From Methylovulum sp. (GTDB lineage: Bacteria; Pseudomonadota; Gammaproteobacteria; Methylococcales; Methylomonadaceae): DNA of 64,000 nt. A program made the translations under genes and the position numbers. This document shows, piece by piece, positions 1 to 64,000 of this stretch. The first letter of the stretch is position 1. Each line of letters opens with the position of its first letter. The notes beneath the pieces are model-generated. The model ran no database searches. It had not been told where the DNA came from and was given only the letters and a program-made list of their open reading frames with translations. Where the stretch lies: the NCBI GenBank assembly GCA_030653435.1, contig JAURZI010000044.1:1-64000 (forward strand). The letters run 5' to 3'.

Positions 1-79
1 GGTTAATGATGTCCCATTTTTTATCGTTCAGGTCGGTCGGGTAACGTTTAATTTTTGATTTACGCGTCTTTCTGCTCAT
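1..79 (-). CDS. IS5-family transposase, N-terminal fragment (partial at edge)
   Basis: Translation from the ATG at 79 gives a basic N-terminus (MSRKTRKSKIKR) followed by YPTDLNDKKWDII. The YPTDL...W.I pattern is the start of the DUF4096-type N-terminal domain of IS5-family transposases. Only about 26 residues are inside the window, so integrity of the DDE catalytic part cannot be judged. The gene points away from the CRISPR array. Family assignment rests on this short motif and its position next to a broken CRISPR repeat. Confidence 0.65.
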   Translation of the reverse strand, partial: MSRKTRKSKIKRYPTDLNDKKWDIIN

Positions 80-136
80 GGGCTAAATGTTCACTATTCT
101 AACTCATAGCTATTTTTGATACTTTTGAAACACGCA
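1..136 (-). mobile_element. Right-hand end of an IS5-family insertion sequence (truncated by window edge)
   Basis: The transposase reading frame starts at 79 and leaves the window at position 1. About 57 bases lie between its ATG and the last intact part of a CRISPR repeat, a normal distance from an IS end to its transposase start. The inferred outer end, read on the minus strand, begins TGCGTGTTTCAAAAGT. It replaces the last three bases of the CRISPR repeat at 134-161 exactly after CTTAG, so the element appears to have inserted into the array. The other IS end and any target duplication lie outside the window, so the exact boundary is inferred. Confidence 0.55.
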
Positions 137-221
137 CTAAGCTGCCTGTGCGGCAGTTAACCAGGCGGCGCTGGTGGTCAAGGTGGCGCAGGCTTTCTAA
201 GCTGCCTGTGCGGCAGTTAAC
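134..221 (-). CRISPR. Type I-F CRISPR array, leader-proximal end (two repeats, one 32-nt spacer visible)
   Basis: The leader-proximal repeat is 194-221 (28 nt; minus strand starts GTTAACTGCC and ends CTTAGAAA). The second is 134-161 and lacks the terminal AAA. Both carry the hairpin CTGCC-GCACA-GGCAG recognised by Cas6f. The spacer 162-193 is exactly 32 nt, the standard I-F length. The array lies directly downstream of cas6f with the leader in between, so it is read leftwards. The second repeat is cut by the presumed IS end, so older spacers may continue beyond the left edge. Repeat length, spacer length and neighbouring genes all agree with subtype I-F. Confidence 0.9.
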
Positions 222-352
222 CCATCTCATAACCTCTGAAAAACAGTCGGGTAGCATCATACAGGAGATTTTATCGGTATTACCCATTCCCGAAATACCA
301 GTGCACAACCAACTGATTTTTATATATTTTTAAAAAGCGCAAAAAACTTGGG
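222..352 (-). promoter_or_regulatory. CRISPR leader
   Basis: This 131-base stretch separates the cas6f stop codon from the first repeat. Read on the minus strand it opens with TTTGACCCAAGTTTTTTGCG and continues into an A/T-rich block and then AAAATCAGTTGGTTGTGC. A TTGACCC start followed by A/T-rich DNA and a GTTGGTTGT-like element is typical of leaders in this group. It should hold the array promoter and the integration signals. No gene is seen in it. Confidence 0.7.
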
Positions 353-937
353 TCAAAAATTGGGAACAGTGGAGACGGCACTTAAACCATAGCTCCCAAA
401 AGTCGCCCCCGCTGGTTCTGAAACCTCGGTTTTTTTAATCCACAAACAAAAGGCTTGACCAGCGCTCAAGCTTTCTAAACGAATGAACGGTGTTGTCATG
501 CTTTTTTGCACCATTGGTTGATAACAGCTTAAGGCCGCGTCATAGCTCAGGTTATGACGTTTGGCATAACGTCTGGCGAGGCGTTCTTTGCTGGCTTTGG
601 GTTGCTCGCGTTGGTAAATGGCGTAGCCGTTGAGCTTTTCCGGTACAGGTCGGATGCTGGTGCAATGCACATAGTCGCTCAGCCGCGCCAACCAGTGGCT
701 GGCGTTAAATTGGCTGAGCGTGGCTTCGTGTTCGGCAAACAAGCGCAACTTGCCGCCCAATACGCTGTACTTATCGCCCTGCACATACTCAGGAAACGCC
801 ACACCTATCGGCACACGGCCTTGGTCGTCTTGCATTTCAACTAAGCCTAGATGGATTTGTTGGTAGACTTTTGACCAGAGGAAGTGGATGCCCACTTCTG
901 GATTGGGCAGTAAGGTGATTTCCATATAGAACTTCAT
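353..937 (-). CDS. cas6f: CRISPR endoribonuclease Cas6f (Csy4)
   Basis: Processes the I-F pre-crRNA by cutting at the 3' base of each repeat hairpin and stays bound to the crRNA 3' end. The 194-residue protein has the family's usual length (about 190). Histidine 29 in QQIHLGLVE matches the catalytic His29 of Pseudomonas Csy4, and ESLSAGQAF near residue 155 matches its serine-containing active-site strand. The C-terminus FGSYGLS...VPNF is typical. The gene starts 3 bases after cas7f and is the last gene of the cas8f-cas5f-cas7f-cas6f unit, next to the leader. Its substrate repeats are present both in the array and in the unit at 4303-4382. Nothing suggests inactivation. Confidence 0.93.
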   Translation of the reverse strand: MKFYMEITLLPNPEVGIHFLWSKVYQQIHLGLVEMQDDQGRVPIGVAFPEYVQGDKYSVLGGKLRLFAEHEATLSQFNASHWLARLSDYVHCTSIRPVPEKLNGYAIYQREQPKASKERLARRYAKRHNLSYDAALSCYQPMVQKSMTTPFIRLESLSAGQAFCLWIKKTEVSEPAGATFGSYGLSAVSTVPNF

Positions 938-940
938 GGC

Positions 941-1957
941 TTAGTCCTTGCCGCTTTGCCCGAATACACCGCCGCGTACCAGCACTGCCATCACGTAATG
1001 CTCTTGGTTGATGTCGGCGAGTTTTTCGCCTAAGGCGAAGCGGTCGAACAAGGTGTAAAAATCGGCTTTTTCTTTAGGATTGCGGAAGGCTTTGCCGAGG
1101 TTGGTGACGGAGCCATACGGCTCGATGGCGATGGGGCCGATTTGCACGTCGGTAAAGCTGGGATACCAGGTGTCGATGGTGCGGAGGGCGTTGCCGATTT
1201 TTTGCGAATGCAGGGCGGCGACTTCATTTACTGCGTACAAGATTTTGCTTTTGTCGCCTTTGCCTTTGTCCAGCACCAGTTCTTCGCTGGGGTAGACTTC
1301 TTGGGCGTTGCCAATCAGCACGTAGGCATTGACGGTGATGAGCAGATAAGGCAATTTTCCGCTTAGCGCGACGGCGATTTGGTCGGCTAAGCTTTGCAAT
1401 GCGGAGCTGTCGGCGTTGAAATCGCGTAAGGAAAACTGTTTGCCATCAAATACTAGCGGTTGTCCGTCACCTGTATTGACGACGACTTCAATTTTTTCTG
1501 CACCGACGCGGTTGCGCCACAGGTAACGTCCATTTGCGATATTGATGGCATAACGCTTAGCGAGTTCGGTAAAGCCTGTTTGTTCGACATAGGCTAGTGC
1601 AGCGACGGGGAAGCGTTCGTTGAAAATTGGGCCGTTGCTGGCGGAAGGTTTGTCGATGCCGCCCAGCACTTTCAGCGTGAACGACAGGCGCAAAGTGTCT
1701 TGGTGTTCGCCCAAGGCGCAGGCATCAACTTTTTGCAGGTTGGGCTTTTCAACTTCGGCGTTGAGCTTGAGCGGGTCGTTTTGCACAGCAGGTTTCAGGC
1801 GGTTGGAAATCGTGCCGCGCACGGATTTTTTGTTGAGTTTAAGCGGTGTGGCTTTGGCGGTGTAGCGTTCGTCCCAAGTTGTGCCGTATAAATAGCCATC
1901 GGAAGGCACGAGTTTTTTTTCAAAAGCCAATACGGTTGCGTCGTTTCTAGTTGCCAT
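941..1957 (-). CDS. cas7f: Type I-F Cascade backbone protein Cas7f (Csy3)
   Basis: Six copies of this protein normally form the filament that holds the crRNA spacer in the I-F surveillance complex. The 338 residues match the family length (about 340). The N-terminus (FEKKLVPSDGYLYGTTW) and the C-terminal EHYVMAVLVRGGVFGQSGKD are typical of Csy3. The gene lies 3 bases after cas5f and 3 bases before cas6f, so the operon is tight and probably translationally coupled. A crRNA with a 24-nt spacer, as at 4331-4354, would be expected to assemble with fewer Cas7f copies. Confidence 0.92.
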   Translation of the reverse strand: MATRNDATVLAFEKKLVPSDGYLYGTTWDERYTAKATPLKLNKKSVRGTISNRLKPAVQNDPLKLNAEVEKPNLQKVDACALGEHQDTLRLSFTLKVLGGIDKPSASNGPIFNERFPVAALAYVEQTGFTELAKRYAINIANGRYLWRNRVGAEKIEVVVNTGDGQPLVFDGKQFSLRDFNADSSALQSLADQIAVALSGKLPYLLITVNAYVLIGNAQEVYPSEELVLDKGKGDKSKILYAVNEVAALHSQKIGNALRTIDTWYPSFTDVQIGPIAIEPYGSVTNLGKAFRNPKEKADFYTLFDRFALGEKLADINQEHYVMAVLVRGGVFGQSGKD

Positions 1958-1960
1958 GAG

Positions 1961-2881
1961 TTATGCTCCAAAGATGTTTGAGGTTGAATAAGTTGGGGTT
2001 GAAAGGGTTTGGCAAAGGTATAAGTTTTGTTCCAGATCGACATGGGTTTGCCAGAGCATGTCGTCTAGGTTTTCAATACGATAAGGCATTTTAAATTCGC
2101 CTAAAGTGATGACACTTTCGGCAAAACGGTGTGGAGTGTTGGGGTCGCGTTGGTTTTTGGCTTTGCCAAGTTCGGAAATGCCTTGAAAGCCTGTGGCTAT
2201 CGGCACTAACCAGCCTGCGGTAAGGCGTTTGCTAGTCCACGTTACCTTGCCTTCTTCATCTTGCTGGGCGCGGTGCATGATTTTGAGGTGGTCTAACAAA
2301 GCATCCAGCGCGTCTTTGTTTTCATCGAGCATGGTTTGTTGCATCAAATCGCGGCGCTCGATAAGGACATAGCCCAGCATGAGTTTTTTCAGGGTTTTTC
2401 TGAGATCGTTATCGTCGTCTTCATCTACTGACAATGGTTCTATCTTCTTGGCAGACAACACATCGCCGCCTGCCATTTTCATGCGCTGAATTTGTTGATT
2501 AACGGCTTCAAGCAACTGTTCGCGATCATCGCTATCCACGCCGAAATATTCCACCAGCAGCGACACTTGCAAATGGCAACGAGCCTCCTCAATAAACGCC
2601 GGACGGCTGCCGTCTTTATCCAGCGGGTTGGCGGTGCCGATGATGGATTGGACAAAATCGTTAGGCCCTTTATACGTCTGTAAATCGAATTGATGGCACA
2701 CAACGGCAACGCTGGTTAATTGCACATCGGGGAAACCGTGCTGGCGTAATTGCCGTTGCAAGGCGTGGACTGCACCGAGCCATGCAGTCATCGCCGGAAA
2801 GCCGATGGTGTAAGGGCTGCTCATGGCATTGGCGTTGTGGATGTTGATTTTGGGCAGTAATAAAAACTGTCTGATGCTCAT
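1961..2881 (-). CDS. cas5f: Type I-F Cascade subunit Cas5f (Csy2)
   Basis: Caps the 5' handle of the crRNA and pairs with Cas8f at the PAM-recognition end of the I-F complex. The 306-residue length is normal. The N-terminal strand QFLLLPKINIHNANAMSSPY, with the ferredoxin-like RAMP fold expected there, and the following TIGFPAMTAWLGAVHAL are characteristic of Csy2. Its ATG overlaps the cas8f stop codon as ATGA (2878-2881), so the two are translationally coupled. No frameshift or missing segment is seen. Confidence 0.92.
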   Translation of the reverse strand: MSIRQFLLLPKINIHNANAMSSPYTIGFPAMTAWLGAVHALQRQLRQHGFPDVQLTSVAVVCHQFDLQTYKGPNDFVQSIIGTANPLDKDGSRPAFIEEARCHLQVSLLVEYFGVDSDDREQLLEAVNQQIQRMKMAGGDVLSAKKIEPLSVDEDDDNDLRKTLKKLMLGYVLIERRDLMQQTMLDENKDALDALLDHLKIMHRAQQDEEGKVTWTSKRLTAGWLVPIATGFQGISELGKAKNQRDPNTPHRFAESVITLGEFKMPYRIENLDDMLWQTHVDLEQNLYLCQTLSTPTYSTSNIFGA

Positions 2882-4134
2882 TTGAAAAACTCCTGATCGT
2901 CGGTAACGGCTTGCTTGACGAGTTCGCGCACGGCGCGTAATTCGTGGTCGCTTAAGGTGCTGTAATTGTCTTTAAACAAGTATTCGTAGGTATCCAGCAA
3001 CCAGCGGGCAAAATCCGCCACTACGTCGTCTAGCCAATCGTCTTGCTGTTCGCGTTGTTCCAGATGGGCATCGTCCAACCAAATGCGTTGGTATTTCGGC
3101 AGGTTTTGGTAATGTTCGGCTTCTGACCAGCCCACTCCATAAGCGCGGATGCTGAAAACACGTTGCAATACTTGGTCGATGATGAATTTCAGGCAGTTTT
3201 GTATGCCTATTTTTACATCATATCTGGGGGCGCCAGCTCCAGTGCGGATGAGCTTGTCCAGCGGCAGATAAGCGTCTTTAAAGGCTTTAGCGCGTAAGCT
3301 GTTGCGGAAAAAATCATGGCTGGGCAAGCGGGTTTTCCGTTGTTGAAAACTGGGGGGAAGGCTTGCCAACAAATAAGCGCGTCCGGCATTTTGGCTGTTC
3401 AACACGCTGACGTTTTGCGGTTGTGTGCCGCCAAAAGCCGTGACGGTCAGGTTTAGCACGTCATCATAACCTGTGGCGTGGTGTTCTTTTTTCCGACGGC
3501 TTTCTTTGGCTTGTTTGGTTTCATCAGAAAAACGCACAAAGTCAATACGGGTTTTCACTTGGGTGAGTAAGCCGGATGGAGTGAGCAATGAAAGCAGGTG
3601 GTAATCGTCACCAATCGGAAAATAAACTTGTTTGACTAAGTGGTCGGTTTTACTTGTGCTATCCAATTGCTTGATGCTGGTGAAGCCTTGTTTTAACTCG
3701 TCATAGCTTGCCGTTGGCAGGGTAAACAGCGCGGTAATTTCAGGGCTGTCTTCTTCCAAATGCGCCAATACAGTTTTACCGTCCTCCATCGTCAGGCTGA
3801 GGAATTTATACACATCCATCGCCGCCGCGTTGCCGAAAACATCTAATTCATAATCGACATTGCCCGTCCGCAAATAGCCGTCGTTAGCGCGTGGGCTGTC
3901 CGCTATCACGGGCGAGGTTTTCGCGCTGGGATGGCTAAACTTGCCAGGGTGGCTGACCATCGTCAGTTGTGGTGCGCGCCTGGCGGCATCGGGCAGCCAA
4001 TTTGCCAAGGCGAATTTTTCGCTAGCTTCTTGTTGTAGTTCGGCTTGTTCCTCCGGGCTTAGGGTGGGTTTTAGCTTGGCTTTTAGCCACGCGGCTTTGC
4101 GGTCTGCAAAAAAATCAGTGATGTTTTGACTCAT
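2878..4134 (-). CDS. cas8f: Type I-F Cascade large subunit Cas8f (Csy1)
   Basis: Recognises the CC PAM and opens DNA for crRNA pairing, then recruits Cas2-3. The 418 residues match the usual 420-440 of Csy1. The N-terminus MSQNITDFFADRKAAWLK is characteristic and the C-terminal helical domain ends LVKQAVTDDQEFFK. This is the first gene of the four-gene interference unit. It follows a 469-base gap rather than cas2-3 directly, with its own promoter near 4215-4250. A GGAG ribosome site lies 11 bases before the ATG. Its promoter carries the target of the crRNA-like unit at 4303-4382. Confidence 0.92.
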   Translation of the reverse strand: MSQNITDFFADRKAAWLKAKLKPTLSPEEQAELQQEASEKFALANWLPDAARRAPQLTMVSHPGKFSHPSAKTSPVIADSPRANDGYLRTGNVDYELDVFGNAAAMDVYKFLSLTMEDGKTVLAHLEEDSPEITALFTLPTASYDELKQGFTSIKQLDSTSKTDHLVKQVYFPIGDDYHLLSLLTPSGLLTQVKTRIDFVRFSDETKQAKESRRKKEHHATGYDDVLNLTVTAFGGTQPQNVSVLNSQNAGRAYLLASLPPSFQQRKTRLPSHDFFRNSLRAKAFKDAYLPLDKLIRTGAGAPRYDVKIGIQNCLKFIIDQVLQRVFSIRAYGVGWSEAEHYQNLPKYQRIWLDDAHLEQREQQDDWLDDVVADFARWLLDTYEYLFKDNYSTLSDHELRAVRELVKQAVTDDQEFFK

Positions 4135-4198
4135 GGTTGGGGTAACTCCATCAGGGTGGTTTCGTTGTAATTATTGCGAGTGTTTCATAAAAAGTCAG

Positions 4199-4216
4199 CC
4201 GTCATATTTTTAGTAT
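4199..4216 (+). promoter_or_regulatory. PAM-flanked pseudo-protospacer in the cas8f promoter
   Basis: CC at 4199-4200 is the type I-F PAM on the 5' side. The next 16 bases (GTCATATTTTTAGTAT) equal the first 16 bases of the spacer at 4331-4346 except position 12 (A for G). The first 11 bases, which include the whole seed, match perfectly; beyond base 16 the match drops (17 of 24 overall). Such a site should bind Cascade without full R-loop formation. It overlaps the -10 region and expected start of the cas8f operon. Confidence 0.75.
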
Positions 4217-4250
4217 TATAAATATATTTCTTTTTGAATACCGATTTGAA
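4215..4250 (-). promoter_or_regulatory. Predicted cas8f operon promoter
   Basis: On the minus strand two overlapping -10 elements are visible: TATATT at 4227-4222, with TTCAAA at 4250-4245 eighteen bases upstream, and a perfect TATAAT at 4220-4215 with a weak -35. Either would start transcription near 4208-4215, about 75-80 bases before the cas8f ATG. The stretch 4201-4216 over the start region matches the 5' end of the crRNA-like spacer at 4331, with CC at 4199-4200. No start site has been measured. Confidence 0.55.
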
Positions 4251-4275
4251 CTCATGGACAGCTTTGCGCTAAATT
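4246..4275 (+). promoter_or_regulatory. Possible promoter of the crRNA-like unit
   Basis: TTGAAC at 4246-4251 and TAAATT at 4270-4275 are spaced by 18 bases, each four of six to the sigma-70 consensus. They point towards the repeat at 4303, giving a start near 4282. The arrangement is divergent from the cas8f promoter, whose -35 overlaps this one. The match is weak and inferred. Confidence 0.35.
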
Positions 4276-4302
4276 AGCCTTGGCTTTCCTATCAAAAAAG
4301 CC

Positions 4303-4382
4303 GTTTACTGCCGCATAGGCAGCTTAGAAAGTCATATTTTTGGTATGTTTATATTTTTTCTGCCGTACAGGCAGCTTTTTGC
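4303..4382 (+). ncRNA. CreR-like Cas-regulating RNA (repeat - 24-nt spacer - degenerate repeat)
   Basis: The first repeat, 4303-4330, is 26/28 identical to the array repeat, including the terminal CTTAGAAA that becomes the crRNA 5' handle. The second, 4355-4382, is only about 19/28 identical but keeps the Cas6f hairpin CTGCC-GTACA-GGCAG intact. The spacer between them is 24 nt, not 32. Its 5' end matches the cas8f promoter (4201-4216, 15/16) directly after a CC PAM. It is on the strand opposite to the cas genes. Known CreR RNAs in other CRISPR subtypes have this make-up: a lone unit inside the cas locus, a degenerate second repeat, and limited seed-end pairing to a cas promoter giving repression without cleavage. 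An autorepressor of the cas8f operon is the best reading; a decayed mini-array is the alternative. Confidence 0.72.
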
Positions 4383-4603
4383 TCGATTGCTCGTTTGCTC
4401 GTTCCCAAGCTCCGGCTTGGGAATGCCGTATGGGAAGCTCTAGCTTCCCGTTGTTCTTGAAGCTAGAGCTTCTAAAACTTGAGTTACCAAGCTGAAGCTT
4501 GGGAACTAGCACTATCTATTTTGTAGGATGGGCAAACAGCTTTATCGTTTGCCCACCATTAGCTACAAAAAAATGGTGGGCTGAAAAGCGTTGACCACCC
4601 TAC
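4383..4603. repeat. Cluster of REP-like palindromes between the two cas units
   Basis: Several inverted repeats are packed here: CCCAAGCTCCGGCTTGGG near 4404-4421, GAAGCTCTAGCTTC near 4435-4448, the pair AGCTAGAGCTTCT/CAAGCTGAAGCTTGGG further on, and GATGGGCAAAC...GTTTGCCCACC near 4528-4557. A last palindrome (ATGGTGGGCTGAAAAGCG...CCACCCTAC) ends at the cas2-3 stop codon. These look like dispersed intergenic repeats and could act as transcription or mRNA end signals for cas2-3. No convincing gene is seen. Confidence 0.6.
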
Positions 4604-7600
4604 TTAATCTTTACGGGGAAACAGGCCGAACTGGTCGGAATAAGACCAACCCCGTTTTTCTTCGCGGAAAGTAATTTCCCCGTAGCGTTTTGATTTTTTC
4701 AGCATCAAAACCTCGTCTTCTCCTTCTTCATCGGTGTTGTGCAAAAGTTCGCGCAGTGCAGTTCCGTAATCTCTTGTTAACCATAATCGGGCTTGCGCTT
4801 CGGCAGATAAGGGCGGCGCGGGTTTAATGTTGGCTCTGTCGCCGAAAGGCACAAAATCACCGCGTTCGGTTTTTTCGTTAAACATCGGTTTCCCGTCTTG
4901 CCAAAGCAAATACAGCGTGTCGTCTTGGCTGTTGTCTCTGAAACGGTTGATTTGTTGCGGTACGGCGGTCAACCACCAGCATTCGCTTAACCAAGCTTGC
5001 AAACCTTGTGGACCTTTGCTTTGGTAGTGGGTCAGGCTGTTGTTTAGGGCTTGATGCTCCAAATCCGCCAGTTGTTGGTTCGGGCGTAAGGTTTCGGGTT
5101 GTTGGATGCGGGGAATAGCGTTGATGGTTGTATTCAAGGCGTTTTCATCCAGCAGTTGGCAGACATCAGGCGTGACCAGTTTTAATGATTTCACCTCGTA
5201 ACCTGGTCGGTAAAACACGGGTGCACCGTTACGTTGCCAGTTTGCGGGTGTGTAATCTTTAAGCGTGGCGATATGCCGTAAGGCTTTTAAATTGAATTGC
5301 ATGATGGCAATGTTGGCGTGTTCAACCGCACTATGCCGATGGCGGCGCACCCGTCCGGCAAGCTGGATGATGGAACGGTAGGACGACGGTTCGATAATCG
5401 CCCAATCAAAATCATGATCCCTGCCAACTTCTTCCACGGGCGTTGCCACCACAATGTACAGCACGTCTTGCGCGGTGGTGGTTTGCAAATGCGTTCGAAT
5501 AATTGGGTTGTTGAAGGCTTCCGGCATTGCGCCGTTTGCTTCTTTGCGCTTTAACACCGCATCCAAATGGGCTTCTTGTTGATGGCGCAGTAACAGCACT
5601 TGGCGGCTATGGTAGGCCATGATTTTGGGTGCGGTTTCGTCCCAGACCGCTTGTAGTAAATATTGAGTGAGTTCGACGCAGGGCGGGATATTAGCTACAC
5701 GAATCACACCAAACGACACACGCTTGCCTGTGGTTTTATCGACGGTGTGGTGGTGTTGATGCAAGTTGATAGCGGTTTGTTTGATGCTTTCAAAGTACAC
5801 AGGCTGGAAATCTTTTTTTGCCGCCAGTGCATCATCGCATCGAACAATAAAGGCTTTGCGTTTAACAGGTTGTTTTTGTAGGTTGCTGACGCGTTTGGTT
5901 ATAAAGGCTTGATGGAAAGCGCGATAGTTTTGGCAGCGGGTTGTCGAGTCGTGATTATCGACGGCTTGGACTTGGCTACCAAATTCATCCACCCACGCGC
6001 AAGCGACCATTGGCAGCGTATCCCGAAAATGGCTGTGTAATGTCCAGCCCGCTTGGTAGGCGTTAAAAAAACCTTCCGCCACGGCAGGCGGGATGGTGGC
6101 GGAGGAAATCATCACTTTACGCCCCAACATGCCCGCCAAGTGAATGAGCCTGCCAATGGCGATTAAGTCTTTGCCGTCAAAATCATCGACCTCATCAATC
6201 ACCAAGTCGGAAGACAGCAGACGCAAGCAAGGCAGCATATATTTGCCGCCGCGTAAGGTTTCGGTGGCGGCGATAATGTGGTCTATGGTGCAGGCTAAGA
6301 CGGGTTTGTATAAAAAGGCTTTGTTTTTGTCTGCCAGCTTGGGGTTGTGTTTGGGGAATAAAACGTCGAGGAAGTCGGCGGTGGGGGCTTCGTCGAAATC
6401 CAGTTCTTCGCTCAACAGGGTTTCCAATGATTCCGAACCGGATTCTTCGTAAGACGGTAGTTCTTCGTTATCTTGCTGGGTTTTTTCGTGCAATTCTTTC
6501 ACTGCCGCCGAACCAATCAACACCGCCAATTCGTCATTGCTTAAACCAATGCGGTGTTTATATTCATCGCCTGTTTGCAAGGTTAAGGTTCGTAAACCCA
6601 AAGCCAGAATAAAACGCAGGCTGTCACCGTCGTATGATAGTGCCCGCATAATTTTGGCGTTGGCAATGGTTTTTCCGCAACCTGTACTTGCCATATTGAC
6701 GATGAACCAGCCGTGGCTTTTGCCGCCTTGGTTTTGATTTTTAAAATTCAATATTTTTTCAACGGCTTTGTCTTGCCATTCGTAACCTTTGGGGCTTTTT
6801 TGCTTTAAGTTTTTGATGTCATAAGCCAACGACATTTCGGTGCTGAAACGGGATAAGGTTTGGCTGATTTTTAACGCTTGTTCGCTGACCCGTACCAAAT
6901 GCTCGTCCAATTTCTGTTTGGGTTTGCGGTGTTGGTCGGTATTGGCAAGCAGGGTGATGGTGGTTTTCCATTCTTTTTCCGCTTCGCAGGACGAATAGAA
7001 ATGGTCGCCCAGCATCAAGCACAAACGGGCGTGGTGCAGCACGACGCGGTAACTGCCGTTATCCAATAGGCTTTGGATTTGTGGTTGGTTTTGCCAAAGT
7101 TTTGCTGACCATTTTTGCAGTTGTTTTAACCAAGGTTTTGATTGGCTGAGCAAGCCTTCTGGAAAATTAAAACAGCCTTGCAAGCGTTTTTCATCGTCGT
7201 TTTTATTCTGATAGCCCCAAGTTGCGGTAATACCTTTTAGTAGTTTGTCTAGGTTTTCTCTACCTTGATTGGCTTCCTGTTTGGGTTCGGCCCGATAAGG
7301 CAAACGATGATGGCTCAAAATTAGCCAGCCGACCAATTGTGCAATCGGCGGCAGGTTATCCAACGGTTTGCTATTGTTGGTGGCAACAGCTTGCTTTAAT
7401 GCCTGTTCGTTCAGTTCGCCACTAGCCAATAACTGCAACCAACCTTCATCGGTATTTCCTGCTTGCTGTACCAGCGCATTTAACAAAAGACACGAAATCC
7501 ATTCATGCCGGAGCGGATCGCCTTTGGGCGTTCCTGATTTGAGTTTGCTTTGAAACAACGCCGTCGCCTTGCCCCAATCGTGCAATAAAGCGGCGATAGC

Positions 7601-7948
7601 TATCAATGCCTTAATCACCGGTAAAAATTGCCAATCATTCTCCCAATGGCTATTCGCCAAATTTTTGCGTGTGCTATTCACAGGCACAATCCCTTCCGAA
7701 TTAAAACACCGCCGATTCCCCACAATCCAAACCAATTCACTCCGACTTCTCGAACGTTGCCAATGGCAAGCCACCGCCGTATTTTTTGTAGCCGTTTTGC
7801 GTAACAAGGTTTTAACGGCAATCAGGCCGTCTTCGGTGATGACGGTTTGCCAGGTGTTGTCGCCGATGCGGTTGGCAAAGGCATCGAGGACTCGGCGGGT
7901 GCGGGTTAGGGCTTTTTTCTGGCATTGGCTGACAAAGGTCACCATCAT
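4604..7948 (-). CDS. cas2-3: Type I-F fused Cas2-Cas3 nuclease-helicase
   Basis: The 1114-residue protein combines an N-terminal Cas2-like domain (about residues 1-95), an HD nuclease domain and a superfamily 2 helicase, the fusion diagnostic of subtype I-F. Visible motifs are LLHDWGKA for the HD nuclease (about residue 117), Walker A ASTGCGKT (about 415), the DEVD box VIDEVDDF (about 595) and the helicase motif VI region LAGRVRRHRH (about 890). It degrades DNA after Cascade binding and joins Cas1 in spacer integration. Its ATG overlaps the cas1 stop as ATGA. All core motifs are present, so it is probably active. Confidence 0.94.
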   Translation of the reverse strand: MMVTFVSQCQKKALTRTRRVLDAFANRIGDNTWQTVITEDGLIAVKTLLRKTATKNTAVACHWQRSRSRSELVWIVGNRRCFNSEGIVPVNSTRKNLANSHWENDWQFLPVIKALIAIAALLHDWGKATALFQSKLKSGTPKGDPLRHEWISCLLLNALVQQAGNTDEGWLQLLASGELNEQALKQAVATNNSKPLDNLPPIAQLVGWLILSHHRLPYRAEPKQEANQGRENLDKLLKGITATWGYQNKNDDEKRLQGCFNFPEGLLSQSKPWLKQLQKWSAKLWQNQPQIQSLLDNGSYRVVLHHARLCLMLGDHFYSSCEAEKEWKTTITLLANTDQHRKPKQKLDEHLVRVSEQALKISQTLSRFSTEMSLAYDIKNLKQKSPKGYEWQDKAVEKILNFKNQNQGGKSHGWFIVNMASTGCGKTIANAKIMRALSYDGDSLRFILALGLRTLTLQTGDEYKHRIGLSNDELAVLIGSAAVKELHEKTQQDNEELPSYEESGSESLETLLSEELDFDEAPTADFLDVLFPKHNPKLADKNKAFLYKPVLACTIDHIIAATETLRGGKYMLPCLRLLSSDLVIDEVDDFDGKDLIAIGRLIHLAGMLGRKVMISSATIPPAVAEGFFNAYQAGWTLHSHFRDTLPMVACAWVDEFGSQVQAVDNHDSTTRCQNYRAFHQAFITKRVSNLQKQPVKRKAFIVRCDDALAAKKDFQPVYFESIKQTAINLHQHHHTVDKTTGKRVSFGVIRVANIPPCVELTQYLLQAVWDETAPKIMAYHSRQVLLLRHQQEAHLDAVLKRKEANGAMPEAFNNPIIRTHLQTTTAQDVLYIVVATPVEEVGRDHDFDWAIIEPSSYRSIIQLAGRVRRHRHSAVEHANIAIMQFNLKALRHIATLKDYTPANWQRNGAPVFYRPGYEVKSLKLVTPDVCQLLDENALNTTINAIPRIQQPETLRPNQQLADLEHQALNNSLTHYQSKGPQGLQAWLSECWWLTAVPQQINRFRDNSQDDTLYLLWQDGKPMFNEKTERGDFVPFGDRANIKPAPPLSAEAQARLWLTRDYGTALRELLHNTDEEGEDEVLMLKKSKRYGEITFREEKRGWSYSDQFGLFPRKD

Positions 7949-8892
7949 GGCTGGTTTTCCTGTAAGGCTTGTTGTTTGACTTGTTCAAACATGAAATCCA
8001 GAGCTTTGTGTTCGGTGAATTTTTGCAGGAGTTGTTGGCGGAAGTCTTGTTCGCCCATTTTTTCTTTGGCTGAGATAAATGCCCACGGCAGGACGATGGC
8101 ATCTTTGATGAGGTCGGCGACATCGAAGACTAACGCGCCGCGCCGGGTTTTGCCGTGCATGACGGCAAAACCGTGCGGTATGCCCAGCACCCAGAGCGTG
8201 GTGGCGGCGAGTCCGTAGGCCAGGTAATTGCCGTGGTTTAAAAAGCCGTTGGCAAGGTCGGTGGCTTGGTGGTCGCGGGTGAAACCGCCCTGCCCTGTGC
8301 TTTGGGCGGCGTAGCGGTAGAGTTGTTTGGTGAGCAGGGCTTCGCGCTGGAGCAGGTCGCCCACTTTGTTGGCGGTGTCGATTTGGTTGCGGTGTGTTTT
8401 TAAGGATTCGCTAAGGCTATGGTCGTCGGTATAAAAGTTTTCGGCTTTTAAGTCGCGGTCTTTTTGCCAGATTTTTTGTAGGTAGTCGAGGCGGGCATGT
8501 TGGAAGCTTTTGGCGACGACGAGACGTTTTTGTTCATCAAACCAAAATGTTAGCCAACCTTGGACGTAGTCGGTGGGGCGGTATTCGCTTTGCGGGGTGA
8601 GCCATTCAATTTCGCTGCCGGAAAACAACGGCGTTCCACCGCCGCCGCAAAAACCGACCAATACGCCCGCACTGGCTAGCATCCGCATGGCGGCTTGGGT
8701 GATGGAGGTGCCTGTGCCCAGCAGGATGACTGTGGTGTTGGCGATGGGTATGTTCCAGTAATAGTTTTCGTCTTTGGCTTCGGTGAGGTACAGCACCCGA
8801 CCGTCTTTCTGCATGACCCGGCATTTTTCCAAGTAGTAAATATTCGCCCGCTTGGAATGCAAGATAGCTTTTAAGTCTGACAAGGCTTCCAT
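7945..8892 (-). CDS. cas1: CRISPR integrase Cas1 (type I-F)
   Basis: Inserts new spacers at the leader end of the array together with the Cas2 domain of Cas2-3. The length of 315 residues is typical for I-F Cas1. The N-terminal beta domain (LHSKRANIYYLEKCRVM) leads into the helical catalytic domain, where the metal ligands H in VMHGKTRRG and D in VFDVADLIKD (about residues 235-250) are present. A strong GGAGG ribosome site precedes the ATG by 6 bases. The gene begins only 26 bases after the AIM24-like gene and may be read through from it, since no separate promoter is obvious. Confidence 0.93.
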   Translation of the reverse strand: MEALSDLKAILHSKRANIYYLEKCRVMQKDGRVLYLTEAKDENYYWNIPIANTTVILLGTGTSITQAAMRMLASAGVLVGFCGGGGTPLFSGSEIEWLTPQSEYRPTDYVQGWLTFWFDEQKRLVVAKSFQHARLDYLQKIWQKDRDLKAENFYTDDHSLSESLKTHRNQIDTANKVGDLLQREALLTKQLYRYAAQSTGQGGFTRDHQATDLANGFLNHGNYLAYGLAATTLWVLGIPHGFAVMHGKTRRGALVFDVADLIKDAIVLPWAFISAKEKMGEQDFRQQLLQKFTEHKALDFMFEQVKQQALQENQP

Positions 8893-8918
8893 TAAGCGCC
8901 TCCGACGGGTTACGGTGC

Positions 8919-9623
8919 TCAGCCATTACCGGGCATTAATTTTAGCAGCCATGAGGCGAAATTTTCCCGGTTACGCGAGCAAATGATAACCTTGCCCTGC
9001 CCCGAAAACTTCAACACCATGCCTTCGCCGCTGGTAACGCTGTTGACGATCTGTCCTAGAAAGCCGCCGCTGCTTCGTGTGGCGACGGAAATTTCATGGT
9101 GCAAGCGGCTATCCCAGGCCACGACATGGGCATTGTCTATGGTGATGTCTTTGCCGGGCACGACATCGAGCGCGAAACTGGAGCCAAAGCCCGATACGGC
9201 CAGCTTGCCTGCCCCCGATGCTTCGCAAATAAAAAAACCGCCGGTTTGCCCAAACAAGGCTGTGCCTACGCCTTGTGTCCGCACATTCAGGTTGACGCCG
9301 CTTTCGGCAGCGACAAACGCGCCGTCGGTGAGCATATAGCTGTTAGCGCCCACGTCTAAAATGTCTATCGCGCCCGGTAAAGTCGGTGCCAACAGGCAAT
9401 CGCCATCGCCCTGCACTGCTTCGATATGTTGCTGAAAAAACGATTCGCCATTGGCAAAGCGGCGCATCAACGCACTGCCCAACCCCCCGGTCATTTTGCC
9501 TTTGAGTTCCAGCGTATGTTCCATCATTACCATCGCATTGGATTCGCAATAGATTTTTTCACCACGCCTAAGGCTGACATGTAAAAAAGGGTCGATATCA
9601 CCGGTTACCGTAAATGTTGACAT
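8919..9623 (-). CDS. AIM24 / TIGR00266 family protein
   Basis: A 234-residue all-beta protein of the AIM24 (TIGR00266) family, whose bacterial members have no firmly established biochemical role. The start at 9623 (MSTFTVTGDIDPFLHV) is chosen because AGGAG lies a few bases upstream; a longer frame would run further into comEC. Glycine-rich segments GKMTGGLGSALMRR and SSGGFLGQIVNSVTSGEG are typical of the fold. It overlaps the 3' end of comEC by 26 bases and is followed after 26 bases by cas1, so it probably shares transcription with one or both. Nothing links it functionally to CRISPR beyond position. Confidence 0.8.
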   Translation of the reverse strand: MSTFTVTGDIDPFLHVSLRRGEKIYCESNAMVMMEHTLELKGKMTGGLGSALMRRFANGESFFQQHIEAVQGDGDCLLAPTLPGAIDILDVGANSYMLTDGAFVAAESGVNLNVRTQGVGTALFGQTGGFFICEASGAGKLAVSGFGSSFALDVVPGKDITIDNAHVVAWDSRLHHEISVATRSSGGFLGQIVNSVTSGEGMVLKFSGQGKVIICSRNRENFASWLLKLMPGNG

Positions 9624-11913
9624 TGTTGTTCTCCTGTTCGCTGATGTAAAAGTCGGTTCGGCCATTATGCCAATACCGCGCGTCGATTTCACGCTGGGTA
9701 TGCACGGTTATGGCGTTATTTTCGGTCTGTAGGGTAATCGCGCCGTTGTCGGCGGTATTGAAGCTGTGGGCTTTAAGCTGCCGGTAACGGTTCAAGACCT
9801 CTTTGTGCGGATGTCCGAACGGGTTCCGGTAACCTGCCGAAATGACCACGGTATCCGGCTTAACGGCTTGCAGGAAAGGCTGTGTTGATGAGGTATGGCT
9901 GCCATGATGCGGTGCTATCAATACATCGGCTTTTAGCTGGCTACGATACGTCTTAAGCAATCCGGCTTCCGCGCCCGCTTCTATATCACCGGTCAACAGC
10001 ACCGACGCGTGTGCGGCTTCAATTTTCAACACACAGGAATGGTCATTGTCTGAAACGGCTGAACCGGACGGCGGCGACAACAGTGTAAAGTTGACGTGGT
10101 CCCATTGCCATGACTGCCCTGCCCTGCATCTGACCGGGGCAAAACCTTGCAATTGTTCCGGCACACTGGTCAGCACCAGATCGGTGGGCATGGCTTGCAA
10201 CAATGATGCTGCACCGCCAATATGGTCGTTATCGCCGTGGCTGATCACCAAGCGGTCCAGTTTAGCCACGCCATGCTCGTGTAAAAAAGGCAATAACACG
10301 CTCTGCCCCATATCGCTTTCGGCAGAGAATTTTGCCCCGGTATCATAAACCAGCCAGTGTCCGGCAGTTTGCACGGCAACCGCCAAACCTTGCCCGACAT
10401 CCAGCACCGTCAGATTGAGATCGCCTAATGCAGGTTTTTTGTCCTCGTTAAACATCAGCGGCAACAACAACACTAATCCTGCCCAGCGCGCAGGCCAGCC
10501 TCTAGGCGCCAGTAAAATCAACATACCGGGCACCGCAAAACCTAAGGCCCAATACGGGGGCTGCGGGTGGTTCAAGGTGGCGAACGGTAGCCTTGCCAAG
10601 TATGCCAGCAGCTCATACAACGCTTGTAAAACCAGATCGAGCAGAACAAACAGCGGTGCTGCCGCAGCTTGCCAGACCAGCATCAGCAACACGGCAAGCA
10701 ACGCACCAGGCACAACCAGCAAGCTGATGACCGGTACGGCAATAAAATTAGCCAGCGGTGCACAAAGAGATATTTGTTGGAAAAAGAACAGCAGTAGCGG
10801 CGATAATCCTAACGAGGTCACCCAATTAATCTTGATGGCTTCAGCTATAGGTCCGGATCGCCCCAAGCGTCCGGCAACAGCATAAACAATTATCGCAACG
10901 GCAAGGAATGACAGCCAAAACCCCGCAGCTAACACGGCGGTCGGCTCCAGCGCCAGCACGGCGACCAGTGCAACTGCCAATGTATTAAATGGTTGGAGAT
11001 GGCGTTGCCGGATAACGGCGAACATCAGTACCGTCAACATGACCACAGCACGTTGGGTGGGCACCGAAAAGCCCGCCAGCCCTGCATAAAAAATCCCGGC
11101 CAACATAGCGGCAAACGCCGCCACTTGTTGCGGCGGGTAAGCCAGGCAGCCGATCCATGCCCATAACCTGCGCGTCAGCAGATAAACCAGTCCGGCAACT
11201 AAGGCAATATGCGAACCGGAAATGACAACAAGGTGGGTAGTGCCGGTTTTGCGGAACACCTCCCATTGATGCGGCGTGATGCCGCTGCCGTCACCTATCA
11301 CCAGCGCTTTTAATAAGCCGCCATGCTTGCCGCCGTTAGGCAAGCGGTCGCTGATCGTTTGTCGCCAGACCGCAATGCTGGTCCAGAATGTCTTCTGCCC
11401 GGTCAGGACAGGCTTGGGGAAGCTTCGTACATAACCGGTCGCGCCTATGCCTTCAGTGAATAGCCAGCGCTCGTAATCAAATCCGCCCGGATTCAAACTG
11501 CCGTGGGGCGGCTTCAACCGGGTTGTAAATGTCCAGTGCTGGCCCGCTTTGACGTCGGTATTGGGGTAATACCAGTTTAACCTCAGTTTCGACGGCAATG
11601 GCTGTGTCGATTCCTTGACCACAAAATCGAAGCGTATGCGCCGATCATCTTGTTCCGGCAAATTGCCAACCACGCCGCCGACCTGCACATCAACCCCGGC
11701 AAGTTGCTCAGGCAAGCGGTCTGCCAGTCGCGCCGCCGCAAACACTATCACCCAAACTACGCCGATTACAAAAAACAATCCGCGCCAATAACGCAACCAG
11801 ACCATGAGCCCGGCACCAGCAGCCAAAGCCAGCAGCCATAGTACATCCGGCAATGTAGCAAACTGCTGGACCAGCAAGATACCTGCTAAAAACGCCAATG
11901 CGGAAAGTATCAT
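9598..11913 (-). CDS. comEC: DNA internalisation protein ComEC/Rec2
   Basis: Inner-membrane channel for uptake of transforming single-stranded DNA. The 771 residues carry an N-terminal membrane region (ILSALAFLAGILLVQQ), an OB-like periplasmic domain around residues 70-170, the multi-helix Competence domain (LVVISGSHIALVAGL and following, about residues 225-480), and a C-terminal metallo-beta-lactamase-like domain (VLDVGQGLAVAV, ISHGDNDHIGGA, IAPHHGSHTSS). The HxDxDH-type metal motif is intact. It is transcribed away from the DUF2062 gene and overlaps the AIM24-like gene downstream. It suggests natural competence, although no pilus genes are in this window. Confidence 0.92.
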   Translation of the reverse strand: MILSALAFLAGILLVQQFATLPDVLWLLALAAGAGLMVWLRYWRGLFFVIGVVWVIVFAAARLADRLPEQLAGVDVQVGGVVGNLPEQDDRRIRFDFVVKESTQPLPSKLRLNWYYPNTDVKAGQHWTFTTRLKPPHGSLNPGGFDYERWLFTEGIGATGYVRSFPKPVLTGQKTFWTSIAVWRQTISDRLPNGGKHGGLLKALVIGDGSGITPHQWEVFRKTGTTHLVVISGSHIALVAGLVYLLTRRLWAWIGCLAYPPQQVAAFAAMLAGIFYAGLAGFSVPTQRAVVMLTVLMFAVIRQRHLQPFNTLAVALVAVLALEPTAVLAAGFWLSFLAVAIIVYAVAGRLGRSGPIAEAIKINWVTSLGLSPLLLFFFQQISLCAPLANFIAVPVISLLVVPGALLAVLLMLVWQAAAAPLFVLLDLVLQALYELLAYLARLPFATLNHPQPPYWALGFAVPGMLILLAPRGWPARWAGLVLLLPLMFNEDKKPALGDLNLTVLDVGQGLAVAVQTAGHWLVYDTGAKFSAESDMGQSVLLPFLHEHGVAKLDRLVISHGDNDHIGGAASLLQAMPTDLVLTSVPEQLQGFAPVRCRAGQSWQWDHVNFTLLSPPSGSAVSDNDHSCVLKIEAAHASVLLTGDIEAGAEAGLLKTYRSQLKADVLIAPHHGSHTSSTQPFLQAVKPDTVVISAGYRNPFGHPHKEVLNRYRQLKAHSFNTADNGAITLQTENNAITVHTQREIDARYWHNGRTDFYISEQENNNVNIYGNR

Positions 11914-11985
11914 GGGTAGCCTTGGTATTTAGTGTAACAAATCTCTGCTAGACTGCCGGACATCCCCATCTTATAGGCGACCACG

Positions 11986-12528
11986 ATGCCCAAAGTCTTT
12001 CTGACCAAGTACATGCCTGACCCTGAATGGATAAAAAACCATAAGCAGCTCCAGTTTTTGGGCAACAAACTGCATGATCCCAATTTCTGGCATTTAAACC
12101 GCCGCTCTGTTGCCAAGGCTTTTGCCGTGGGCCTGTTTTCGGCCTGGATTCCCGTTCCCGGACAAATGCTCATTGCGACAACCAGCGCCCTTTATTTTCG
12201 CGCCAATCTACCTATTGCTATCGCATTGGTCTGGCTGACCAACCCGATCACGATACCGCCGTTATTTTATTTTGCTTACCGGGTTGGCCTGGGATTTTTT
12301 AATAGGCTAGCGCCCACCGAAAGTTTTAAGTTCTCATTGGAAGGCATCATGTCGGGCCTGGGCAATGCTTGGGAGCCTTTTCTATGGGGCTGTTTTATTA
12401 TGGCTATCAGTTGCTCGCTGATAGGCTATTTCGGCATAAATTTTTTTTGGCGTCATCGTGTCACCAAAAAATGGGCGGCAAGAAAACTGCAAAGAAGTTG
12501 TGCAGTTTCCGAGTCCGATAACCGATAA
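11986..12528 (+). CDS. DUF2062 domain membrane protein
   Basis: A 180-residue protein of the DUF2062 family. Its N-terminus LTKYMPDPEWIKNHKQL and the segment SAWIPVPGQMLIA, followed by LTNPITIPPLFYFAYRVG, are the family hallmarks. Two or three hydrophobic helices (about residues 45-75, 85-110 and 130-160) indicate an inner-membrane location. It is divergent from comEC across 72 bases, an arrangement that would place both promoters in that short gap, and convergent with lolD. The molecular role of DUF2062 proteins is unknown to me. Confidence 0.85.
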   Translation: MPKVFLTKYMPDPEWIKNHKQLQFLGNKLHDPNFWHLNRRSVAKAFAVGLFSAWIPVPGQMLIATTSALYFRANLPIAIALVWLTNPITIPPLFYFAYRVGLGFFNRLAPTESFKFSLEGIMSGLGNAWEPFLWGCFIMAISCSLIGYFGINFFWRHRVTKKWAARKLQRSCAVSESDNR

Positions 12529-12566
12529 TACAGGCGCAGTTCAATGGATGGCGTGCGAAAGCGGTG

Positions 12567-13250
12567 TTAAGCGCCGATTATCACGCCATCTTCCATATGC
12601 AAAACCTTACCCATTTTGGCCGCCAATTCATGGTCATGCGTGACCACCAAAAAGCTGACGCTCAGTTCCTGATTCAATTCCAGCATCAGTTGATAGACCT
12701 GTTCTGCTGTTTTACTGTCCAGATTGCCGGTGGGTTCGTCCGCCAGCACCAGTGCGGGCTTATTGATTAACGCCCTGGCCACCGCCGCCCGTTGCCTTTC
12801 GCCGCCGGATAATTCCCCCGGCTTATGCTCGACACGATGCCCCAAGCCGACCCGCGCCAATAATGCAGCGGCCTGCAAACGCGCTTGTTTGACCGACTCC
12901 CCGCCGATCAGCAACGGCATCGCAACATTTTCCAACACGGTAAATTCACCCAGTAAATGATGCGATTGATAAATAAACCCTAGCGATTTGTTCCTGAGTC
13001 TGGCCAGCTTTGTTGCGCCGACTTTATTCAGATTAACGCCGTCCAACACCACCTCGCCGCCGGTCGGCTTATCCAGACCGCCCAGCAGATGCAGCAACGT
13101 GCTTTTGCCGGAACCTGACGCGCCCATGATAGCGATGCGCTCACCGGTGCCTATAGACAAATCTACGCCTTTCAGGACCTCAACATCCAGATCCCCCTGC
13201 TTATAGCGTTTGGTCAATTGTCGGCAGCATAAGATGGCTGTGTTATTCAT
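12567..13250 (-). CDS. lolD: Lipoprotein-releasing system ATPase LolD
   Basis: The 227-residue ABC ATPase powers release of outer-membrane lipoproteins from the inner membrane to LolA. Walker [10 protein letters not shown], the signature [15 protein letters not shown], Walker [13 protein letters not shown] and the H-loop VVTHDHELA are all present. The start at 13250 ([16 protein letters not shown]) overlaps the last 8 bases of the permease gene lolC, so the two are co-translated. The GNLDS D-loop and [10 protein letters not shown] opening are typical of the LolD/MacB group. A second permease gene is not adjacent, consistent with a single LolC/E-like (LolF-type) partner. Confidence 0.93.
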
Positions 13251-14490
13251 ATCGGAGCACTTCCGCCGGATTGATTTTCGAAGCCTGCCAAGCAGGATAA
13301 ACGGTTGCCAATAAGGACAACAAAAATGCCATGCCGGCAATGACATAGACATCGGCCCAGATTAATTGGGACGGCAGGTCGCTGATGTAATAGACCTGTG
13401 CAGACAGGAACTTGATATTAAAGGCTTGTTCGATGTGCTTGACCAAATCGGCAACGTTTAATGCCAACAACACGCCGCCTATTGTGCCCAGCAAGGTGCC
13501 GACGACGCCGATGACGGTACCCAACACCATAAAAATGCCCATCACCGACGCCGAGGTTAAGCCCTGGGTTTTCAGTATCGCTATGTCGCCGCGTTTGTCG
13601 GTCACTACCATAATCAGTGTGGAGACGATATTAAAAGCAGCCACTGCAACCATTAACAACAAGATAATTGACATGACACGCTTTTCCATCTTGATGGCCT
13701 GAAAGAAATTATCATGGGCTGTCGTCCAGTCACTAACCCGGTAATCCTCATAAAAAGCCGTAGCCAGCGCCTGCGTGATCTGCGGTGCGTTGAGCAAATC
13801 ATCCAGTTTGATACGCAAGGCCGAAACCGAGCTGTCCATACGGAATAATTTAGCTGCATCCTCCAGGTGGACAAAAGCCATGTTGCGGTCGTATTCATAC
13901 ATGCCGACTTTAAAGATACCGACCACGGTAAAACGGCGCATTCTGGGCACGATGCCGGCAGGTGTCGAATTGACTTGCGGGCTGATGATCGTAATTTTAT
14001 CGCCGACCAGCACGCCCAAATAATTGGCCAGTTCCGCACCTAAAACAATGCCGTAAGCGCCGGCAACCAGATCGGACAATTTTCCGGCCTCCATTTTTTC
14101 GGCCACTTCCGACACCTGAGCTTCCGCAACAGGCAAAATGCCGCTTAGCACCGTGCCGCTAACCCGTCGATCCGCATTAATCATCACTTGACCATTAATG
14201 AACGGGGCTGCGCCCTGCACATGAGGATAGCCTTTAATTTTTTGATCCAGCACCTGCCAGTCATCCAGTTGCCCGTATTTTCCGGTTATTGTTGCATGCG
14301 AGGTCATACTGAGCATGCGCTCGCTAATTTCACCGACAAAGCCGTTCATGACCGATAACACGGTAATGAGCGCGGTGACGCTTAGGGCAATACCTAACAC
14401 AGAGGCCAGCGTGACGAAAGAAATGAATTGCGTGCGGCGTTCGGCCCGCGTATAGCGCAGGCCAATATAAAAAATCAAGGGTTTGAACAT
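13243..14490 (-). CDS. lolC: Lipoprotein-releasing ABC transporter permease LolC/E
   Basis: A 415-residue inner-membrane permease with four helices: one near the N-terminus ([24 protein letters not shown]) and three at the C-terminus (about residues 270-400), with a large periplasmic MacB-like domain between. The start [24 protein letters not shown] and the [15 protein letters not shown] segment are family signatures. It works with LolD in lipoprotein sorting. It is the first gene of the pair, and fur lies 55 bases upstream in the same direction. Only one permease gene is present here, so the complex may be homodimeric. Confidence 0.92.
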
Positions 14491-14545
14491 GAAGTCTCTA
14501 GTTAGTGGTCAGGAAAGGCTATAGATAAATAATGGCAGGAAGAGG

Positions 14546-14962
14546 CTAGCCTGACTTGCACGCCGGGCAATACCCGTAGAGATAAAGGCCGTGGTCGGTC
14601 AATTCATAGCCTAGTCTTGCGGCAATTTCTTTTTGGCGGGTTTCTATCACGTCATCGGCAAATTCATCGACCTTGCCGCATTTGATGCAGAGGATGTGGT
14701 CGTGATGGTCGGCTGTGCTCAGTTCAAACACGGAATTGCCGCCTTCAAAATGATGCCGCGTCACCAGCCCGGCGGCCTCAAACTGTGTCAATACCCGATA
14801 CACGGTAGCCAACCCGATGTCTTCGTCTTCGCTTAGCAGAATTTTATAGACTTTTTCTGCGGTTAAATGCCGTTCATCAACCTGTTTTTCTAAAATTTGA
14901 AGAATTTTAACCCGCGGCAAAGTGACCTTCAGGCCGGCATTTCTTAAATCGTGCGTTTCCAA
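14546..14962 (-). CDS. fur: Ferric uptake regulator Fur
   Basis: A 138-residue iron-dependent repressor. The winged-helix N-terminal half contains LKVTLPRVKILQIL and ATVYRVLTQFEAAGLV. The metal site DHHDHILCIKCGKVDEF (about residues 86-102) and a second C-x2-C near the C-terminus (YCPACKSG) are intact. It is divergent from bamE, the usual order in gammaproteobacteria. It is the likely regulator of the bfd-bfr promoter at 25988-26010 and possibly of the AATGAGAATT elements near 42 kb. No clear Fur box was seen in front of fur itself. Confidence 0.95.
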   Translation of the reverse strand: METHDLRNAGLKVTLPRVKILQILEKQVDERHLTAEKVYKILLSEDEDIGLATVYRVLTQFEAAGLVTRHHFEGGNSVFELSTADHHDHILCIKCGKVDEFADDVIETRQKEIAARLGYELTDHGLYLYGYCPACKSG

Positions 14963-15120
14963 TGTTGAGCTCCAGTTAATCCTGACCTACAGTTTACGGT
15001 TCTGTACATTGTAGTCTTTTTTAGGCATTGAGGGCATCTTTCAATCCTTGGCGCGCACCAGAATAAGCCCAAAGCCAGCCGCATACGCCCGGTATGGGCA
15101 ACTAAAGCCGGTCTGTTTTG

Positions 15121-15136
15121 GCACAGTTAGCTGTGC
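15121..15136. other. Perfect 6-bp hairpin in the fur-bamE gap
   Basis: GCACAG-TTAG-CTGTGC forms a perfect palindrome in the 244-base divergent region between fur (start 14962) and bamE (start 15207). A second inverted repeat, AGGAT...ATCCT, lies near 15151-15171. Neither is followed by a T-run, so an operator or mRNA-leader role is as likely as a terminator. Confidence 0.3.
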
Positions 15137-15206
15137 TTGTGACAGTTTTATAGGATAATGTTTTAACATCCTGTATTATTTTCTTTTTCTCTCATTTTGC
15201 CGCCCC

Positions 15207-15722
15207 ATGAGTAAGTTGCTTTTTTCTTTTTGCCTGTTGGCAAGTCTGTCCCTCGCCTCCTGTTCTATGGTTTTAAATAATTTGCCTGGCGTCTACAGCC
15301 TGGAAATCCAACAGGGCAATATCGTCGATCAGGACATGATCGACCAGTTGCGCCCAGGCATGAACAAGCGCCAGGTGCTCTACATCATGGGTTCGCCGAT
15401 GCTGGTTGACACTTTCCACCAAAAACGCTGGGATTATGTCTATTCAGACCAGCCCAAAGGCGAAGATAGGGTGCAAAAACGCATTACGCTGGTTTTTGAC
15501 CACGACCAAATTATCGGTATACAAGGTGATTTAAGGCCTAGCGCCGTACCCGTATCCAAATCGACAAACGAAACCACGGTAGACGTGCCCAAACGCGACC
15601 TTGACAGAACGCTGTGGGAAAAAATCACCGGATTATTTGGCTACGACGGTGGCAATAGCCCGTCCCAAAAAGAACCGGCTGCTCTAAAGCCTACAGAAGA
15701 TGCCGAAGACAGGTCGTATTAA
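15207..15722 (+). CDS. bamE: Outer membrane assembly lipoprotein BamE
   Basis: A lipoprotein of the BAM complex (SmpA/OmlA family). The signal peptide ends in the lipobox LASC (residues 16-19). The core motif [23 protein letters not shown] and the following [12 protein letters not shown] are typical. At 171 residues it is longer than E. coli BamE (113), with a low-complexity C-terminal tail rich in Asp, Pro and Lys after about residue 115. It is divergent from fur. selO follows after 8 bases, so they may be co-transcribed. Confidence 0.93.
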
Positions 15723-15730
15723 GCCATGAA

Positions 15731-17371
15731 ATGGACTCGCCCATGATTGCACCACAGCCTATTACCCGCCTTGATGACTTGGTTTTCGATAACCGTTTTA
15801 TCCAAGAGCTGCCTGCCGACCCTGAAAACACCAATAAGCGCCGCCAAGTTTATGATGCCTGCTATTCCTACGTGGCACCCACGCCGGTAGCCCAGCCACA
15901 ATGCGTCGCCTACTCCAGGGAGGTGGCCGAATTGTTGGACTTAGCGCCAAGCGTCTGTGAATCGGATGATTTTATTGAGATTTTTGCAGGCAACCGCTTA
16001 TCCTCAGGCATGGCGGCATATGCAACCTGTTACGGCGGCCATCAGTTCGGCAATTGGGCGGGGCAACTCGGTGACGGACGAGCGATTAATCTCGGCGAGG
16101 TCATTAACCGCCGCGGCAAACGCTGGGCCTTGCAACTAAAAGGCGCTGGCCCCACGCCTTACTCGCGCAATGCCGATGGCTTAGCCGTGCTGCGCTCATC
16201 GGTGCGCGAGTTTCTGTGCAGCGAAGCCATGTACCATTTGGGTGTGCCCACCACGCGGGCATTAAGCGTGCTGCTGACCGGCGAATCCGTCGTCCGTGAT
16301 ATGTTTTACGACGGCAACCCAAAAGCCGAACCGGGCGCTGTCGTTTGCCGCGTTGCACCGTCATTTACCCGTTTCGGCCATTTTCAGATCTTTACCGCGC
16401 GCCAAGATCTTAAATTGTTGAAGCAATTGATCGATTACACGATACGCACAGATTTTCCAGAGCTGTCAGTTCCAGGCCCTAACGACTCGTCAGTAAGCCT
16501 TTATCTGGCTTGGTTTGCAGAAGTCTGCCGCAGGACTGCGGACATGGTCGTGCATTGGCAACGGGTAGGTTTCGTGCATGGCGTCATGAACACCGACAAT
16601 ATGTCGATACTGGGGTTGACTATCGATTACGGCCCCTACGGCTGGCTAGAGGATTTCGATCTCAATTGGACGCCGAACACCACCGATGCGTCGGAGCGCC
16701 GCTACCGTTACGGCAACCAGCCGTCCATAGCGCTATGGAATCTGGGGCAGCTCGCCAATGCCATTTATCCGTTGCTCGAAGAACCAAACCTTGCCGCGTT
16801 ACAGGCGGCCCTCAATACCTATAAAGAAACCTTCGAACAGGGCTGGCAGGCGATGATGGCCGACAAGCTCGGCTTGCAAGCCTTTAAACCTGCGACAGAC
16901 CATGATCTTTGCACAGACTTGTTTATGTTATTGCAGTCGGTTGAAACCGATATGACCATTTTTTACCGGCAGTTGGCAACGATAAACCTGGACACCGGGC
17001 TAGCCGATGCACAGCTGATGGCTCCGCTGGCTGCTGCCTACTATGTCCCCGAACAGCTGACAGTCGCTTACCAGACACAATTATGCGCTTGGCTTAGACG
17101 CTATATCCTGCGTGTCCTAGCCGATGCCGTGCCCGATGAAACACGCCGCAAGCGCATGAACGCGGTCAACCCTAAGTATGTGCTACGCAATTATCTTGCC
17201 CAACTCGCCATAGACCAGGCGGAGCAGCATGACTTTACTATGGTTAATGAATTACTGGAATTATTGCGGCACCCTTACGACGAACAACCGGACAAAGCGG
17301 CGTTTGCCGCCAAACGCCCTGACTGGGCGAGGCAACGTGCCGGATGCTCGATGCTGTCGTGCAGCTCTTGA
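15731..17371 (+). CDS. selO: Protein adenylyltransferase SelO (YdiU/UPF0061)
   Basis: A pseudokinase-fold enzyme that transfers AMP to protein Ser/Thr/Tyr residues and is linked to redox homeostasis. The 546 residues are slightly above the bacterial norm. Signature segments include CYGGHQFGNWAGQLGDGR (about residues 100-117), LQLKGAGPTPYSR, the HGVMNTDNMSI catalytic-loop region, and the C-terminus CSMLSCSS, where the conserved Cys of SelO lies three residues from the end. No in-frame UGA is needed. It starts 8 bases after bamE. Confidence 0.92.
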   Translation: MDSPMIAPQPITRLDDLVFDNRFIQELPADPENTNKRRQVYDACYSYVAPTPVAQPQCVAYSREVAELLDLAPSVCESDDFIEIFAGNRLSSGMAAYATCYGGHQFGNWAGQLGDGRAINLGEVINRRGKRWALQLKGAGPTPYSRNADGLAVLRSSVREFLCSEAMYHLGVPTTRALSVLLTGESVVRDMFYDGNPKAEPGAVVCRVAPSFTRFGHFQIFTARQDLKLLKQLIDYTIRTDFPELSVPGPNDSSVSLYLAWFAEVCRRTADMVVHWQRVGFVHGVMNTDNMSILGLTIDYGPYGWLEDFDLNWTPNTTDASERRYRYGNQPSIALWNLGQLANAIYPLLEEPNLAALQAALNTYKETFEQGWQAMMADKLGLQAFKPATDHDLCTDLFMLLQSVETDMTIFYRQLATINLDTGLADAQLMAPLAAAYYVPEQLTVAYQTQLCAWLRRYILRVLADAVPDETRRKRMNAVNPKYVLRNYLAQLAIDQAEQHDFTMVNELLELLRHPYDEQPDKAAFAAKRPDWARQRAGCSMLSCSS

Positions 17372-17485
17372 TCCTTTGCCGATCAATGTGTACTTGCGTT
17401 ATGGCAAATATCGGGTAAATCGTTTTACAGTCTTCTGAAATATGCGCCAAACGTATCGCTATGATGCCCGTGCAAAATCCATAGC

Positions 17486-17502
17486 GGTCGCCAAGAGCGA
17501 CC
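17486..17502 (+). other. Hairpin in the msrP leader
   Basis: GGTCGC-CAAGA-GCGACC is a perfect 6-bp stem ending 26 bases before the msrP ATG and just upstream of its ribosome site. It could affect mRNA stability or translation; no known riboswitch class was recognised. Confidence 0.3.
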
Positions 17503-17528
17503 ATAACTATAAAAAGGAATATCCGACC

Positions 17529-18458
17529 ATGAGAAAGCGCAGCGATACCCGCATCCCATCCTCAGAAATCACGCCACGCGATTTGTACAACCGTAGACAT
17601 TTCATGCAGCTGGCCGCAGGGGTATCGTTGGCCGGCTTATTGCCTAAGCAGGTATTCGCAGGTGATGCTCTGGAGGCCGACAAAGCCTCGGCCTACACCT
17701 TGCCCGATGAAAAAACACCTTTCAAGGACGTGACCCATTACAATAACTTTTACGAATTCAGCACCAGCAAGGAAGAGCCTGCCGAACTCGCGCACACGCT
17801 TAAAACGCGTCCTTGGACGATAACGGTAGAAGGCGAAGTCCATAAACCCAAGGTGTTCGATATTGAAGATCTGCTCAAACTTGCCGCCATGGAAGAGCGC
17901 GTTTATCGCTTACGCTGCGTAGAAGCATGGTCTATGGTTATCCCGTGGATAGGTTACCCGTTATCGGAACTCATTAAGCAAGTGGAGCCGACCGGAAACG
18001 CCAAGTTTGTTGAATTCACAACCCTGCACGACCCCATGCAAATGCCTGGGCAACGCTCATCGGTGCTGGAATGGCCGTATGTGGAAGGTTTGCGTATGGA
18101 CGAGGCCATGCACCCGTTAACCCTACTGACTTTCGGGCTTTACGGGCAAGTGTTGCCTAATCAGAACGGTGCGCCTATCCGTATTGTTGTGCCCTGGAAG
18201 TACGGTTTTAAAAGTCCGAAATCCATAGTCAAAATACGTTTTGTAGAGCAACAGCCGGTATCCGCATGGATGAAGGCCGGCCCTGATGAGTACGGTTTTT
18301 ATTCTAACGTCAATCCTGACATTGACCATGCCCGCTGGTCCCAGGCCAAGGAAAGACGCATCGGTGATTTTTTCAAGCGCCAGACTTTGCCCTTTAACGG
18401 TTATGCCGAACAGGTCGCAGGGCTTTATTCAGGCATGGATCTCAAAAAATATTTTTAG
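17529..18458 (+). CDS. msrP: Periplasmic methionine sulfoxide reductase, catalytic subunit MsrP
   Basis: Molybdopterin enzyme that repairs oxidised methionines of periplasmic proteins. The start at 17529 is chosen because of AAAGGA upstream and because it leaves a Tat signal [16 protein letters not shown] in the right place. The 309-residue protein contains [15 protein letters not shown] (about residue 140), with the cysteine that ligates molybdenum, and the [16 protein letters not shown] segment. The membrane subunit gene msrQ follows after 2 bases. It complements SelO upstream, another redox-linked gene. Confidence 0.93.
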
Positions 18459-18460
18459 CC

Positions 18461-19096
18461 GTGATGACTCTTAAAAACCTCGACCAACGATCCCTGCAAC
18501 AGCTAAAAGCAGCGCTGTTCCTGCTCGCGCTGATTCCTTGCTTGCGCTTGGTGGGTGGTGCATTGACAGATGGTTTGGGGACTAACCCTATTGAAAAAAT
18601 CACGCGGACGACCGGTTACTGGACGTTGACTTTTCTGATGATCACTTTATCCGTAACGCCGTTGCGGCGCTTGACTGGATGGCTGTGGCTGGTTCGTCTA
18701 CGCCGCATGTTAGGCCTGTTCGCTTTTTTCTATGGCAGCCTGCATTTTTTAACTTATCTGGTGCTCGACCAGTTTTTTGATTGGGCCAGCATTATCAAGG
18801 ACATCGCCAAGCGGCCTTATATCACTATCGGTTTTCCCGCTTTTTTATTGATGATTCCGCTGGCTTTGACATCCACCGACAAAATGATCAAAAAACTGGG
18901 CGGAAAATACTGGCGACGCCTGCACCGCTTGGTTTATGCGACGGCAATCGGCGGGGTGGTGCATTATTGGTGGTTGGTTAAAAAAGACCTGACAAACCCG
19001 GTGACGTTTGCGTTAATATTGGCACTTCTACTGTCTATCCGCTTATATTACGCGGCGCAAGGCATTAACCGGTCAAAATTAATCCAACATTCGTGA
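18461..19096 (+). CDS. msrQ: MsrQ, heme-binding membrane subunit of MsrPQ
   Basis: A 211-residue inner-membrane b-type cytochrome that passes quinol or flavin electrons to MsrP. Six hydrophobic helices are evident from LKAALFLLALIPCLRLV to LILALLLSIRLYY. Histidines expected to bind heme occur in YGSLHFLTYLVL, RRLHRLVYATA and GGVVHYWWLVKKD. The gene begins 2 bases after msrP, the standard pairing. Nothing unusual is seen. Confidence 0.92.
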   Translation: MMTLKNLDQRSLQQLKAALFLLALIPCLRLVGGALTDGLGTNPIEKITRTTGYWTLTFLMITLSVTPLRRLTGWLWLVRLRRMLGLFAFFYGSLHFLTYLVLDQFFDWASIIKDIAKRPYITIGFPAFLLMIPLALTSTDKMIKKLGGKYWRRLHRLVYATAIGGVVHYWWLVKKDLTNPVTFALILALLLSIRLYYAAQGINRSKLIQHS

Positions 19097-19263
19097 CCCG
19101 CTTATCCTTGCATCACTACTCTTCAGCATGAAATATAGCCGGTAAGCGTAAAAGTATGTCGATTGCTAAGCGCTGTTGTTTCGGCAATACGATGCGCTAA
19201 TGTTATTTTTCCATTCCATTAGCGTATATCCCGTTTGTCCCGTTTCACTTTTAGGAGTTTCTT

Positions 19264-19974
19264 ATGAAAAAAATACCGCTTAAATCCATTTGCGGCAGTT
19301 TGTTCTTGGTATTGCCTGTTTCGGCCCATGCGCTTGACCAATGGGCGACCAAGGTGATCGGCTTTAGCAGCCAATACAGCACGAGCAGCTGGTCTGCCAG
19401 CCAAGCATTAAAAGCGCCAAATACTAACAGCTATGGGGACAATTCAACTGCTTGGACTACAGCGGTTGCTGATGCGGGCGAGGAATTTCTGACATTGGGA
19501 TTCGCAAACCCCGTCTATGCGACAGGGCTCACTATTCGGGAAACCTACGGTTATGGTTTTGTTACCGGCGTGCAGATTATAGACACAGACAATATAGCCC
19601 ATAACGTCTGGTCAGGTACAGACAACAGCGTCCCCAATCAGATAAACAACTTTCTGGTCAGTTGGCCCCAGACAGCTTACCTTGTAAAAGCAGTAAAAAT
19701 TTATATCAATACCGCTCTTCAAAGCAGCTATGAAGAAATTGATGCCGTACAGCTACACGGCATTCAACCGTTAAACGGAAATATAGCCCCACGTTTTGAA
19801 CACACGGCTAAACTGGTATGTTCAAACACGACTACCGCCCAGACAATAAACGCGACCATAAAAGGTAACGGTAAAACAGCACCTGTAACTCAATGGGATT
19901 GCGAGAAAGCGGGATTAAAAATTAAGCTCGGTGACACCGTCAGCATTCAGATTACCGGCAAAATAGACCAGTAG
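19264..19974 (+). CDS. Secreted protein with a discoidin-like beta-sandwich
   Basis: A 236-residue protein with a cleavable signal peptide (KKIPLKSICGSLFLVLPVSAHA). Residues about 25-170 contain QWATKVIGFSSQYS, EFLTLGFANPVYATGLTIRE, HNVWSGTD and EEIDAVQLHGI. This order resembles the discoidin-like domain found in several secreted and F-box proteins, where DN..AW, EFLELGF and EIDAVQL recur. The C-terminal 60 residues hold two cysteines (LVCSNTTTAQ and WDCEKAG) that may form a disulphide. It stands alone with an AGGAG-type ribosome site. The function is unknown; carbohydrate or surface binding is only a guess. Confidence 0.6.
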   Translation: MKKIPLKSICGSLFLVLPVSAHALDQWATKVIGFSSQYSTSSWSASQALKAPNTNSYGDNSTAWTTAVADAGEEFLTLGFANPVYATGLTIRETYGYGFVTGVQIIDTDNIAHNVWSGTDNSVPNQINNFLVSWPQTAYLVKAVKIYINTALQSSYEEIDAVQLHGIQPLNGNIAPRFEHTAKLVCSNTTTAQTINATIKGNGKTAPVTQWDCEKAGLKIKLGDTVSIQITGKIDQ

Positions 19975-20026
19975 TCGATAGCCTGTAGTTATGGATTGCG
20001 TGGGAGTAACCCATAACTGCAGAACA

Positions 20027-20212
20027 TTAACAACACCGCCGCACACCCTGCCACAAACCATCCTGCCATTTTCTAAAAAAATCCGCTTTGCTTAGCGGCG
20101 CATCGGCATCCGTTTGATGATGCTCGGCGTAATGTTGCAGATAACGCTCATAAGCATCGTCACCCGATAGTTGTCGGACACCACGCCAAAATGCTTTAAA
20201 TTTAGCCAGCAT
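20027..20212 (-). CDS. YbdD/YjiX family small protein
   Basis: A 61-residue protein of the YbdD/YjiX (DUF466) family. FKAFWRGVRQLSGDDAYERYLQHY and the C-terminal KADFFRKWQDG are the family core. The start at 20212 is chosen because it overlaps the cstA stop by one base (TAATG), the usual coupling of this pair. Family members are small partners of CstA/BtsT-type carbon transporters with an unclear role in pyruvate or peptide uptake. Confidence 0.88.
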   Translation of the reverse strand: MLAKFKAFWRGVRQLSGDDAYERYLQHYAEHHQTDADAPLSKADFFRKWQDGLWQGVRRCC

Positions 20213-22281
20213 TAGTCCCTCACCCAGTCTTCCACTAACCGGCTGGGGCTGTGCGGTGACTCTGTCAGCGGCGGCGTCGGTTTGCCTGCCAGATAGCGGC
20301 TGCATACCCGCAGCATATCAAATACGATCAGCCACAACAGGCTAACAAATGCAAGGGTGATGTACGCATCGAGGTGCAGGTTAAAAATAAGCTGCGGCGC
20401 AATCGCGGCTTTTTCGGTTGGTAATAACCCAGCCGCCAGTTTGTCGGATAAATCATCAGCGGCGGCAAAAAAGCCAATGCGTATATCGGCGCTGGCAATT
20501 TTCTGCCATGCGGCGGTGCTGGTGATAATAATCAGCCAGAGCAACGGTGCGCCAGTCACCCAGGCGTACTTGAGCTTACCGGATTTGACCAAAATTCCAG
20601 TGGCCACAGACAAGGCTATCGCCGCGAGCATTTGATTGGCGATGCCGAACAGCGGCCACAGGATATTGACACCGCCATTGGGGTCGATCACGCCGATGTA
20701 CAGAAAATAGCCCCAGCCAGACACGACTAATGCGCTACTTGCCACTACCGAGGGCGTCCACGAGGTCTCCGCCATTCGCGGCCAGATATTGCCGAGCATA
20801 TCCTGTAACATGAAGCGCCCCACCCGGGTACCCGCATCCAGCGTCGTCAAAATAAAAATGGCCTCAAACATAATCGCAAAGTGATACCACATCGCCAGCA
20901 TGCTTTCCCCAAATGCGCTGCCAAAGATGCTCGCCATGCCGACAGCCAGCGATGGCGCGCCACCGGTACGCGCAAACAGCGTGGCTTCGCCCATTTGCTG
21001 GGCTAAGACCTGCATTTGCATAGCCGTAACCGGAAAGCCCCACGACGAAATTTTTGCTGCCGCCTCGACGGCTTCTTTGCCGACCACACCGGCAGAACTG
21101 TTGATGGCAAAAAACACGCCCGGATCGAGCACTGTTGCCGCTATCATCGCCATAACGGCGACAAAAGATTCCAGCAACATCCCTCCGTAACCTATCATGC
21201 GTATATCGCGCTCATTGGATAATAGCTTGGGCGTAGTGCCGGAAGCCACCAGTGAATGGAAACCGGAAATCGCCCCGCAGGCAATCGTGATGAACACAAA
21301 CGGGAATAACTTGCCGCCGAATATCGGGCCGGTGCCATCTATAAACTGCGTGACGGCAGGCATTTTCACTTCGGGTTGCAACAAGATGATTGCCACGGCA
21401 AGCAAGGTGATCGTGCCCAGCTTCATATACGTCGATAAATAATCACGCGGCGCCAACAGCATCCATACCGGCAGGATGGCTGCCGCAAAACCGTAAGCCA
21501 TGACCCACCAGGCCAGCGTAAGCCCTTCGTGGTCGAACCAGAGGCGCAAGCTTGCATGATGGTCGACCCAGCCGCCGACGACGACTGCCAGTAACAACAA
21601 GACAACGCCCAGGGCCGATGCTTCAAGCACTTGTCCGGGACGAAAATAACGCATATAAAACCCTACGAGAATGGCAATCGGAATCGTTGCCGACACGGTA
21701 AAAGTCGCCCAGGGACTGTGCTTCATCGCATTGACGACGACCAAACCCAATACCGCAATCAAGATAATCATAATCGCAAACGTCGCGACCAAAGCCGCAG
21801 TGCCACCCAAAGCGCCTAGCTCGTCACGCGCCATTTGCCCCAGGCTTTTCGCATCGCGGCGGGTAGATAAAAAAAGTGTCACCATATCCTGCACACAGCC
21901 GCCCAATACCGAGCCGAACAATATCCACAAAGTGCCCGGCAAATAACCGAACTGCGCCGCCAGCGTCGGCCCAACTAACGGCCCCGGCCCCGCTATGGCG
22001 GCGAAATGATGGCCGAACACTATCCAGCGGTTAGTCGGTGAAAAATCATGCCCGTTATCCAGACGTTCGGCGGGGGTCGCCCTGGTTTCATCGACTATCA
22101 GCACTGTAGAGGCTATCCACGCCGAGTAAAAACGGAAGGCGATGGCATAGACACATAGTGCAGCGGTGACAAACCACAGCGCATTAATATGTTCTCCCCG
22201 GCTCAGCGCAATGCCACCGACGGCAGATGCGCCGGTTATTGCAACCAATAGCCAGATAATGTGTTGTGATAATTTATTCAT
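20212..22281 (-). CDS. cstA: CstA-family carbon starvation / pyruvate transporter
   Basis: A 689-residue inner-membrane transporter of the CstA/BtsT family, with more than 15 hydrophobic helices. The start at 22281 (MNKLSQHIIWLLVA) gives the normal N-terminus. Family signatures are FGHHFAAIAGPGPLVGP (about residue 85), GSVLGGCVQDMVTLFLSTRRDAKS, and SGFHSLVASGTTPKLLSNE (about residue 345). Homologues import pyruvate or peptides during carbon limitation. ybdD follows with a one-base overlap. No LytS/BtsS-type regulator is adjacent. Confidence 0.92.
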   Translation of the reverse strand: MNKLSQHIIWLLVAITGASAVGGIALSRGEHINALWFVTAALCVYAIAFRFYSAWIASTVLIVDETRATPAERLDNGHDFSPTNRWIVFGHHFAAIAGPGPLVGPTLAAQFGYLPGTLWILFGSVLGGCVQDMVTLFLSTRRDAKSLGQMARDELGALGGTAALVATFAIMIILIAVLGLVVVNAMKHSPWATFTVSATIPIAILVGFYMRYFRPGQVLEASALGVVLLLLAVVVGGWVDHHASLRLWFDHEGLTLAWWVMAYGFAAAILPVWMLLAPRDYLSTYMKLGTITLLAVAIILLQPEVKMPAVTQFIDGTGPIFGGKLFPFVFITIACGAISGFHSLVASGTTPKLLSNERDIRMIGYGGMLLESFVAVMAMIAATVLDPGVFFAINSSAGVVGKEAVEAAAKISSWGFPVTAMQMQVLAQQMGEATLFARTGGAPSLAVGMASIFGSAFGESMLAMWYHFAIMFEAIFILTTLDAGTRVGRFMLQDMLGNIWPRMAETSWTPSVVASSALVVSGWGYFLYIGVIDPNGGVNILWPLFGIANQMLAAIALSVATGILVKSGKLKYAWVTGAPLLWLIIITSTAAWQKIASADIRIGFFAAADDLSDKLAAGLLPTEKAAIAPQLIFNLHLDAYITLAFVSLLWLIVFDMLRVCSRYLAGKPTPPLTESPHSPSRLVEDWVRD

Positions 22282-22327
22282 GGGCAAAATATCAGAGTGT
22301 TCGTTGTGATTATCTGAAGCTGGAAAC

Positions 22328-22768
22328 TTACCAACTCCCGGTGTTGCCCATTGACAGCCAAGGCTCTTCAGGCGGCAACGATCCGCCTTTTTGCAATAAC
22401 TCGATGGAAATGGCGTCCGGCGAGCGCACAAAAGCCATGTGCCCGTCGCGAGGCGGGCGATTAATCACTACGCCCGCATCCATCAACTTCCGGCATGTTT
22501 GATAAATATCATCGACCTCAAACGCCAAATGCCCAAAATTTCGGCCGCCAGCATAATCTCCGACGTCCCAGTTATAAGTCAATTCCAGTAACGGGGCTTG
22601 CATCACGTTAGCTTGCCCGGCATCCAAGGGTGCATAGAGATAAACCAGGGTAAAACGACCGCTGTCGTAGCTCTGCCGGTGGCTTTCAATTAAGCCCAGC
22701 TTATTGCAGTAAAAATCCAGCGATTCTTCCAGGTCATGTACCCGAACCATAGTGTGTAGATAACGCAT
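22328..22768 (-). CDS. gloA: Lactoylglutathione lyase (glyoxalase I)
   Basis: Converts the methylglyoxal-glutathione hemithioacetal to S-lactoylglutathione. Of its 146 residues, the two betaalphabetabetabeta modules are visible: [20 protein letters not shown] (His5) and [16 protein letters not shown]. Metal ligands are His5, Glu in LLELTYNWD, His in NFGHLAFEV, and Glu in AISIELLQK. The C-terminal 15 residues are longer than in E. coli. It follows tag by 4 bases, so gloA, tag and trhO form a tight minus-strand run. Confidence 0.92.
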
Positions 22769-22772
22769 AAGA

Positions 22773-23345
22773 TTACTCCTCAGAGGCTTGCAATTGCCGA
22801 TGCCTGAAACAATCGATGGTGTGGTCGTTCACCATCCCTGTTGCCTGCATGTGGGCATAACAGATCGTAGTGCCGACAAATTTAAAACCGCGCTTTTTCA
22901 GATCCTTGCTCATGGCGTCGGATACCGGCGTGTTGGCAGGAACATCTTGTCTGTGTTGCCAATGATTTTGCAAGGGCCTGCCGTCAACAAAGCGCCAAAT
23001 ATAATGGTCAAAACTACCGAATTCTTGCTGGATTTTTATAAATGCCTGTGCGTTGCCGACCGCTGACTGTACTTTTAAACGGTTTCTAATAATGCCTGGA
23101 TTGTTTAGCAACGCATTGATTTTAATATCATCATAGCCTGCGACTTTGACAACATCAAAGTTATCGAAGGCCGCCCTGAAAGCATCGCGTTTTTTTAGGA
23201 CAGTCGCCCAGCTTAAACCCGCTTGCGCGCCTTCGAGGATCAGAAATTCAAACAGCAGGCGGTCATCATGCACAGGAACACCCCATTCGCAATCATGGTA
23301 GCGTTCTTCCAGTGGACTGGCTAATGCCCAAGCACATTTCCCCAT
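22773..23345 (-). CDS. tag: DNA-3-methyladenine glycosylase I
   Basis: Excises 3-methyladenine from alkylated DNA. The 190 residues begin MGKCAWALA and continue [31 protein letters not shown] in pattern, a strong family signature. The structural zinc site is formed by Cys4, His17 and the C-terminal HTIDCF pair. The helix-hairpin-helix region [16 protein letters not shown] (about residue 87) is intact. It lies 5 bases after trhO and 4 bases before gloA. Confidence 0.93.
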
Positions 23346-23350
23346 CGGCT

Positions 23351-24349
23351 TTATAGGTGTTGTTGTCTTTCTTGTTGTTGCTGCAAGGCCTGTAGTCGCC
23401 GTATTTTTGCTTCACGCTTGGCGATCAGCGCCCTTGCCGCATCAGCGCCAATATGCGCTTCGCCGCGTTGCTTGGCTAATTGCATTTGCTTTTCGCGTTC
23501 TGCAAAACGGGCTTTCTGCTCAGCACTGGCGATATCGTAACAATGTGGACAACTAATACCGTGCTGGTATTTGTCGCTGACCTTATCAGCTTCAGTAATC
23601 GGCATGCGGCAAGCATTACATTGTTCGTATTGCCCTTTTTCAAGTTGATGGTTGACCGTCACCCGCTCATCGAAAACAAAGCACTCGCCTTCCCACATGC
23701 TTTCTTCGGAGGGGACTTCTTCCAGATATTTTAGGATTCCGCCTTTAAGATGGTAAACCTCGGCAAATCCCTGCTCTTTCATGAACGCAGTTGATTTTTC
23801 GCAGCGTATGCCGCCCGTACAAAACATAGCGACTTTTTTATGCCGTTCGGGGCTTAGGTTTTCCTGCACATAGCGGGGAAATTCACGGAAGCTTACGGTG
23901 TTGGGGTTCAGTGCGTTTTTAAAGGTGCCGACTTTATATTCGTAATCATTGCGGGTATCGACCAGTATCAGATCGGGTTCTGAAATCAGCTTGTTCCAGT
24001 CTTTTGGGCTGACGTAAGTGCCGACAACACGTTTGGGGTCTATGCCTTCGACACCCATAGTGACAATCTCTTTTTTGAGTTTCACTTTGGCGCGATTAAA
24101 AGGCATGTGTTCAGTATGGGATTCCTTATAGTCGATATCGCTGAGCCGCGGATCGTTACGTAACCAATCCAACAAAGTATCTACAGCGTAACGGGAACCT
24201 GCGACAGTGCCATTTATACCTTCATGGGCCAATAACAGCGTACCGCGTACTTGGTTTTCTTCCATCACATCGTGCAACGGTTGCCGCAATGTTTGAAAGT
24301 TTTCTAGCGTGACAAATTTGTACAGTGCACAAACGACGATTTGGGACAT
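23351..24349 (-). CDS. trhO: tRNA uridine(34) hydroxylase TrhO (rhodanese family)
   Basis: Oxygen-dependent enzyme forming 5-hydroxyuridine at tRNA position 34. The 332 residues have an N-terminal acylphosphatase-like domain ([15 protein letters not shown]) and a rhodanese domain with the catalytic cysteine in [13 protein letters not shown] (about residue 175). A C-terminal cysteine cluster CNACRMPI...CPHCYD could bind metal. The basic, Gln-rich tail ends the protein. It heads the trhO-tag-gloA run. Confidence 0.92.
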
Positions 24350-24447
24350 GCTTTATTCCTTTGGTTGTAAGCTGGAACGTAAATCCAGGACAAAAAAAGG
24401 GGATATACTACCTAAACAGCCGCGCTTTGTCAGTTATAAAGCGTGTG

Positions 24448-24825
24448 TTACTTGTGGTTTGAGTCGTAAATAGCCTTCATTTCAATATAACCGGCCAACG
24501 CTTCGCGTAATTTTGCTTCAGCAGGTTGTAATTCACCCTTTTCAAACGCATCACGGGCTATTCTCAATTTATCATTTGCTTTTTGACGTTGGCGCTCAGT
24601 TATTTCGTAACGAAACTCCTTTTGCAGCTGACGGGCGTCATTGATTGTTTTGATGATTTCTTCTTTACTGCCACCTTTTTCAACAAGGCTCATGGCTTCT
24701 TCTATTTTAGCAATAGTGCCTTCAGCTGCGGCAGTGACTTGTGCTTCACCTTTTGCTTCCGCAAATGCAGTTGAAGATACTGCGGCGAAAATAAGGGAAA
24801 TGATGATTTTTTTTAATACTTGCAT
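24448..24825 (-). CDS. Small secreted helical protein, unknown function
   Basis: 125 residues with a signal peptide (QVLKKIIISLIFAAVSSTAFAEA) and a mature part that is highly charged and predicted helical, with EEAMSLVEKGGSKEEIIKTI and KLRIARDAFEKGELQPAEAK segments resembling a small helical-hairpin repeat. No cysteines are present after the signal, and no catalytic motif is seen. It is monocistronic. I do not recognise the family; a periplasmic chaperone-like or scaffold role would be a guess. Confidence 0.65.
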   Translation of the reverse strand: MQVLKKIIISLIFAAVSSTAFAEAKGEAQVTAAAEGTIAKIEEAMSLVEKGGSKEEIIKTINDARQLQKEFRYEITERQRQKANDKLRIARDAFEKGELQPAEAKLREALAGYIEMKAIYDSNHK

Positions 24826-25049
24826 TGTTTCAAACCTTATAGTGTTATGGATTATTTAGGCTTAGCTAATTATTCGGCTTACATTCCGATTAATTACCTA
24901 CAAAGCCGCTAGGATTTTAACATAGAAAAACGCATTAAAACGGAATGGATCGGCTCAATACAAAAGTTTTTTATCATGATGTCCCATCATCCTTGGGCAC
25001 TACCGGACGCCGTAGTAAAGAACCATCACGCAAACTTTGCTTATGCCGC

Positions 25050-25262
25050 TTATATTGAGCACTAGCAAAGCCGGTCATTATAGCCGTGCCCGTTTAGTCC
25101 AAAGGATTCGACTGCTGGTGAAAACCAACAGGTCTATTAGGCGTAGGTGTAAGATAAATCGTGCGCTGAGGATTTTAATCAGCGTTGTAGAACGGAATCT
25201 ACATTGCGACCCGCCATCATCGATTGATAAAAGCGGGCGAAGGATTAGACTGAAGACGAGGC
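25050..25262 (+). ncRNA. Structured RNA, HEARO/omegaRNA-like, without an iscB gene
   Basis: About 210 bases with four well-formed hairpins in order: CTG(C)TGGT-GAAA-ACCA(A)CAG with a GNRA loop (25112-25131), CGCTGA...TCAGCG (25164-25184), TGTAG...CTACA (25186-25203), and CCCGC...GCGGG (25210-25237) with an inner ATCA...TGAT stem. Between them lie single-stranded stretches AGCAAAGCCGG, AGGTCTATTAGGCGTAGG and GAAGGATTAGACTGAAGACG. These resemble what I recall of the HEARO RNA that serves as the IscB guide RNA, but no alignment could be run. No iscB or other HNH gene flanks it. The 3' end abuts the bfr stop codon on the opposite strand. That a structured RNA is here is well supported; its class is tentative. 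Confidence 0.55.
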
Positions 25263-25727
25263 TTACATTTGCGATTGCAAGTAATTTTGTATTCCAACTT
25301 GGGCGATTAATTCAAACTGGGTTTCCAACCAATCCACATGCTCTTCTTCGTTGTCTAGGATATGGGTGAAAATATCCCTGGAGATATAATCTTTAATGCT
25401 TTCACAGTAGGCGATGGCTTCCCTCAACAAGGGTATGGCGGCATGCTCCAGTTTTAGGTCACATTCCAGCATTTCTTTGGGATGTTCGCCTATCATTAAT
25501 TTATCAAGGCTTTGCAGATTAGGCAGTCCTTCGAGAAACAATATGCGCTCAATAAGTTGATCGGCATGCTTCATTTCATCGATAGATTCGTGGTATTCCT
25601 TTTCATTGAGTTTTTTAAACCCCCAGTTTTTGTACATGCGTGCGTGCAAAAAATACTGGTTGATTGCGGTTAATTCATTGGTTAGCGCTTTATTAAGAAA
25701 TTCAATAACCTTAGTATCGCCTTTCAT
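25263..25727 (-). CDS. bfr: Bacterioferritin
   Basis: A 154-residue iron-storage subunit that forms a 24-mer with intersubunit heme. Ferroxidase ligands are visible as Glu18 ([12 protein letters not shown]), Glu51/His54 in DEMKHADQ, and the C-terminal [10 protein letters not shown]. Met52 in DEMKHAD is the heme ligand. The sequence is close to the standard Bfr type. It lies 15 bases after bfd and should share its promoter and Fur-like box. The gene converges on the structured RNA described at 25050-25262. Confidence 0.94.
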
Positions 25728-25742
25728 AAGAACCCTCTTGAT

Positions 25743-25958
25743 CTAATATGCGTTAAGGACAGGTTGGTTTGATGCTGATTGCATTATAGGTTGTTTAGGC
25801 AAATTGTCACCCAACAATTCCCTGAGCTGCTTATTGCACTTTCCGCAATCTCCGCCTACGCCAAAGCATTGAAACAACTGCTTGCGCGTACAAACCCCTT
25901 CACCAATGGCGTTTTTTATTTGCGTGTCGGTCACTGCCTTGCAAACGCATACATACAT
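25743..25958 (-). CDS. bfd: Bacterioferritin-associated ferredoxin
   Basis: A 71-residue [2Fe-2S] protein that reduces bacterioferritin iron for release. The BFD-fold cysteines are C4-x-C6 (MYVCVCKAVTD) and C38-x2-C41 (GGDCGKCNKQL). It is first in the bfd-bfr operon and preceded by a Fur-like sequence, so iron starvation should induce it. The length and motif spacing are typical. Confidence 0.94.
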   Translation of the reverse strand: MYVCVCKAVTDTQIKNAIGEGVCTRKQLFQCFGVGGDCGKCNKQLRELLGDNLPKQPIMQSASNQPVLNAY

Positions 25959-25987
25959 GGAGCATCTCCTGAATTAGCAATCTTTTG

Positions 25988-26010
25988 CAAATAGTAACAA
26001 TTCTCATTAA
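25988..26010 (-). promoter_or_regulatory. Fur-like box upstream of bfd
   Basis: On the minus strand the sequence reads AATGAGAATTGTTACTATTTG, close to the Fur-type pattern built around AATGATAAT/ATTATC. It sits about 30-50 bases before the bfd ATG, where it would cover a promoter. The operon function (iron release) and the fur gene in the same window support it. Confidence 0.6.
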
Positions 26011-26060
26011 AAAAATAAAGCTATTTTTGCATTATGAAGCCACCACATAAAGCGCACCAC

Positions 26061-28382
26061 TCACATGCTCAAACGCACGCCTATCCAGCCTGCCCGTGGC
26101 GCGCCCGGCGAGATAAAACGGCCGTTGTTGAAGGCATCGCCCAGCACTTCAGAGGCATTACCATAAACGCCAAATGAGCTGTAATTATTGTTAAAAACAT
26201 TATCGAGCTTGCCAAATACGGCAAAATGCTTGTTGATCTTATATTCAGCCGTGGCATTCAATAGCCAATAGCCATCCAACGGCGCTGAAACATTGGCCTC
26301 ATCACCGCGAAAATATTGGTCGCCGTTGTACAAACCATTAACGCCCAGCGACACTTGTCGCCACAAATCGACGCCGACAGACCACTTAAACAGATGTTCG
26401 GGTATGCCGGGAATCCGGTCGCCTTGCTTTACTGCAAGGATTTGATCTTCATCGAATGGGTTCTGCACACCGAAGCTATCCAGGAAAGTGGCATCCAGAT
26501 AGGTGTAGTTCGTTGAAAAATGCCAATCGTCAATGCTGCTGAACACTTGTGGATAAGTGACGCTAGCGCCCGCTTCCAGACCATGCCGCACAGTTTGCCC
26601 TACGTTGCTGAAATAGCCTTGATTATTCAGGTTACTGGAAAAATCACGACGGAAAATAATATCGTTGTTATTGGTCGTGTGGAAATATCCCAGGTTCCAT
26701 TGCCCGTCGCCCCGCGCAATTAAATGGGTTAAATGGCCTTTAAAACCTGTCTCAAAAGTGTTCGCGACGACTTGTTTTAACGGCGGATCGGCGACGAATG
26801 AATTAGGCAGTTTGCAAGGCGCCTCTGGGTCGGCGCAGCTTAATTCCATGGCCGTGGGCGCGCGTGAAGATTCACTGTAACTGCCGTATACAGTGACATT
26901 GGGATTGACTTGATAAGTCAATCCTGCGGAAGGGTTAAAGCGCTCAAAGACATGCCGGCCGTTCAGGTTTTTGTCCGGGTCATTGATATATTTGTCCGTC
27001 AACGCCAAATCAACATGGTTGTAGCGACCCGCGATAGTGGCGGTCAACCGGTCAGTGATGGAAAAGCTGTCGGTGATAAAAACACCGACTGTTTCGCCGT
27101 GGGTATGCAGTCTCACTTTGGATTCATCAACAAAGACACCGCTGCCTACTGTGCCTCTGTCTTCGGTCAAGGCGGCCAACTCGGTGTCAGAGCCGAAATG
27201 CACATCGGCATTATCATAGCTGCTGCCTACCGTAAGGCTGTTTTCGTGGGCAAACCAGTCCTGGGCAAACGTCGCCTGCACGGTGCCGCCGCGTGTGTAC
27301 ATTTGGGTAGTGCTGATATTGTTGGTGGCACCATCCACGCTGTCATTAAAACCGACTTCATTACCCTGGACGTCAATAACCATCGCATCCTCGCCATCGC
27401 ACAACAAGGCGTCATCAAATGAACACTCGCCATAGTCGCTATTATCGCCATTGAATGAGTGCATACGGTTCTGGCGGTAATACATATTTCCGCTGAGTTC
27501 AATAGTATCGGATAACGCATAATTGCCCGCCAATTCGGTAAACAGTAGTCGGGTAATGGTTTGATCGGGATGCGTGAATACGGCATTGCGGTTTTGTGCC
27601 AATAATTGCACTGGCGACGCGCCATTGCCGCGCAAATCGTTGTCATTGGTCGCCACCGTCAAGTCCAAACCGCCTCTATCACCCTGCCAACTTAAAGTAC
27701 CTAGCGCCTGTTTTGCCGAGGATGGCGAAAAATCACGCCAACCCTGCTCATCAAAGCTACGCAAATCAACAAAATAACCCCAACTGCCATTATTCCCGCC
27801 ACTGGTAATTTCTTCCGAATGCCGGTCAAACGAACCGCCATAGACTTCCAATTGGTGACCCGGCGCAGAAAACCCGGTTTTGGTTTTTATTGCTATAGCG
27901 CCGCCCAAGCTGTTTAAGCCGTAAACAGGATTAGAGCCACCGTGCAAAGTCGTCGAATCTATCGCGCCGGGCGGAATCAAATCCCAGTTGACCGAATCGC
28001 CGAACGGTTCATTAAAGCGGACGCCGTTAACATAAACCGATAAGCCTTGCGGCATGCCCATGAGCGGCGACGCGACAAAACCCCGATAATATACATCAGG
28101 TTGCAGCGGGTTATTTTGCGCTTCGTTAATATGCACACTGCCCAGGTAGCGGTTGATATAATCTGCCAAGGATATGCTTTGCGATGACCCCAGCTGTGCC
28201 GACGTGACGGTTTGCACAGCTGCCGGAATTTTGTCGGCAGCAACGCCGCCGCCTTGCACAGGCGTTACACCGATAATTTCAACCGCATCCATAGTTATCG
28301 TTTGCCGTTCTTCAGATGCTGCAGACAGGCTTGCCGCCGATAAACTTAGCAAGCCTAATGTGTTTAAAAGCAGTTTATTCAT
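26061..28382 (-). CDS. TonB-dependent outer membrane receptor
   Basis: A 773-residue outer-membrane gated channel. A signal peptide (LLSLSAASLSAASEE) is followed by a plug domain (IPAAVQTVTSAQLGSS, NGVRFNEPFGDSVNWDLIP, LNSLGGAIAIKTKTG) and a 22-strand barrel ending in APRAGWIGVRLSM, with a slightly unusual terminal Met instead of Phe. The acidic insertion CSFDDALLCDGEDAM holds two cysteines. The substrate cannot be told from sequence. The bfd promoter region lies 100 bases beyond its 3' end. No cobalamin riboswitch or clear Fur box was found upstream in 28383-28640. Confidence 0.88.
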   Translation of the reverse strand: MNKLLLNTLGLLSLSAASLSAASEERQTITMDAVEIIGVTPVQGGGVAADKIPAAVQTVTSAQLGSSQSISLADYINRYLGSVHINEAQNNPLQPDVYYRGFVASPLMGMPQGLSVYVNGVRFNEPFGDSVNWDLIPPGAIDSTTLHGGSNPVYGLNSLGGAIAIKTKTGFSAPGHQLEVYGGSFDRHSEEITSGGNNGSWGYFVDLRSFDEQGWRDFSPSSAKQALGTLSWQGDRGGLDLTVATNDNDLRGNGASPVQLLAQNRNAVFTHPDQTITRLLFTELAGNYALSDTIELSGNMYYRQNRMHSFNGDNSDYGECSFDDALLCDGEDAMVIDVQGNEVGFNDSVDGATNNISTTQMYTRGGTVQATFAQDWFAHENSLTVGSSYDNADVHFGSDTELAALTEDRGTVGSGVFVDESKVRLHTHGETVGVFITDSFSITDRLTATIAGRYNHVDLALTDKYINDPDKNLNGRHVFERFNPSAGLTYQVNPNVTVYGSYSESSRAPTAMELSCADPEAPCKLPNSFVADPPLKQVVANTFETGFKGHLTHLIARGDGQWNLGYFHTTNNNDIIFRRDFSSNLNNQGYFSNVGQTVRHGLEAGASVTYPQVFSSIDDWHFSTNYTYLDATFLDSFGVQNPFDEDQILAVKQGDRIPGIPEHLFKWSVGVDLWRQVSLGVNGLYNGDQYFRGDEANVSAPLDGYWLLNATAEYKINKHFAVFGKLDNVFNNNYSSFGVYGNASEVLGDAFNNGRFISPGAPRAGWIGVRLSM

Positions 28383-28640
28383 GACCTGACCTTAGCTTAG
28401 AAATAGCCCATCTTAGCTAAATCATCTGGCCCGCCATAGGACGCGCCGGTAAAAAGGAAATATTCCCGGCAACAAAGCTCATGCCAACTGCACTGAATCC
28501 AGCAATTTGATTTTGTTGAATCCAGTAATGCTCTTATACTGGAAATCGAATATCAGGGGCATTATCGGTTATGACGACTTACCTTGGCTCCAATCTACAT
28601 TGCAAAACACATACCCGCATAATTATCCTGTGAGAACCCC

Positions 28641-29612
28641 ATGTCGCGTTGGTTGAAACGAATTGCCCTTGTCACGTCGTTATTATTTGCTGTAGCAGCG
28701 TTCATACGCTATCAGGGGATACAGTATCTGGCGGCATATTCTGGTCAAGACTGGGCGCGGGATCTGCCGACAGTCACAGGTGCCGACAACTGCACCAGCG
28801 ACCCCATCAACGTCCTCAGCTATAATGTCGAATATGGTTCAGAATTTATTGAATCGATGGCGGCGCGTTTTCGTGGTGGCAGTACCGGCGGCGCTTTGCC
28901 GTGGTCAGTACGGTTACCTGAAATCCGTGCACGCATCGCCGGCTATGCAGCCGATTTAATCGGCTTCCAAGAAACCCATACCGATAAAGATATCGCCACT
29001 ATTGTGCCTTTAACGCAATACACACTGGTCAGCTATCATCTGGGTAATTTTCAGTACGGGGATGCCGCCCTGCTCTTCAAGACGGCCAGATTTGAATTAT
29101 TGGACAGCGGCCAGGTCTGGCTGGGCCCCAACCCTAAGCTACCTATGAGCTTCGGGTTTCGGCCTTTGGCAATGATACGTTATGTCAACTGGGCAATGCT
29201 ACGCGAAAAAAACAACGGATTTACCTTTATGTTCGTCAACACCCATTTTGACAACGCCAGCGCCAATAAGGAACCGAGTGCAACATTGTTCCACGACCAG
29301 ATTGCCACTCTGGCAAAAGGCTTGCCGATGATTGTCACCGGGGATTTTAATACCACCGCCACAACCGAACGCTATCGCCGGTTTACCGGTGCCGATGACA
29401 ACCCTCCGCTTTTACATAATGCTTATACGCTGGCTAAACTACCGCCGGTTGCGGCAAAACTGCACCCCAACCAGCGTATAGACCATATTCTCGCCGGCGG
29501 CCCCTGTAAAGTGGCCGCCGAAATATGGTTTATAGACCCGCGACCGCTCAAAAACGGGCAACCCATGTCGGATCACGACCCTGTGCTTGCACGCTTGCGC
29601 TTTAGGCCGTAA
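28641..29612 (+). CDS. Endonuclease/exonuclease/phosphatase family protein, membrane-anchored
   Basis: 323 residues with an N-terminal membrane anchor or uncleaved signal (IALVTSLLFAVAAFIRY) and an EEP domain. Motifs are NVLSYNVEYG, IGFQETHTD (catalytic Glu), MFVNTHFDN, VTGDFNTTA, and the C-terminal SDHDPVLARLRF. The family includes DNase I-like nucleases and phosphodiesterases; the substrate is undetermined. A periplasm-facing location is inferred from the anchor. It is divergent from the TonB receptor gene across 258 bases with no recognisable element besides the two presumed promoters, and convergent with glgB. Confidence 0.85.
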   Translation: MSRWLKRIALVTSLLFAVAAFIRYQGIQYLAAYSGQDWARDLPTVTGADNCTSDPINVLSYNVEYGSEFIESMAARFRGGSTGGALPWSVRLPEIRARIAGYAADLIGFQETHTDKDIATIVPLTQYTLVSYHLGNFQYGDAALLFKTARFELLDSGQVWLGPNPKLPMSFGFRPLAMIRYVNWAMLREKNNGFTFMFVNTHFDNASANKEPSATLFHDQIATLAKGLPMIVTGDFNTTATTERYRRFTGADDNPPLLHNAYTLAKLPPVAAKLHPNQRIDHILAGGPCKVAAEIWFIDPRPLKNGQPMSDHDPVLARLRFRP

Positions 29613-29666
29613 CGTTCGGCTTTACAGACATAACAAGCGCGCCCCGACACTGCCTAACGATAAGAT

Positions 29667-31844
29667 TTAAGCCAGCTTTAGAATAAGCCCGCCAAGTGGC
29701 GGTAGGGTCAGGTTAATAGAGTGCGGCAAATTCATCCAGGGAATGGCTTCAGAAATAACTTCGCCATTCACGACGTTGCTACCCGCATACCCGCTTAAAT
29801 CGGAGTTAAATACCTCCTGATAACTGCCGGCTACAGGCACGCCAATCCGGTAATTTTCCCTGACCACCGGCGTAAAACTGAGCACAATAATTAATTCCTG
29901 GTCGCCATCTTTACGGCGATAACTGATGACGGATTGCGCGACATCATGGCAGTCTATCCACTCGAAGCCATGATGGACAAAGTCCAGTTTGTACAAGGGC
30001 GGCTGCGCTTGGTAAAGGCTGTTCAAGTCTTTTACTAACGCTTGGACGCCTTGATGTAGCGGGTATTCCAGTACATACCAGTCCAGGGTCTGGTTAAAAT
30101 TCCACTGTGTGCCCTGAGCAAATTCACAGCCCATGAACAGCAGTTTTTTGCCCGGATAAGTAAACATCATCGTATAAAGCAAACGTAAATTGGCAAACCG
30201 TTGCCATTCATCGCCGGGCATTTTATTGACCATCGAGCCTTTGCCGTGGACCACTTCATCATGCGAAAAAGGCAAGGTGAAATTCTCGGTAAAAGCGTAC
30301 AGCATACCGAAAGTCAACTGGTCATGATGAAAGCGTCTGTGGATGGGATCTTCTTGCATATATTCCAGAATATCGTTCATCCAGCCCATATTCCACTTCA
30401 TCGAGAAACCTAGGCCCCCAACCCAGGTAGGCCTTGTGACCTGTGGCCAAGCGGTTGACTCTTCGGCCATCATAACCGTGCCGGGGAACTGCTGATGGGT
30501 AATCGTGTTGAGTTCCCTGAAAAAATCGATAGCTTCAAGATTCTCATTGCCGCCATAAATATTAGGGACCCAGTCGTCTTTTTCACGGGAGTAATCCAGA
30601 TACAACATAGAAGCGACCGCATCCACGCGTAAACCGTCCAGATGAAATTCCTCCATCCAAAACACGGCGCTAGACAACAGAAAGTTTCTGACTTCATTAC
30701 GCCCGTAGTTATAAATCAGCGTGCCCCAATCCCGATGTTCGCCCTTGCGCGGGTCTTCATGCTCATAAAGCGCGCTGCCGTCAAAACGGGCCAACGCAAA
30801 GGCATCCTTGGGGAAATGTGCGGGCACCCAATCCAGGATCACGCCGATCATGTTCTGGTGGCAGGTATCCATAAAATAACGAAAGTCATCCGGTGTGCCG
30901 AAACGGCTGGTCGGCGCAAAATAACCGGTGGTTTGGTAACCCCAGGAAGCATCTAGCGGATGTTCGGTGATAGGCATCAATTCAATATGGGTAAAGCCCA
31001 ATTCTTTGACATAAGCAACAAGCTGGTCAGCCAGGTCGCGGTAATTCAGGAACTGGTCGAGATCGCCGCGCCGCCACGAGCCCAGATGCACTTCATAAAT
31101 CGACATCGGCTCATGCAACCAGTCATGGCTACTCCGGCGTATCATCCACTCCTCATCTTGCCAGGAATAATTATTTTCTTGCACCACAATCGAGGCAGTT
31201 TTGGGCCGTAATTCAAACTGTTGTCCATAAGGATCTGTTTTGCTCAAAATCTCATTGCTTTGGCGGTTTAACAATTCAAATTTATACAAACAACCGACCT
31301 CCAAGCCAGGGATAAACAGTTCCCAAATACCGCTGCCGCCCAAGCTACGCATGGGGTTACAGCGTCCGTCCCAGCGGTTAAAGTCGCCGACTACGCTAAC
31401 CCGGCCCGCATTGGGCGCCCATACGGTAAACAGCACACCGGTTATGTCGTCTACGGTATGCAGATGTGCACCCATTTTCTGGTAGATATGCCAGTGCTTG
31501 CCTTCGGCAAACAAATGCCGGTCAAATTCCGGCAATTGCACGCCAAAATCGTAAGGGTCGTAATGGCAATGCTCGCCGCCGTCTTTATCTATCCAGGCCA
31601 GTTGATAATGCTCAGGCAGTTCGTTGGCTGGCGCGGTGTATTCAAAAAAATCGGTACCCGTTATCCGGGGGATTTCTGCACCACCGTCAGCAAAACGGAC
31701 GGATTCCGCATAGGGCAAATAAACTTTAACGTTAACCCGATTTTCGTGCGGGTGGCGACCCAAAACAGAAAAAGGATCGTGATGATTTGCCTCAGTAATT
31801 TTTATTGAATCACTGTCCAGCTTGTAGTTAGATTGCTTTTCCAT
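29667..31844 (-). CDS. glgB: 1,4-alpha-glucan branching enzyme GlgB
   Basis: Adds alpha-1,6 branches during glycogen synthesis. The start at 31844 ([14 protein letters not shown]) gives 725 residues, the normal size. An N-terminal CBM48-type domain ([21 protein letters not shown] pattern) precedes the GH13 barrel with [18 protein letters not shown] (nucleophile Asp), [10 protein letters not shown] (acid Glu) and [12 protein letters not shown]. It stands apart from other glycogen genes here, but the debranching and trehalose genes at 55.8-64 kb act on its product. The gene is monocistronic. Confidence 0.94.
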
Positions 31845-32271
31845 GTTGTATCGCCTCGATGTTAGGGATGGTGTCACCCCCAATCTTACCAAATAAAGCG
31901 GCCATTGTAATAACCATTATAATAATATGTAATGGACATCTAAACGTGGACACCGGTTTAGGCCGCACACTATATAAACCCGTGCAAATTCCAATGACGT
32001 GGGATAGTTACTCCCATCTGATTGAGAAAACGTCTAAGTTTTGAAAACAGGCAACGCCTACCGTCACACGAAACGTAGGGCGCGCCGCGCGCGCCTTTCC
32101 CGGTATCGAACCGCCGATGGCGCGCACAGCGCGACCTACGGTGGGGAAAGGCTGAATAATGACCTCTGGCAATGAGTCGAACTCGTAAAGATGGGGCTTT
32201 AACTTACAAAAATCGAAAACCTAGCCGTTCGGAACATATCCCTGCCCATCCACAATTAAGGTGTTAATGTC
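31845..32271. repeat. Intergenic stretch with a GC-rich REP-like inverted repeat (32072-32140)
   Basis: The core runs from CGTAGGGCGCGCCGCGCGCG near 32072 to GATGGCGCGCACAGCGCGACC near 32115-32136 and pairs into a long imperfect hairpin. A closely similar unit lies at 59941-60023, with the same GTAGGGCG...GATGGCGCGC...CCTAC order and the same trailing GGCTGAATA. The rest of the 427-base gap shows no gene; a promoter for the downstream plus-strand gene is presumably near its right end. Confidence 0.6.
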
Positions 32272-32814
32272 ATGACAAGACCGATAGTTATTTTAACAGC
32301 CCTATTAATTCCATATTTTGTGCAAGCGGAAACAAAGGACACAGCCATGTACATACAATCCACCGCGTTTCAACATCAGGCTGAAATCCCCAGTCCCTAC
32401 ACCTGTGACGGAGCTAATTTGTCGCCACCCATCAATTGGTCACCCATACCCGCAGCCAGCAAAAGCTTGGTGCTCATTGTCGATGATCCTGACGCGCCCG
32501 ACCCGGCCGCACCTAAATTAACGTGGGTACATTGGGTGTTATATAACCTACCCGTCCATAGCACCGGATTAGCGGAAGCGGTAAAGGTTTTACCAACGGG
32601 CACGGGGCAAGGTTTAAATGATTGGAAAAAAACCGGCTATAGCGGCCCTTGCCCACCGATTGGACGCCATCGTTATGTCCATAAATTGTATGCTTTGGAT
32701 ATAGAGCTACCTGCCAGTTCGGGGACACCGACTAAAGCTGAACTGGAGCAAGCCATGCAAGGGCATATTTTGGCAAAAGCCGAATTAATCGGCACATACC
32801 AAAAGCAAAAATAA
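32272..32814 (+). CDS. YbhB/YbcL-family (PEBP-like) protein, secreted
   Basis: A 180-residue protein of the phosphatidylethanolamine-binding/Raf-kinase-inhibitor-like family with a signal peptide (ILTALLIPYFVQA). Motifs are YTCDGANLSPPINWS, VLIVDDPDAPDP, WVHWVLYNLP and GYSGPCPPIGRHRYVHKLYALD, forming the ligand pocket with the conserved DPDAP and GxHRY. Bacterial members have no settled function. It stands alone on the plus strand. Confidence 0.88.
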   Translation: MTRPIVILTALLIPYFVQAETKDTAMYIQSTAFQHQAEIPSPYTCDGANLSPPINWSPIPAASKSLVLIVDDPDAPDPAAPKLTWVHWVLYNLPVHSTGLAEAVKVLPTGTGQGLNDWKKTGYSGPCPPIGRHRYVHKLYALDIELPASSGTPTKAELEQAMQGHILAKAELIGTYQKQK

Positions 32815-33156
32815 GCGCCTATCGGTAAATTTCAAAAGTTACCGTCTTCGTTTCGGCTAGACTCGTCGGACTACGACTGAGCCACTTTCAGCCGTCAATC
32901 CTATGCCAACACTTAGTGTCGGCGTCTATATGCCTAGCGTTGTTATAAGATGCTGCCTAATGATTACAAAATGGTATAGATTCAGTAGGCAAACCGTAAT
33001 GCGGTGCAGGATATGCTGTATCTCAAATAAGATTGTCTAATATATCAGTGACAACCACGGATACTACGATAGGTCATGGCATAGCCAAAACCGGTATGTG
33101 CTGAATGCAGTGAAAGCAGAGTTTAATACGACCAACAGTGGACACCTTGCCTGGAT
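32815..33156 (+). other. Intergenic stretch with an orphan reading-frame fragment
   Basis: This 342-base gap precedes the two-component operon. An open frame from 33041 to a TGA at 33158-33160 encodes 39 residues (GYYDRSWHSQNRY...GHLAWI) without an ATG. Its stop overlaps the response-regulator ATG as ATGA, the type of coupling seen within this operon. It may be the tail of a lost upstream gene. The family is not recognised, and the remaining sequence holds nothing I can identify. Confidence 0.3.
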
Positions 33157-33834
33157 ATGAAAATAGCCATTATTGAAGATGATGCCGAAACCAGGGCATA
33201 CCTTGTCAACGGGCTAAAAGAAATCGGCTTCACCGTTGATTCGGCCAGCGATGGCCTGAGCGGTTTACTGCTGGTTAAAGAGGGCCATTATGAGCTGCTG
33301 GTTATCGACAGGATGCTGCCCCATCTTGACGGTCTGACGCTGGTCAAAACCTTGCGTAGTACAGGCTGTACGGTACCTGTATTATTCCTGACGACCCTAT
33401 GCGGCATCGACGACCGCGTTGAAGGTCTGAATGCCGGCGCCGATGATTACCTGGTCAAACCGTTTGCCTTCAGCGAGCTTGCCGCCCGTGTCCATGCGCT
33501 ATTACGCAGGCCCAGGGCGACCATGACAATAAACCTCTTGCGGGCGCAGGACTTGACTATAGATCTACTAAAGAGGGCTGTTAAACGTGACGGCGAAATC
33601 ATTGAGTTACAGCCTACCGAATTCCGCTTGCTGGAATATCTGGCCCGCCATGCTGGACAAGTCGTGACCCGCACGATGTTGTTGGAAAATGTCTGGGATT
33701 TTCACTTTGACCCGAAAACCAATATGGTCGAGACCCATATCAGCCGTTTACGCAGCAAGCTGAATGCAGGCGGCAAACCTGATTTGATTTTAACCGTGCG
33801 TGGCGCCGGCTATATCATCCATGAAACAACCTGA
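33157..33834 (+). CDS. OmpR-family response regulator (metal/envelope efflux type)
   Basis: 225 residues: a receiver domain with phosphoacceptor Asp51 (LLVIDRMLPHLDG) and conserved Lys in ADDYLVKPFAF, then an OmpR-type winged helix (ELQPTEFRLLEYLARHAGQVVT, VETHISRLRSKL). The sensor gene begins inside its last codons (33821), so both are co-translated. The RND efflux operon follows directly. The layout resembles CusRS/CzcRS systems controlling metal efflux; the signal is not known. Confidence 0.88.
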   Translation: MKIAIIEDDAETRAYLVNGLKEIGFTVDSASDGLSGLLLVKEGHYELLVIDRMLPHLDGLTLVKTLRSTGCTVPVLFLTTLCGIDDRVEGLNAGADDYLVKPFAFSELAARVHALLRRPRATMTINLLRAQDLTIDLLKRAVKRDGEIIELQPTEFRLLEYLARHAGQVVTRTMLLENVWDFHFDPKTNMVETHISRLRSKLNAGGKPDLILTVRGAGYIIHETT

Positions 33835-35179
33835 GCTTTTCGGCACCACCAGCTTTAAACTTTCGGTTTTATATCTGGGCCTGTTCGTATGCTCTTTTAT
33901 CGTGATAGGCGCAAGTGTCTATGTATTAACTGTCCATTCCCTGGAACAACAACTTAAAAATGGCATTGAGACGGAAGCAAATCGCCTGAAAGCCGAATAT
34001 GATGCCGGTGGGCTCAATGGCTTGATAGAGGAAATAGCCGAAGACGAGTGCGGAGCGGCTTATCTGTTCGGACTTATCGGCCCGCATAGTCGGCTGCTGG
34101 CCGGTACGTTAAAAAACATCAAACCGGAGGCCGGCTGGCAAGAGCTCACCCATAGGCTAGCCGTGCCGGACGCCACCGGCAATGATAAGCTGTATATCTA
34201 TGTCATCGCCCTGCCTCAGCAGATTTGGCTGGGTGTCGGCGATACCGGCGCATATATTGAAGAGACCGGGAAGGCGATAATCCAGGCCTTTCTATCAGGC
34301 ATAGTCCTGGTGCTGATGCTGGGTGCAGGCGGCGGGATTTATCTTAGCCGCGCCTTTCTGCAAAAAATCGGCGGCATTACCCGATCAACCGAAGCGATTA
34401 TAGCGGGTGACCTGAAGCACCGCCTACCGGTTGCCCAGAACCCCGACGAACTGGACAAACTGGCTTTATTGTTGAACCTGATGCTGGATAAAATCGGCGC
34501 TTTGCTGGAAAACGTCCAGCAAGTTTCCAACGACATCGCGCACGATTTGCGTACACCTATCAGCCGCATGCAATTCAGGCTGGAGAATGCACTTCATAAA
34601 CCGCTGTCGGAAGCGCAATACCATGAACAGATTGCCTGCGCCTTATCCGAAACCGACACCATACTGGCGACCTTTGCCGCGTTGCTGAGAATTTCCCAAA
34701 TTGAAGCAGGGACGCGGCGCAGCGGTTTTAAGCCCGTCAATTTCAGCGACATTGTCGGGTCTGTAACCGACGCGTTGTTCCCGGTTGCCGAAGAGCAGCT
34801 CAAGCTTATCCGTGCGGATATAGACCCTGATATTATCCTGGATGGGGACCAAGAACTGCTGACACAAATGGTGTTTAACCTGTTGGAAAACGCTATCGTC
34901 CATACGCCCGAACAGACGCACATTGAAATTCGTCTGCATGTATCCGGCAATAACATTGAACTGCTGGTTGCCGACAGCGGCCCCGGCATCGCCGAAGCTT
35001 ATCGGCGCAAAGTATTGCAACGGTTTTATCGGCTGGACCAAAGCCGCACCACATCGGGCAACGGCTTGGGCCTTAGTATTGCCGTCGCAGTAGTGGAGCT
35101 GCATGGCGGCACGCTCACCCTGCTGGATAACCGGCCTGGACTTAAAGTGCTGCTGTCATTCCCCGCCCAGCAACGCTGA
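33821..35179 (+). CDS. Sensor histidine kinase of the RND efflux operon
   Basis: 452 residues, starting at 33821 (MKQPELFGTTSFKLS). Helix 1 (VLYLGLFVCSFIVIGASVYVL pattern) and helix 2 (AFLSGIVLVLMLGAGGGIYL) flank a periplasmic sensor of about 130 residues. HAMP, HisKA with the phosphorylated His in VSNDIAHDLRTPISRM, and HATPase boxes (NLLENAIVHT, DSGPGIAEA, GNGLGLSIAVAV) follow. No histidine-rich metal motif is apparent in the periplasmic loop, so the inducer may not be copper. It is coupled to the regulator upstream. Confidence 0.9.
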   Translation: MKQPELFGTTSFKLSVLYLGLFVCSFIVIGASVYVLTVHSLEQQLKNGIETEANRLKAEYDAGGLNGLIEEIAEDECGAAYLFGLIGPHSRLLAGTLKNIKPEAGWQELTHRLAVPDATGNDKLYIYVIALPQQIWLGVGDTGAYIEETGKAIIQAFLSGIVLVLMLGAGGGIYLSRAFLQKIGGITRSTEAIIAGDLKHRLPVAQNPDELDKLALLLNLMLDKIGALLENVQQVSNDIAHDLRTPISRMQFRLENALHKPLSEAQYHEQIACALSETDTILATFAALLRISQIEAGTRRSGFKPVNFSDIVGSVTDALFPVAEEQLKLIRADIDPDIILDGDQELLTQMVFNLLENAIVHTPEQTHIEIRLHVSGNNIELLVADSGPGIAEAYRRKVLQRFYRLDQSRTTSGNGLGLSIAVAVVELHGGTLTLLDNRPGLKVLLSFPAQQR

Positions 35180-35216
35180 ACGGTTATCAATCTTCATTAA
35201 ACATCCCCTACTACAC

Positions 35217-36626
35217 ATGCTGACCCGTATGCGACAACCCCTGTTACTGGCGCTTCTCATGCTGGGTGGCTGCGCCCAATATCAGGAGCGCCCGCTTAAT
35301 CCCGGTGATTCGGCGGCAATGCTTGAAGCCCGCACCTTGGATAACGCCGCGCTACGCCATTTTATCGATAGCGCCGACCATCAGCATAAAGATCCGGCAC
35401 CGACAACGTGGACTTTAGACAAGTTGACGCTGGCGGCAATGTTTTACCATCCTGATTTGGCGTTGGTCCGTGCCCAGGCGGATACGGCGGACGCCGCCGG
35501 TATCACCGCAGCGCAACGCCCTAACCCCAACCTGACGCTGACCCCGACATGGATCAGCAATCTTGCCGCCGCCACGCCGTGGATATTCGTCAGCGCCTTA
35601 AGCATTCCGATAGAAACCGCAGGTAAACGCGGGTTTCGCATCGATCAAAGCCGGCATCTGTCTGATTCGGCAATGTTACGCATTGCCGATGCCGCCTGGC
35701 TGGTGCGCGGACGGCTGCGACTGGCGATGCTGGATGCTTATGCAGCCCAAGAAAGCCTGTTGTTGTTGCAACAACAATACCGGCTGGAACAGGAGATAGA
35801 TCAGCATTTGCAACAACAGCAAGCCGCCGGGGAAATTGCCGAAACTGATGTGCTAGCCGCGCAACTGGGTCTGGATCAAACCCGTCTGGCGCTGACGGGC
35901 GCACAAAAAAAACTTGCCGACGTCAGGAACCTGCTAGCCGCCGCCATTGGCATCCCAGTTGTTGCACTGGCCGGGATTAATCTCGATTTCAGTGTGTTTA
36001 CACAATGGCCTGACTTGAATACGGTGCCGGTTGACCAGCTTCAAACCCTGGCGTTGCGCGAGCGTCCCGATGTATTGGCCAGCCTGGCTGACTACGCTGC
36101 GGCGCAATCGGCGTTGCAATTGGAAATTGCCAACCAGTACCCAAGCATACAGGCCAATCCCGGCTATACCTTTGACGTGGGTGAACACCGCTGGTCCCTG
36201 GGGGCGACGGCACTGCAATTGCCGGTATTCAACCAAAACCAGGGGCCGATTGCTGAAATGACGGCGAAACGCCAGGAAGCGGCAGTACGTTTTGAAGCCT
36301 TGCAGTTGCGTATCCTGGGCGAGATAGACCGCGCCCATGCCAGTGCCTTGGCATCAAGTACCCGTTGGCAAGCAGCAGGGTTAGCCGTACAGAACCGTAA
36401 AGCCAACCTACGTTCTATGCGCGATTTATTGCAGGCCGGTGAGCTTGATGCCCATGCCGTCGCCATCGCCGAACTGGAACAATCTGTCGCTGAACGCGCA
36501 CGTCTGGACGTGTTAGTGGAAAGCCAGCAAGCACTGGCGATACTGGAAACGGCTTTGCGCCAGCCTATCACCTACGCACCGGCAACCGCCATGTCCGCAC
36601 CTGCCCGCAGGAAAATATTGCCATGA
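35217..36626 (+). CDS. Outer-membrane efflux lipoprotein (TolC/CusC/CzcC type)
   Basis: 469 residues starting at 35217. The signal peptide ends in the lipobox MLGGC, so the protein is a lipoprotein. The mature part has two OEP repeats of long helices and strands, rich in Ala, Gln and Leu (for example QQQAAGEIAETDVLAAQLGLDQ and AGELDAHAVAIAELEQS in part). It forms the outer-membrane exit duct for the RND pump. Its TGA overlaps the first possible adaptor start as ATGA at 36623. Confidence 0.88.
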   Translation: MLTRMRQPLLLALLMLGGCAQYQERPLNPGDSAAMLEARTLDNAALRHFIDSADHQHKDPAPTTWTLDKLTLAAMFYHPDLALVRAQADTADAAGITAAQRPNPNLTLTPTWISNLAAATPWIFVSALSIPIETAGKRGFRIDQSRHLSDSAMLRIADAAWLVRGRLRLAMLDAYAAQESLLLLQQQYRLEQEIDQHLQQQQAAGEIAETDVLAAQLGLDQTRLALTGAQKKLADVRNLLAAAIGIPVVALAGINLDFSVFTQWPDLNTVPVDQLQTLALRERPDVLASLADYAAAQSALQLEIANQYPSIQANPGYTFDVGEHRWSLGATALQLPVFNQNQGPIAEMTAKRQEAAVRFEALQLRILGEIDRAHASALASSTRWQAAGLAVQNRKANLRSMRDLLQAGELDAHAVAIAELEQSVAERARLDVLVESQQALAILETALRQPITYAPATAMSAPARRKILP

Positions 36627-36640
36627 ACCAGGAGCTTATC

Positions 36641-37714
36641 ATGCAAAATATTTTTTCGGCAGGTCGGCTAACGTCCCTTTCCCTATGCCTGTTTGTCGTG
36701 ATGCTAAACACGGCTCGCGCGGACGAGCCTGTTGTCGTCACCGAAGTCGCCGTGCAAACCGGCACGATTACCCAAACCACCTTACACCGGTATGTTATGG
36801 CTTACGGCGTGGTCGAACCGGAACCCGGCAACGGCAACAAACCCGCAGCCAACGCGAAAATCGCCACGCCAGTCGCCGGTATTGTCAGCCGACTGTTTTG
36901 CGAAGAAGGCCAACAGGTAAAAAAAGGTGCACCGCTGTTCGAACTGGACAGCCGTGCCGCCGATGACCTGATTGCCAAAGCCCAAATTGCCGTGGATTTT
37001 GCGGAAAAAAACCTTGCCCGCAAACAACAGCTCAACCCAGGCGAAACCATCTCGCGCAAATTATATGACGACGCGCAACAACTATTGGAAACAGCACGCG
37101 CCGATTTACAAACCGCCCAAACCCAACGGGCCTTATTGATTGTTACCGCCCCCTTATCCGGCACCATAATCGCCGTGCATTTTCGGGTCGGCGAAGCCGT
37201 CAGCCAAAGCAGCGTGCTGGCAGATTTACTTGACCTGCAACGTCTGGCGCTTGTGCTGCATGTGCCCAGCGCTGAAGCCGCGGATTTGCGCTTAGGACAA
37301 GCGGTGTTCATCAACATCGGCAATACGGACAGTCAACAGGCCGCCACGCTCAGTTTCATCAGCCCGCAAATTGATCCCTTAACCGACACGGTGCTGGTGC
37401 GCGCAAGCCCTAACGTTAAGAGTTGTCCGGAAAACCGCTGCATCCGTCCTGGACAATTCACGCATGCCCGCATCGTCGTGGACACGCGGCAAAATCGCTT
37501 GGCGGTCCCTATTGAAAGTATAGTGATGGTTGATAACAAACCCAGCATTGCCATCGTCGAAGTCGATCAAGCCAAACAACGCGAAGTGAGCACAGGCTTA
37601 CGCGACGGCCATCTTATCGAAGTATCCGGTGGCGGCTTGCAAGCAGGCATGACAATCGTGACCCAGGGCGCTTACGGCTTGCCTTCGGAAACGCGTATCC
37701 GGGTGTTGAAATGA
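36641..37714 (+). CDS. Periplasmic adaptor (membrane fusion) protein of the RND pump
   Basis: 357 residues from the ATG at 36641, preferred because AGGAG lies 6 bases upstream; an ATG at 36623 would add six residues and couple to the upstream stop. A signal peptide (SLSLCLFVVMLNTARA) precedes a split lipoyl domain (ATPVAGIVSRLFCEEGQQVKKG ... TAPLSGTIIAVHFRVGEAV in pattern), a short helical hairpin and a beta-barrel domain. It links the inner-membrane pump to the outer-membrane duct. A cysteine pair near VKSCPENRCIRPG (about residue 260) is unusual and may form a disulphide. The RND start overlaps its stop. Confidence 0.88.
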   Translation: MQNIFSAGRLTSLSLCLFVVMLNTARADEPVVVTEVAVQTGTITQTTLHRYVMAYGVVEPEPGNGNKPAANAKIATPVAGIVSRLFCEEGQQVKKGAPLFELDSRAADDLIAKAQIAVDFAEKNLARKQQLNPGETISRKLYDDAQQLLETARADLQTAQTQRALLIVTAPLSGTIIAVHFRVGEAVSQSSVLADLLDLQRLALVLHVPSAEAADLRLGQAVFINIGNTDSQQAATLSFISPQIDPLTDTVLVRASPNVKSCPENRCIRPGQFTHARIVVDTRQNRLAVPIESIVMVDNKPSIAIVEVDQAKQREVSTGLRDGHLIEVSGGGLQAGMTIVTQGAYGLPSETRIRVLK

Positions 37715-40700
37715 GCGGTTCCTTTGCAATACGCCACCACAAGGCGATCTTTTTTCTGTGCATCGCGCTGTGTCTTGCAGGAGCTTTTGCCGCACTGGGC
37801 ATGCCGTCGTCTATTTTCCCGCAAACCAATTTCCCGCGTGTCGTCATTCTGATCGACAATGGCGTGATGCCCGCCAATGAAATGATGGCGACCATCACCC
37901 GTCCGGTTGAAGAAGCCGTCAAAGACATCCCCGGAGTGACCACAGTGCGTTCCAAAACCGGGCGCGGCACGGCGGAAGTCAATGTCTTTTTCACGTGGCA
38001 GACGGATATGGTGCAAGTTGAATTGTTTGTGCAAGGGCGCCTGGCCGTGGTGCAAAAATCTTTGCCTGCGACTGCCACAGGAGCTGTTTGGCGGTTAACC
38101 TTCGCCGCGTTTCCGGTAGTCGGCTTAAGTTTGACCGGAGCAAAATATTCGTTGACTGAACTTTGGGAAACTGCGCGCTATAACCTACAACCGCATTTGC
38201 TACGCATACCGAACGTGGCACGGGTCGGCATGGTCGGCGGACGCGCACCGGAATATCATGTCATCATCGACCCTTTGCGTTTGCAGGCGGTAAATCTGAG
38301 TCTCGCTCAAGTCACCGAGGCGCTGAACCGCAACAACCAAGTCACGCCGACCGGCATGTTGGAGGAGAATTACCAGCTGTATTTGACCGTTGTCGACGGG
38401 CGTATGCAGTCGCTGGCCGATATTGAAAATATGACAATCACCGCTGTTGTTTCTACGCCCGGCATGGCGGCAATACCCGCCGCCATCGGCCATCCGGTGC
38501 GTATCAAAGACATTGCCCGTGTCGAACGCGCGCCCGAACCGGTTTTCAATATTGTCACCGCCAGAGGCGAAAACGCCGTGTTGCTGAATGTATACAGCCA
38601 ACCCAACGGCAGCACACTGGACATCGCCAGCCGTCTCAAGGAAGAGCTGGCCTTGCTGGGCAAAAGCCTGCCGCCCGGCATGCACGCCGAAGTGTTTTAC
38701 GATCAATCCTTGCTGGTCGGCGATTCAATACAAAGCGTTTGGGAAGCGATTGTTTTGGGGCTGATATTATCGGTCGTCATCCTTTATATTTTCCTTAAAA
38801 ACTGGGGCGCGACGCTGATCGCCGCCACGGTAATCCCTGCCACAGTGTTGATGACCTTACTCGTCATACGGGTGCTGGGCCTGAGTTTTAACTTGATGAC
38901 GTTAGGCGGAATTGCCGCCGCTATAGGCTTAATTATTGATGACGCCATCGTCGTCGTTGAAGCCATCCACGCCAAAACAACCCAGGGAACACCGCGACTG
39001 GCCGCCGTGCAACTAGCCTTGGCGGACATATTCAGGCCGTTGCTAGCATCAACGCTAACCCCGGTCGTGGTCTTCATACCCTTGGCGTTTCTGGATGGCG
39101 TGGCGGGCAATTTTTTCCGTGCCTTATCTTTGACGATGGTCTTGTCGCTGCTGACTTCGCTGGTTTTGGCGGTCACGCTGATTCCTGCCTTAGCAGCCTC
39201 GTGGTTGCCGGTTAGCCCGCCCGCACCGGCTAAACCTAAGCAAGCTGACAGGCTGGAGCGGCTAATGGATTGGTATGGGAAAACCTTGCGTATTGCGCTA
39301 CAGCAAGCGGGGAAAGTCCTGTTGGGATGTTGCGCGGTGTTGGCCTTGGGCATTTGGCTATACGGGCGATTGGAAAGCGAATTTTTACCGTTTATGGATG
39401 AAGGGGCGTTTGTACTGGATTATCACACCCCGTGGGGGACTAGCCTAAGCGAGACGGACCGCCAGCTTAAACAAGCCGAACAACTGCTGCACGAACTGCC
39501 GGAATTGGACGGTTATTCACGGCGCACCGGAGCACAATTAGGCTTAGGCATTTCCCAAGCGCACGGCGGCGATTTTCTGGTTAAGCTGAAAGCCGACCGT
39601 ACCCGCAAAACGGCTGAGATTATCGCCGGACTGCGGCAACAACTGATCGAACAAGTGCCCGGTGTGGACTGGGAGTTCGCCGGCATCCTCAATGACTTGA
39701 TCGGCGATTTGACGTGGTCGCCGCGCCCGATTGAAATCAAACTATTTTCCACCGATGTCGAATGGCTTAAGCAAAAAGCCCCGCAAATAGAAACCGAGCT
39801 AGGCAAAATAGCCGGTGTCGTGGATACCTTTGATGGCCTGGAAACCACCGGCCCGTCACTGAGTTTGAAAGTGCGTTCGTTGGACGCGCTACGTTTTGGT
39901 CTGACCACCAACGACGTGGCCTTGATGGTCAGCACCGCCATGCTCGGACAAAAAGCGTCATATATCCTGGAAGGCGACCGTGTCGTCAATATCCGCGTCC
40001 GCATGGACAGCTATGCCAGTGACCAAATTGCCGACTTGCGCGAATTGCCGCTACGCTCGCTGGACGGCAGGACGGTGAAATTGTCGCAAGTCGCCGATAT
40101 TGTCACCGAACTCGGTCAATTACAACTGCATCGCGAAGATTTACGGCAACTGGTCGCCGTTTCCGCAAGACTGGAAAACCGGGATCTAGGCAGTGCCATT
40201 GCCGAAATCAAAGCCAAACTCGGCAACGATCCGAGTTTGCCTCCTGGCGTACTGGAATTCGGCGGCCTGTATCAGCAACAACAAGAATCTTTCTATAATT
40301 TACTGATCGTGCTGCTGGCTTCAGTATTACTGGTGTTCACGGTGTTGCTGATTGAATTCGGCTCATTTTATGAACCTATCGCCATCGTCTTTGGTTCGGT
40401 ATTGGCTTTGTGCGGCACGGTGCTGGCCTGGTATCTGACCGGAACATCGGTAAATATCGTGTCTTTGTTAGGCGCGATCATCGGCATAGGCGTCGTGGCA
40501 AAAAACGGCATCTTGATGCTGGATGCCGTGCACCACTACCTTGACCAAGGCGACACGCTGGAACAAGCCTTGGTTTCCTCTGGGCGGCGACGTTTACGTC
40601 CGGTGCTGATGACATCCTTAGCCGCAGGCTTAGGCTTGTTACCATTGGCTTACGGTATAGGCGCTGGCTCTGATATGTTGCAGCCCTTGGCTGTCGCCGT

Positions 40701-40815
40701 GATTGGCGCATTGACGCTGTCGGTATTGTTGTCGCTGATAGCGACTCCGGTGGTTTATTTTCTGCTGAAATCTTGCGATAGCAAAGACCTAATCCCCGCC
40801 ACCGGGCCTTACTAA
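37711..40815 (+). CDS. RND efflux transporter permease
   Basis: 1034 residues, the normal size for an RND pump, with 12 membrane helices and two large periplasmic loops. Helix 4 contains GGIAAAIGLIIDDAIVVVEA, carrying the Asp pair of the proton relay, and the second half has SLLGAIIGIGVVAKNGILML. Methionine-pair metal motifs of CusA were not recognised, so substrate class (metal, as CzcA/CusA, or organic) is open. The ATG overlaps the adaptor stop as ATGA. The last 26 codons have a diverged second copy at 45109-45187. Confidence 0.9.
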   Translation: MSGSFAIRHHKAIFFLCIALCLAGAFAALGMPSSIFPQTNFPRVVILIDNGVMPANEMMATITRPVEEAVKDIPGVTTVRSKTGRGTAEVNVFFTWQTDMVQVELFVQGRLAVVQKSLPATATGAVWRLTFAAFPVVGLSLTGAKYSLTELWETARYNLQPHLLRIPNVARVGMVGGRAPEYHVIIDPLRLQAVNLSLAQVTEALNRNNQVTPTGMLEENYQLYLTVVDGRMQSLADIENMTITAVVSTPGMAAIPAAIGHPVRIKDIARVERAPEPVFNIVTARGENAVLLNVYSQPNGSTLDIASRLKEELALLGKSLPPGMHAEVFYDQSLLVGDSIQSVWEAIVLGLILSVVILYIFLKNWGATLIAATVIPATVLMTLLVIRVLGLSFNLMTLGGIAAAIGLIIDDAIVVVEAIHAKTTQGTPRLAAVQLALADIFRPLLASTLTPVVVFIPLAFLDGVAGNFFRALSLTMVLSLLTSLVLAVTLIPALAASWLPVSPPAPAKPKQADRLERLMDWYGKTLRIALQQAGKVLLGCCAVLALGIWLYGRLESEFLPFMDEGAFVLDYHTPWGTSLSETDRQLKQAEQLLHELPELDGYSRRTGAQLGLGISQAHGGDFLVKLKADRTRKTAEIIAGLRQQLIEQVPGVDWEFAGILNDLIGDLTWSPRPIEIKLFSTDVEWLKQKAPQIETELGKIAGVVDTFDGLETTGPSLSLKVRSLDALRFGLTTNDVALMVSTAMLGQKASYILEGDRVVNIRVRMDSYASDQIADLRELPLRSLDGRTVKLSQVADIVTELGQLQLHREDLRQLVAVSARLENRDLGSAIAEIKAKLGNDPSLPPGVLEFGGLYQQQQESFYNLLIVLLASVLLVFTVLLIEFGSFYEPIAIVFGSVLALCGTVLAWYLTGTSVNIVSLLGAIIGIGVVAKNGILMLDAVHHYLDQGDTLEQALVSSGRRRLRPVLMTSLAAGLGLLPLAYGIGAGSDMLQPLAVAVIGALTLSVLLSLIATPVVYFLLKSCDSKDLIPATGPY

Positions 40816-40902
40816 ATGTCAACACATTTAATCCAAAGGGGATACTCATATCAATTATAGGCTTCAATTGGGGAATCGGTCGGCTATTTTAGGCGCTGGG
40901 TG

Positions 40903-40920
40903 CCATAATGAGAATTGCTG
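40903..40920 (+). repeat. 18-bp repeat, copy 1 (CCATAATGAGAATTGCTG)
   Basis: Lies 87 bases after the RND pump stop. An inverted copy lies at 42115-42132 (17/18) and a direct copy at 42293-42310 (17/18). The AATGAGAATT core also occurs in the Fur-like box before bfd, so Fur binding is one explanation. The extended identity over 18 bases suggests either a stronger shared operator or a repeat bounding the segment. Confidence 0.6.
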
Positions 40921-40976
40921 GTGCCGTTCATGCAGATTGACAACCTAGAAATAATCGCCAATCTGCATGCAAGCAT

Positions 40977-41051
40977 CTAATGCACGAATAACGCAATGAG
41001 GATAATGATAGGAATGGGAATGCCGAGAAAATATAAAAGTATTGAACGCAT
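40977..41051 (-). CDS. 24-residue hydrophobic membrane peptide
   Basis: The frame from ATG 41051 to TAG 40977 encodes MRSILLYFLGIPIPIIILIA followed by LFVH. A good AGGAG ribosome site lies 7 bases before the ATG. The peptide is a single membrane helix with a Gly-Ile-Pro-Ile-Pro kink. It lies 43 bases downstream of the membrane-protein gene 41095-42051 in the same direction, so it is probably co-transcribed with it. The composition and ribosome site support a real small protein; I do not know a function. Confidence 0.55.
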   Translation of the reverse strand: MRSILLYFLGIPIPIIILIALFVH

Positions 41052-41094
41052 AGCTTATCTCCTGAATGAAGCGGGTTGTGGGACGATTTGGGGG

Positions 41095-42051
41095 TTACAG
41101 GTCACGCATCCGGCCACCGTAAATAGCCGCTAAACTGGCGATGAACGCACCGATGAGTAACGAAATGAAGATCCACAGCGAGGCATAAACAGAGGTTTTG
41201 CGTGCCGCATCGGCAACGTTTTTCGCGGTTGTTTCTTCTGCAAGCTGCTTTGTTTGCAATTGTGCATAAGTGTTGTTCACGCGTTGTTCTGCGTCCTGTT
41301 GAGTCAGGCGAGTGCGTTGCGCGACCATTTGCCCGACATAGCGCATATCGTCCTGAGGCAATGAACCCGTCAGAATGGCATTTTTAAAGATGCGGCTAAC
41401 TTCGGATGTAGGTTCGGCAGTGGTCGGATGGGTAGTGCTTACAGATAATGCCCCTTCGAGGAAAGTCTCTGTAGTTGCAACCACATTGGTGTTGGTTCTA
41501 AACAACGAATCTACAAAATATCTAAGTGATTCATTTTCTGGTTTCATCCTGTCAGATCTCATTGATCCTGGATCTTTCACAGCGACATCAGCGCCAACCT
41601 GGATGCCGCCACTAACGATAGCACCAATGACTGAAGTGAGCAGCGCGGCGGTAGCAAGTGAGGCAACAGCCCAAGCCAGAAAACCATGTGCGGTGTCGCG
41701 GAAGAAGACTTCATCGGTATGCACTGCAATCCACTTTGTCCTAAGCCTGCCTGCGAGGTAGCCCCCCATGCCGGATGTAATGATTTGCGTGAAAGCCAAC
41801 CATAAAATAGTTGAAATACCAAACGCCGATGCACTGATGCTGTTGTACGCCCACGGTGACACCGAGGACAAACCCAAACCGATGCCCAGCATTAACAGAA
41901 TGAGCGATAGCGAAGCGGCTGCTGCGGCTCCCGCGATAATGGCCCCCCAAGAGACGGCGCTTGACTGGACTTGCGTGGTTTCTGGGCAAGGGCTTGTCAA
42001 AGCGCGCTCATACCCAAATGGGTCAGTGGTTGAAATATTGGAAGCGGTCAT
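41095..42051 (-). CDS. Polytopic membrane protein, unknown function
   Basis: 318 residues from the ATG at 42051, chosen for GGAGA 8 bases upstream. Helices are evident at about residues 32-60 (SWGAIIAGAAAAASLSLILLML pattern), 70-100 (a glycine-rich SGMGGYLAGRLR follows), 115-145 and at the C-terminus (SLWIFISLLIGAFIASLAA). Between them is a soluble loop of about 120 residues, hydrophilic and Thr/Gln-rich. Such proteins occur widely in proteobacteria as unnamed membrane proteins. Two copies of the AATGAGAATT element lie upstream, at 42115 and 42293, hinting at shared control. Confidence 0.7.
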   Translation of the reverse strand: MTASNISTTDPFGYERALTSPCPETTQVQSSAVSWGAIIAGAAAAASLSLILLMLGIGLGLSSVSPWAYNSISASAFGISTILWLAFTQIITSGMGGYLAGRLRTKWIAVHTDEVFFRDTAHGFLAWAVASLATAALLTSVIGAIVSGGIQVGADVAVKDPGSMRSDRMKPENESLRYFVDSLFRTNTNVVATTETFLEGALSVSTTHPTTAEPTSEVSRIFKNAILTGSLPQDDMRYVGQMVAQRTRLTQQDAEQRVNNTYAQLQTKQLAEETTAKNVADAARKTSVYASLWIFISLLIGAFIASLAAIYGGRMRDL

Positions 42052-42114
42052 ATTTAGTCTCCATCCTATTGAATTTAGTATCGTTATCACAATACGCTGC
42101 TGTGCTTAGTGAAT

Positions 42115-42132
42115 CAGCAATTCTCATTTTGG
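42115..42132 (-). repeat. 18-bp repeat, copy 2 (inverted)
   Basis: On the minus strand the sequence is CCAAAATGAGAATTGCTG, one mismatch to the copy at 40903. It sits 64 bases upstream of the membrane-protein ATG, within promoter distance. The surrounding 301-base gap 42052-42352 is AT-rich and otherwise shows only the third copy at 42293. Confidence 0.6.
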
Positions 42133-42292
42133 AAACCATTTAAAATCAATAAGATAAAATTTTGACTTATTCTATGTTTAGTACATCTGTATAAAAAATA
42201 GTCAATTTTTAGTTAAATCGGCAACGATTGCGGATGAAAACGTGTCAAGTAAATAATAACTATCAATTAACCAATTGATTTATATTACTTTT

Positions 42293-42310
42293 CCATAATG
42301 AGAATTGTTG
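42293..42310 (+). repeat. 18-bp repeat, copy 3 (CCATAATGAGAATTGTTG)
   Basis: One mismatch to the copy at 40903, in the same orientation. The two direct copies bound a 1.4-kb segment holding the membrane protein and the 24-residue peptide. It lies 43 bases downstream of the sugar dehydrogenase stop. Confidence 0.6.
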
Positions 42311-42352
42311 TTAGTGAATAGGTTCATCGCTTGGGGGCCGGTGTTGTTGGAT

Positions 42353-43690
42353 TCAATTTGTTTTTTGTGTTGTATGCGATGCCGTCACCCGCCAAACGCT
42401 GTTGCCGACATCATCGGCAACCAGTAATGCCGCTTGTTTGTCCAGCACAACGCCCACTGGCCTGCCGAACGCCTCGCCATCTTCGTTAACAAAGCCTGTC
42501 AGCACATCTACAGGCATTCCGAAGGGCTTGCCGTCTTTGAAAGGTACAAAAATAACCCGATAGCCACTACGCGGCTTGCGGTTCCACGACCCGTGCTGAC
42601 CGATAAAAGCGCCATTGTTAAACGGTGCAGGCCATACGGTATTTTTTGAAAACACCAAACCAATAGATGCTGTGTGTGATCCAAGCGCATAATCGGGCAC
42701 GTCTGCGTTAGCGACCCAGTCGGGGCGTTGAAGCTGCACACGTTCGTCCCAATGTCGGCCAAAATAGCTGTAAGGCCAGCCGAAAAAACTGCCATAGGTT
42801 ACCGAAGCCAGATAGTCAGGCACCAAATCGCTACCTATTTCATCGCGCTCGTTGACAACTGTCCACAGCGTCCCGTTATCGAGTTCCCAAGCAAGTCCGT
42901 TCGGGTTACGTAGGCCGGACGAATAGATACGATGGCACTTGCTCTTTAAATCCACTTCCCAAATGGCGGCGCGACCCAACTCATTATCTATGCCGTTCTC
43001 GCCGACATTACTGTTCGAGCCGATGGTTACAAAGAGCCGAGTGCCATCCCGACTAGCCAGAAGATTTTTAGTCCAGTGGTGATTGATAGGCCCCGCCGGC
43101 AAGTCGAGAATTTTGATTCCTGACTGGACTATTTGCGTTACACCGTTATGGTAAGGAAATTTCATCAGCGCATTCGTGTTGGCAACGTAGAAATCATTAC
43201 CTATTAGCGCCATACCAAAAGGCGAGTTGAGCCCATTAATGAATACTGTCCGCACTTCAGCCACACCGTCGCCATTGGTATCGCGTAACAATGTAATACG
43301 GTTGGCACTGGGTGAGCCCGCGCCGGCCTTGTCCATAAACTGCTTCATGAGCCAACCTTTGATACCTTTGCTAGCTTCGGGGTGTTGCGGTGCGTTGGTT
43401 TCGGCAACCAATACGTCGCCGTTGGGCAACACATAAAGCCAGCGGGGATGATCAAGCCCAGTGGCGAAAGCGTTTACCGCCATCCCTGGCGCCGCTGTGG
43501 GTTTTCCATAGACAGGCCAGCTTATAGCCTGTGCAATGTTCACTGTAGGTATCAAAGTCGGATTGGGCGGCGGCAGTTTGGGATGACCGCCTATGCCCGC
43601 CGCTAGCGGCAACTGCGCGACTTCGCCACAGGCCGTTAACATTATCGTCACCCCTGCGGAAAACCATAACCGTCTTTGATTAATGGCCAT
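42353..43690 (-). CDS. PQQ-dependent sugar/sorbosone dehydrogenase-like lipoprotein
   Basis: 445 residues from the ATG at 43690. The signal peptide ends in lipobox LTAC, so the protein is lipid-anchored in the periplasm or outer membrane. The six-bladed propeller carries [64 protein letters not shown] and [13 protein letters not shown], the hallmarks of the soluble glucose/sorbosone dehydrogenase family. It would oxidise an aldose or polyol with PQQ, a cofactor methanotrophs make for methanol dehydrogenase. The gene starts 14 bases after the copper-storage gene, so they form one operon. Confidence 0.82.
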
Positions 43691-43704
43691 CGTAGACAAT
43701 ATAT

Positions 43705-44055
43705 TTAGTGCTGCACGCCAGCCATTAGCCGACAACTTTCAGCACATGCCCTACAGGCTTCCACACATTCATCCATCCCGCCGACTGTCTCGCAATCAAT
43801 AGCGCACGCTTCGCAGATTTCGGCGCAAACGTTGCAAACCTGACGATGAAAATGGGAGCTACTGAGCTGAAAATTGGCTGAAGTCTGGCAGATCTCGGCG
43901 CAGTTCATCATCAGGCGGAAGTGTTCCGCTTCAACATGCTTGCCACCAGCTTCCAGGCAATGGTTCATGGCGGTTTGTAAGCAAACCTTATGGCAATGGC
44001 AACAAGCTTTTATGCAGGCTTGCATGGTTCCTATAAACTGGGTTGATGGATTCAT
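43705..44055 (-). CDS. Csp-type four-helix copper-storage protein
   Basis: 116 residues with 17 cysteines arranged as C-x3-C and C-x2-C pairs along helices, for example [34 protein letters not shown] and [12 protein letters not shown]. This is the pattern of the copper-storage proteins first described in Methylosinus, which line a helix bundle with Cu(I)-thiolates. No signal peptide is present from the start at 44055, so it is a cytosolic Csp3-type protein. The first-position start is chosen over longer frames because of AGGACA upstream. It leads an operon with the sugar dehydrogenase. Confidence 0.85.
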
Positions 44056-44521
44056 CAGATTTTGTCCTGTGTTATGGCAATAATTACGACCCAAGACCGC
44101 TATAAGCCGTCTCGACCCAAAAAACGCGTTAAAGTGGAGCCCCAAGGCCGCGTTTAAGCCTTGATCACACTCTAGCCACAAAAACAAGCGCCGTCGGTAC
44201 GGTATCGCACAATAACGTCGTTAGTCCCGCGCTGTTAATAAACCCATACTGTTTGTCGAGTTTCTGGCTTTATGTGTCACAACGCACCGACCCATGCGGG
44301 CTTTACCGTTAATGTCATGTCCCGTATCAGCAATAAATCTAAGAAAGTTTTTTCCATTACCCAGTTGATGGCGTGGCACATTATTCTTCCAATGAGCAAA
44401 CCGTAGTCGGGATTCTGTTTATGTTATCAAAGAGCCCCGCCGTGTAATTAATGCCACAAAAAACCTGATTACCGCAGCGATGCAGATAATCAATATTTAA
44501 CAAGCGACATAAGAGAACTCT
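44056..44521. other. 466-base intergenic stretch, no gene seen
   Basis: Divergent promoters for the Csp operon (minus) and the ferritin-like gene (plus) must lie here. No tRNA, riboswitch or convincing palindrome was recognised; a CueR or Fur site was looked for without a clear hit. A purine-rich ribosome site (AAGAGAAC) is present just before 44522. Confidence 0.4.
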
Positions 44522-45091
44522 ATGAAAAATCAATTCGTGATGACAGATATCCAAACCTTACGCCAACGCGCTCGCCAGCATATCGAAGCAGGCGCAGTAA
44601 CAGCTGGCTATCTCGCCGACCGGGAGACTGTACTCAAAATGCTTAATGATGCACTCGCAACTGAAATCGTGTGCATGTTGCGTTACCGTCGCCATCACTT
44701 CATGGTGAGGGGGCTTTATTCCAAAGCGATAGCCGAAGAATTCCTGTTGCATTCGGACGAAGAACAGGAACATGCCGATATGCTCGCCGAGCGCATCGTC
44801 CAACTAGGCGGCGAACCCAACTTGTCACCTGAAAGTTTGCTAGGCCGCAGCCATGCCGAATATGTGGAAGGCGTCACGTTGGTAGACATGATTAAGGAAA
44901 ACCTAGTAGCTGAGCGAATCGCCATCGACAGTTATCGCGAATTTATCCAGTATCTCGGTGACCAAGACCCAACAACCTTGCGCCTGCTGGAGTCTATCCT
45001 CGCAGCGGAAGAGGAACATGCAGACGACTTGGCCGACTTGCTGTTTGCAATGCAGCCCGAACAGGTGAAATGCCAACCGACCTCGAACTAA
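44522..45091 (+). CDS. Ferritin-like (bacterioferritin/Dps-type) protein
   Basis: 189 residues forming a four-helix bundle. The di-iron ligands are visible: Glu in LATEIVCMLRYRRHHF, HSDEEQEHADMLAERI (E-x2-H), ENLVAERIAIDSYREF, and the C-terminal AAEEEHADDLADLL (E-x2-H). It lacks the Met52 heme site of Bfr at the equivalent DEEQEHAD. It probably stores or detoxifies iron. It is separate from bfd-bfr, and the adjacent downstream sequence is a decayed RND pump tail. Confidence 0.85.
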   Translation: MKNQFVMTDIQTLRQRARQHIEAGAVTAGYLADRETVLKMLNDALATEIVCMLRYRRHHFMVRGLYSKAIAEEFLLHSDEEQEHADMLAERIVQLGGEPNLSPESLLGRSHAEYVEGVTLVDMIKENLVAERIAIDSYREFIQYLGDQDPTTLRLLESILAAEEEHADDLADLLFAMQPEQVKCQPTSN

Positions 45092-45108
45092 ACAATAACA
45101 GGCGACAA

Positions 45109-45187
45109 GCCGATAGCGGCTCCGGTGGTTTATTTTCTGCTCAGATCTTGCTATAGAAAAGACCCAATTCCCACCAACAGGCCTTAG
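45109..45187 (+). pseudogene. Remnant of an RND efflux pump 3' end
   Basis: The sequence matches the last 26 codons of the RND gene at 40734-40811 at 67 of 78 bases. The frame is preserved, encoding PIAAPVVYFLLRSC and continuing to a stop in the same place; most changes preserve or lightly alter residues. Upstream of it there is no further similarity, since the ferritin-like gene ends just before. It is the scar of a second copy of the pump end, bounding the segment 40816-45108 on the right. Confidence 0.8.
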
Positions 45188-45258
45188 TGTGTGTTTTAAA
45201 AGTCCGAAATGCCTCCAGATTTGTGCAAATTGACCTTTATTTGTAATTTTTATCTTGT

Positions 45259-46740
45259 TTGAAAGCGTTGACTGCAATCGATTGGTCTATTCGAGACATA
45301 CTCACGCCCAGTAATATTTTGCTGGTGTATCTGTTGTGGGTTTTTTTCGTAGCCATACGCTTCGGTCTTTGGTCGTCTATTCTGGCATCATTGACCAGCG
45401 CCGCCTCCTTTGCATTTTTCTTTGCGCCGCCCATTTTTTCTTTCGCCATCGCTGATTCTGAAAATTTGGTCGGATTGGCTGTAATGCTGGTGGTCGGTGT
45501 GGTGACCAGCAATCTGGCGGAAAACGTCCACCATCAGGCCCGCATGGCCGAGCGCGGTGAACGGCGGGCGTCTGCCCTTTACCGCTTGAGCAAGGAATTA
45601 GCCGCAGCCCGTTTGGAACGGGAAATTATCGAAATCGGCGTGCGCCAAATTCATGCCGAATTCGGTGGACGCAACACGCTGTTGTTTCCAGACCGTAACG
45701 GACTTGTGCGTTATCCCAATGAGCCGCCTTTGTATATGTCTTTGCGAGGCGCTGACTTGGCCGTAGCGCGCCGGGTATTCAACCACGGGCAGATGGCGGG
45801 CAATGGCACAGACACCTTAACTGGCGAGACGTCGGTGTATGTTCCCCTTAACGGTTCAGCAGGTGTTATCGGCGTACTGGTGCTTGAACCGCTAAATTTA
45901 CGGCGAATCGTTCTTCCAGAACAACGCCAACTATTGGACACTTTTGTCAATCAAATCGTGCATACACTGGAGAGGGCTAACTTAGCGGAACAAGCCAAGG
46001 AGACAACTTTGAAAATGCAGGAAGAAACCCTGCGGAATTCTCTACTCAGTAGCATTTCCCATGACCTCAAGACTCCGTTAGCCACCATTATTAGCGCCGC
46101 AGGCACACTGGAAACAGACGAACATTTGAACGAGTACAGTAGAAGAAGATTGGCAGGCGCAATCAATGAAGAAGCCCTACGCATGTCCGAACTGACCACC
46201 AAGATTCTGGAAATGGCCCGACTGGAAGCGGGCGAAGTGATACTTAACCGGCAGTGGTGTCAGCCTGAGGAAATTGTCGGTAGCGCCTTGCGCCGACTCG
46301 ACAAAAAGCTTAAATCAAGGCAAGTCAACGTCAATATGCCAGATGGCTTGGCGTTGATCCATGTCGATGCCGTATTGCTGCAACAGGTATTGGTGAACCT
46401 GTTGGATAATGCCGACAAATACTCACCGTCAGGGCGACCCATCGATATTTCTGTAGAAACCGAGCCACAGAATCTATCGATTACCGTGGCGGATAACGGG
46501 CCGGGAATCCCCGATACTTTACAACAAAAGATTTTTGACAAATTTTTCCGCATTCATCCGGAAAGCGCGCAAAGTGGTGTAGGTTTGGGCTTATCCATCT
46601 GCCGTGCCATCGTGGAAGCTCATGGCGGTGACATCCGGGTAACCAACCGAAGCGGTGGCGGTTCGATGTTTCAGTTGCATTTGGCATTTCTGGAGCGCCC
46701 CCCCCACCATAAACCTGGAAGAAAAAGACTGATATCATGA
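45259..46740 (+). pseudogene. kdpD: KdpD-type sensor kinase lacking its N-terminal half
   Basis: 493 codons from a TTG at 45259; an in-frame stop at 45244 blocks extension. The encoded part equals the C-terminal half of KdpD: DUF4118 membrane helices (FAPPIFSFAIADSENLVGL), a GAF-like domain (GTDTLTGETSVYVPLNG), HisKA with SISHDLKTPLATI, and HATPase (NLLDNADKYSP, DNGPGIPDTL, GVGLGLSICRAIVEAHGG). The N-terminal 400-residue KdpD/UspA part and the first helix are missing. No ribosome site precedes the TTG. No kdpFABC is present. A short functional kinase is possible, but a 5' deletion is more likely. Confidence 0.7.
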
Positions 46741-47441
46741 AAGAGCTACGTCCATTACTGTTGCTCATTGAAGATGATCCGCAATTTCGGCTGCTGCTGG
46801 CCACTACGCTGGAAAACCAGGATTACCGGGTGCTTGCTACTGAAACAGGGCGGGAGGGGTTGATCATTGCCCGCAACCGACAACCCCATTTGCTAATACT
46901 CGATATGGGTCTCCCGGATATCGACGGGCAAGACGTTATCCGCCGTCTACGCAAGTGGTCCGAGTTGCCTATCATTGTACTTTCGGCCCGTAATCAAGAA
47001 ACTGATATTACCCAAGCGCTGGATAATGGCGCCGATGATTACCTGACGAAACCCTTCAGCAATGCCGAACTGATGTCCCGCATAAAGGCTATGCTCAGGC
47101 GTGTTGCCCAACTTCCAGGTGGTACCCTGGAGGTTTTCCAAGTCGGTGAATTGAAAATAGAACTGACCAAACGCCGGATTTTCATGGCTGGACACGAAGT
47201 CCACCTGACCCCCATCGAATTCCGATTACTTTGCGAACTTGTCCGTAACGCAGGATTCGTCGTCACTCACAGGCAATTACTGGAAAAAATCTGGGGAGCA
47301 TCCTATGTCGAACATAGCCACTACTTACGGATTTACATGGGGCAATTACGCCACAAAATCGAATCTGATCCTACTCGCCCCCGCTATTTGCTGACCGAAG
47401 CGGGTATTGGTTACCGTCTGTACGAAGAGGATGAGGCGTGA
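46737..47441 (+). CDS. kdpE: KdpE-type response regulator
   Basis: 234 residues: a receiver domain with Asp56 (LILDMGLPDIDG) and ADDYLTKPFSNAEL, then an OmpR-type winged helix (HLTPIEFRLLCELVRNAG, HSHYLRIYMGQLRHKIE). The HYLRIYMGQLRxKIE segment is characteristic of KdpE. It overlaps the kinase stop as ATGA, so the pair was once a standard kdpDE operon. Without kdpFABC here the target is unknown; it might control distant genes or be a relic. Confidence 0.88.
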   Translation: MKELRPLLLLIEDDPQFRLLLATTLENQDYRVLATETGREGLIIARNRQPHLLILDMGLPDIDGQDVIRRLRKWSELPIIVLSARNQETDITQALDNGADDYLTKPFSNAELMSRIKAMLRRVAQLPGGTLEVFQVGELKIELTKRRIFMAGHEVHLTPIEFRLLCELVRNAGFVVTHRQLLEKIWGASYVEHSHYLRIYMGQLRHKIESDPTRPRYLLTEAGIGYRLYEEDEA

Positions 47442-47507
47442 TTCGTCTGGAATGCTGTTTTAGGCTTGATGACGAGCAGCTTTTAGATGATAAAACTGTG
47501 TTAAGGT

Positions 47508-47600
47508 ACGCTTCTACAAGCTTCCGTACGCATCGCGTACCTTTTATATTGATTTTTATCATGATTTTGTAAAGGTACGCGTTGCGTACCCTACATAAAG
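47508..47600. repeat. REP-like palindromic pair (GGTACGC...GCGTACC)
   Basis: Two units, AAGGTACGC...CGCGTACCTT near 47506-47543 and AAAGGTACGCGTTGCGTACCC near 47571-47591, lie between kdpE and ssb, which converge here. Each is an inverted repeat around a GTACGC core. They may serve as a shared end structure for both transcripts. Confidence 0.5.
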
Positions 47601-47634
47601 CTAACTAAGCCTGTGTTGGTTCAGAGCAAAGTCC

Positions 47635-48069
47635 TTAAAACGGTATGTCGTCATCATAAGGCTCATCAAAATTATCGTGGCTGACGTTTTGCTGCTGCGC
47701 GGTGGGGCGGTTTGGCGATGCCGGTTGGTAGTCCTGCCGTGGCGCGCTGGATTCGTTTCTTTTGCCTATTAAATCAATAACATTGGCTACAAGTTCCAAT
47801 CTGGTTTTGGTCGTGCCGTCATTCGCCTTGTATTCGCTTTGTGATAATTCGCCGGACACAAAGACTTGCTGGCCTTTTTTCAGATAATTTTGCAAAGAGC
47901 CTTCTGCACGCTTTCCGAATAGGACAACATTGATCCATAGTGTCTGTTGCTTGTCGCCAAAACCGATATTATTGGCAACGGTCACATTTAATACCGCCAT
48001 ACCTGACGGGGCATACCTGACTTCGGCATCTCTGCCTATAGCGCCGGTAAAACTGAATACATTACTCAT
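47635..48069 (-). CDS. ssb: Single-stranded DNA-binding protein (paralogue 1)
   Basis: 144 residues with an OB fold (NVFSFTGAIGRDAEVRYAPSG, TLWINVVLFGKRAEG) and the acidic C-terminal tip DDDIPF that binds partner proteins. It is more divergent from the standard SSB than the second copy at 52518. It lies 83 bases downstream of topB in the same direction. The ssb-topB pairing is common on integrative elements but also occurs on chromosomes. The start and tail are intact. Confidence 0.88.
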   Translation of the reverse strand: MSNVFSFTGAIGRDAEVRYAPSGMAVLNVTVANNIGFGDKQQTLWINVVLFGKRAEGSLQNYLKKGQQVFVSGELSQSEYKANDGTTKTRLELVANVIDLIGKRNESSAPRQDYQPASPNRPTAQQQNVSHDNFDEPYDDDIPF

Positions 48070-48152
48070 TATTGCCTCTGGGTTGATATATAAATGCCGT
48101 TATTATCGTTTGCTTTGGGTTTCTGACCAAGAAAAATGCACGACTGGAATGC

Positions 48153-50477
48153 TCACGATGCACCGAATTCCAGCGTCACTTTGCCGTCTACCAATTTCAG
48201 CTTGGCAGAAAACTCACTGCCTTTTGCCGACTTAAAGCCTTTTAACAGGCCGGTTTCGCCGTGGCTAAGCAATTTTTTAGCCGTCGCAGGGCTGATTTTT
48301 TTATGCGCTATGGTTTTCCATATGACCAGTTTGCAGCCGTTGCGCCATTCACTGCAACTGTAGGCTTTGGTGGTTTCGACGATGGCGCCGTTGCATAACG
48401 GACAAGCTGCAATACTTGCAGCCTGGTTAGGACGTGCGGCATGTTGGGGAACACTGTAGCTGGTTTCGCCTAGTTTATTAAGCGTCAGTTGTGCCGTCAC
48501 CACACCATCGTCCAGCTTTATCGCATAGACACTGAGCGTACGGGATAGCTGTAACAGCTGACTAGCCATTGCCTGGGTAACGGTTACGCCGTAGTAGTGT
48601 TTCCATAGCACAAACCGACAGCCGTTCTTCCAGTCGCTGCAACCATAACCTTTTCTGCCTTCAATAACCGGTTGTCGGCACAACGGACAATCGCCCAGCC
48701 GACTGCTGTCATAAAGCGGTTGATCCGCTGCATCCTTGATTTTTTGCGTAAATTGTACAATTTTGGTAATAAACAGCTCAGGGTCGTAGGCCTGATGCTC
48801 TATTTTCTTGAGTTTGGCTTCCCATTCGCCGGTCATTGCCGCCGATTTTAAACGCTCATCGCTAATGATGGCGATCAGATGGCGACCGCTTTCGGTGCTG
48901 AGCAGCATTTTCTTTTGCCGCTGCACATAGCCGCGCTTGATTAAGACTTCGATAATCGCTGCCCGGGTTGCCGGGGTTCCCAGGCCTTTTTCTTTTAACG
49001 CCTCTTTAAGCGTTTCATCATCGCAGGTTTTGCCCGCAGACTCCATCATGCCCAGCAAGCTCGCTTCGTTATAAGGTTTAGGCGGCGTAGTTTTGCCCTG
49101 CGTGACCGACGGTTGCTGCGGCCCGGATTCACCCTCAACAAACTTTGGCAGCAGGTTTTGCCCTTTGGCTTCGGATGTCTGGTTTTTATACAGCACTTGC
49201 CAACCCGGCGCTACGATGACCGTACCGCTAGCCTTGAAGCTGATATTGGCCTCACGGACGCGTCCCAACACCGTCGTGACCTGTTTGATGCAAGGCGGAT
49301 AAAATGCCGCAATCAAGCGTATCGCGATGGCTTCGTAAACCTTGCCGGTATCGCCGGCTAGCGTTCCCGGCACACTGCCGGTCGGGATAATGGCATGATG
49401 GTCGGTGACTTTACCGTCATTAAAATTGCGATGGCTCAAGACCAGCTGGTCAAGATCCAGCCCCGCTATAGGCGCGCTAAAATGCTGCCGTAATTTTTCC
49501 AGCAAGGGTTTTATCGACGGCTTGAGATCATGACTTAAGTAACGGCTATCCGTGCGCGGATAAGTGATATGCTTTTTTTCGTATAATTGCTGGGCGCAAC
49601 TTAAGGTCTGCTCGGCAGTAAAACCATAGCGTAGGCTCATGTCTTTCTGCAAGTCGGTCAAATCGTACAACAAGGGCGGATATACCGTATCCTGTTTGCC
49701 TTTGACTGAAGTGATTCCAAAATCATGGCCAACACATGCGGTACAAAGCGCTTCAGCATCGGCTTTTTGCTCGAAGCGTCCGCCGGTATACTGGAAGTCG
49801 GCAGCCCGATATAAGCTATGCAATTCCCAAAAATCCTGGGCTACGAACTCGGCAATCTCACGGTCTTTTTGCGCTATCATCGCCAGCACCGGCGTTTGCA
49901 CGCGGCCTATCGTCCATAAAGCCCCCTGCCCGCCAAATTTGAGCGTGTATAGCCGTGTCGCATTCAAGCCGACGATCCAATCCGCTTCGCTGCGGCAACG
50001 GGCGGCGCGATAAAGCCCTTCGTAGGCAGCGCCATCCCGCAACCCGGCAAATCCCCGGCGTATCGCATCATCGGTCAGGGAGCTGATCCACAAGCGCTTG
50101 AACGGTTTGTGCTGACATTGCGCCCATGACAATAAATATCTGAATATCAGCTCGCCTTCCCTGCCCGCGTCGGTGGCGCAAATGATTTCGTCAGCAGCGT
50201 TGAATAACCGTTTGATAATATGCAGTTGTTTTTGTGCACCCGCATCGCCTTTGGCTTTTAACTCAAACTGCTCGGGAATAATCGGCAATGACGCCAAGGT
50301 CCAGCGTTTCCATTCGGGCCGATACTCATCGGGTTCCTTCAATTCGACCAAATGCCCGAAAGCCCAGGTGATTTGATAACCATTGCCGTCAAAATAACCA
50401 TCGTGCTTGTTGTTTATGTGTAGACAGCGGGCAATATCGCGGGCGACCGAAGGTTTTTCCGTAAGTATGACTTTCAT
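48153..50477 (-). CDS. topB: DNA topoisomerase III (TopB)
   Basis: A type IA topoisomerase of 774 residues. The Toprim motif starts KVILTEKPSVARDIA, with CATDAGREGELIF (acidic metal site) at about residue 100. The catalytic Tyr lies in HITYPRTDSRYL (about residue 310). The C-terminus carries two zinc-finger-like repeats (CPLCRQPVIEGRKGYGCSDW and CPLCNGAIVETTKAYSCSEW in order), a common extension in proteobacterial TopB. It resolves DNA junctions together with RecQ-type helicases. Its neighbour is an ssb gene. Confidence 0.9.
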   Translation of the reverse strand: MKVILTEKPSVARDIARCLHINNKHDGYFDGNGYQITWAFGHLVELKEPDEYRPEWKRWTLASLPIIPEQFELKAKGDAGAQKQLHIIKRLFNAADEIICATDAGREGELIFRYLLSWAQCQHKPFKRLWISSLTDDAIRRGFAGLRDGAAYEGLYRAARCRSEADWIVGLNATRLYTLKFGGQGALWTIGRVQTPVLAMIAQKDREIAEFVAQDFWELHSLYRAADFQYTGGRFEQKADAEALCTACVGHDFGITSVKGKQDTVYPPLLYDLTDLQKDMSLRYGFTAEQTLSCAQQLYEKKHITYPRTDSRYLSHDLKPSIKPLLEKLRQHFSAPIAGLDLDQLVLSHRNFNDGKVTDHHAIIPTGSVPGTLAGDTGKVYEAIAIRLIAAFYPPCIKQVTTVLGRVREANISFKASGTVIVAPGWQVLYKNQTSEAKGQNLLPKFVEGESGPQQPSVTQGKTTPPKPYNEASLLGMMESAGKTCDDETLKEALKEKGLGTPATRAAIIEVLIKRGYVQRQKKMLLSTESGRHLIAIISDERLKSAAMTGEWEAKLKKIEHQAYDPELFITKIVQFTQKIKDAADQPLYDSSRLGDCPLCRQPVIEGRKGYGCSDWKNGCRFVLWKHYYGVTVTQAMASQLLQLSRTLSVYAIKLDDGVVTAQLTLNKLGETSYSVPQHAARPNQAASIAACPLCNGAIVETTKAYSCSEWRNGCKLVIWKTIAHKKISPATAKKLLSHGETGLLKGFKSAKGSEFSAKLKLVDGKVTLEFGAS

Positions 50478-50579
50478 GATTTATAGCGTTTATAGCCCAT
50501 TCAAAAACCGGATTCATTCAGTATTCAGCATGCTGGACATAAGCTGGCACCAACTTTATTTCTTACTTTAGGATTTGCC

Positions 50580-50984
50580 ATGTACTTGCCCCTTAAAATG
50601 TTATTGATAAGCAGTTTGGCAATCGTGTTGAATGCCTGCGCTTATTATCCCGCTCATTATTCAGCTTATCCCGCTTACGTCAGCCATAGCAGCGGATACG
50701 TCGTCCAGCGCAGCTATTATGGCGGGATGCCGCGTTATTACAATAACTATTATCCCGCTCCGCGACCCCGATATTATGCTTATCCAGTGCCACAGCGCCA
50801 TTTCTACAGCTATCCCGGCTACTGGGGGGGACATCATGATGGCGACCACGATCATGGCTCCGAACATAACCACCATGAGGGCGGCCCTGGTGACCATGGC
50901 AACGGACATGATCAACACGGTGACCACAACAACAACTACAACAACAACCATCCAGACGGCCAACACTACCGCCCACATCGTTGA
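50580..50984 (+). CDS. His/Tyr-rich lipoprotein, possible metal binder
   Basis: 134 residues with a lipobox LNAC (residues 17-20). The first half is rich in Tyr and Pro (PRYYNNYYPAPRPRYYAYPV), and the second half in His, Asp, Gly and Asn (GGHHDGDHDHGSEHNHHEGG). The His/Asp cluster suggests divalent-metal binding in the envelope. It precedes a PepSY membrane protein by 62 bases in the same direction. The low-complexity composition prevents family assignment. Confidence 0.65.
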   Translation: MYLPLKMLLISSLAIVLNACAYYPAHYSAYPAYVSHSSGYVVQRSYYGGMPRYYNNYYPAPRPRYYAYPVPQRHFYSYPGYWGGHHDGDHDHGSEHNHHEGGPGDHGNGHDQHGDHNNNYNNNHPDGQHYRPHR

Positions 50985-51046
50985 CCACAAGACAGTATCG
51001 GCGCGCTATGGGATAATTGCCGCTTTTCCTGACACCCCTAGCCCCC

Positions 51047-52393
51047 ATGCACATCCCAACCCGACAACTGCCCGCGCGTGCGGCATGGCTTAAAATTCAT
51101 TTGTATCTTGCCTTAACTGGCGGATTTTTTTTCGCATTGATCGGATTGAGCGGAAGCCTTAGCGTTTATCGCGAGGAGCTTGATGAGTTGCTGAACCCGC
51201 AACTCCTTATCAAAGCACCGCAAGACCCTTCAGGACATGATCTGAAGTACCCATCGCTGGACAATATAATGGCGGCGGTGCAGGCCGCGCACCCCAAACG
51301 CTACGGCGCGTGGACGCTGGAAATGCCGCAATCGCCTGAGAGGGCCGTCACGGTCTGGTACGAGAAACCGCAAGAGACTTACTTTGAATATTATGCGCCG
51401 CTGATGGTGTCGGTAAACCCTTACACGGCAGAAGTGGTGGCTAACCGCTACTGGGGACAGACGGCAATGACGTGGCTGCTGGATCTGCATACTCAACTCA
51501 GGCTGGACCGCTTAGGCTGGAATCTGGTCGGCCTGTTAGGCGGCCTGCTGATGATATCTATCGGGACAGGACTCTATCTGTGGTGGCCCGCTAAAGGGCA
51601 ATACCGGCAAGCTTTCAGCATTCGGCACAATGCAGGCATGATACGCTTTGCCGTCGATGTGCACCGGCTCGTCGGCTTCTTGAGCGCGGTAACGCTATTA
51701 CTGCTGGCCTTTACCGGTTTGCAGCTGAGTTACCCTAAGGCCTTGGAAACACTATTAGGTTCACCGGATGTGGGGCATGGCAATAGCGGCCCCGCCATCC
51801 TCAGCACCGCACGGCCCAACAATCGCCCCGTCCGTTTGGAAGAAGCCGAGTTTATCGCCCGCGGGCCGTTTCCGCATGCCGCACTCAGACGGATTACAAC
51901 ACCGGTAGGCGATACCGGCACTTATCGTGTCAATTTACGGCAAGGCGGCGAAATCAACCAGAAACATCCGATGACGATGGTCTGGATAGACCGTTGGAGC
52001 GGCCATATTAAGGAAGTGCGCGATCCCGGCGCATTTTCCTGGGGAACCACACTGACCACATGGATGTGGCCGTTACATACCGGCGAAGCGTTCGGTGCAA
52101 CTGGCCGCTTGTTGTGGTTTATAACGGGTCTGTGCCCTGCCCTGCTTTATATCAGCGGTTTACTGCGCTGGCTGCACCGGCATGGCATGGTGCACGACAG
52201 ACCCATCCAGTTATCGGCGTTGCGTCCGGCCATCCAGAACTTCCAAAAGCAGCTTTGCCGCATCGGCCTCACCCTCCTTAAACTGCTGGTGCGGCTGGCA
52301 AAAAAAGCCGGACAATACGCGCCGGTTGTCAAGGCTAAAGCCCTGCTATGGCTGCGGCGTATTCAGCAGCATCCTATTGCCAATAGAAAATAA
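51047..52393 (+). CDS. PepSY-associated membrane protein (iron-regulated type)
   Basis: 448 residues from the ATG at 51047; a TTG at 51017 could add ten residues, and neither has a strong ribosome site. Four helices occur: LYLALTGGFFFALIGLSGSL, GLLGGLLMISIGTGLYLWWP, GFLSAVTLLLLAFTGLQL and LLWFITGLCPALLYISGL. The PepSY-TM pattern LHTQLRLDR...WNLVGLLGG is present. Homologues (PiuB-like) sit with siderophore receptors and are thought to reduce or handle iron complexes at the inner membrane. It follows the His-rich lipoprotein. Confidence 0.83.
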   Translation: MHIPTRQLPARAAWLKIHLYLALTGGFFFALIGLSGSLSVYREELDELLNPQLLIKAPQDPSGHDLKYPSLDNIMAAVQAAHPKRYGAWTLEMPQSPERAVTVWYEKPQETYFEYYAPLMVSVNPYTAEVVANRYWGQTAMTWLLDLHTQLRLDRLGWNLVGLLGGLLMISIGTGLYLWWPAKGQYRQAFSIRHNAGMIRFAVDVHRLVGFLSAVTLLLLAFTGLQLSYPKALETLLGSPDVGHGNSGPAILSTARPNNRPVRLEEAEFIARGPFPHAALRRITTPVGDTGTYRVNLRQGGEINQKHPMTMVWIDRWSGHIKEVRDPGAFSWGTTLTTWMWPLHTGEAFGATGRLLWFITGLCPALLYISGLLRWLHRHGMVHDRPIQLSALRPAIQNFQKQLCRIGLTLLKLLVRLAKKAGQYAPVVKAKALLWLRRIQQHPIANRK

Positions 52394-52517
52394 TGCCAAA
52401 TGATGCGAAGATAGCAGCAGTATTTGCCGACCTTCATCCATTGCGGCAAACAGGACACCCCAAAGCCACCAGCAGTTCCCACTGTCATGGGCTAACAAAA
52501 AACCTTCGGAGATACCA

Positions 52518-53012
52518 ATGCTCAACAAAGTAACATTAATCGGCAACCTGGGCGCCGATCCAGAAGTCCGCTACATGCCGGCGGGCGGTGCCGTCACCAA
52601 TATCAGCCTGGCGACGACGAGGCGCTGGAAAGACAAACAAACCGGCGAACGACGCGATGCCACCGAATGGCACCGGGTCATCTTTTTTAACCGTTTGGCG
52701 GAAATAGCCGGGGAATACCTCAAAAAAGGCAGCCAAGTTTATGTGGAAGGACGCTTGCAGACCAGGAAATGGCAAGGGCAAGATGGTCAAGACCGTTATA
52801 CGACCGAAATTATTGCCGATGAGTTGCATATGCTCGGTAGCCGTAGCGGAGGCACCGGTGATTTTGGTGGCGACCACGCCGCAACACCTTATGCCGCGCC
52901 AGCCGCCAAACCCGCCTATACGCCGCAACAAGCCGCGCCTGCACATAACGCTGGCAACATGCCGCCAGCACCGCCTGCTTATGATGATTTTGACGATGAT
53001 ATACCGTTTTGA
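52518..53012 (+). CDS. ssb: Single-stranded DNA-binding protein (main copy)
   Basis: 164 residues with a canonical OB fold ([40 protein letters not shown]), a Gly/Pro/Ala-rich linker and the tip DDDIPF. GGAG lies 8 bases before the start. It is closer to the standard chromosomal SSB than the copy at 47635. An IS66 transposase remnant begins within its last two codons in another frame, yet the reading frame and tail are intact. Confidence 0.92.
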
Positions 53013-53151
53013 AACGGCAATAGCCAATGGATTAGAACCCTACGCCTATTTAACTCACGTACTTAAGGCATTGCCATATGCCGATACGTTTGAAAAAATT
53101 GAAGCGTTGTTGCCCTGGAATTTTAAAAAATATCCGAGTCTTACTGGTTAG
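53002..53151 (+). pseudogene. IS66-family transposase C-terminal remnant
   Basis: In the frame overlapping the ssb end the sequence encodes [16 protein letters not shown], then ALPYADTFEKIEALLPWN and a stop at 53149-53151. This is the IS66 C-terminal domain (E.A.ANGLEPY.YL ... T.EDIEALLPW). The N-terminal and catalytic parts are absent. A GC-rich inverted repeat (GCGCTT-TAATT-AAGCGC, near 53162-53178) follows. The scar lies between ssb and the AT-rich gadB-nitrilase pair, so it may mark the edge of an acquired segment. Confidence 0.82.
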
Positions 53152-53238
53152 GGGGAGTACGCGCTTTAATTAAGCGCTTTCCCTAAAGAATCCTACTGCA
53201 TTGAAAATAAGTGGTTACACGAAATTATTTACGCCCTG

Positions 53239-54630
53239 TTAATGTTTATACCCACCATATTCTTTTTCATTTAAAGGTTTTTGAACAGGGTTGTCTTTAA
53301 AATGCTTAATGCATCTTTTCATATCTTTAAGTAATAATTTACCCATGTCTTTACTCACCCCGTGTCGTATGAGTATACGTTGAATCACCAAATCACTTCT
53401 ATCATTTGGCATCGAATACGTTGGTACTTGCCAGCCACGACTCCTTAATTTCTCGCTAAAATGGTAGAGATCAAATCCATATGCTTTATCATTTTTTAAT
53501 GTCCAACAAAGTCCTGGCATACCACCTCTTCCATCATATATCACTTCAAAGGGTCCCAATTTTATGATTTCATCAGCAATATATCTGGCAGTGTCATAAC
53601 ACGATTGATGAATTTTACGATAACCTTCACGCCCTAGTCGAACAAAGTTATAGTACTGAGCGATCACTTGTCCGCTGGGTCTTGAAAAATTTAAAGTAAA
53701 TGTGGGCATGTCTCCGCCCAAATAATTAACATTAAAAATTAGATCTTTTGGTAAATCGTCAGCCTCTCTCCAAATTGCCCACCCAACCCCTAGAGGAGAG
53801 AGACCGTATTTATGACCTGAAGAATTGATAGATTTAACACGAGGTATTCTAAAGTCCCAGATTAATTTAGGTTCAATAAAAGGAGCGATAAAGCCACCAC
53901 TTGCAGCATCTACGTGAATAGGAATATCAAGTCCAGTCTCTTCTTGTAATTTATCCAAAGCATCTGCTATTTCTTTTACAGGTTCATATTGACATGTATA
54001 AGTAACACCTAAAGTGGGTACCACTCCAATAGTATTTTCATCACATCTTTTTAGCACTTCTGCACTATTTAAAATTAATCGATTGCCTTCCATTGGTACT
54101 TCTCGTAGCTCTATGTCCCAATATTTTGCAAACTTGTGCCAACAAATTTGAACGGGACCGGTGACAAGGTTGGGTCTGGTTGTCGGTTTACCTAAGTCGT
54201 CCATTTTTTTTCGCCAACGCCATTTCATTGCCATACCAGCAAGCATCGCTGCTTCACTTGAACCTATTGTTGAACAACCTATGGTATTTGCGGCATCAGG
54301 AGAATTCCATAAATCTGCGACAATATGAACACACCTGGCTTCAATTTCGGCTGTTTGTGGATATTCATCCTTGTCAATCATATTTTTATCAATAGTTTCA
54401 TTCATCAATGTATAAACTTCAGGCTCTAACCAGGTTGAACAGAAAGTCGCCATATTTAGTCTGGAATTTCCATCCAACATTAATTCATCATGTATTATTT
54501 GATAAGCATGACGCGGACTGATTTCATCTTTTGAAAGTTTATATTTTGGAACGCTGACAGATAAATCAAATGAAGCAAAAATATCATCTGATTCGTTTTC
54601 TTTTATTGAATTCTTTTGAACTAATGGCAT
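53239..54630 (-). CDS. gadB: Glutamate decarboxylase
   Basis: 463 residues, PLP-dependent, forming GABA and CO2 from glutamate and consuming a proton. The PLP lysine is in INSSGHKYG (about residue 275), with [13 protein letters not shown] upstream and [22 protein letters not shown] downstream, the class II decarboxylase signature. It is slightly shorter than E. coli GadB at the C-terminus but otherwise complete. Base composition is visibly more AT-rich than the neighbours, and an IS66 remnant lies just downstream. The nitrilase gene precedes it by 20 bases in one operon. Acid tolerance or GABA metabolism is inferred; no GadC antiporter is here. Confidence 0.92.
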
Positions 54631-54650
54631 TTTATATCCCTTGATTTATT

Positions 54651-55670
54651 TTAATAGATAGGTTTAGGAGGGACTGGATAAGTCCAATTGTCATACGCTA
54701 TCTCTTCTGCTATAAGTTCACTATATAAAGAAGGTCTTCTGTCTTTTATATAATTTGTACCACAAGGGTGTATAGGTGGATAATCATCAGGAATACAATC
54801 TGCAATCAGCAATACTTCGTCTTCTCTTCGTGCAGCGATCATTATTTGTCCATGAGGGTCTGAAATTATACTGTTTCCCAAGTATTCAATCTGATCAACA
54901 TTTTTACCTTGCTTTTCTATATAACCCGTACCCGTATAGTTGTTATAGGCTACAAAAATTTCATTTTCCAAAGCACGCGCAGGTATCAGGTTTTTTGAAA
55001 TATCCGGGTAAGTTTGAGTCGTCCATTTTCCCAAGACCACTGCTTTGATATCAGCCGCAGTAGGTATAACAACCAATTTTGCACCTTTAGTTACCAGGAT
55101 TCTTGTCAATTCAGGAAACTCTGCTTCATAACAATTTAATACTCCCAAAGGAAAATCATTTATTTTGATTACGCTAAAGGCTTCACCTTCAGATATATGA
55201 GCGTAACCAAAAGTCCAAAGCTTTTGTTCATCAGTACCCCATAAATGTGTTTTTCTATAGTTTTTTAAAATCCTGCCATTTTTATCAACAATAATCATGG
55301 CATCGTAATAACAGTCTATTTTGTTTACCATTGCTTTTTCTGGATACGGACAAATAATCGCTATGGCTATTTTTTTTGCAATAGGCGCTATTTCTTTTGA
55401 TACATCTTCAAGACTCATACAAAGTTTATGAGCAATATCAGTATCTTCAAATGCATACCCACTTAAAAAAAGCTCTGGAAAACTAATAACTTGGGCTTCA
55501 TAACTGTTTTTTGCAATTTTTGCACCCTCTTTTAGCACTTCAAGACTCTCTTCTATGGCCTTTTGGGAGCCACATAATCCGGCTTTAGTTTGATAAACGG
55601 CTAGCCTGATACCCTTACCACTCTCTGGTGGATTCCCGCTTTTAATTCTAGTTTCTATATAGATAGTCAT
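54651..55670 (-). CDS. Nitrilase-superfamily amidohydrolase
   Basis: 339 residues from the ATG at 55670; AGGAG lies only one base away, so a start further upstream (55763) is possible. The catalytic triad is complete: Glu in ISFPELFLSGY (about residue 65), Lys in RKTHLWG, and Cys in GVLNCYEAEFPE (about residue 180). The family hydrolyses carbon-nitrogen bonds in amides, carbamoyl compounds and nitriles. It heads an AT-rich two-gene operon with gadB, so a role in amino-acid or polyamine/GABA metabolism is plausible but unproven. Confidence 0.78.
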   Translation of the reverse strand: MTIYIETRIKSGNPPESGKGIRLAVYQTKAGLCGSQKAIEESLEVLKEGAKIAKNSYEAQVISFPELFLSGYAFEDTDIAHKLCMSLEDVSKEIAPIAKKIAIAIICPYPEKAMVNKIDCYYDAMIIVDKNGRILKNYRKTHLWGTDEQKLWTFGYAHISEGEAFSVIKINDFPLGVLNCYEAEFPELTRILVTKGAKLVVIPTAADIKAVVLGKWTTQTYPDISKNLIPARALENEIFVAYNNYTGTGYIEKQGKNVDQIEYLGNSIISDPHGQIMIAARREDEVLLIADCIPDDYPPIHPCGTNYIKDRRPSLYSELIAEEIAYDNWTYPVPPKPIY

Positions 55671-55834
55671 TCTCCTATTGTTGCTCAACTCATCAAGCAG
55701 GGTAGTCTTTGGATTCTGTCGCAAATATTTACAAGAGGTGATGTCGGCCTGATTGGCGGACAAAACCAGCCTGACAAATTGATAAATTATTGGTAATCGG
55801 GAAGTGTCCGCCCAGCGACCTATGGAACCTTTAT

Positions 55835-57895
55835 TTAACCATGCTTCTGGTTTTCAGCTACTTTCACCCAGACACGAAGGATCTCCGCTACGCTCCATGC
55901 CTGAGCGATGCACCCTCGGGGGGTATATAAGCCTTCGGCATCGAAAACTTCGCTGACGGAGCCGATACAGGCTTCAGGCAAATGTCTCTTCAATAATTGA
56001 TCAAGAAAGTCGCGGGCGTCTTTTCGTTGTTCGGGATAAACGCGTAACCAGGCATCGGTGTAGGGACCCAGCAGCCAAGGCCAGACAGTGCCTTGATGAT
56101 AAGCTGCATCGCGGGTGCGAAGGTCACCATGGTAATCGGCTTTATAGTCGGGATGATCCGGAGATAATGTCCTAAGCCCCACCGGTGTCAACAGTCGGTC
56201 TTTGATAGCCTGAAAAACGGATTGCCAATGCGCTTGAGCCAATACCGGGTGGGATAGCGATAGAGCGAATACTTGATTAGGCCGACAAGCCGGGTCGTTG
56301 TTACCGCTTTCACCGTCAACCACATCATACAAATGGCCTGTCTCTACATTCCAAAACCGTTCATTAAAACTTTTCCGGGTAAGATCGGCGTGCTTTGCAA
56401 TCTCGATTGCGCTTGATGATAAGTTTTCTTCCTGCATCCATTTCTCCATCAGACGCAGCGCGTTGTACCACAATGCGTTGATTTCAACCGCTTTGCCGCG
56501 ACGCGGTGTGACGATCCAATCGCCTAATTTGGCATCCATCCACGTCAATGCGTAACGCGGATCGCCCTGGACCAGCAGACCGTCGCCGGGATCGCAGTGA
56601 ATACCGAAGCGGGTGCCCCGAATGTGATGGTCAATGATATCCAACAGTTTGGGCAGTAATTCCTTGAGCAACGCCCGGTCTCCGGTATGCTCGATATAAC
56701 GGTCCAGCGCGTGGAAAAACCAGAGCGTCGCATCGGCGGTATAATACACGCCTTCGCTTTCACCTTCCGGGAACATGTTGGGAATCAGGCCGTCACGCAG
56801 ATGATGGGCAAAAGTACGCAAAATATGCCCCGCCTCGATATGCCGACCTGTTGTCAGCGTCAGACCTTCGAGGCTGATCATGGTGTCCCGTCCCCAATCG
56901 GTAAACCAGTGGTAACCGGCAATAATAGTTCGCACATCGCCGCCGGTTGCACGGACACGCGTCGTTTCGGCAACGCGCTCGATCGGAGCGATAATAAACT
57001 GATCGGCGGCCAGCACCAGCTGCTTGGTCATGCCAGTATCCACTTCCGGACGCGCCGCCGTCAGCAACCGTTGACACCGTTCCAGTTCGGCCTGAAATGT
57101 TTCTGCGGGAGACAGTGCCAGGATGCTTTCCCAGCTTTCCGAAGAAGCGATCAAAGTGACGTCTTTACCGGCGGCAAGATCAACGCGAAAATAACCGGGG
57201 CTCCACAAATTGCCCTGAGCCTCATAGCCTCTTTGTTCCTCGATACGGTAAAGAATGTTGCTCAAGCGTTTGGCTTCAATCGTGAATGCCGGGTTATCGC
57301 CATTGACGTAGAGACGTAAGGGCGGTATTGAAAGCCCTTGAATTTCAATACGTCCGGTAGAGGCTTTAAGATCGTAGGAATCCAGGGGGAGTCCTTCGGT
57401 CAAAGAAGCGTCATGGCGACGAAAATGCACGGCTACACGAAGCTTAAGCCTTACCGGTCCTGTTCCTGAAACCAGGCGGTACCCCACATGAACCGTATTG
57501 CTCATATAAGGCATCAGGATTGTTTTTTCAATCACATGGTTTGCCAGTTCATAACGCCATACCGGCAACCCGGATTCCAGGCGAAATTCGCGCAGACTGG
57601 ACATACCGTATAGATCGAGTGATCCGCCCACCAATTCGATGCCGCCTATTTTCTGGCTGCTGCCATCAGGAAACCGAACCAACTCGCTGAGTTGATTGAG
57701 CATCACATAACGGCCTTGGGGATCAGAAAGCGCCGCGGTTAAAAGGCTGTGGAAACGTCGTGTAGGTACGCCCGAAATCGTTCCTGACGCATAGCCGCCA
57801 AGACCGTTCGTGACTAACCATTCGCGTTTCAGTAACTCTTCCTGTTCGGCAAGATCCCCGGTCCAATTCGTTCGAATAACAATATCACTATTCAT
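55835..57895 (-). CDS. Glycogen debranching enzyme (amylo-alpha-1,6-glucosidase type)
   Basis: 686 residues from the ATG at 57895. The N-terminal beta domain (LVTNGLGGYASGTISGVPTRRFHSLL) and the (alpha/alpha)6 catalytic domain (IAGYHWFTDWGRDTMISLEGL, LWYNALRLMEKW, HQGTVWPWLLGPY) mark the amylo-1,6-glucosidase/GDE family. It removes alpha-1,6-linked glucose stubs. The start overlaps the treZ stop by 8 bases, so it is the last gene of the treX-treY-treZ cluster. It is additional to the TreX-type debranching enzyme at the right edge. Confidence 0.87.
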   Translation of the reverse strand: MNSDIVIRTNWTGDLAEQEELLKREWLVTNGLGGYASGTISGVPTRRFHSLLTAALSDPQGRYVMLNQLSELVRFPDGSSQKIGGIELVGGSLDLYGMSSLREFRLESGLPVWRYELANHVIEKTILMPYMSNTVHVGYRLVSGTGPVRLKLRVAVHFRRHDASLTEGLPLDSYDLKASTGRIEIQGLSIPPLRLYVNGDNPAFTIEAKRLSNILYRIEEQRGYEAQGNLWSPGYFRVDLAAGKDVTLIASSESWESILALSPAETFQAELERCQRLLTAARPEVDTGMTKQLVLAADQFIIAPIERVAETTRVRATGGDVRTIIAGYHWFTDWGRDTMISLEGLTLTTGRHIEAGHILRTFAHHLRDGLIPNMFPEGESEGVYYTADATLWFFHALDRYIEHTGDRALLKELLPKLLDIIDHHIRGTRFGIHCDPGDGLLVQGDPRYALTWMDAKLGDWIVTPRRGKAVEINALWYNALRLMEKWMQEENLSSSAIEIAKHADLTRKSFNERFWNVETGHLYDVVDGESGNNDPACRPNQVFALSLSHPVLAQAHWQSVFQAIKDRLLTPVGLRTLSPDHPDYKADYHGDLRTRDAAYHQGTVWPWLLGPYTDAWLRVYPEQRKDARDFLDQLLKRHLPEACIGSVSEVFDAEGLYTPRGCIAQAWSVAEILRVWVKVAENQKHG

Positions 57896-59834
57896 GGTTA
57901 ACACTCTTTTTTGCTTGGTTAACAGGATGCAGCACAACAGCGGATTCGCCTTGCAGATACCAGTTGCCTTTGATGGGCCAGGGTGGCATGCCCATACCAC
58001 CGTAATGAGGATCGTCGCTGAACCACATGGCATCCCAAACACAGTCCTTAGGCGCAGCCAAGAGCGGTTCCGGCGCCGGAACCAGATGAAGATCCCGGCT
58101 CAGATTCACCAATAACAGACGGTCATTAGCCGGCGTCTGTCCGAAAAAACGTAGCACCCAGGCATCCTGGCTTAACACCGCCCCATCAATGCGACGGATT
58201 TGTTGGCTGGCCTGAAATACCGGATCGTTATGGCGCAAACTTAACAAATCGCGGTGCAAGGCATATTCGTCCTTATGCAGATTGCGGTCATTCAAGTCCA
58301 GTTTTGAATGGGTAAATGTTTGCGGGTCGCCCGGATCCGGCAGTCGGGCCTGCATTTCGGGTGTTGCCAGGGCACGAAATTGAGCCAGAAAATCAGCACG
58401 CCCTCGCGCCACCAATTGGGCAATTTCATCTTTATGGTCGGCAAAATAAAAGAACGGACTGGTAGCGGCGAACTCCTGGCCTTGAAATAACATAGGCGTC
58501 TGCGGAGCCAATAAGAACAGGGCGGTCAAAGCCCGGTAGCGGTTAGGGCTGGTTAATAAGTGGACGCGTTTGCCGCTGCCGGAATTGGCCAATTGATCGT
58601 GATTTTGGATGAAGTTGATAAACTTGACCGGCGGCATATCCAGCCCGGGAGTTCCGCGTGTATTGTTTTGCCATGAGTACCATTGCCCCTGATACAAAAA
58701 ACCTCGTTTCAACGTAGATACAAATTCCTGAGCGACACCCCGGTAGTCGCTATAGTAGGCATCTGCGCGCCCTGTCATCGCCACCATTGCGGTATGATGG
58801 AAATCGTCGTTCCATAACGCGTCCAGGCCGAAACCTCCGTGCTCGGTAGGCGAAAACAGTTTTGCATCCTGCGGCTCATTCTCGCCGATAATAAAGGTAA
58901 GGCGCGGGGCCCCGGCGCTACGCACTGCCTGCACGATTGCGGCAATAATATGTTCAGCGGAGCTGTCGAAAATTTGTTGGGTTGCATCAAGGCGCAGGCC
59001 GTCAAGGTGGAACTCTTTGATCCAATACGCACTATTGGCAAGCACATACTCACGCACGGCGGCTGAGTTAGGTCCATCAAAATTTAGCGGAGCACCCCAA
59101 TCGCACTGATAGCGTGTAGAAAAATAATCGCTGGAGAATTTGCCAAGATAATTGCCATCCGGACCCAAATGATTGAATACCACATCCAGAATGACTCCTA
59201 GACCCACGGCATGAGCCTGGTTAACGAAATAGCGGAATTCGTCCGGGGTTCCATAAAGCCGGGTCGGAGCGAACCAATTGACGCCGTCATAACCCCAGCC
59301 GAAGCGGCCCGGAAAATCGGCCACCGGCATGATCTCCAGCACGGTCACGCCCAATGCGGCCAGTTCAGGCAGTTCTTTGGCCGCTGAGAGCCAATTGCCT
59401 TCCTGAGTAAACGTACCGATATGCATCTCATAAATGACTTGGCCCTGGGCTGCAATGCCCGTCCAGGCGGCATCCGTCCAGTCGAACGTTAACGTATCGA
59501 CCACTTGCGACGGTCCGTGCGGGCCTTGGGGTTGATAACGCGAGGCGGGATCGGGGTAGGGTTGCTGGTCATCATCCAGCAAGTATCGGTATAAGCTTCC
59601 TACGCAAGTCTCTTGCAAAATGACCGAAAAATAACCGTTGCCTTCACTTGACAGTTCGATTTCGGCCGGTGGATGAGGAGGATCAACCTCTTCACCCTGA
59701 GCATTAATGACCAGTTTTACCGTCTTTCTTTCAGGCGCCCAGACACGAAAATGCACGCCTTTTCCGGGTACTCGCTCTGCCCCAATTGGAAATCGGCGGC
59801 TATTGACTAATTCGGCAGCTATCTGTTCGATCAT
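57888..59834 (-). CDS. treZ: Malto-oligosyltrehalose trehalohydrolase (TreZ)
   Basis: 648 residues of GH13. An N-terminal CBM48-like domain (VHFRVWAPERKTVKLV) precedes a barrel with DVVFNHLGPDGNY, GLRLDATQQIFD (nucleophile Asp), IIGENEPQDAK (acid Glu) and FIQNHDQLANSGSG. It releases trehalose from the maltooligosyl-trehalose made by TreY. It overlaps the debranching gene downstream and is 278 bases from treY, with repeats between. Confidence 0.92.
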   Translation of the reverse strand: MIEQIAAELVNSRRFPIGAERVPGKGVHFRVWAPERKTVKLVINAQGEEVDPPHPPAEIELSSEGNGYFSVILQETCVGSLYRYLLDDDQQPYPDPASRYQPQGPHGPSQVVDTLTFDWTDAAWTGIAAQGQVIYEMHIGTFTQEGNWLSAAKELPELAALGVTVLEIMPVADFPGRFGWGYDGVNWFAPTRLYGTPDEFRYFVNQAHAVGLGVILDVVFNHLGPDGNYLGKFSSDYFSTRYQCDWGAPLNFDGPNSAAVREYVLANSAYWIKEFHLDGLRLDATQQIFDSSAEHIIAAIVQAVRSAGAPRLTFIIGENEPQDAKLFSPTEHGGFGLDALWNDDFHHTAMVAMTGRADAYYSDYRGVAQEFVSTLKRGFLYQGQWYSWQNNTRGTPGLDMPPVKFINFIQNHDQLANSGSGKRVHLLTSPNRYRALTALFLLAPQTPMLFQGQEFAATSPFFYFADHKDEIAQLVARGRADFLAQFRALATPEMQARLPDPGDPQTFTHSKLDLNDRNLHKDEYALHRDLLSLRHNDPVFQASQQIRRIDGAVLSQDAWVLRFFGQTPANDRLLLVNLSRDLHLVPAPEPLLAAPKDCVWDAMWFSDDPHYGGMGMPPWPIKGNWYLQGESAVVLHPVNQAKKSVNHE

Positions 59835-59896
59835 AAATATTGTTCCAAGTAAACCACTAAAAATTCAACTATTGCTGCTTCAATTTGTTCACCTAT

Positions 59897-60023
59897 CGTT
59901 CCCACGCAGAGCGTGGGAACGATAGGCAGATCCTTGCCTGACGCGTAGGGCGTGCCGCGCGCGCCTTCTCCGGCGCGCGGATAACGTGCCGGTCCGTTGA
60001 TGGCGCGCGCGGCACGCCCTACA
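59897..60023. repeat. REP-like palindromes between treY and treZ
   Basis: A short unit CGTTCCCACGC-AGA-GCGTGGGAACG lies near 59897-59921. A longer inverted repeat, GTAGGGCGTGCCGCGCGCGCC...GGCGCGCGCGGCACGCCCTAC in pattern, spans about 59945-60021. The second is a relative of the repeat at 32072-32140. They interrupt the operon and could separate mRNA segments. Confidence 0.65.
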
Positions 60024-60112
60024 GCAAGGGGCTGAATAGTTACTTTATGAGAAAGCCGTGGACTCAAATCCCGGATTTGGGTGGCAATCAGCTGTTCCAT
60101 CATTCACCAGAC

Positions 60113-63100
60113 TCAGGTTTGTACGTTCTCACCGATGATCAGCCCTACCGGAAATTCTGCCAACACTTGCGCGGCGGACAGGCACCATCTGGACAGCCTC
60201 TGTTCAGGCTTCAGCCGTTTTCCTGTAAACACGCATGTGTATTGCTTATCTCGCTGATGAAAAGGCAGTTCCACTGAGGTATTCCCCCAAACCTTTTCTC
60301 CCAGAGGAAGGCTATCGGTTTCACCCAACAAGCGCGCTAAGAAACGCGGCACCACTGTAATAACCATACGTTCACCGTCAATCCGTGCATAAGCGCACAG
60401 ATGAGCCGCCTGTTTTCCCTTGACTGTCAGCGGCAAATAACTTCCTTGCTGAAACACTTCCGGCCAGCGCTTCCGCAAGGCCAGCGCAGAGCTGACGATC
60501 AGCAATTTCGCCCTGCCATCTTCCAGCGTGTCACATAAGGAACGTATCCCAACATTGCGCGTATGCGGTGTCTGCGTGGCAAGTGTCTGCAACTCATTGA
60601 GCAGGGTTTGGCGGCGGTCAAAATCAACCGGTCGCCGGTTGTCCGGATCTACCAGACTGAAATCCCAACATTCGCAGCCCTGATAAATATCCGGCACACC
60701 CGGTACAGTGAACTTAATCAATGTTTGCGACAGGCTGTTAAATAGTCCTAGTCGCGCAATCCGCCGTTGAAAAGGCAGAAAATCCGTAAGGAATGCACTC
60801 CCCGCAGGCGCATTAATTAGCGCATCGGCGAATGTCAGGATTGCATCTTCATACGCCGTATTGGGGTTTATCCAACGGGTATGAACCTTGGCTTCGCGCA
60901 CCGCCTTGACCAGATATTCCGCTATCCGGGCGCTAAATAGCGCCATTTCATTTTTATCAGGCTCACCGGGCGGCCAAATACCCAGCAATGTCTGATAGAT
61001 GAAATATTCATCGTTGGCTGTGGGCACCTGCATCCCGTTCACCGTCTGTTTGAGGCTTCGGTTGGCGTCGCTCCAGTGCCGTAGCGCCAGCCGCCAGGCA
61101 GCCGGTATTTCAGACAGCACATTGAGGCGAGCGCGCATATCCTCGCTACGCTTGGTGTCATGAGTGGACGTAGTCAACATGGCGTGGGGCCAATGCTCTG
61201 CGCGCTGCTGATTGGCATGATGAAATGCGGTGCGCGTCACGCCGAACTGACGCGGATCGCCGCCGACTTCGTTGAGTGACAGCAAGCGGTTATAAATATA
61301 GGCACTGGTGTCCTCCAGCCCTTTCGCCATAACCGGGCTGGTAAATTGCTGGAATTTCATCGCAAATCCGAGTACCTGCTCAGCGTACGCGGTGGATTTC
61401 CCGTTTGCTGCGGCAAGCGTGAGCACGTCACGCAGAAAATCAAAGATGCGGGTATCTGCTGTTGTAGTTCTGCGTTTAGCCGCTGCCGTTGCCTGATCAA
61501 TGTTATATCGGTCTTCCACCACCACCTCGCGGGCATTGATGTAGCTACGGTAAACGGGGAAGCAGGCGACTATTTCAGCCAATGCCGAGCGCAATCCGTT
61601 CAGCGTGTAATCTCGGGTATGGCGGTCGGCTTCGGCGATTTTTGAGATCAGGTTCGCCAACACATTGAGTTCCCCCGCCAGCGCAGTCTTCAAGATAAGC
61701 TGCCTGGAACGGTAGAGCAGGTCATCAAAATTAATAGCTTCTCCGATAAAGCCGGCATACAAACGCTCCATGCGCCCGGCGGCGCTGGTAGCCACAAACA
61801 GCCCGTTGAGCAGATTAGTGAATTCGTAACCCGTAGTGCCCTGTACCGGCCAACTGCTACGTAAATCCTCGTGTACCGCCAGAATTTTTTCCACGACCAG
61901 ATAAGGTGCTTGCCTTATGAGGCTGCACTGCCCGACCAGTTTGGAAAAATACGCATCAGGATCGTACAGCCCATCAGGATGGTCCAGACGCAAGCCATCC
62001 AGCTTGCCTTCCTGAAACAACCGCAGCACGAACTGATGGGTTGCATCGAAAACGTCGTCGTTCTCCATGCACAAGCCGGCCAGATCGTTGATATCGAAAA
62101 ACCGCCGGTAATTAATCTCGTCCGAGGCCACCCGCCAGAATGCCAAGCGGTATGCTTGTGCTTCAAGCAAGTCGTGGAGCAGATCGAAACTGGGTGTTTT
62201 CCCGGCAGTGCCATTAAATGTGTGCAGATTTTCTTCCAGAAACCCGGCGATATCGGAAGATTGGGCAACGAGTCCGGCAAGATGACGCTTATACACTTCC
62301 TTGTCACGCCTGCGCTCAAGCCGACGTTCGGGTAGTTCCTCATCACGGGCAGGAAGATTACGGAACGCCGTTATCAGGCTTTGATATTCCATTAGTAAGG
62401 GATTGTCCTGCCCTAAGCGTGTACTCAAAGCATCTATGCGATGGTTCATAACCTGCGGGTATTGCGCGGGGTCTACCGGAAAATGGTGTTCGTAGTAATA
62501 AACGCCGAATTCACCGTGTTCCGCATCAAAGCGCAGCTGTAATTCGGCATTGTCCAGCACCGCCCCATAAGCGTTACCCAGCACCGGCAATAACACCTTG
62601 CCGCGCAGCTTAAGCTTTACCGGTGTCCAGTCAATATCAAAGAACCCGGCATGTGCGGAGGCCTGACCGTTTTCCAGCACATCCAGCCACCAGTTGTTAT
62701 CTGCGCCCTGTACGCCCATGTGATTGGGAACCATGTCAAGTATCTGTCCCATGCCGTGTTCGGCAAGAGTTGTGCAAAGCTGCTCAAACTCCTCGACAGT
62801 GCCGATTTCTGGATTCAGGGCGTTGTGATCAATGATGTCGTAGCCGTGCCGACTACCCGGCCGCGCTTTTAGATAAGGTGAAGCATACAGGTGGGAGATG
62901 CCCAGTGCGCTCAGATAGGGAACAATCTCGCGTGCCTGGTTAAAGGTGAAATCGCGGTTGAATTGCAGGCGATAGGTGGACAATGGAATGCGCGGCGCGG
63001 GCGGTTGAAATAACGCTTCTTCACGCCCATTATCATCCCGCGTCAATAGCCAGCGAGTAGCGTTATCCGCGTGTGCGGATGGTAGCGTAACCGGCGCAGC

Positions 63101-63166
63101 AGATGTGCTCTCAACAGCAGTGTCATGGCCAGCGGCAAGCTCAGTGGGTGTCTCAAGTTGTTTCAT
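60113..63166 (-). CDS. treY: Malto-oligosyltrehalose synthase (TreY)
   Basis: 1017 residues; the GH13 core follows a roughly 80-residue hydrophilic N-terminal extension longer than in many TreY. Motifs are IPLSTYRLQFNRDFTF, SHLYASPYLKARPGSRHGYD, DMVPNHMGVQGADNNWWLDV (about residue 150), GLRLDHPDGLYDP (nucleophile) and LVVEKIL (acid Glu), with STHDTKRSEDMRARL later. It isomerises the terminal alpha-1,4 bond of malto-oligosaccharides to alpha,alpha-1,1. It lies 51 bases after treX. Confidence 0.93.
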   Translation of the reverse strand: MKQLETPTELAAGHDTAVESTSAAPVTLPSAHADNATRWLLTRDDNGREEALFQPPAPRIPLSTYRLQFNRDFTFNQAREIVPYLSALGISHLYASPYLKARPGSRHGYDIIDHNALNPEIGTVEEFEQLCTTLAEHGMGQILDMVPNHMGVQGADNNWWLDVLENGQASAHAGFFDIDWTPVKLKLRGKVLLPVLGNAYGAVLDNAELQLRFDAEHGEFGVYYYEHHFPVDPAQYPQVMNHRIDALSTRLGQDNPLLMEYQSLITAFRNLPARDEELPERRLERRRDKEVYKRHLAGLVAQSSDIAGFLEENLHTFNGTAGKTPSFDLLHDLLEAQAYRLAFWRVASDEINYRRFFDINDLAGLCMENDDVFDATHQFVLRLFQEGKLDGLRLDHPDGLYDPDAYFSKLVGQCSLIRQAPYLVVEKILAVHEDLRSSWPVQGTTGYEFTNLLNGLFVATSAAGRMERLYAGFIGEAINFDDLLYRSRQLILKTALAGELNVLANLISKIAEADRHTRDYTLNGLRSALAEIVACFPVYRSYINAREVVVEDRYNIDQATAAAKRRTTTADTRIFDFLRDVLTLAAANGKSTAYAEQVLGFAMKFQQFTSPVMAKGLEDTSAYIYNRLLSLNEVGGDPRQFGVTRTAFHHANQQRAEHWPHAMLTTSTHDTKRSEDMRARLNVLSEIPAAWRLALRHWSDANRSLKQTVNGMQVPTANDEYFIYQTLLGIWPPGEPDKNEMALFSARIAEYLVKAVREAKVHTRWINPNTAYEDAILTFADALINAPAGSAFLTDFLPFQRRIARLGLFNSLSQTLIKFTVPGVPDIYQGCECWDFSLVDPDNRRPVDFDRRQTLLNELQTLATQTPHTRNVGIRSLCDTLEDGRAKLLIVSSALALRKRWPEVFQQGSYLPLTVKGKQAAHLCAYARIDGERMVITVVPRFLARLLGETDSLPLGEKVWGNTSVELPFHQRDKQYTCVFTGKRLKPEQRLSRWCLSAAQVLAEFPVGLIIGENVQT

Positions 63167-63217
63167 CGTTCACCTTGCCTAGCTCCAATGGCATTTCATA
63201 CACACTTTTCATGTTGT

Positions 63218-64000
63218 TTACGCCTGCTTCAGCAACACCAGCGACCGTCCGCCCAATGGATAAGCCTGCCCTGTCTTGTAACGTGAAACATCCGGCGTAC
63301 CGATAGCATACTGGGTGTCGAGCAGTACACCCCAATAGTCATGTTCCTCGAATTTCGGCAACATAAAGGCAATGTCTTCATGATGAGCATTGAGAAGCAA
63401 CAGTAGATTAATATCCTTTAAACGCCGTCCGCGCCCGTCGGTTTCGATCAGTTTACCGCCGGCAAAATAAACGCCCAGACAACGTGAAGATGCCTGGTTC
63501 CAGTCGTCATCTTTAGTTTCGGAGCCATCGGGATTGAGCCAGAGAATATCTTTTATCTCTCCGCCGTAATTGGGGGTTCCCTGAAAAAAATAACGTCGCC
63601 GAAATAAGGGATGCTGGTTACGCAAACTGACTATTCGTTGAGTGAATGCCAGCAAATCTTGATCCTGTTGTTTCAGTTCCCACGAGAGCCAGCTAATCGC
63701 GTTATCCTGACAATATGCATTGTTATTGCCCAACTGGGTACGCCCGATCTCGTCGCCTGCCTGTAGCATGGGAACCCCCTGTGAAAACAGCAGGGTAGCA
63801 AGAAGATTGCGCTTTTGCCGGGCACGCAAGGCATTAATCGCTAGATCGTCGGTTTCTCCCTCGACGCCGCAATTCCAGGAACGGTTATTGTCAGTACCAC
63901 TGGAATTATCTTCGTGATTGGCCTCATTATGTTTATTGCCGTAGGTCACCAGATCATGCAAGGTAAAGCCGTCGTGAGCACTAATGAAATTAATGCTGGC
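63218..64000 (-). CDS. treX: Glycogen debranching enzyme TreX/GlgX, C-terminal part (cut by right edge)
   Basis: The frame is open through position 64000. The edge encodes SINFISAHDGFTLHDLVTYG, then NCGVEGETDD, LLFSQGVPMLQAGDEIGRTQ and a C-terminal beta domain (GVYFAGGKLIETDGRGRRLKD, DINLLLLLNAHHED). This is the C-terminal third of an isoamylase-type GlgX/TreX, which cuts alpha-1,6 branches to supply linear oligosaccharides for TreY and TreZ. Its N-terminus lies outside. With treY, treZ and the second debranching enzyme it forms the glycogen-to-trehalose route. Confidence 0.92.
   Translation of the reverse strand, partial: ASINFISAHDGFTLHDLVTYGNKHNEANHEDNSSGTDNNRSWNCGVEGETDDLAINALRARQKRNLLATLLFSQGVPMLQAGDEIGRTQLGNNNAYCQDNAISWLSWELKQQDQDLLAFTQRIVSLRNQHPLFRRRYFFQGTPNYGGEIKDILWLNPDGSETKDDDWNQASSRCLGVYFAGGKLIETDGRGRRLKDINLLLLLNAHHEDIAFMLPKFEEHDYWGVLLDTQYAIGTPDVSRYKTGQAYPLGGRSLVLLKQA

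What the first reader, a model, noticed from the sequence alone, without database searches (positions are those of the whole stretch)
4199..4382. Candidate CreR: a crRNA-like RNA aimed at its own cas8f promoter in a type I-F locus
Seen directly: a repeat 26/28 identical to the array repeat (4303-4330), a 24-nt spacer (4331-4354), and a degenerate second repeat that keeps the Cas6f hairpin. The first 16 spacer bases match 4201-4216 at 15 positions, including all of the first 11, and that site has CC at 4199-4200, the I-F PAM, on the correct side. It overlaps the -10 and expected start of the cas8f promoter. Known: CreR RNAs in other subtypes repress cas promoters through such partial matches, and short or partial guides bind without cleavage. 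Inferred: Cascade loaded with this RNA represses its own operon, and the loss of Cascade (for example by an anti-CRISPR) would relieve it.
Basis: partly seen in the sequence, partly recalled or inferred. Interest (0 to 1): 0.93.

Follow-up and report, generated by a model that had tools for sequence, protein, structure and literature searches.

The report
CRISPR guide aimed at own promoter
Beside its CRISPR defence genes this bacterium, a relative of methane oxidisers, carries a tiny CRISPR unit whose short guide matches the promoter of those same genes, very probably a self-silencing dial of an already described kind (CreR); relatives carry different guides that still fit their own promoters.

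Summary
A two-repeat mini-CRISPR (4303-4382, +) lies in the 469-bp cas3-csy1 gap of a complete type I-F locus. Its 24-nt guide matches 4201-4216 at 15 of 16 positions beside a CC PAM; the mismatch is position 12, a flipped-out position of type I guides. In 20,000 shuffles the best match was 12 of 15 scored positions, against 14. The assembly holds one exact copy of the 17-base PAM+seed pattern.

Relatives settle what it is. Of 174 csy1 upstream regions (overlapping sets), 54 gave a hit, two of them spurious, leaving 40 distinct guides; controls gave 3 and 0-4. Guides differ between loci yet match their own promoter. Matching dips at positions 6, 12 and 18 and fades after 17. In 28 nearest-neighbour pairs, 148 pairing positions differ on both sides with pairing kept, 35 otherwise.

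One correction: the csy1 promoter most likely abuts the PAM (-35 4198-4193, -10 4175-4170), so the target lies just upstream of it.

Best reading: CreR-type autorepression of the Csy operon; expression and repression are untested. CreTA is unlikely. The kind is known; guide lengths clustering near 6N-4 nt may be new.

The parts
4303..4330 (+). first repeat of the mini-CRISPR (26/28 to the array repeat); supplies the 5' handle CTTAGAAA (4323-4330)
   Evidence: alone it folds to a hairpin of -8.6 kcal/mol
4331..4354 (+). 24-nt CreR guide
   Evidence: 24 nt against 32 nt for the one complete array spacer in the window
4355..4382 (+). degenerate second repeat; Cas6f-type hairpin kept at 4360-4374, handle lost; the hairpin plus T-run also scores as terminator-like
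4323..4374 (+). predicted mature CreR RNA (8-nt handle + 24-nt guide + 20-nt 3' part = 52 nt)
   Evidence: inferred from I-F processing as reported for Acinetobacter CreA: 8-nt 5' handle, 20-nt 3' handle
4201..4224 (+). target; positions 1-16 match but for 12; of 17-24 only 19 and 21 match
4199..4200 (+). CC PAM
   Evidence: I-F PAM is CC
4170..4198 (-). most likely csy1 promoter: -35 CTGACT 4198-4193 abutting the PAM, 17 nt, -10 AATAAT 4175-4170
   Evidence: by itself not above chance there: 2 promoter-like sites, shuffles 0.9 +/- 1.0; a promoter within 0-2 nt of the PAM in 25 of 37 loci against 1.3 expected
4246..4275 (+). possible creR promoter TTGAAC-18-TAAATT (start near 4282), read by eye, 8 of 12 consensus bases
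   Evidence: below the threshold of the scan; weak
2878..4134 (-). csy1 / cas8f, first gene of the effector operon (csy2 1961-2881, csy3 941-1957, csy4 353-937)
   Evidence: TIGR02564, 02565, 02566, 02563, all over cut-off
4604..8892 (-). cas3f (4604-7948) and cas1f (7945-8892)
   Evidence: TIGR02562, TIGR03637, over cut-off
137..221 (-). start of the canonical array (two repeats, one 32-nt spacer), cut off by what looks by eye like an insertion element at the contig edge; 21 further repeats are on contig C82

Best explanation
4303-4382 is a CreR gene for the type I-F locus. Inferred mechanism: it is transcribed rightward, Cas6f (Csy4) trims it to a crRNA-like RNA with a 24-nt guide, and the Csy complex loaded with it binds 4201-4216 next to the CC PAM. 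There it covers or crowds the -35 of the csy1 promoter and lowers its own expression. Pairing ends near position 16 and the guide is short, so Cas3 should not be triggered and the locus is bound but not cut. When array crRNAs compete for the Csy complex, or an anti-CRISPR removes it, the brake would come off. Shown here: the unit, PAM, target, promoter register, joint divergence, the 6-nt mismatch rhythm. Inferred: transcription, processing, binding, repression, relief.
For: Anatomy. Chance excluded. 54 of 174 csy1 upstream regions gave a hit (two spurious, L013 and L103) against 3 on reversed sequence and 0-4 in 20 runs with shuffled guides; 37 of 40 distinct guides share the window's geometry. 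Matches by position, n = 41 including one spurious row: 40-41 at 1-5, 16 at 6, 34-40 at 7-11, 19 at 12, 33-41 at 13-15, 15 at 18, 12-18 at 19-24. Each of 15 family guides scores 13-15 of 15 on its own upstream region, mean 8.6 on the others. In 28 nearest-neighbour pairs, 148 pairing positions differ on both sides with pairing kept, 35 otherwise; at positions 6 and 12 it is 2 against 43. Two relatives at 73-74% Csy1 identity, L023 and L015, differ from the window by paired changes at 3, 10, 13 and, for L023, 15. PAM-abutting promoter in 25 of 37, expected 1.3. Target to csy1 start 50-100 nt in 29 of 37. In one type I-F1 system, truncated guides bind and form R-loops without Cas2/3 cleavage, lower limit about 14 nt (PMC7296934, passages).
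Against: No expression data. No + strand promoter reached the scan threshold. Folded as one 80-nt RNA, the two repeats pair with each other rather than as two hairpins. Twelve of 37 loci lack a clear PAM-abutting promoter, and eight of 37 have the target outside 50-100 nt from csy1. Three of 40 guides have another geometry. Binding just upstream of a -35 could leave transcription unaffected or help it. Seven of 30 family loci with a cas3-csy1 gap of 150 bp or more showed no unit even on a relaxed scan, and three of five order-level loci scanned late showed none. Many nearest neighbours are distant, so the pair counts show pairing maintained, not single substitutions traced.
Confidence: 0.88

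Rival explanations
1. CreTA: the unit is a CreA antitoxin RNA that silences a small toxin RNA, as in the cas3-csy1 gap of some Acinetobacter I-F loci.
For: Same gap, same subtype, same opposed orientation of creA and target, CC PAM, partial match (PMC10097628, sections 6 and 8). The window has two ATG mini-ORFs of 5-6 codons between target and csy1, and a third by eye whose stop overlaps the csy1 start.
Against: The target lies 66 nt before the csy1 ATG and only about 28 nt of leader would follow the promoter. The mini-ORFs are 18-21 bp against 33 bp in Acinetobacter, and no Shine-Dalgarno-like stretch was seen by eye before the two. No ORF of 60 aa or more between target and csy1 in 35 of 37 loci; smaller ORFs were looked for only in the window.
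Confidence: 0.04
2. A relic: one spacer accidentally taken from the locus itself, now decaying and inert.
For: Second repeat degenerate; guide shorter than a normal spacer.
Against: Across relatives guide and target differ together while flipped-out positions drift freely; a relic would lose the match at all positions alike.
Confidence: 0.03
3. The Csy complex loaded with this RNA sits upstream of the -35 as a positional activator or neutral occupant instead of a repressor.
For: The target occupies about -38 to -61 of the inferred start, a place where activators often bind (general knowledge), and does not overlap the inferred -10.
Against: The PAM abuts the -35, and Cas8f contacts the PAM (recalled); the CreA and CreR cases I saw described repress.
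Confidence: 0.04
4. Antisense RNA: the + strand RNA pairs with the csy1 transcript.
For: The unit is oriented against csy1.
Against: Mismatches fall every sixth position, which free RNA pairing does not predict, and the target is upstream of the inferred csy1 start. The CC beside each site is a condition of the search, but without it the same CC-flanked site still ranked first in 15 of 15 family loci, on the guide's strand within 500 nt.
Confidence: 0.01

Closest known systems
CreR, cas-regulating RNAs (Liu et al. 2023, Cell Host Microbe, not held; seen only as cited in passages of PMC13131331, PMC12737573 and PMC12948488)
   Same: mini-CRISPR in the cas locus, guide partly complementary to the cas promoter, autorepression relieved by crRNA or anti-CRISPR
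   Different: the cases named are I-B, I-E and V-A; this is I-F, and its function is untested
crRNA-like regulatory elements of Shmakov et al. 2023, NAR 51:8150 (not held; citation seen; abstract recalled)
   Same: as I recall the abstract: mini-arrays with guides partly complementary to cas promoters, in particular cas8, and one I-F1 mini-array shown to act as a regulatory guide
   Different: I cannot tell whether this lineage, the 6-nt mismatch rhythm, the -35 register or the length classes are in that paper
Acinetobacter I-F CreTA (PMC10097628, passages and sections 6 and 8)
   Same: I-F, cas3-csy1 gap, divergent unit, CC PAM, short guide (20 nt), Csy-dependent repression
   Different: controls a toxin RNA; no such toxin is recognisable here

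Membership tests
CreR | repeat-guide-repeat unit in a cas locus, repeats matching the cognate array | tested here: met
CreR | guide partly complementary to the promoter of the effector genes, with a correct PAM | tested here: met
   the promoter itself is predicted
CreR | pairing kept while sequence changes between relatives (my own criterion, not taken from the CreR papers) | tested here: met
CreR | transcribed and processed to a crRNA-like RNA | not testable with these tools
   hairpins and handle present; no RNA data
CreR | effector-dependent repression of cas genes, relieved by crRNA competition or anti-CRISPRs | not testable with these tools
   needs a reporter assay
CreTA | toxin gene behind the targeted promoter | tested here: inconclusive
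   66 nt from target to csy1, no ORF of 60 aa or more, two ATG mini-ORFs of 5-6 codons; an RNA toxin in the leader cannot be ruled out by sequence
RNA anti-CRISPR (Racr, solitary repeat unit) | solitary repeat on a phage or other mobile element | tested here: not met
   two repeats inside the cas locus; the 21-base string of repeat end + guide start has no exact match in viral contigs
canonical CRISPR array | leader, spacers of about 32 nt, foreign targets | tested here: not met
   24-nt guide, self target; a leader was not looked for

The most novel reading that the evidence does not exclude
CreR guides of type I-F are cut to length by whole Cas7f steps: lengths cluster near 14, 20 and 26 nt (6N-4), one to three subunits short of a normal complex. 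The cell would thus build a dedicated mini-Csy repressor, which can bind but not call Cas3, set against the -35 of its own promoter and in some loci governing extra cargo such as a HAD-family gene.
Probability: 0.35. Interest if true: 0.6.

Novelty: new member of a known kind. Interest (0 to 1): 0.45.

Why it matters
It gives a natural mutational record of CRISPR self-regulation: about 40 guide-promoter pairs that have drifted but kept pairing, so seed, flipped-out positions, length and promoter register can be read from sequence. If function is confirmed, expression of many I-F systems would depend on competition between array guides and one built-in guide.

Tried and rejected
CreTA was considered because Acinetobacter I-F loci carry one in the same gap; set aside for lack of a recognisable toxin. 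An exact copy of repeat end + guide start was sought in viral contigs and not found. A + strand promoter for the unit was not found by the scan. Whether the I-F CreR case is already printed could not be settled: Liu et al. 2023 and Shmakov et al. 2023 are not held. Searches listed papers whose passages name CreR for I-B, I-E and V-A or for type I and V-A in general; neither paper holds the words csy1 promoter or cas8f promoter.

Own errors, corrected: eleven loci matched on the minus strand were read in the wrong orientation and so shown as empty; reorients them. The 15-locus figures use only units found before that correction. Rows dropped: L013 and L103 from the 54 hits (the same inverted match inside csy1; a likely true unit of L013 appears); L120 and L180 and L007 as spurious. 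L021/L102 lie outside the 1000-nt range; L021 was set by hand as having a unit in the gap table, because searches show it. Fragment matches were not fetched, and of the order-level loci only L097-L101 were scanned, late. The relaxed scan had no control.

The length periodicity was noticed after the fact. Period 6 is strongest (R 0.545), but periods 5 and 7 also exceed chance in the same test (R 0.377 and 0.432), and the loci are related.

Full report
Locus. The window holds a complete type I-F gene set on the minus strand: cas1f 8892-7945, cas3f 7948-4604, csy1 4134-2878, csy2 2881-1961, csy3 1957-941, csy4 937-353, each over the cut-off of its NCBIfam model. The array begins at 221 and is cut near the contig edge by what looks by eye like an insertion-element transposase. 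The repeat pattern, with up to 3 mismatches allowed, was found at 24 places in the assembly: two in this array, the mini-CRISPR repeat, and 21 on contig C82.

The unit. Between cas3 and csy1 is a 469-bp gap. On its plus strand lie repeat 4303-4330, guide 4331-4354 and a degenerate repeat 4355-4382. Each repeat folded alone gives the 5-bp I-F hairpin; folded as one 80-nt RNA they pair with each other instead. The guide matches 4201-4216 at 15 of 16 positions; the mismatch is position 12, and CC precedes the site. Scoring the 15 positions of 1-17 other than 6 and 12 gives 14. The best of 20,000 dinucleotide shuffles of 4135-4302 gave 12. The own genome holds one exact copy of the 17-base PAM + seed pattern, this one, and 12 places with two mismatches, one of them the guide itself, against 33 places in all for the backwards control pattern at the same tolerance.

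Relatives. Csy1 was found in 62 of 237 genomes of the family, 71 of 311 of the order (includes the family) and 32 of 369 sampled from the class. From genome contigs the best 80 of 253 relatives were kept. I scanned 65 family loci (window included), the 80 named loci, and the 30 best class loci (one the window again). In the family set 22 of 65 gave a match, of which 21 are convincing and L007 is not. In the named and class loci 38 of 110 matched, one being the window itself and two (L120, L180) judged spurious. The scan, which counts positions 1-17 equally and demands CC, gave a hit in 54 of 174 loci (the sets overlap), two of them the same spurious match (L013, L103), and 41 distinct guides, 40 without that one. 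Controls on the same loci gave 3 with reversed sequence and 0-4 in 20 runs with shuffled guides. Of the 40, 37 have the geometry of the window: guide on the strand opposite to csy1, target on the same strand as the guide. Five order-level loci were scanned late with a stem and seed rule: L097 has a unit, L098 is the one already seen as L199, and L099-L101 have none. Records with units include Methylomonas, Methylobacter, Crenothrix, Legionella drozanskii and L. nautarum, Undibacterium, Desulfocapsa and, in another geometry, Sulfurimonas.

How they pair. Over the 41 guides the target matches 40-41 times at positions 1-5, 16 at 6, 34-40 at 7-11, 19 at 12, 33-41 at 13-15, 31 and 30 at 16-17, 15 at 18 and 12-18 after that. 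The selection counted positions 6 and 12 like all others, so the dips are not built in, though the high values elsewhere partly are. In 15 of 15 family loci the same site ranked first on the guide's strand within 500 nt when no PAM was demanded. Every sixth base of a type I guide is flipped out and unpaired (established structural knowledge, recalled). The rhythm is therefore what binding of DNA by the Csy complex predicts.

Joint divergence. In a 15 by 15 cross test the own-region scores were 13-15, mean 13.9; the other 210 averaged 8.6, five of them reaching 13 or 14. In 28 nearest-neighbour pairs, pairing positions within 1-15 showed 148 cases differing on both sides with pairing kept, 35 otherwise and 181 the same; at positions 6 and 12 the figures were 2, 43 and 11. 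Pairs share loci and some are distant, so these show pairing maintained rather than independent substitutions. The window and L023 (73% Csy1 identity) differ by paired changes at 3, 10, 13 and 15 and by one-sided changes at 16-17; with L015 (74%) the paired changes are 3, 10 and 13 and the one-sided ones 15-17. L102, at 84%, has a wholly different guide that matches its own target.

Promoter. On the csy1 strand the PAM reads GG. Over 37 loci the next four bases are most often T, T, G, A, followed by T/A-rich sequence, with a TA...T-like hexamer 17 nt on. A promoter starting 0-2 nt from the PAM was found in 25 of 37, against 1.3 expected from base shuffles; 16 of the 25 start at once with a 17-nt spacer. 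The window is of this class: CTGACT 4198-4193, AATAAT 4175-4170, also listed, where two promoter-like sites stand against 0.9 expected, so the window alone would not prove it. Either way the target is at the promoter. The target lies 50-100 nt from the csy1 start in 29 of 37 (66 in the window). In L102 (the same locus as L021), whose Csy1 is nearest to the window's among the 80 named loci, a HAD-family gene (PF12710) stands between target and csy1 and overlaps csy1's start. There the target is about 63 nt before the HAD gene, so the unit follows the operon promoter rather than csy1 itself.

Where it occurs. Of 65 family loci, those with a cas3-csy1 gap under 150 bp had a unit in 0 of 27; with a larger gap in 19 of 30 (L021 entered by hand); and where no cas3 was found in the fetched DNA in 2 of 8. 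A relaxed scan without a control added four of the larger-gap loci (L002, L013, L044, L046), making 23 of 30.

Why it should not cut. Guide lengths in the 40 loci are 14-15 (2), 18-21 (20), 24-27 (15) and 29, 31, 37 (one each); none is 32. In the A. actinomycetemcomitans I-F1 system the number of Cas7f subunits follows L = 6N - 4, complexes form down to about 14 nt, and short R-loops do not engage Cas2/3 (PMC7296934, passages). The length clusters sit near 14, 20 and 26 (period 6: R 0.545; 0 of 20,000 draws from a smooth distribution as strong). This was seen after the fact, the second repeat was placed by similarity, and periods 5 and 7 are also above chance.

Reading. The evidence points to CreR-type autorepression of the Csy operon. 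The steps from transcription to repression are inferred from described CreA and CreR cases. CreTA lacks a recognisable toxin, though the leader holds mini-ORFs of 5-6 codons. Relic, antisense and chance are hard to square with the joint divergence and the 6-nt rhythm.

Novelty. CreR is named in print for I-B, I-E and V-A (PMC13131331, passage), and a Csy-guided CreA in the same gap for Acinetobacter I-F (PMC10097628). I recall, but could not open, Shmakov et al. 2023, whose abstract reports mini-arrays aimed at cas8 promoters and an I-F1 case tested in the laboratory. I therefore file this as a new member of a known kind. The family-wide pairing record, the PAM-abutting -35 and the length classes are what I would look for first as possibly unreported.

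Noticed in passing
L102:3150-3998 (also L021): A 282-aa HAD-family hydrolase gene (PF12710) sits between the CreR target and csy1 and overlaps the csy1 start, so it is probably under CreR control; could be cargo or a CRISPR-repressed effector.
   Followed up: partly
1-164: The canonical array is broken after its first spacer by an apparent insertion element (by eye); 21 further repeats are on contig C82 of the same assembly.
   Followed up: partly
4401-4505: GTTCCCAAGCTCCGGCTTGGGAA-type inverted repeats, two copies at 4401-4423 and 4483-4505, lie in the rest of the cas3-csy1 gap.
   Followed up: no
L173, L175, L152: Units with other geometry (guide on the csy1 strand, or target on the opposite strand) in Sulfurimonas, Neomarinimicrobiota and Cocleimonas records.
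   Followed up: no
L133 and L134: Two Legionella species with near-identical Csy1 over the aligned part whose guides differ, within positions 1-17, only at position 6.
   Followed up: partly
L190, L202: Small ORFs (63 and 74 aa) between CreR target and csy1; possible cargo or toxin genes.
   Followed up: no
4205-4134: Mini-ORFs of 5-6 codons in the csy1 leader (a third by eye ends on the csy1 start codon); the two show no clear ribosome site by eye.
   Followed up: partly
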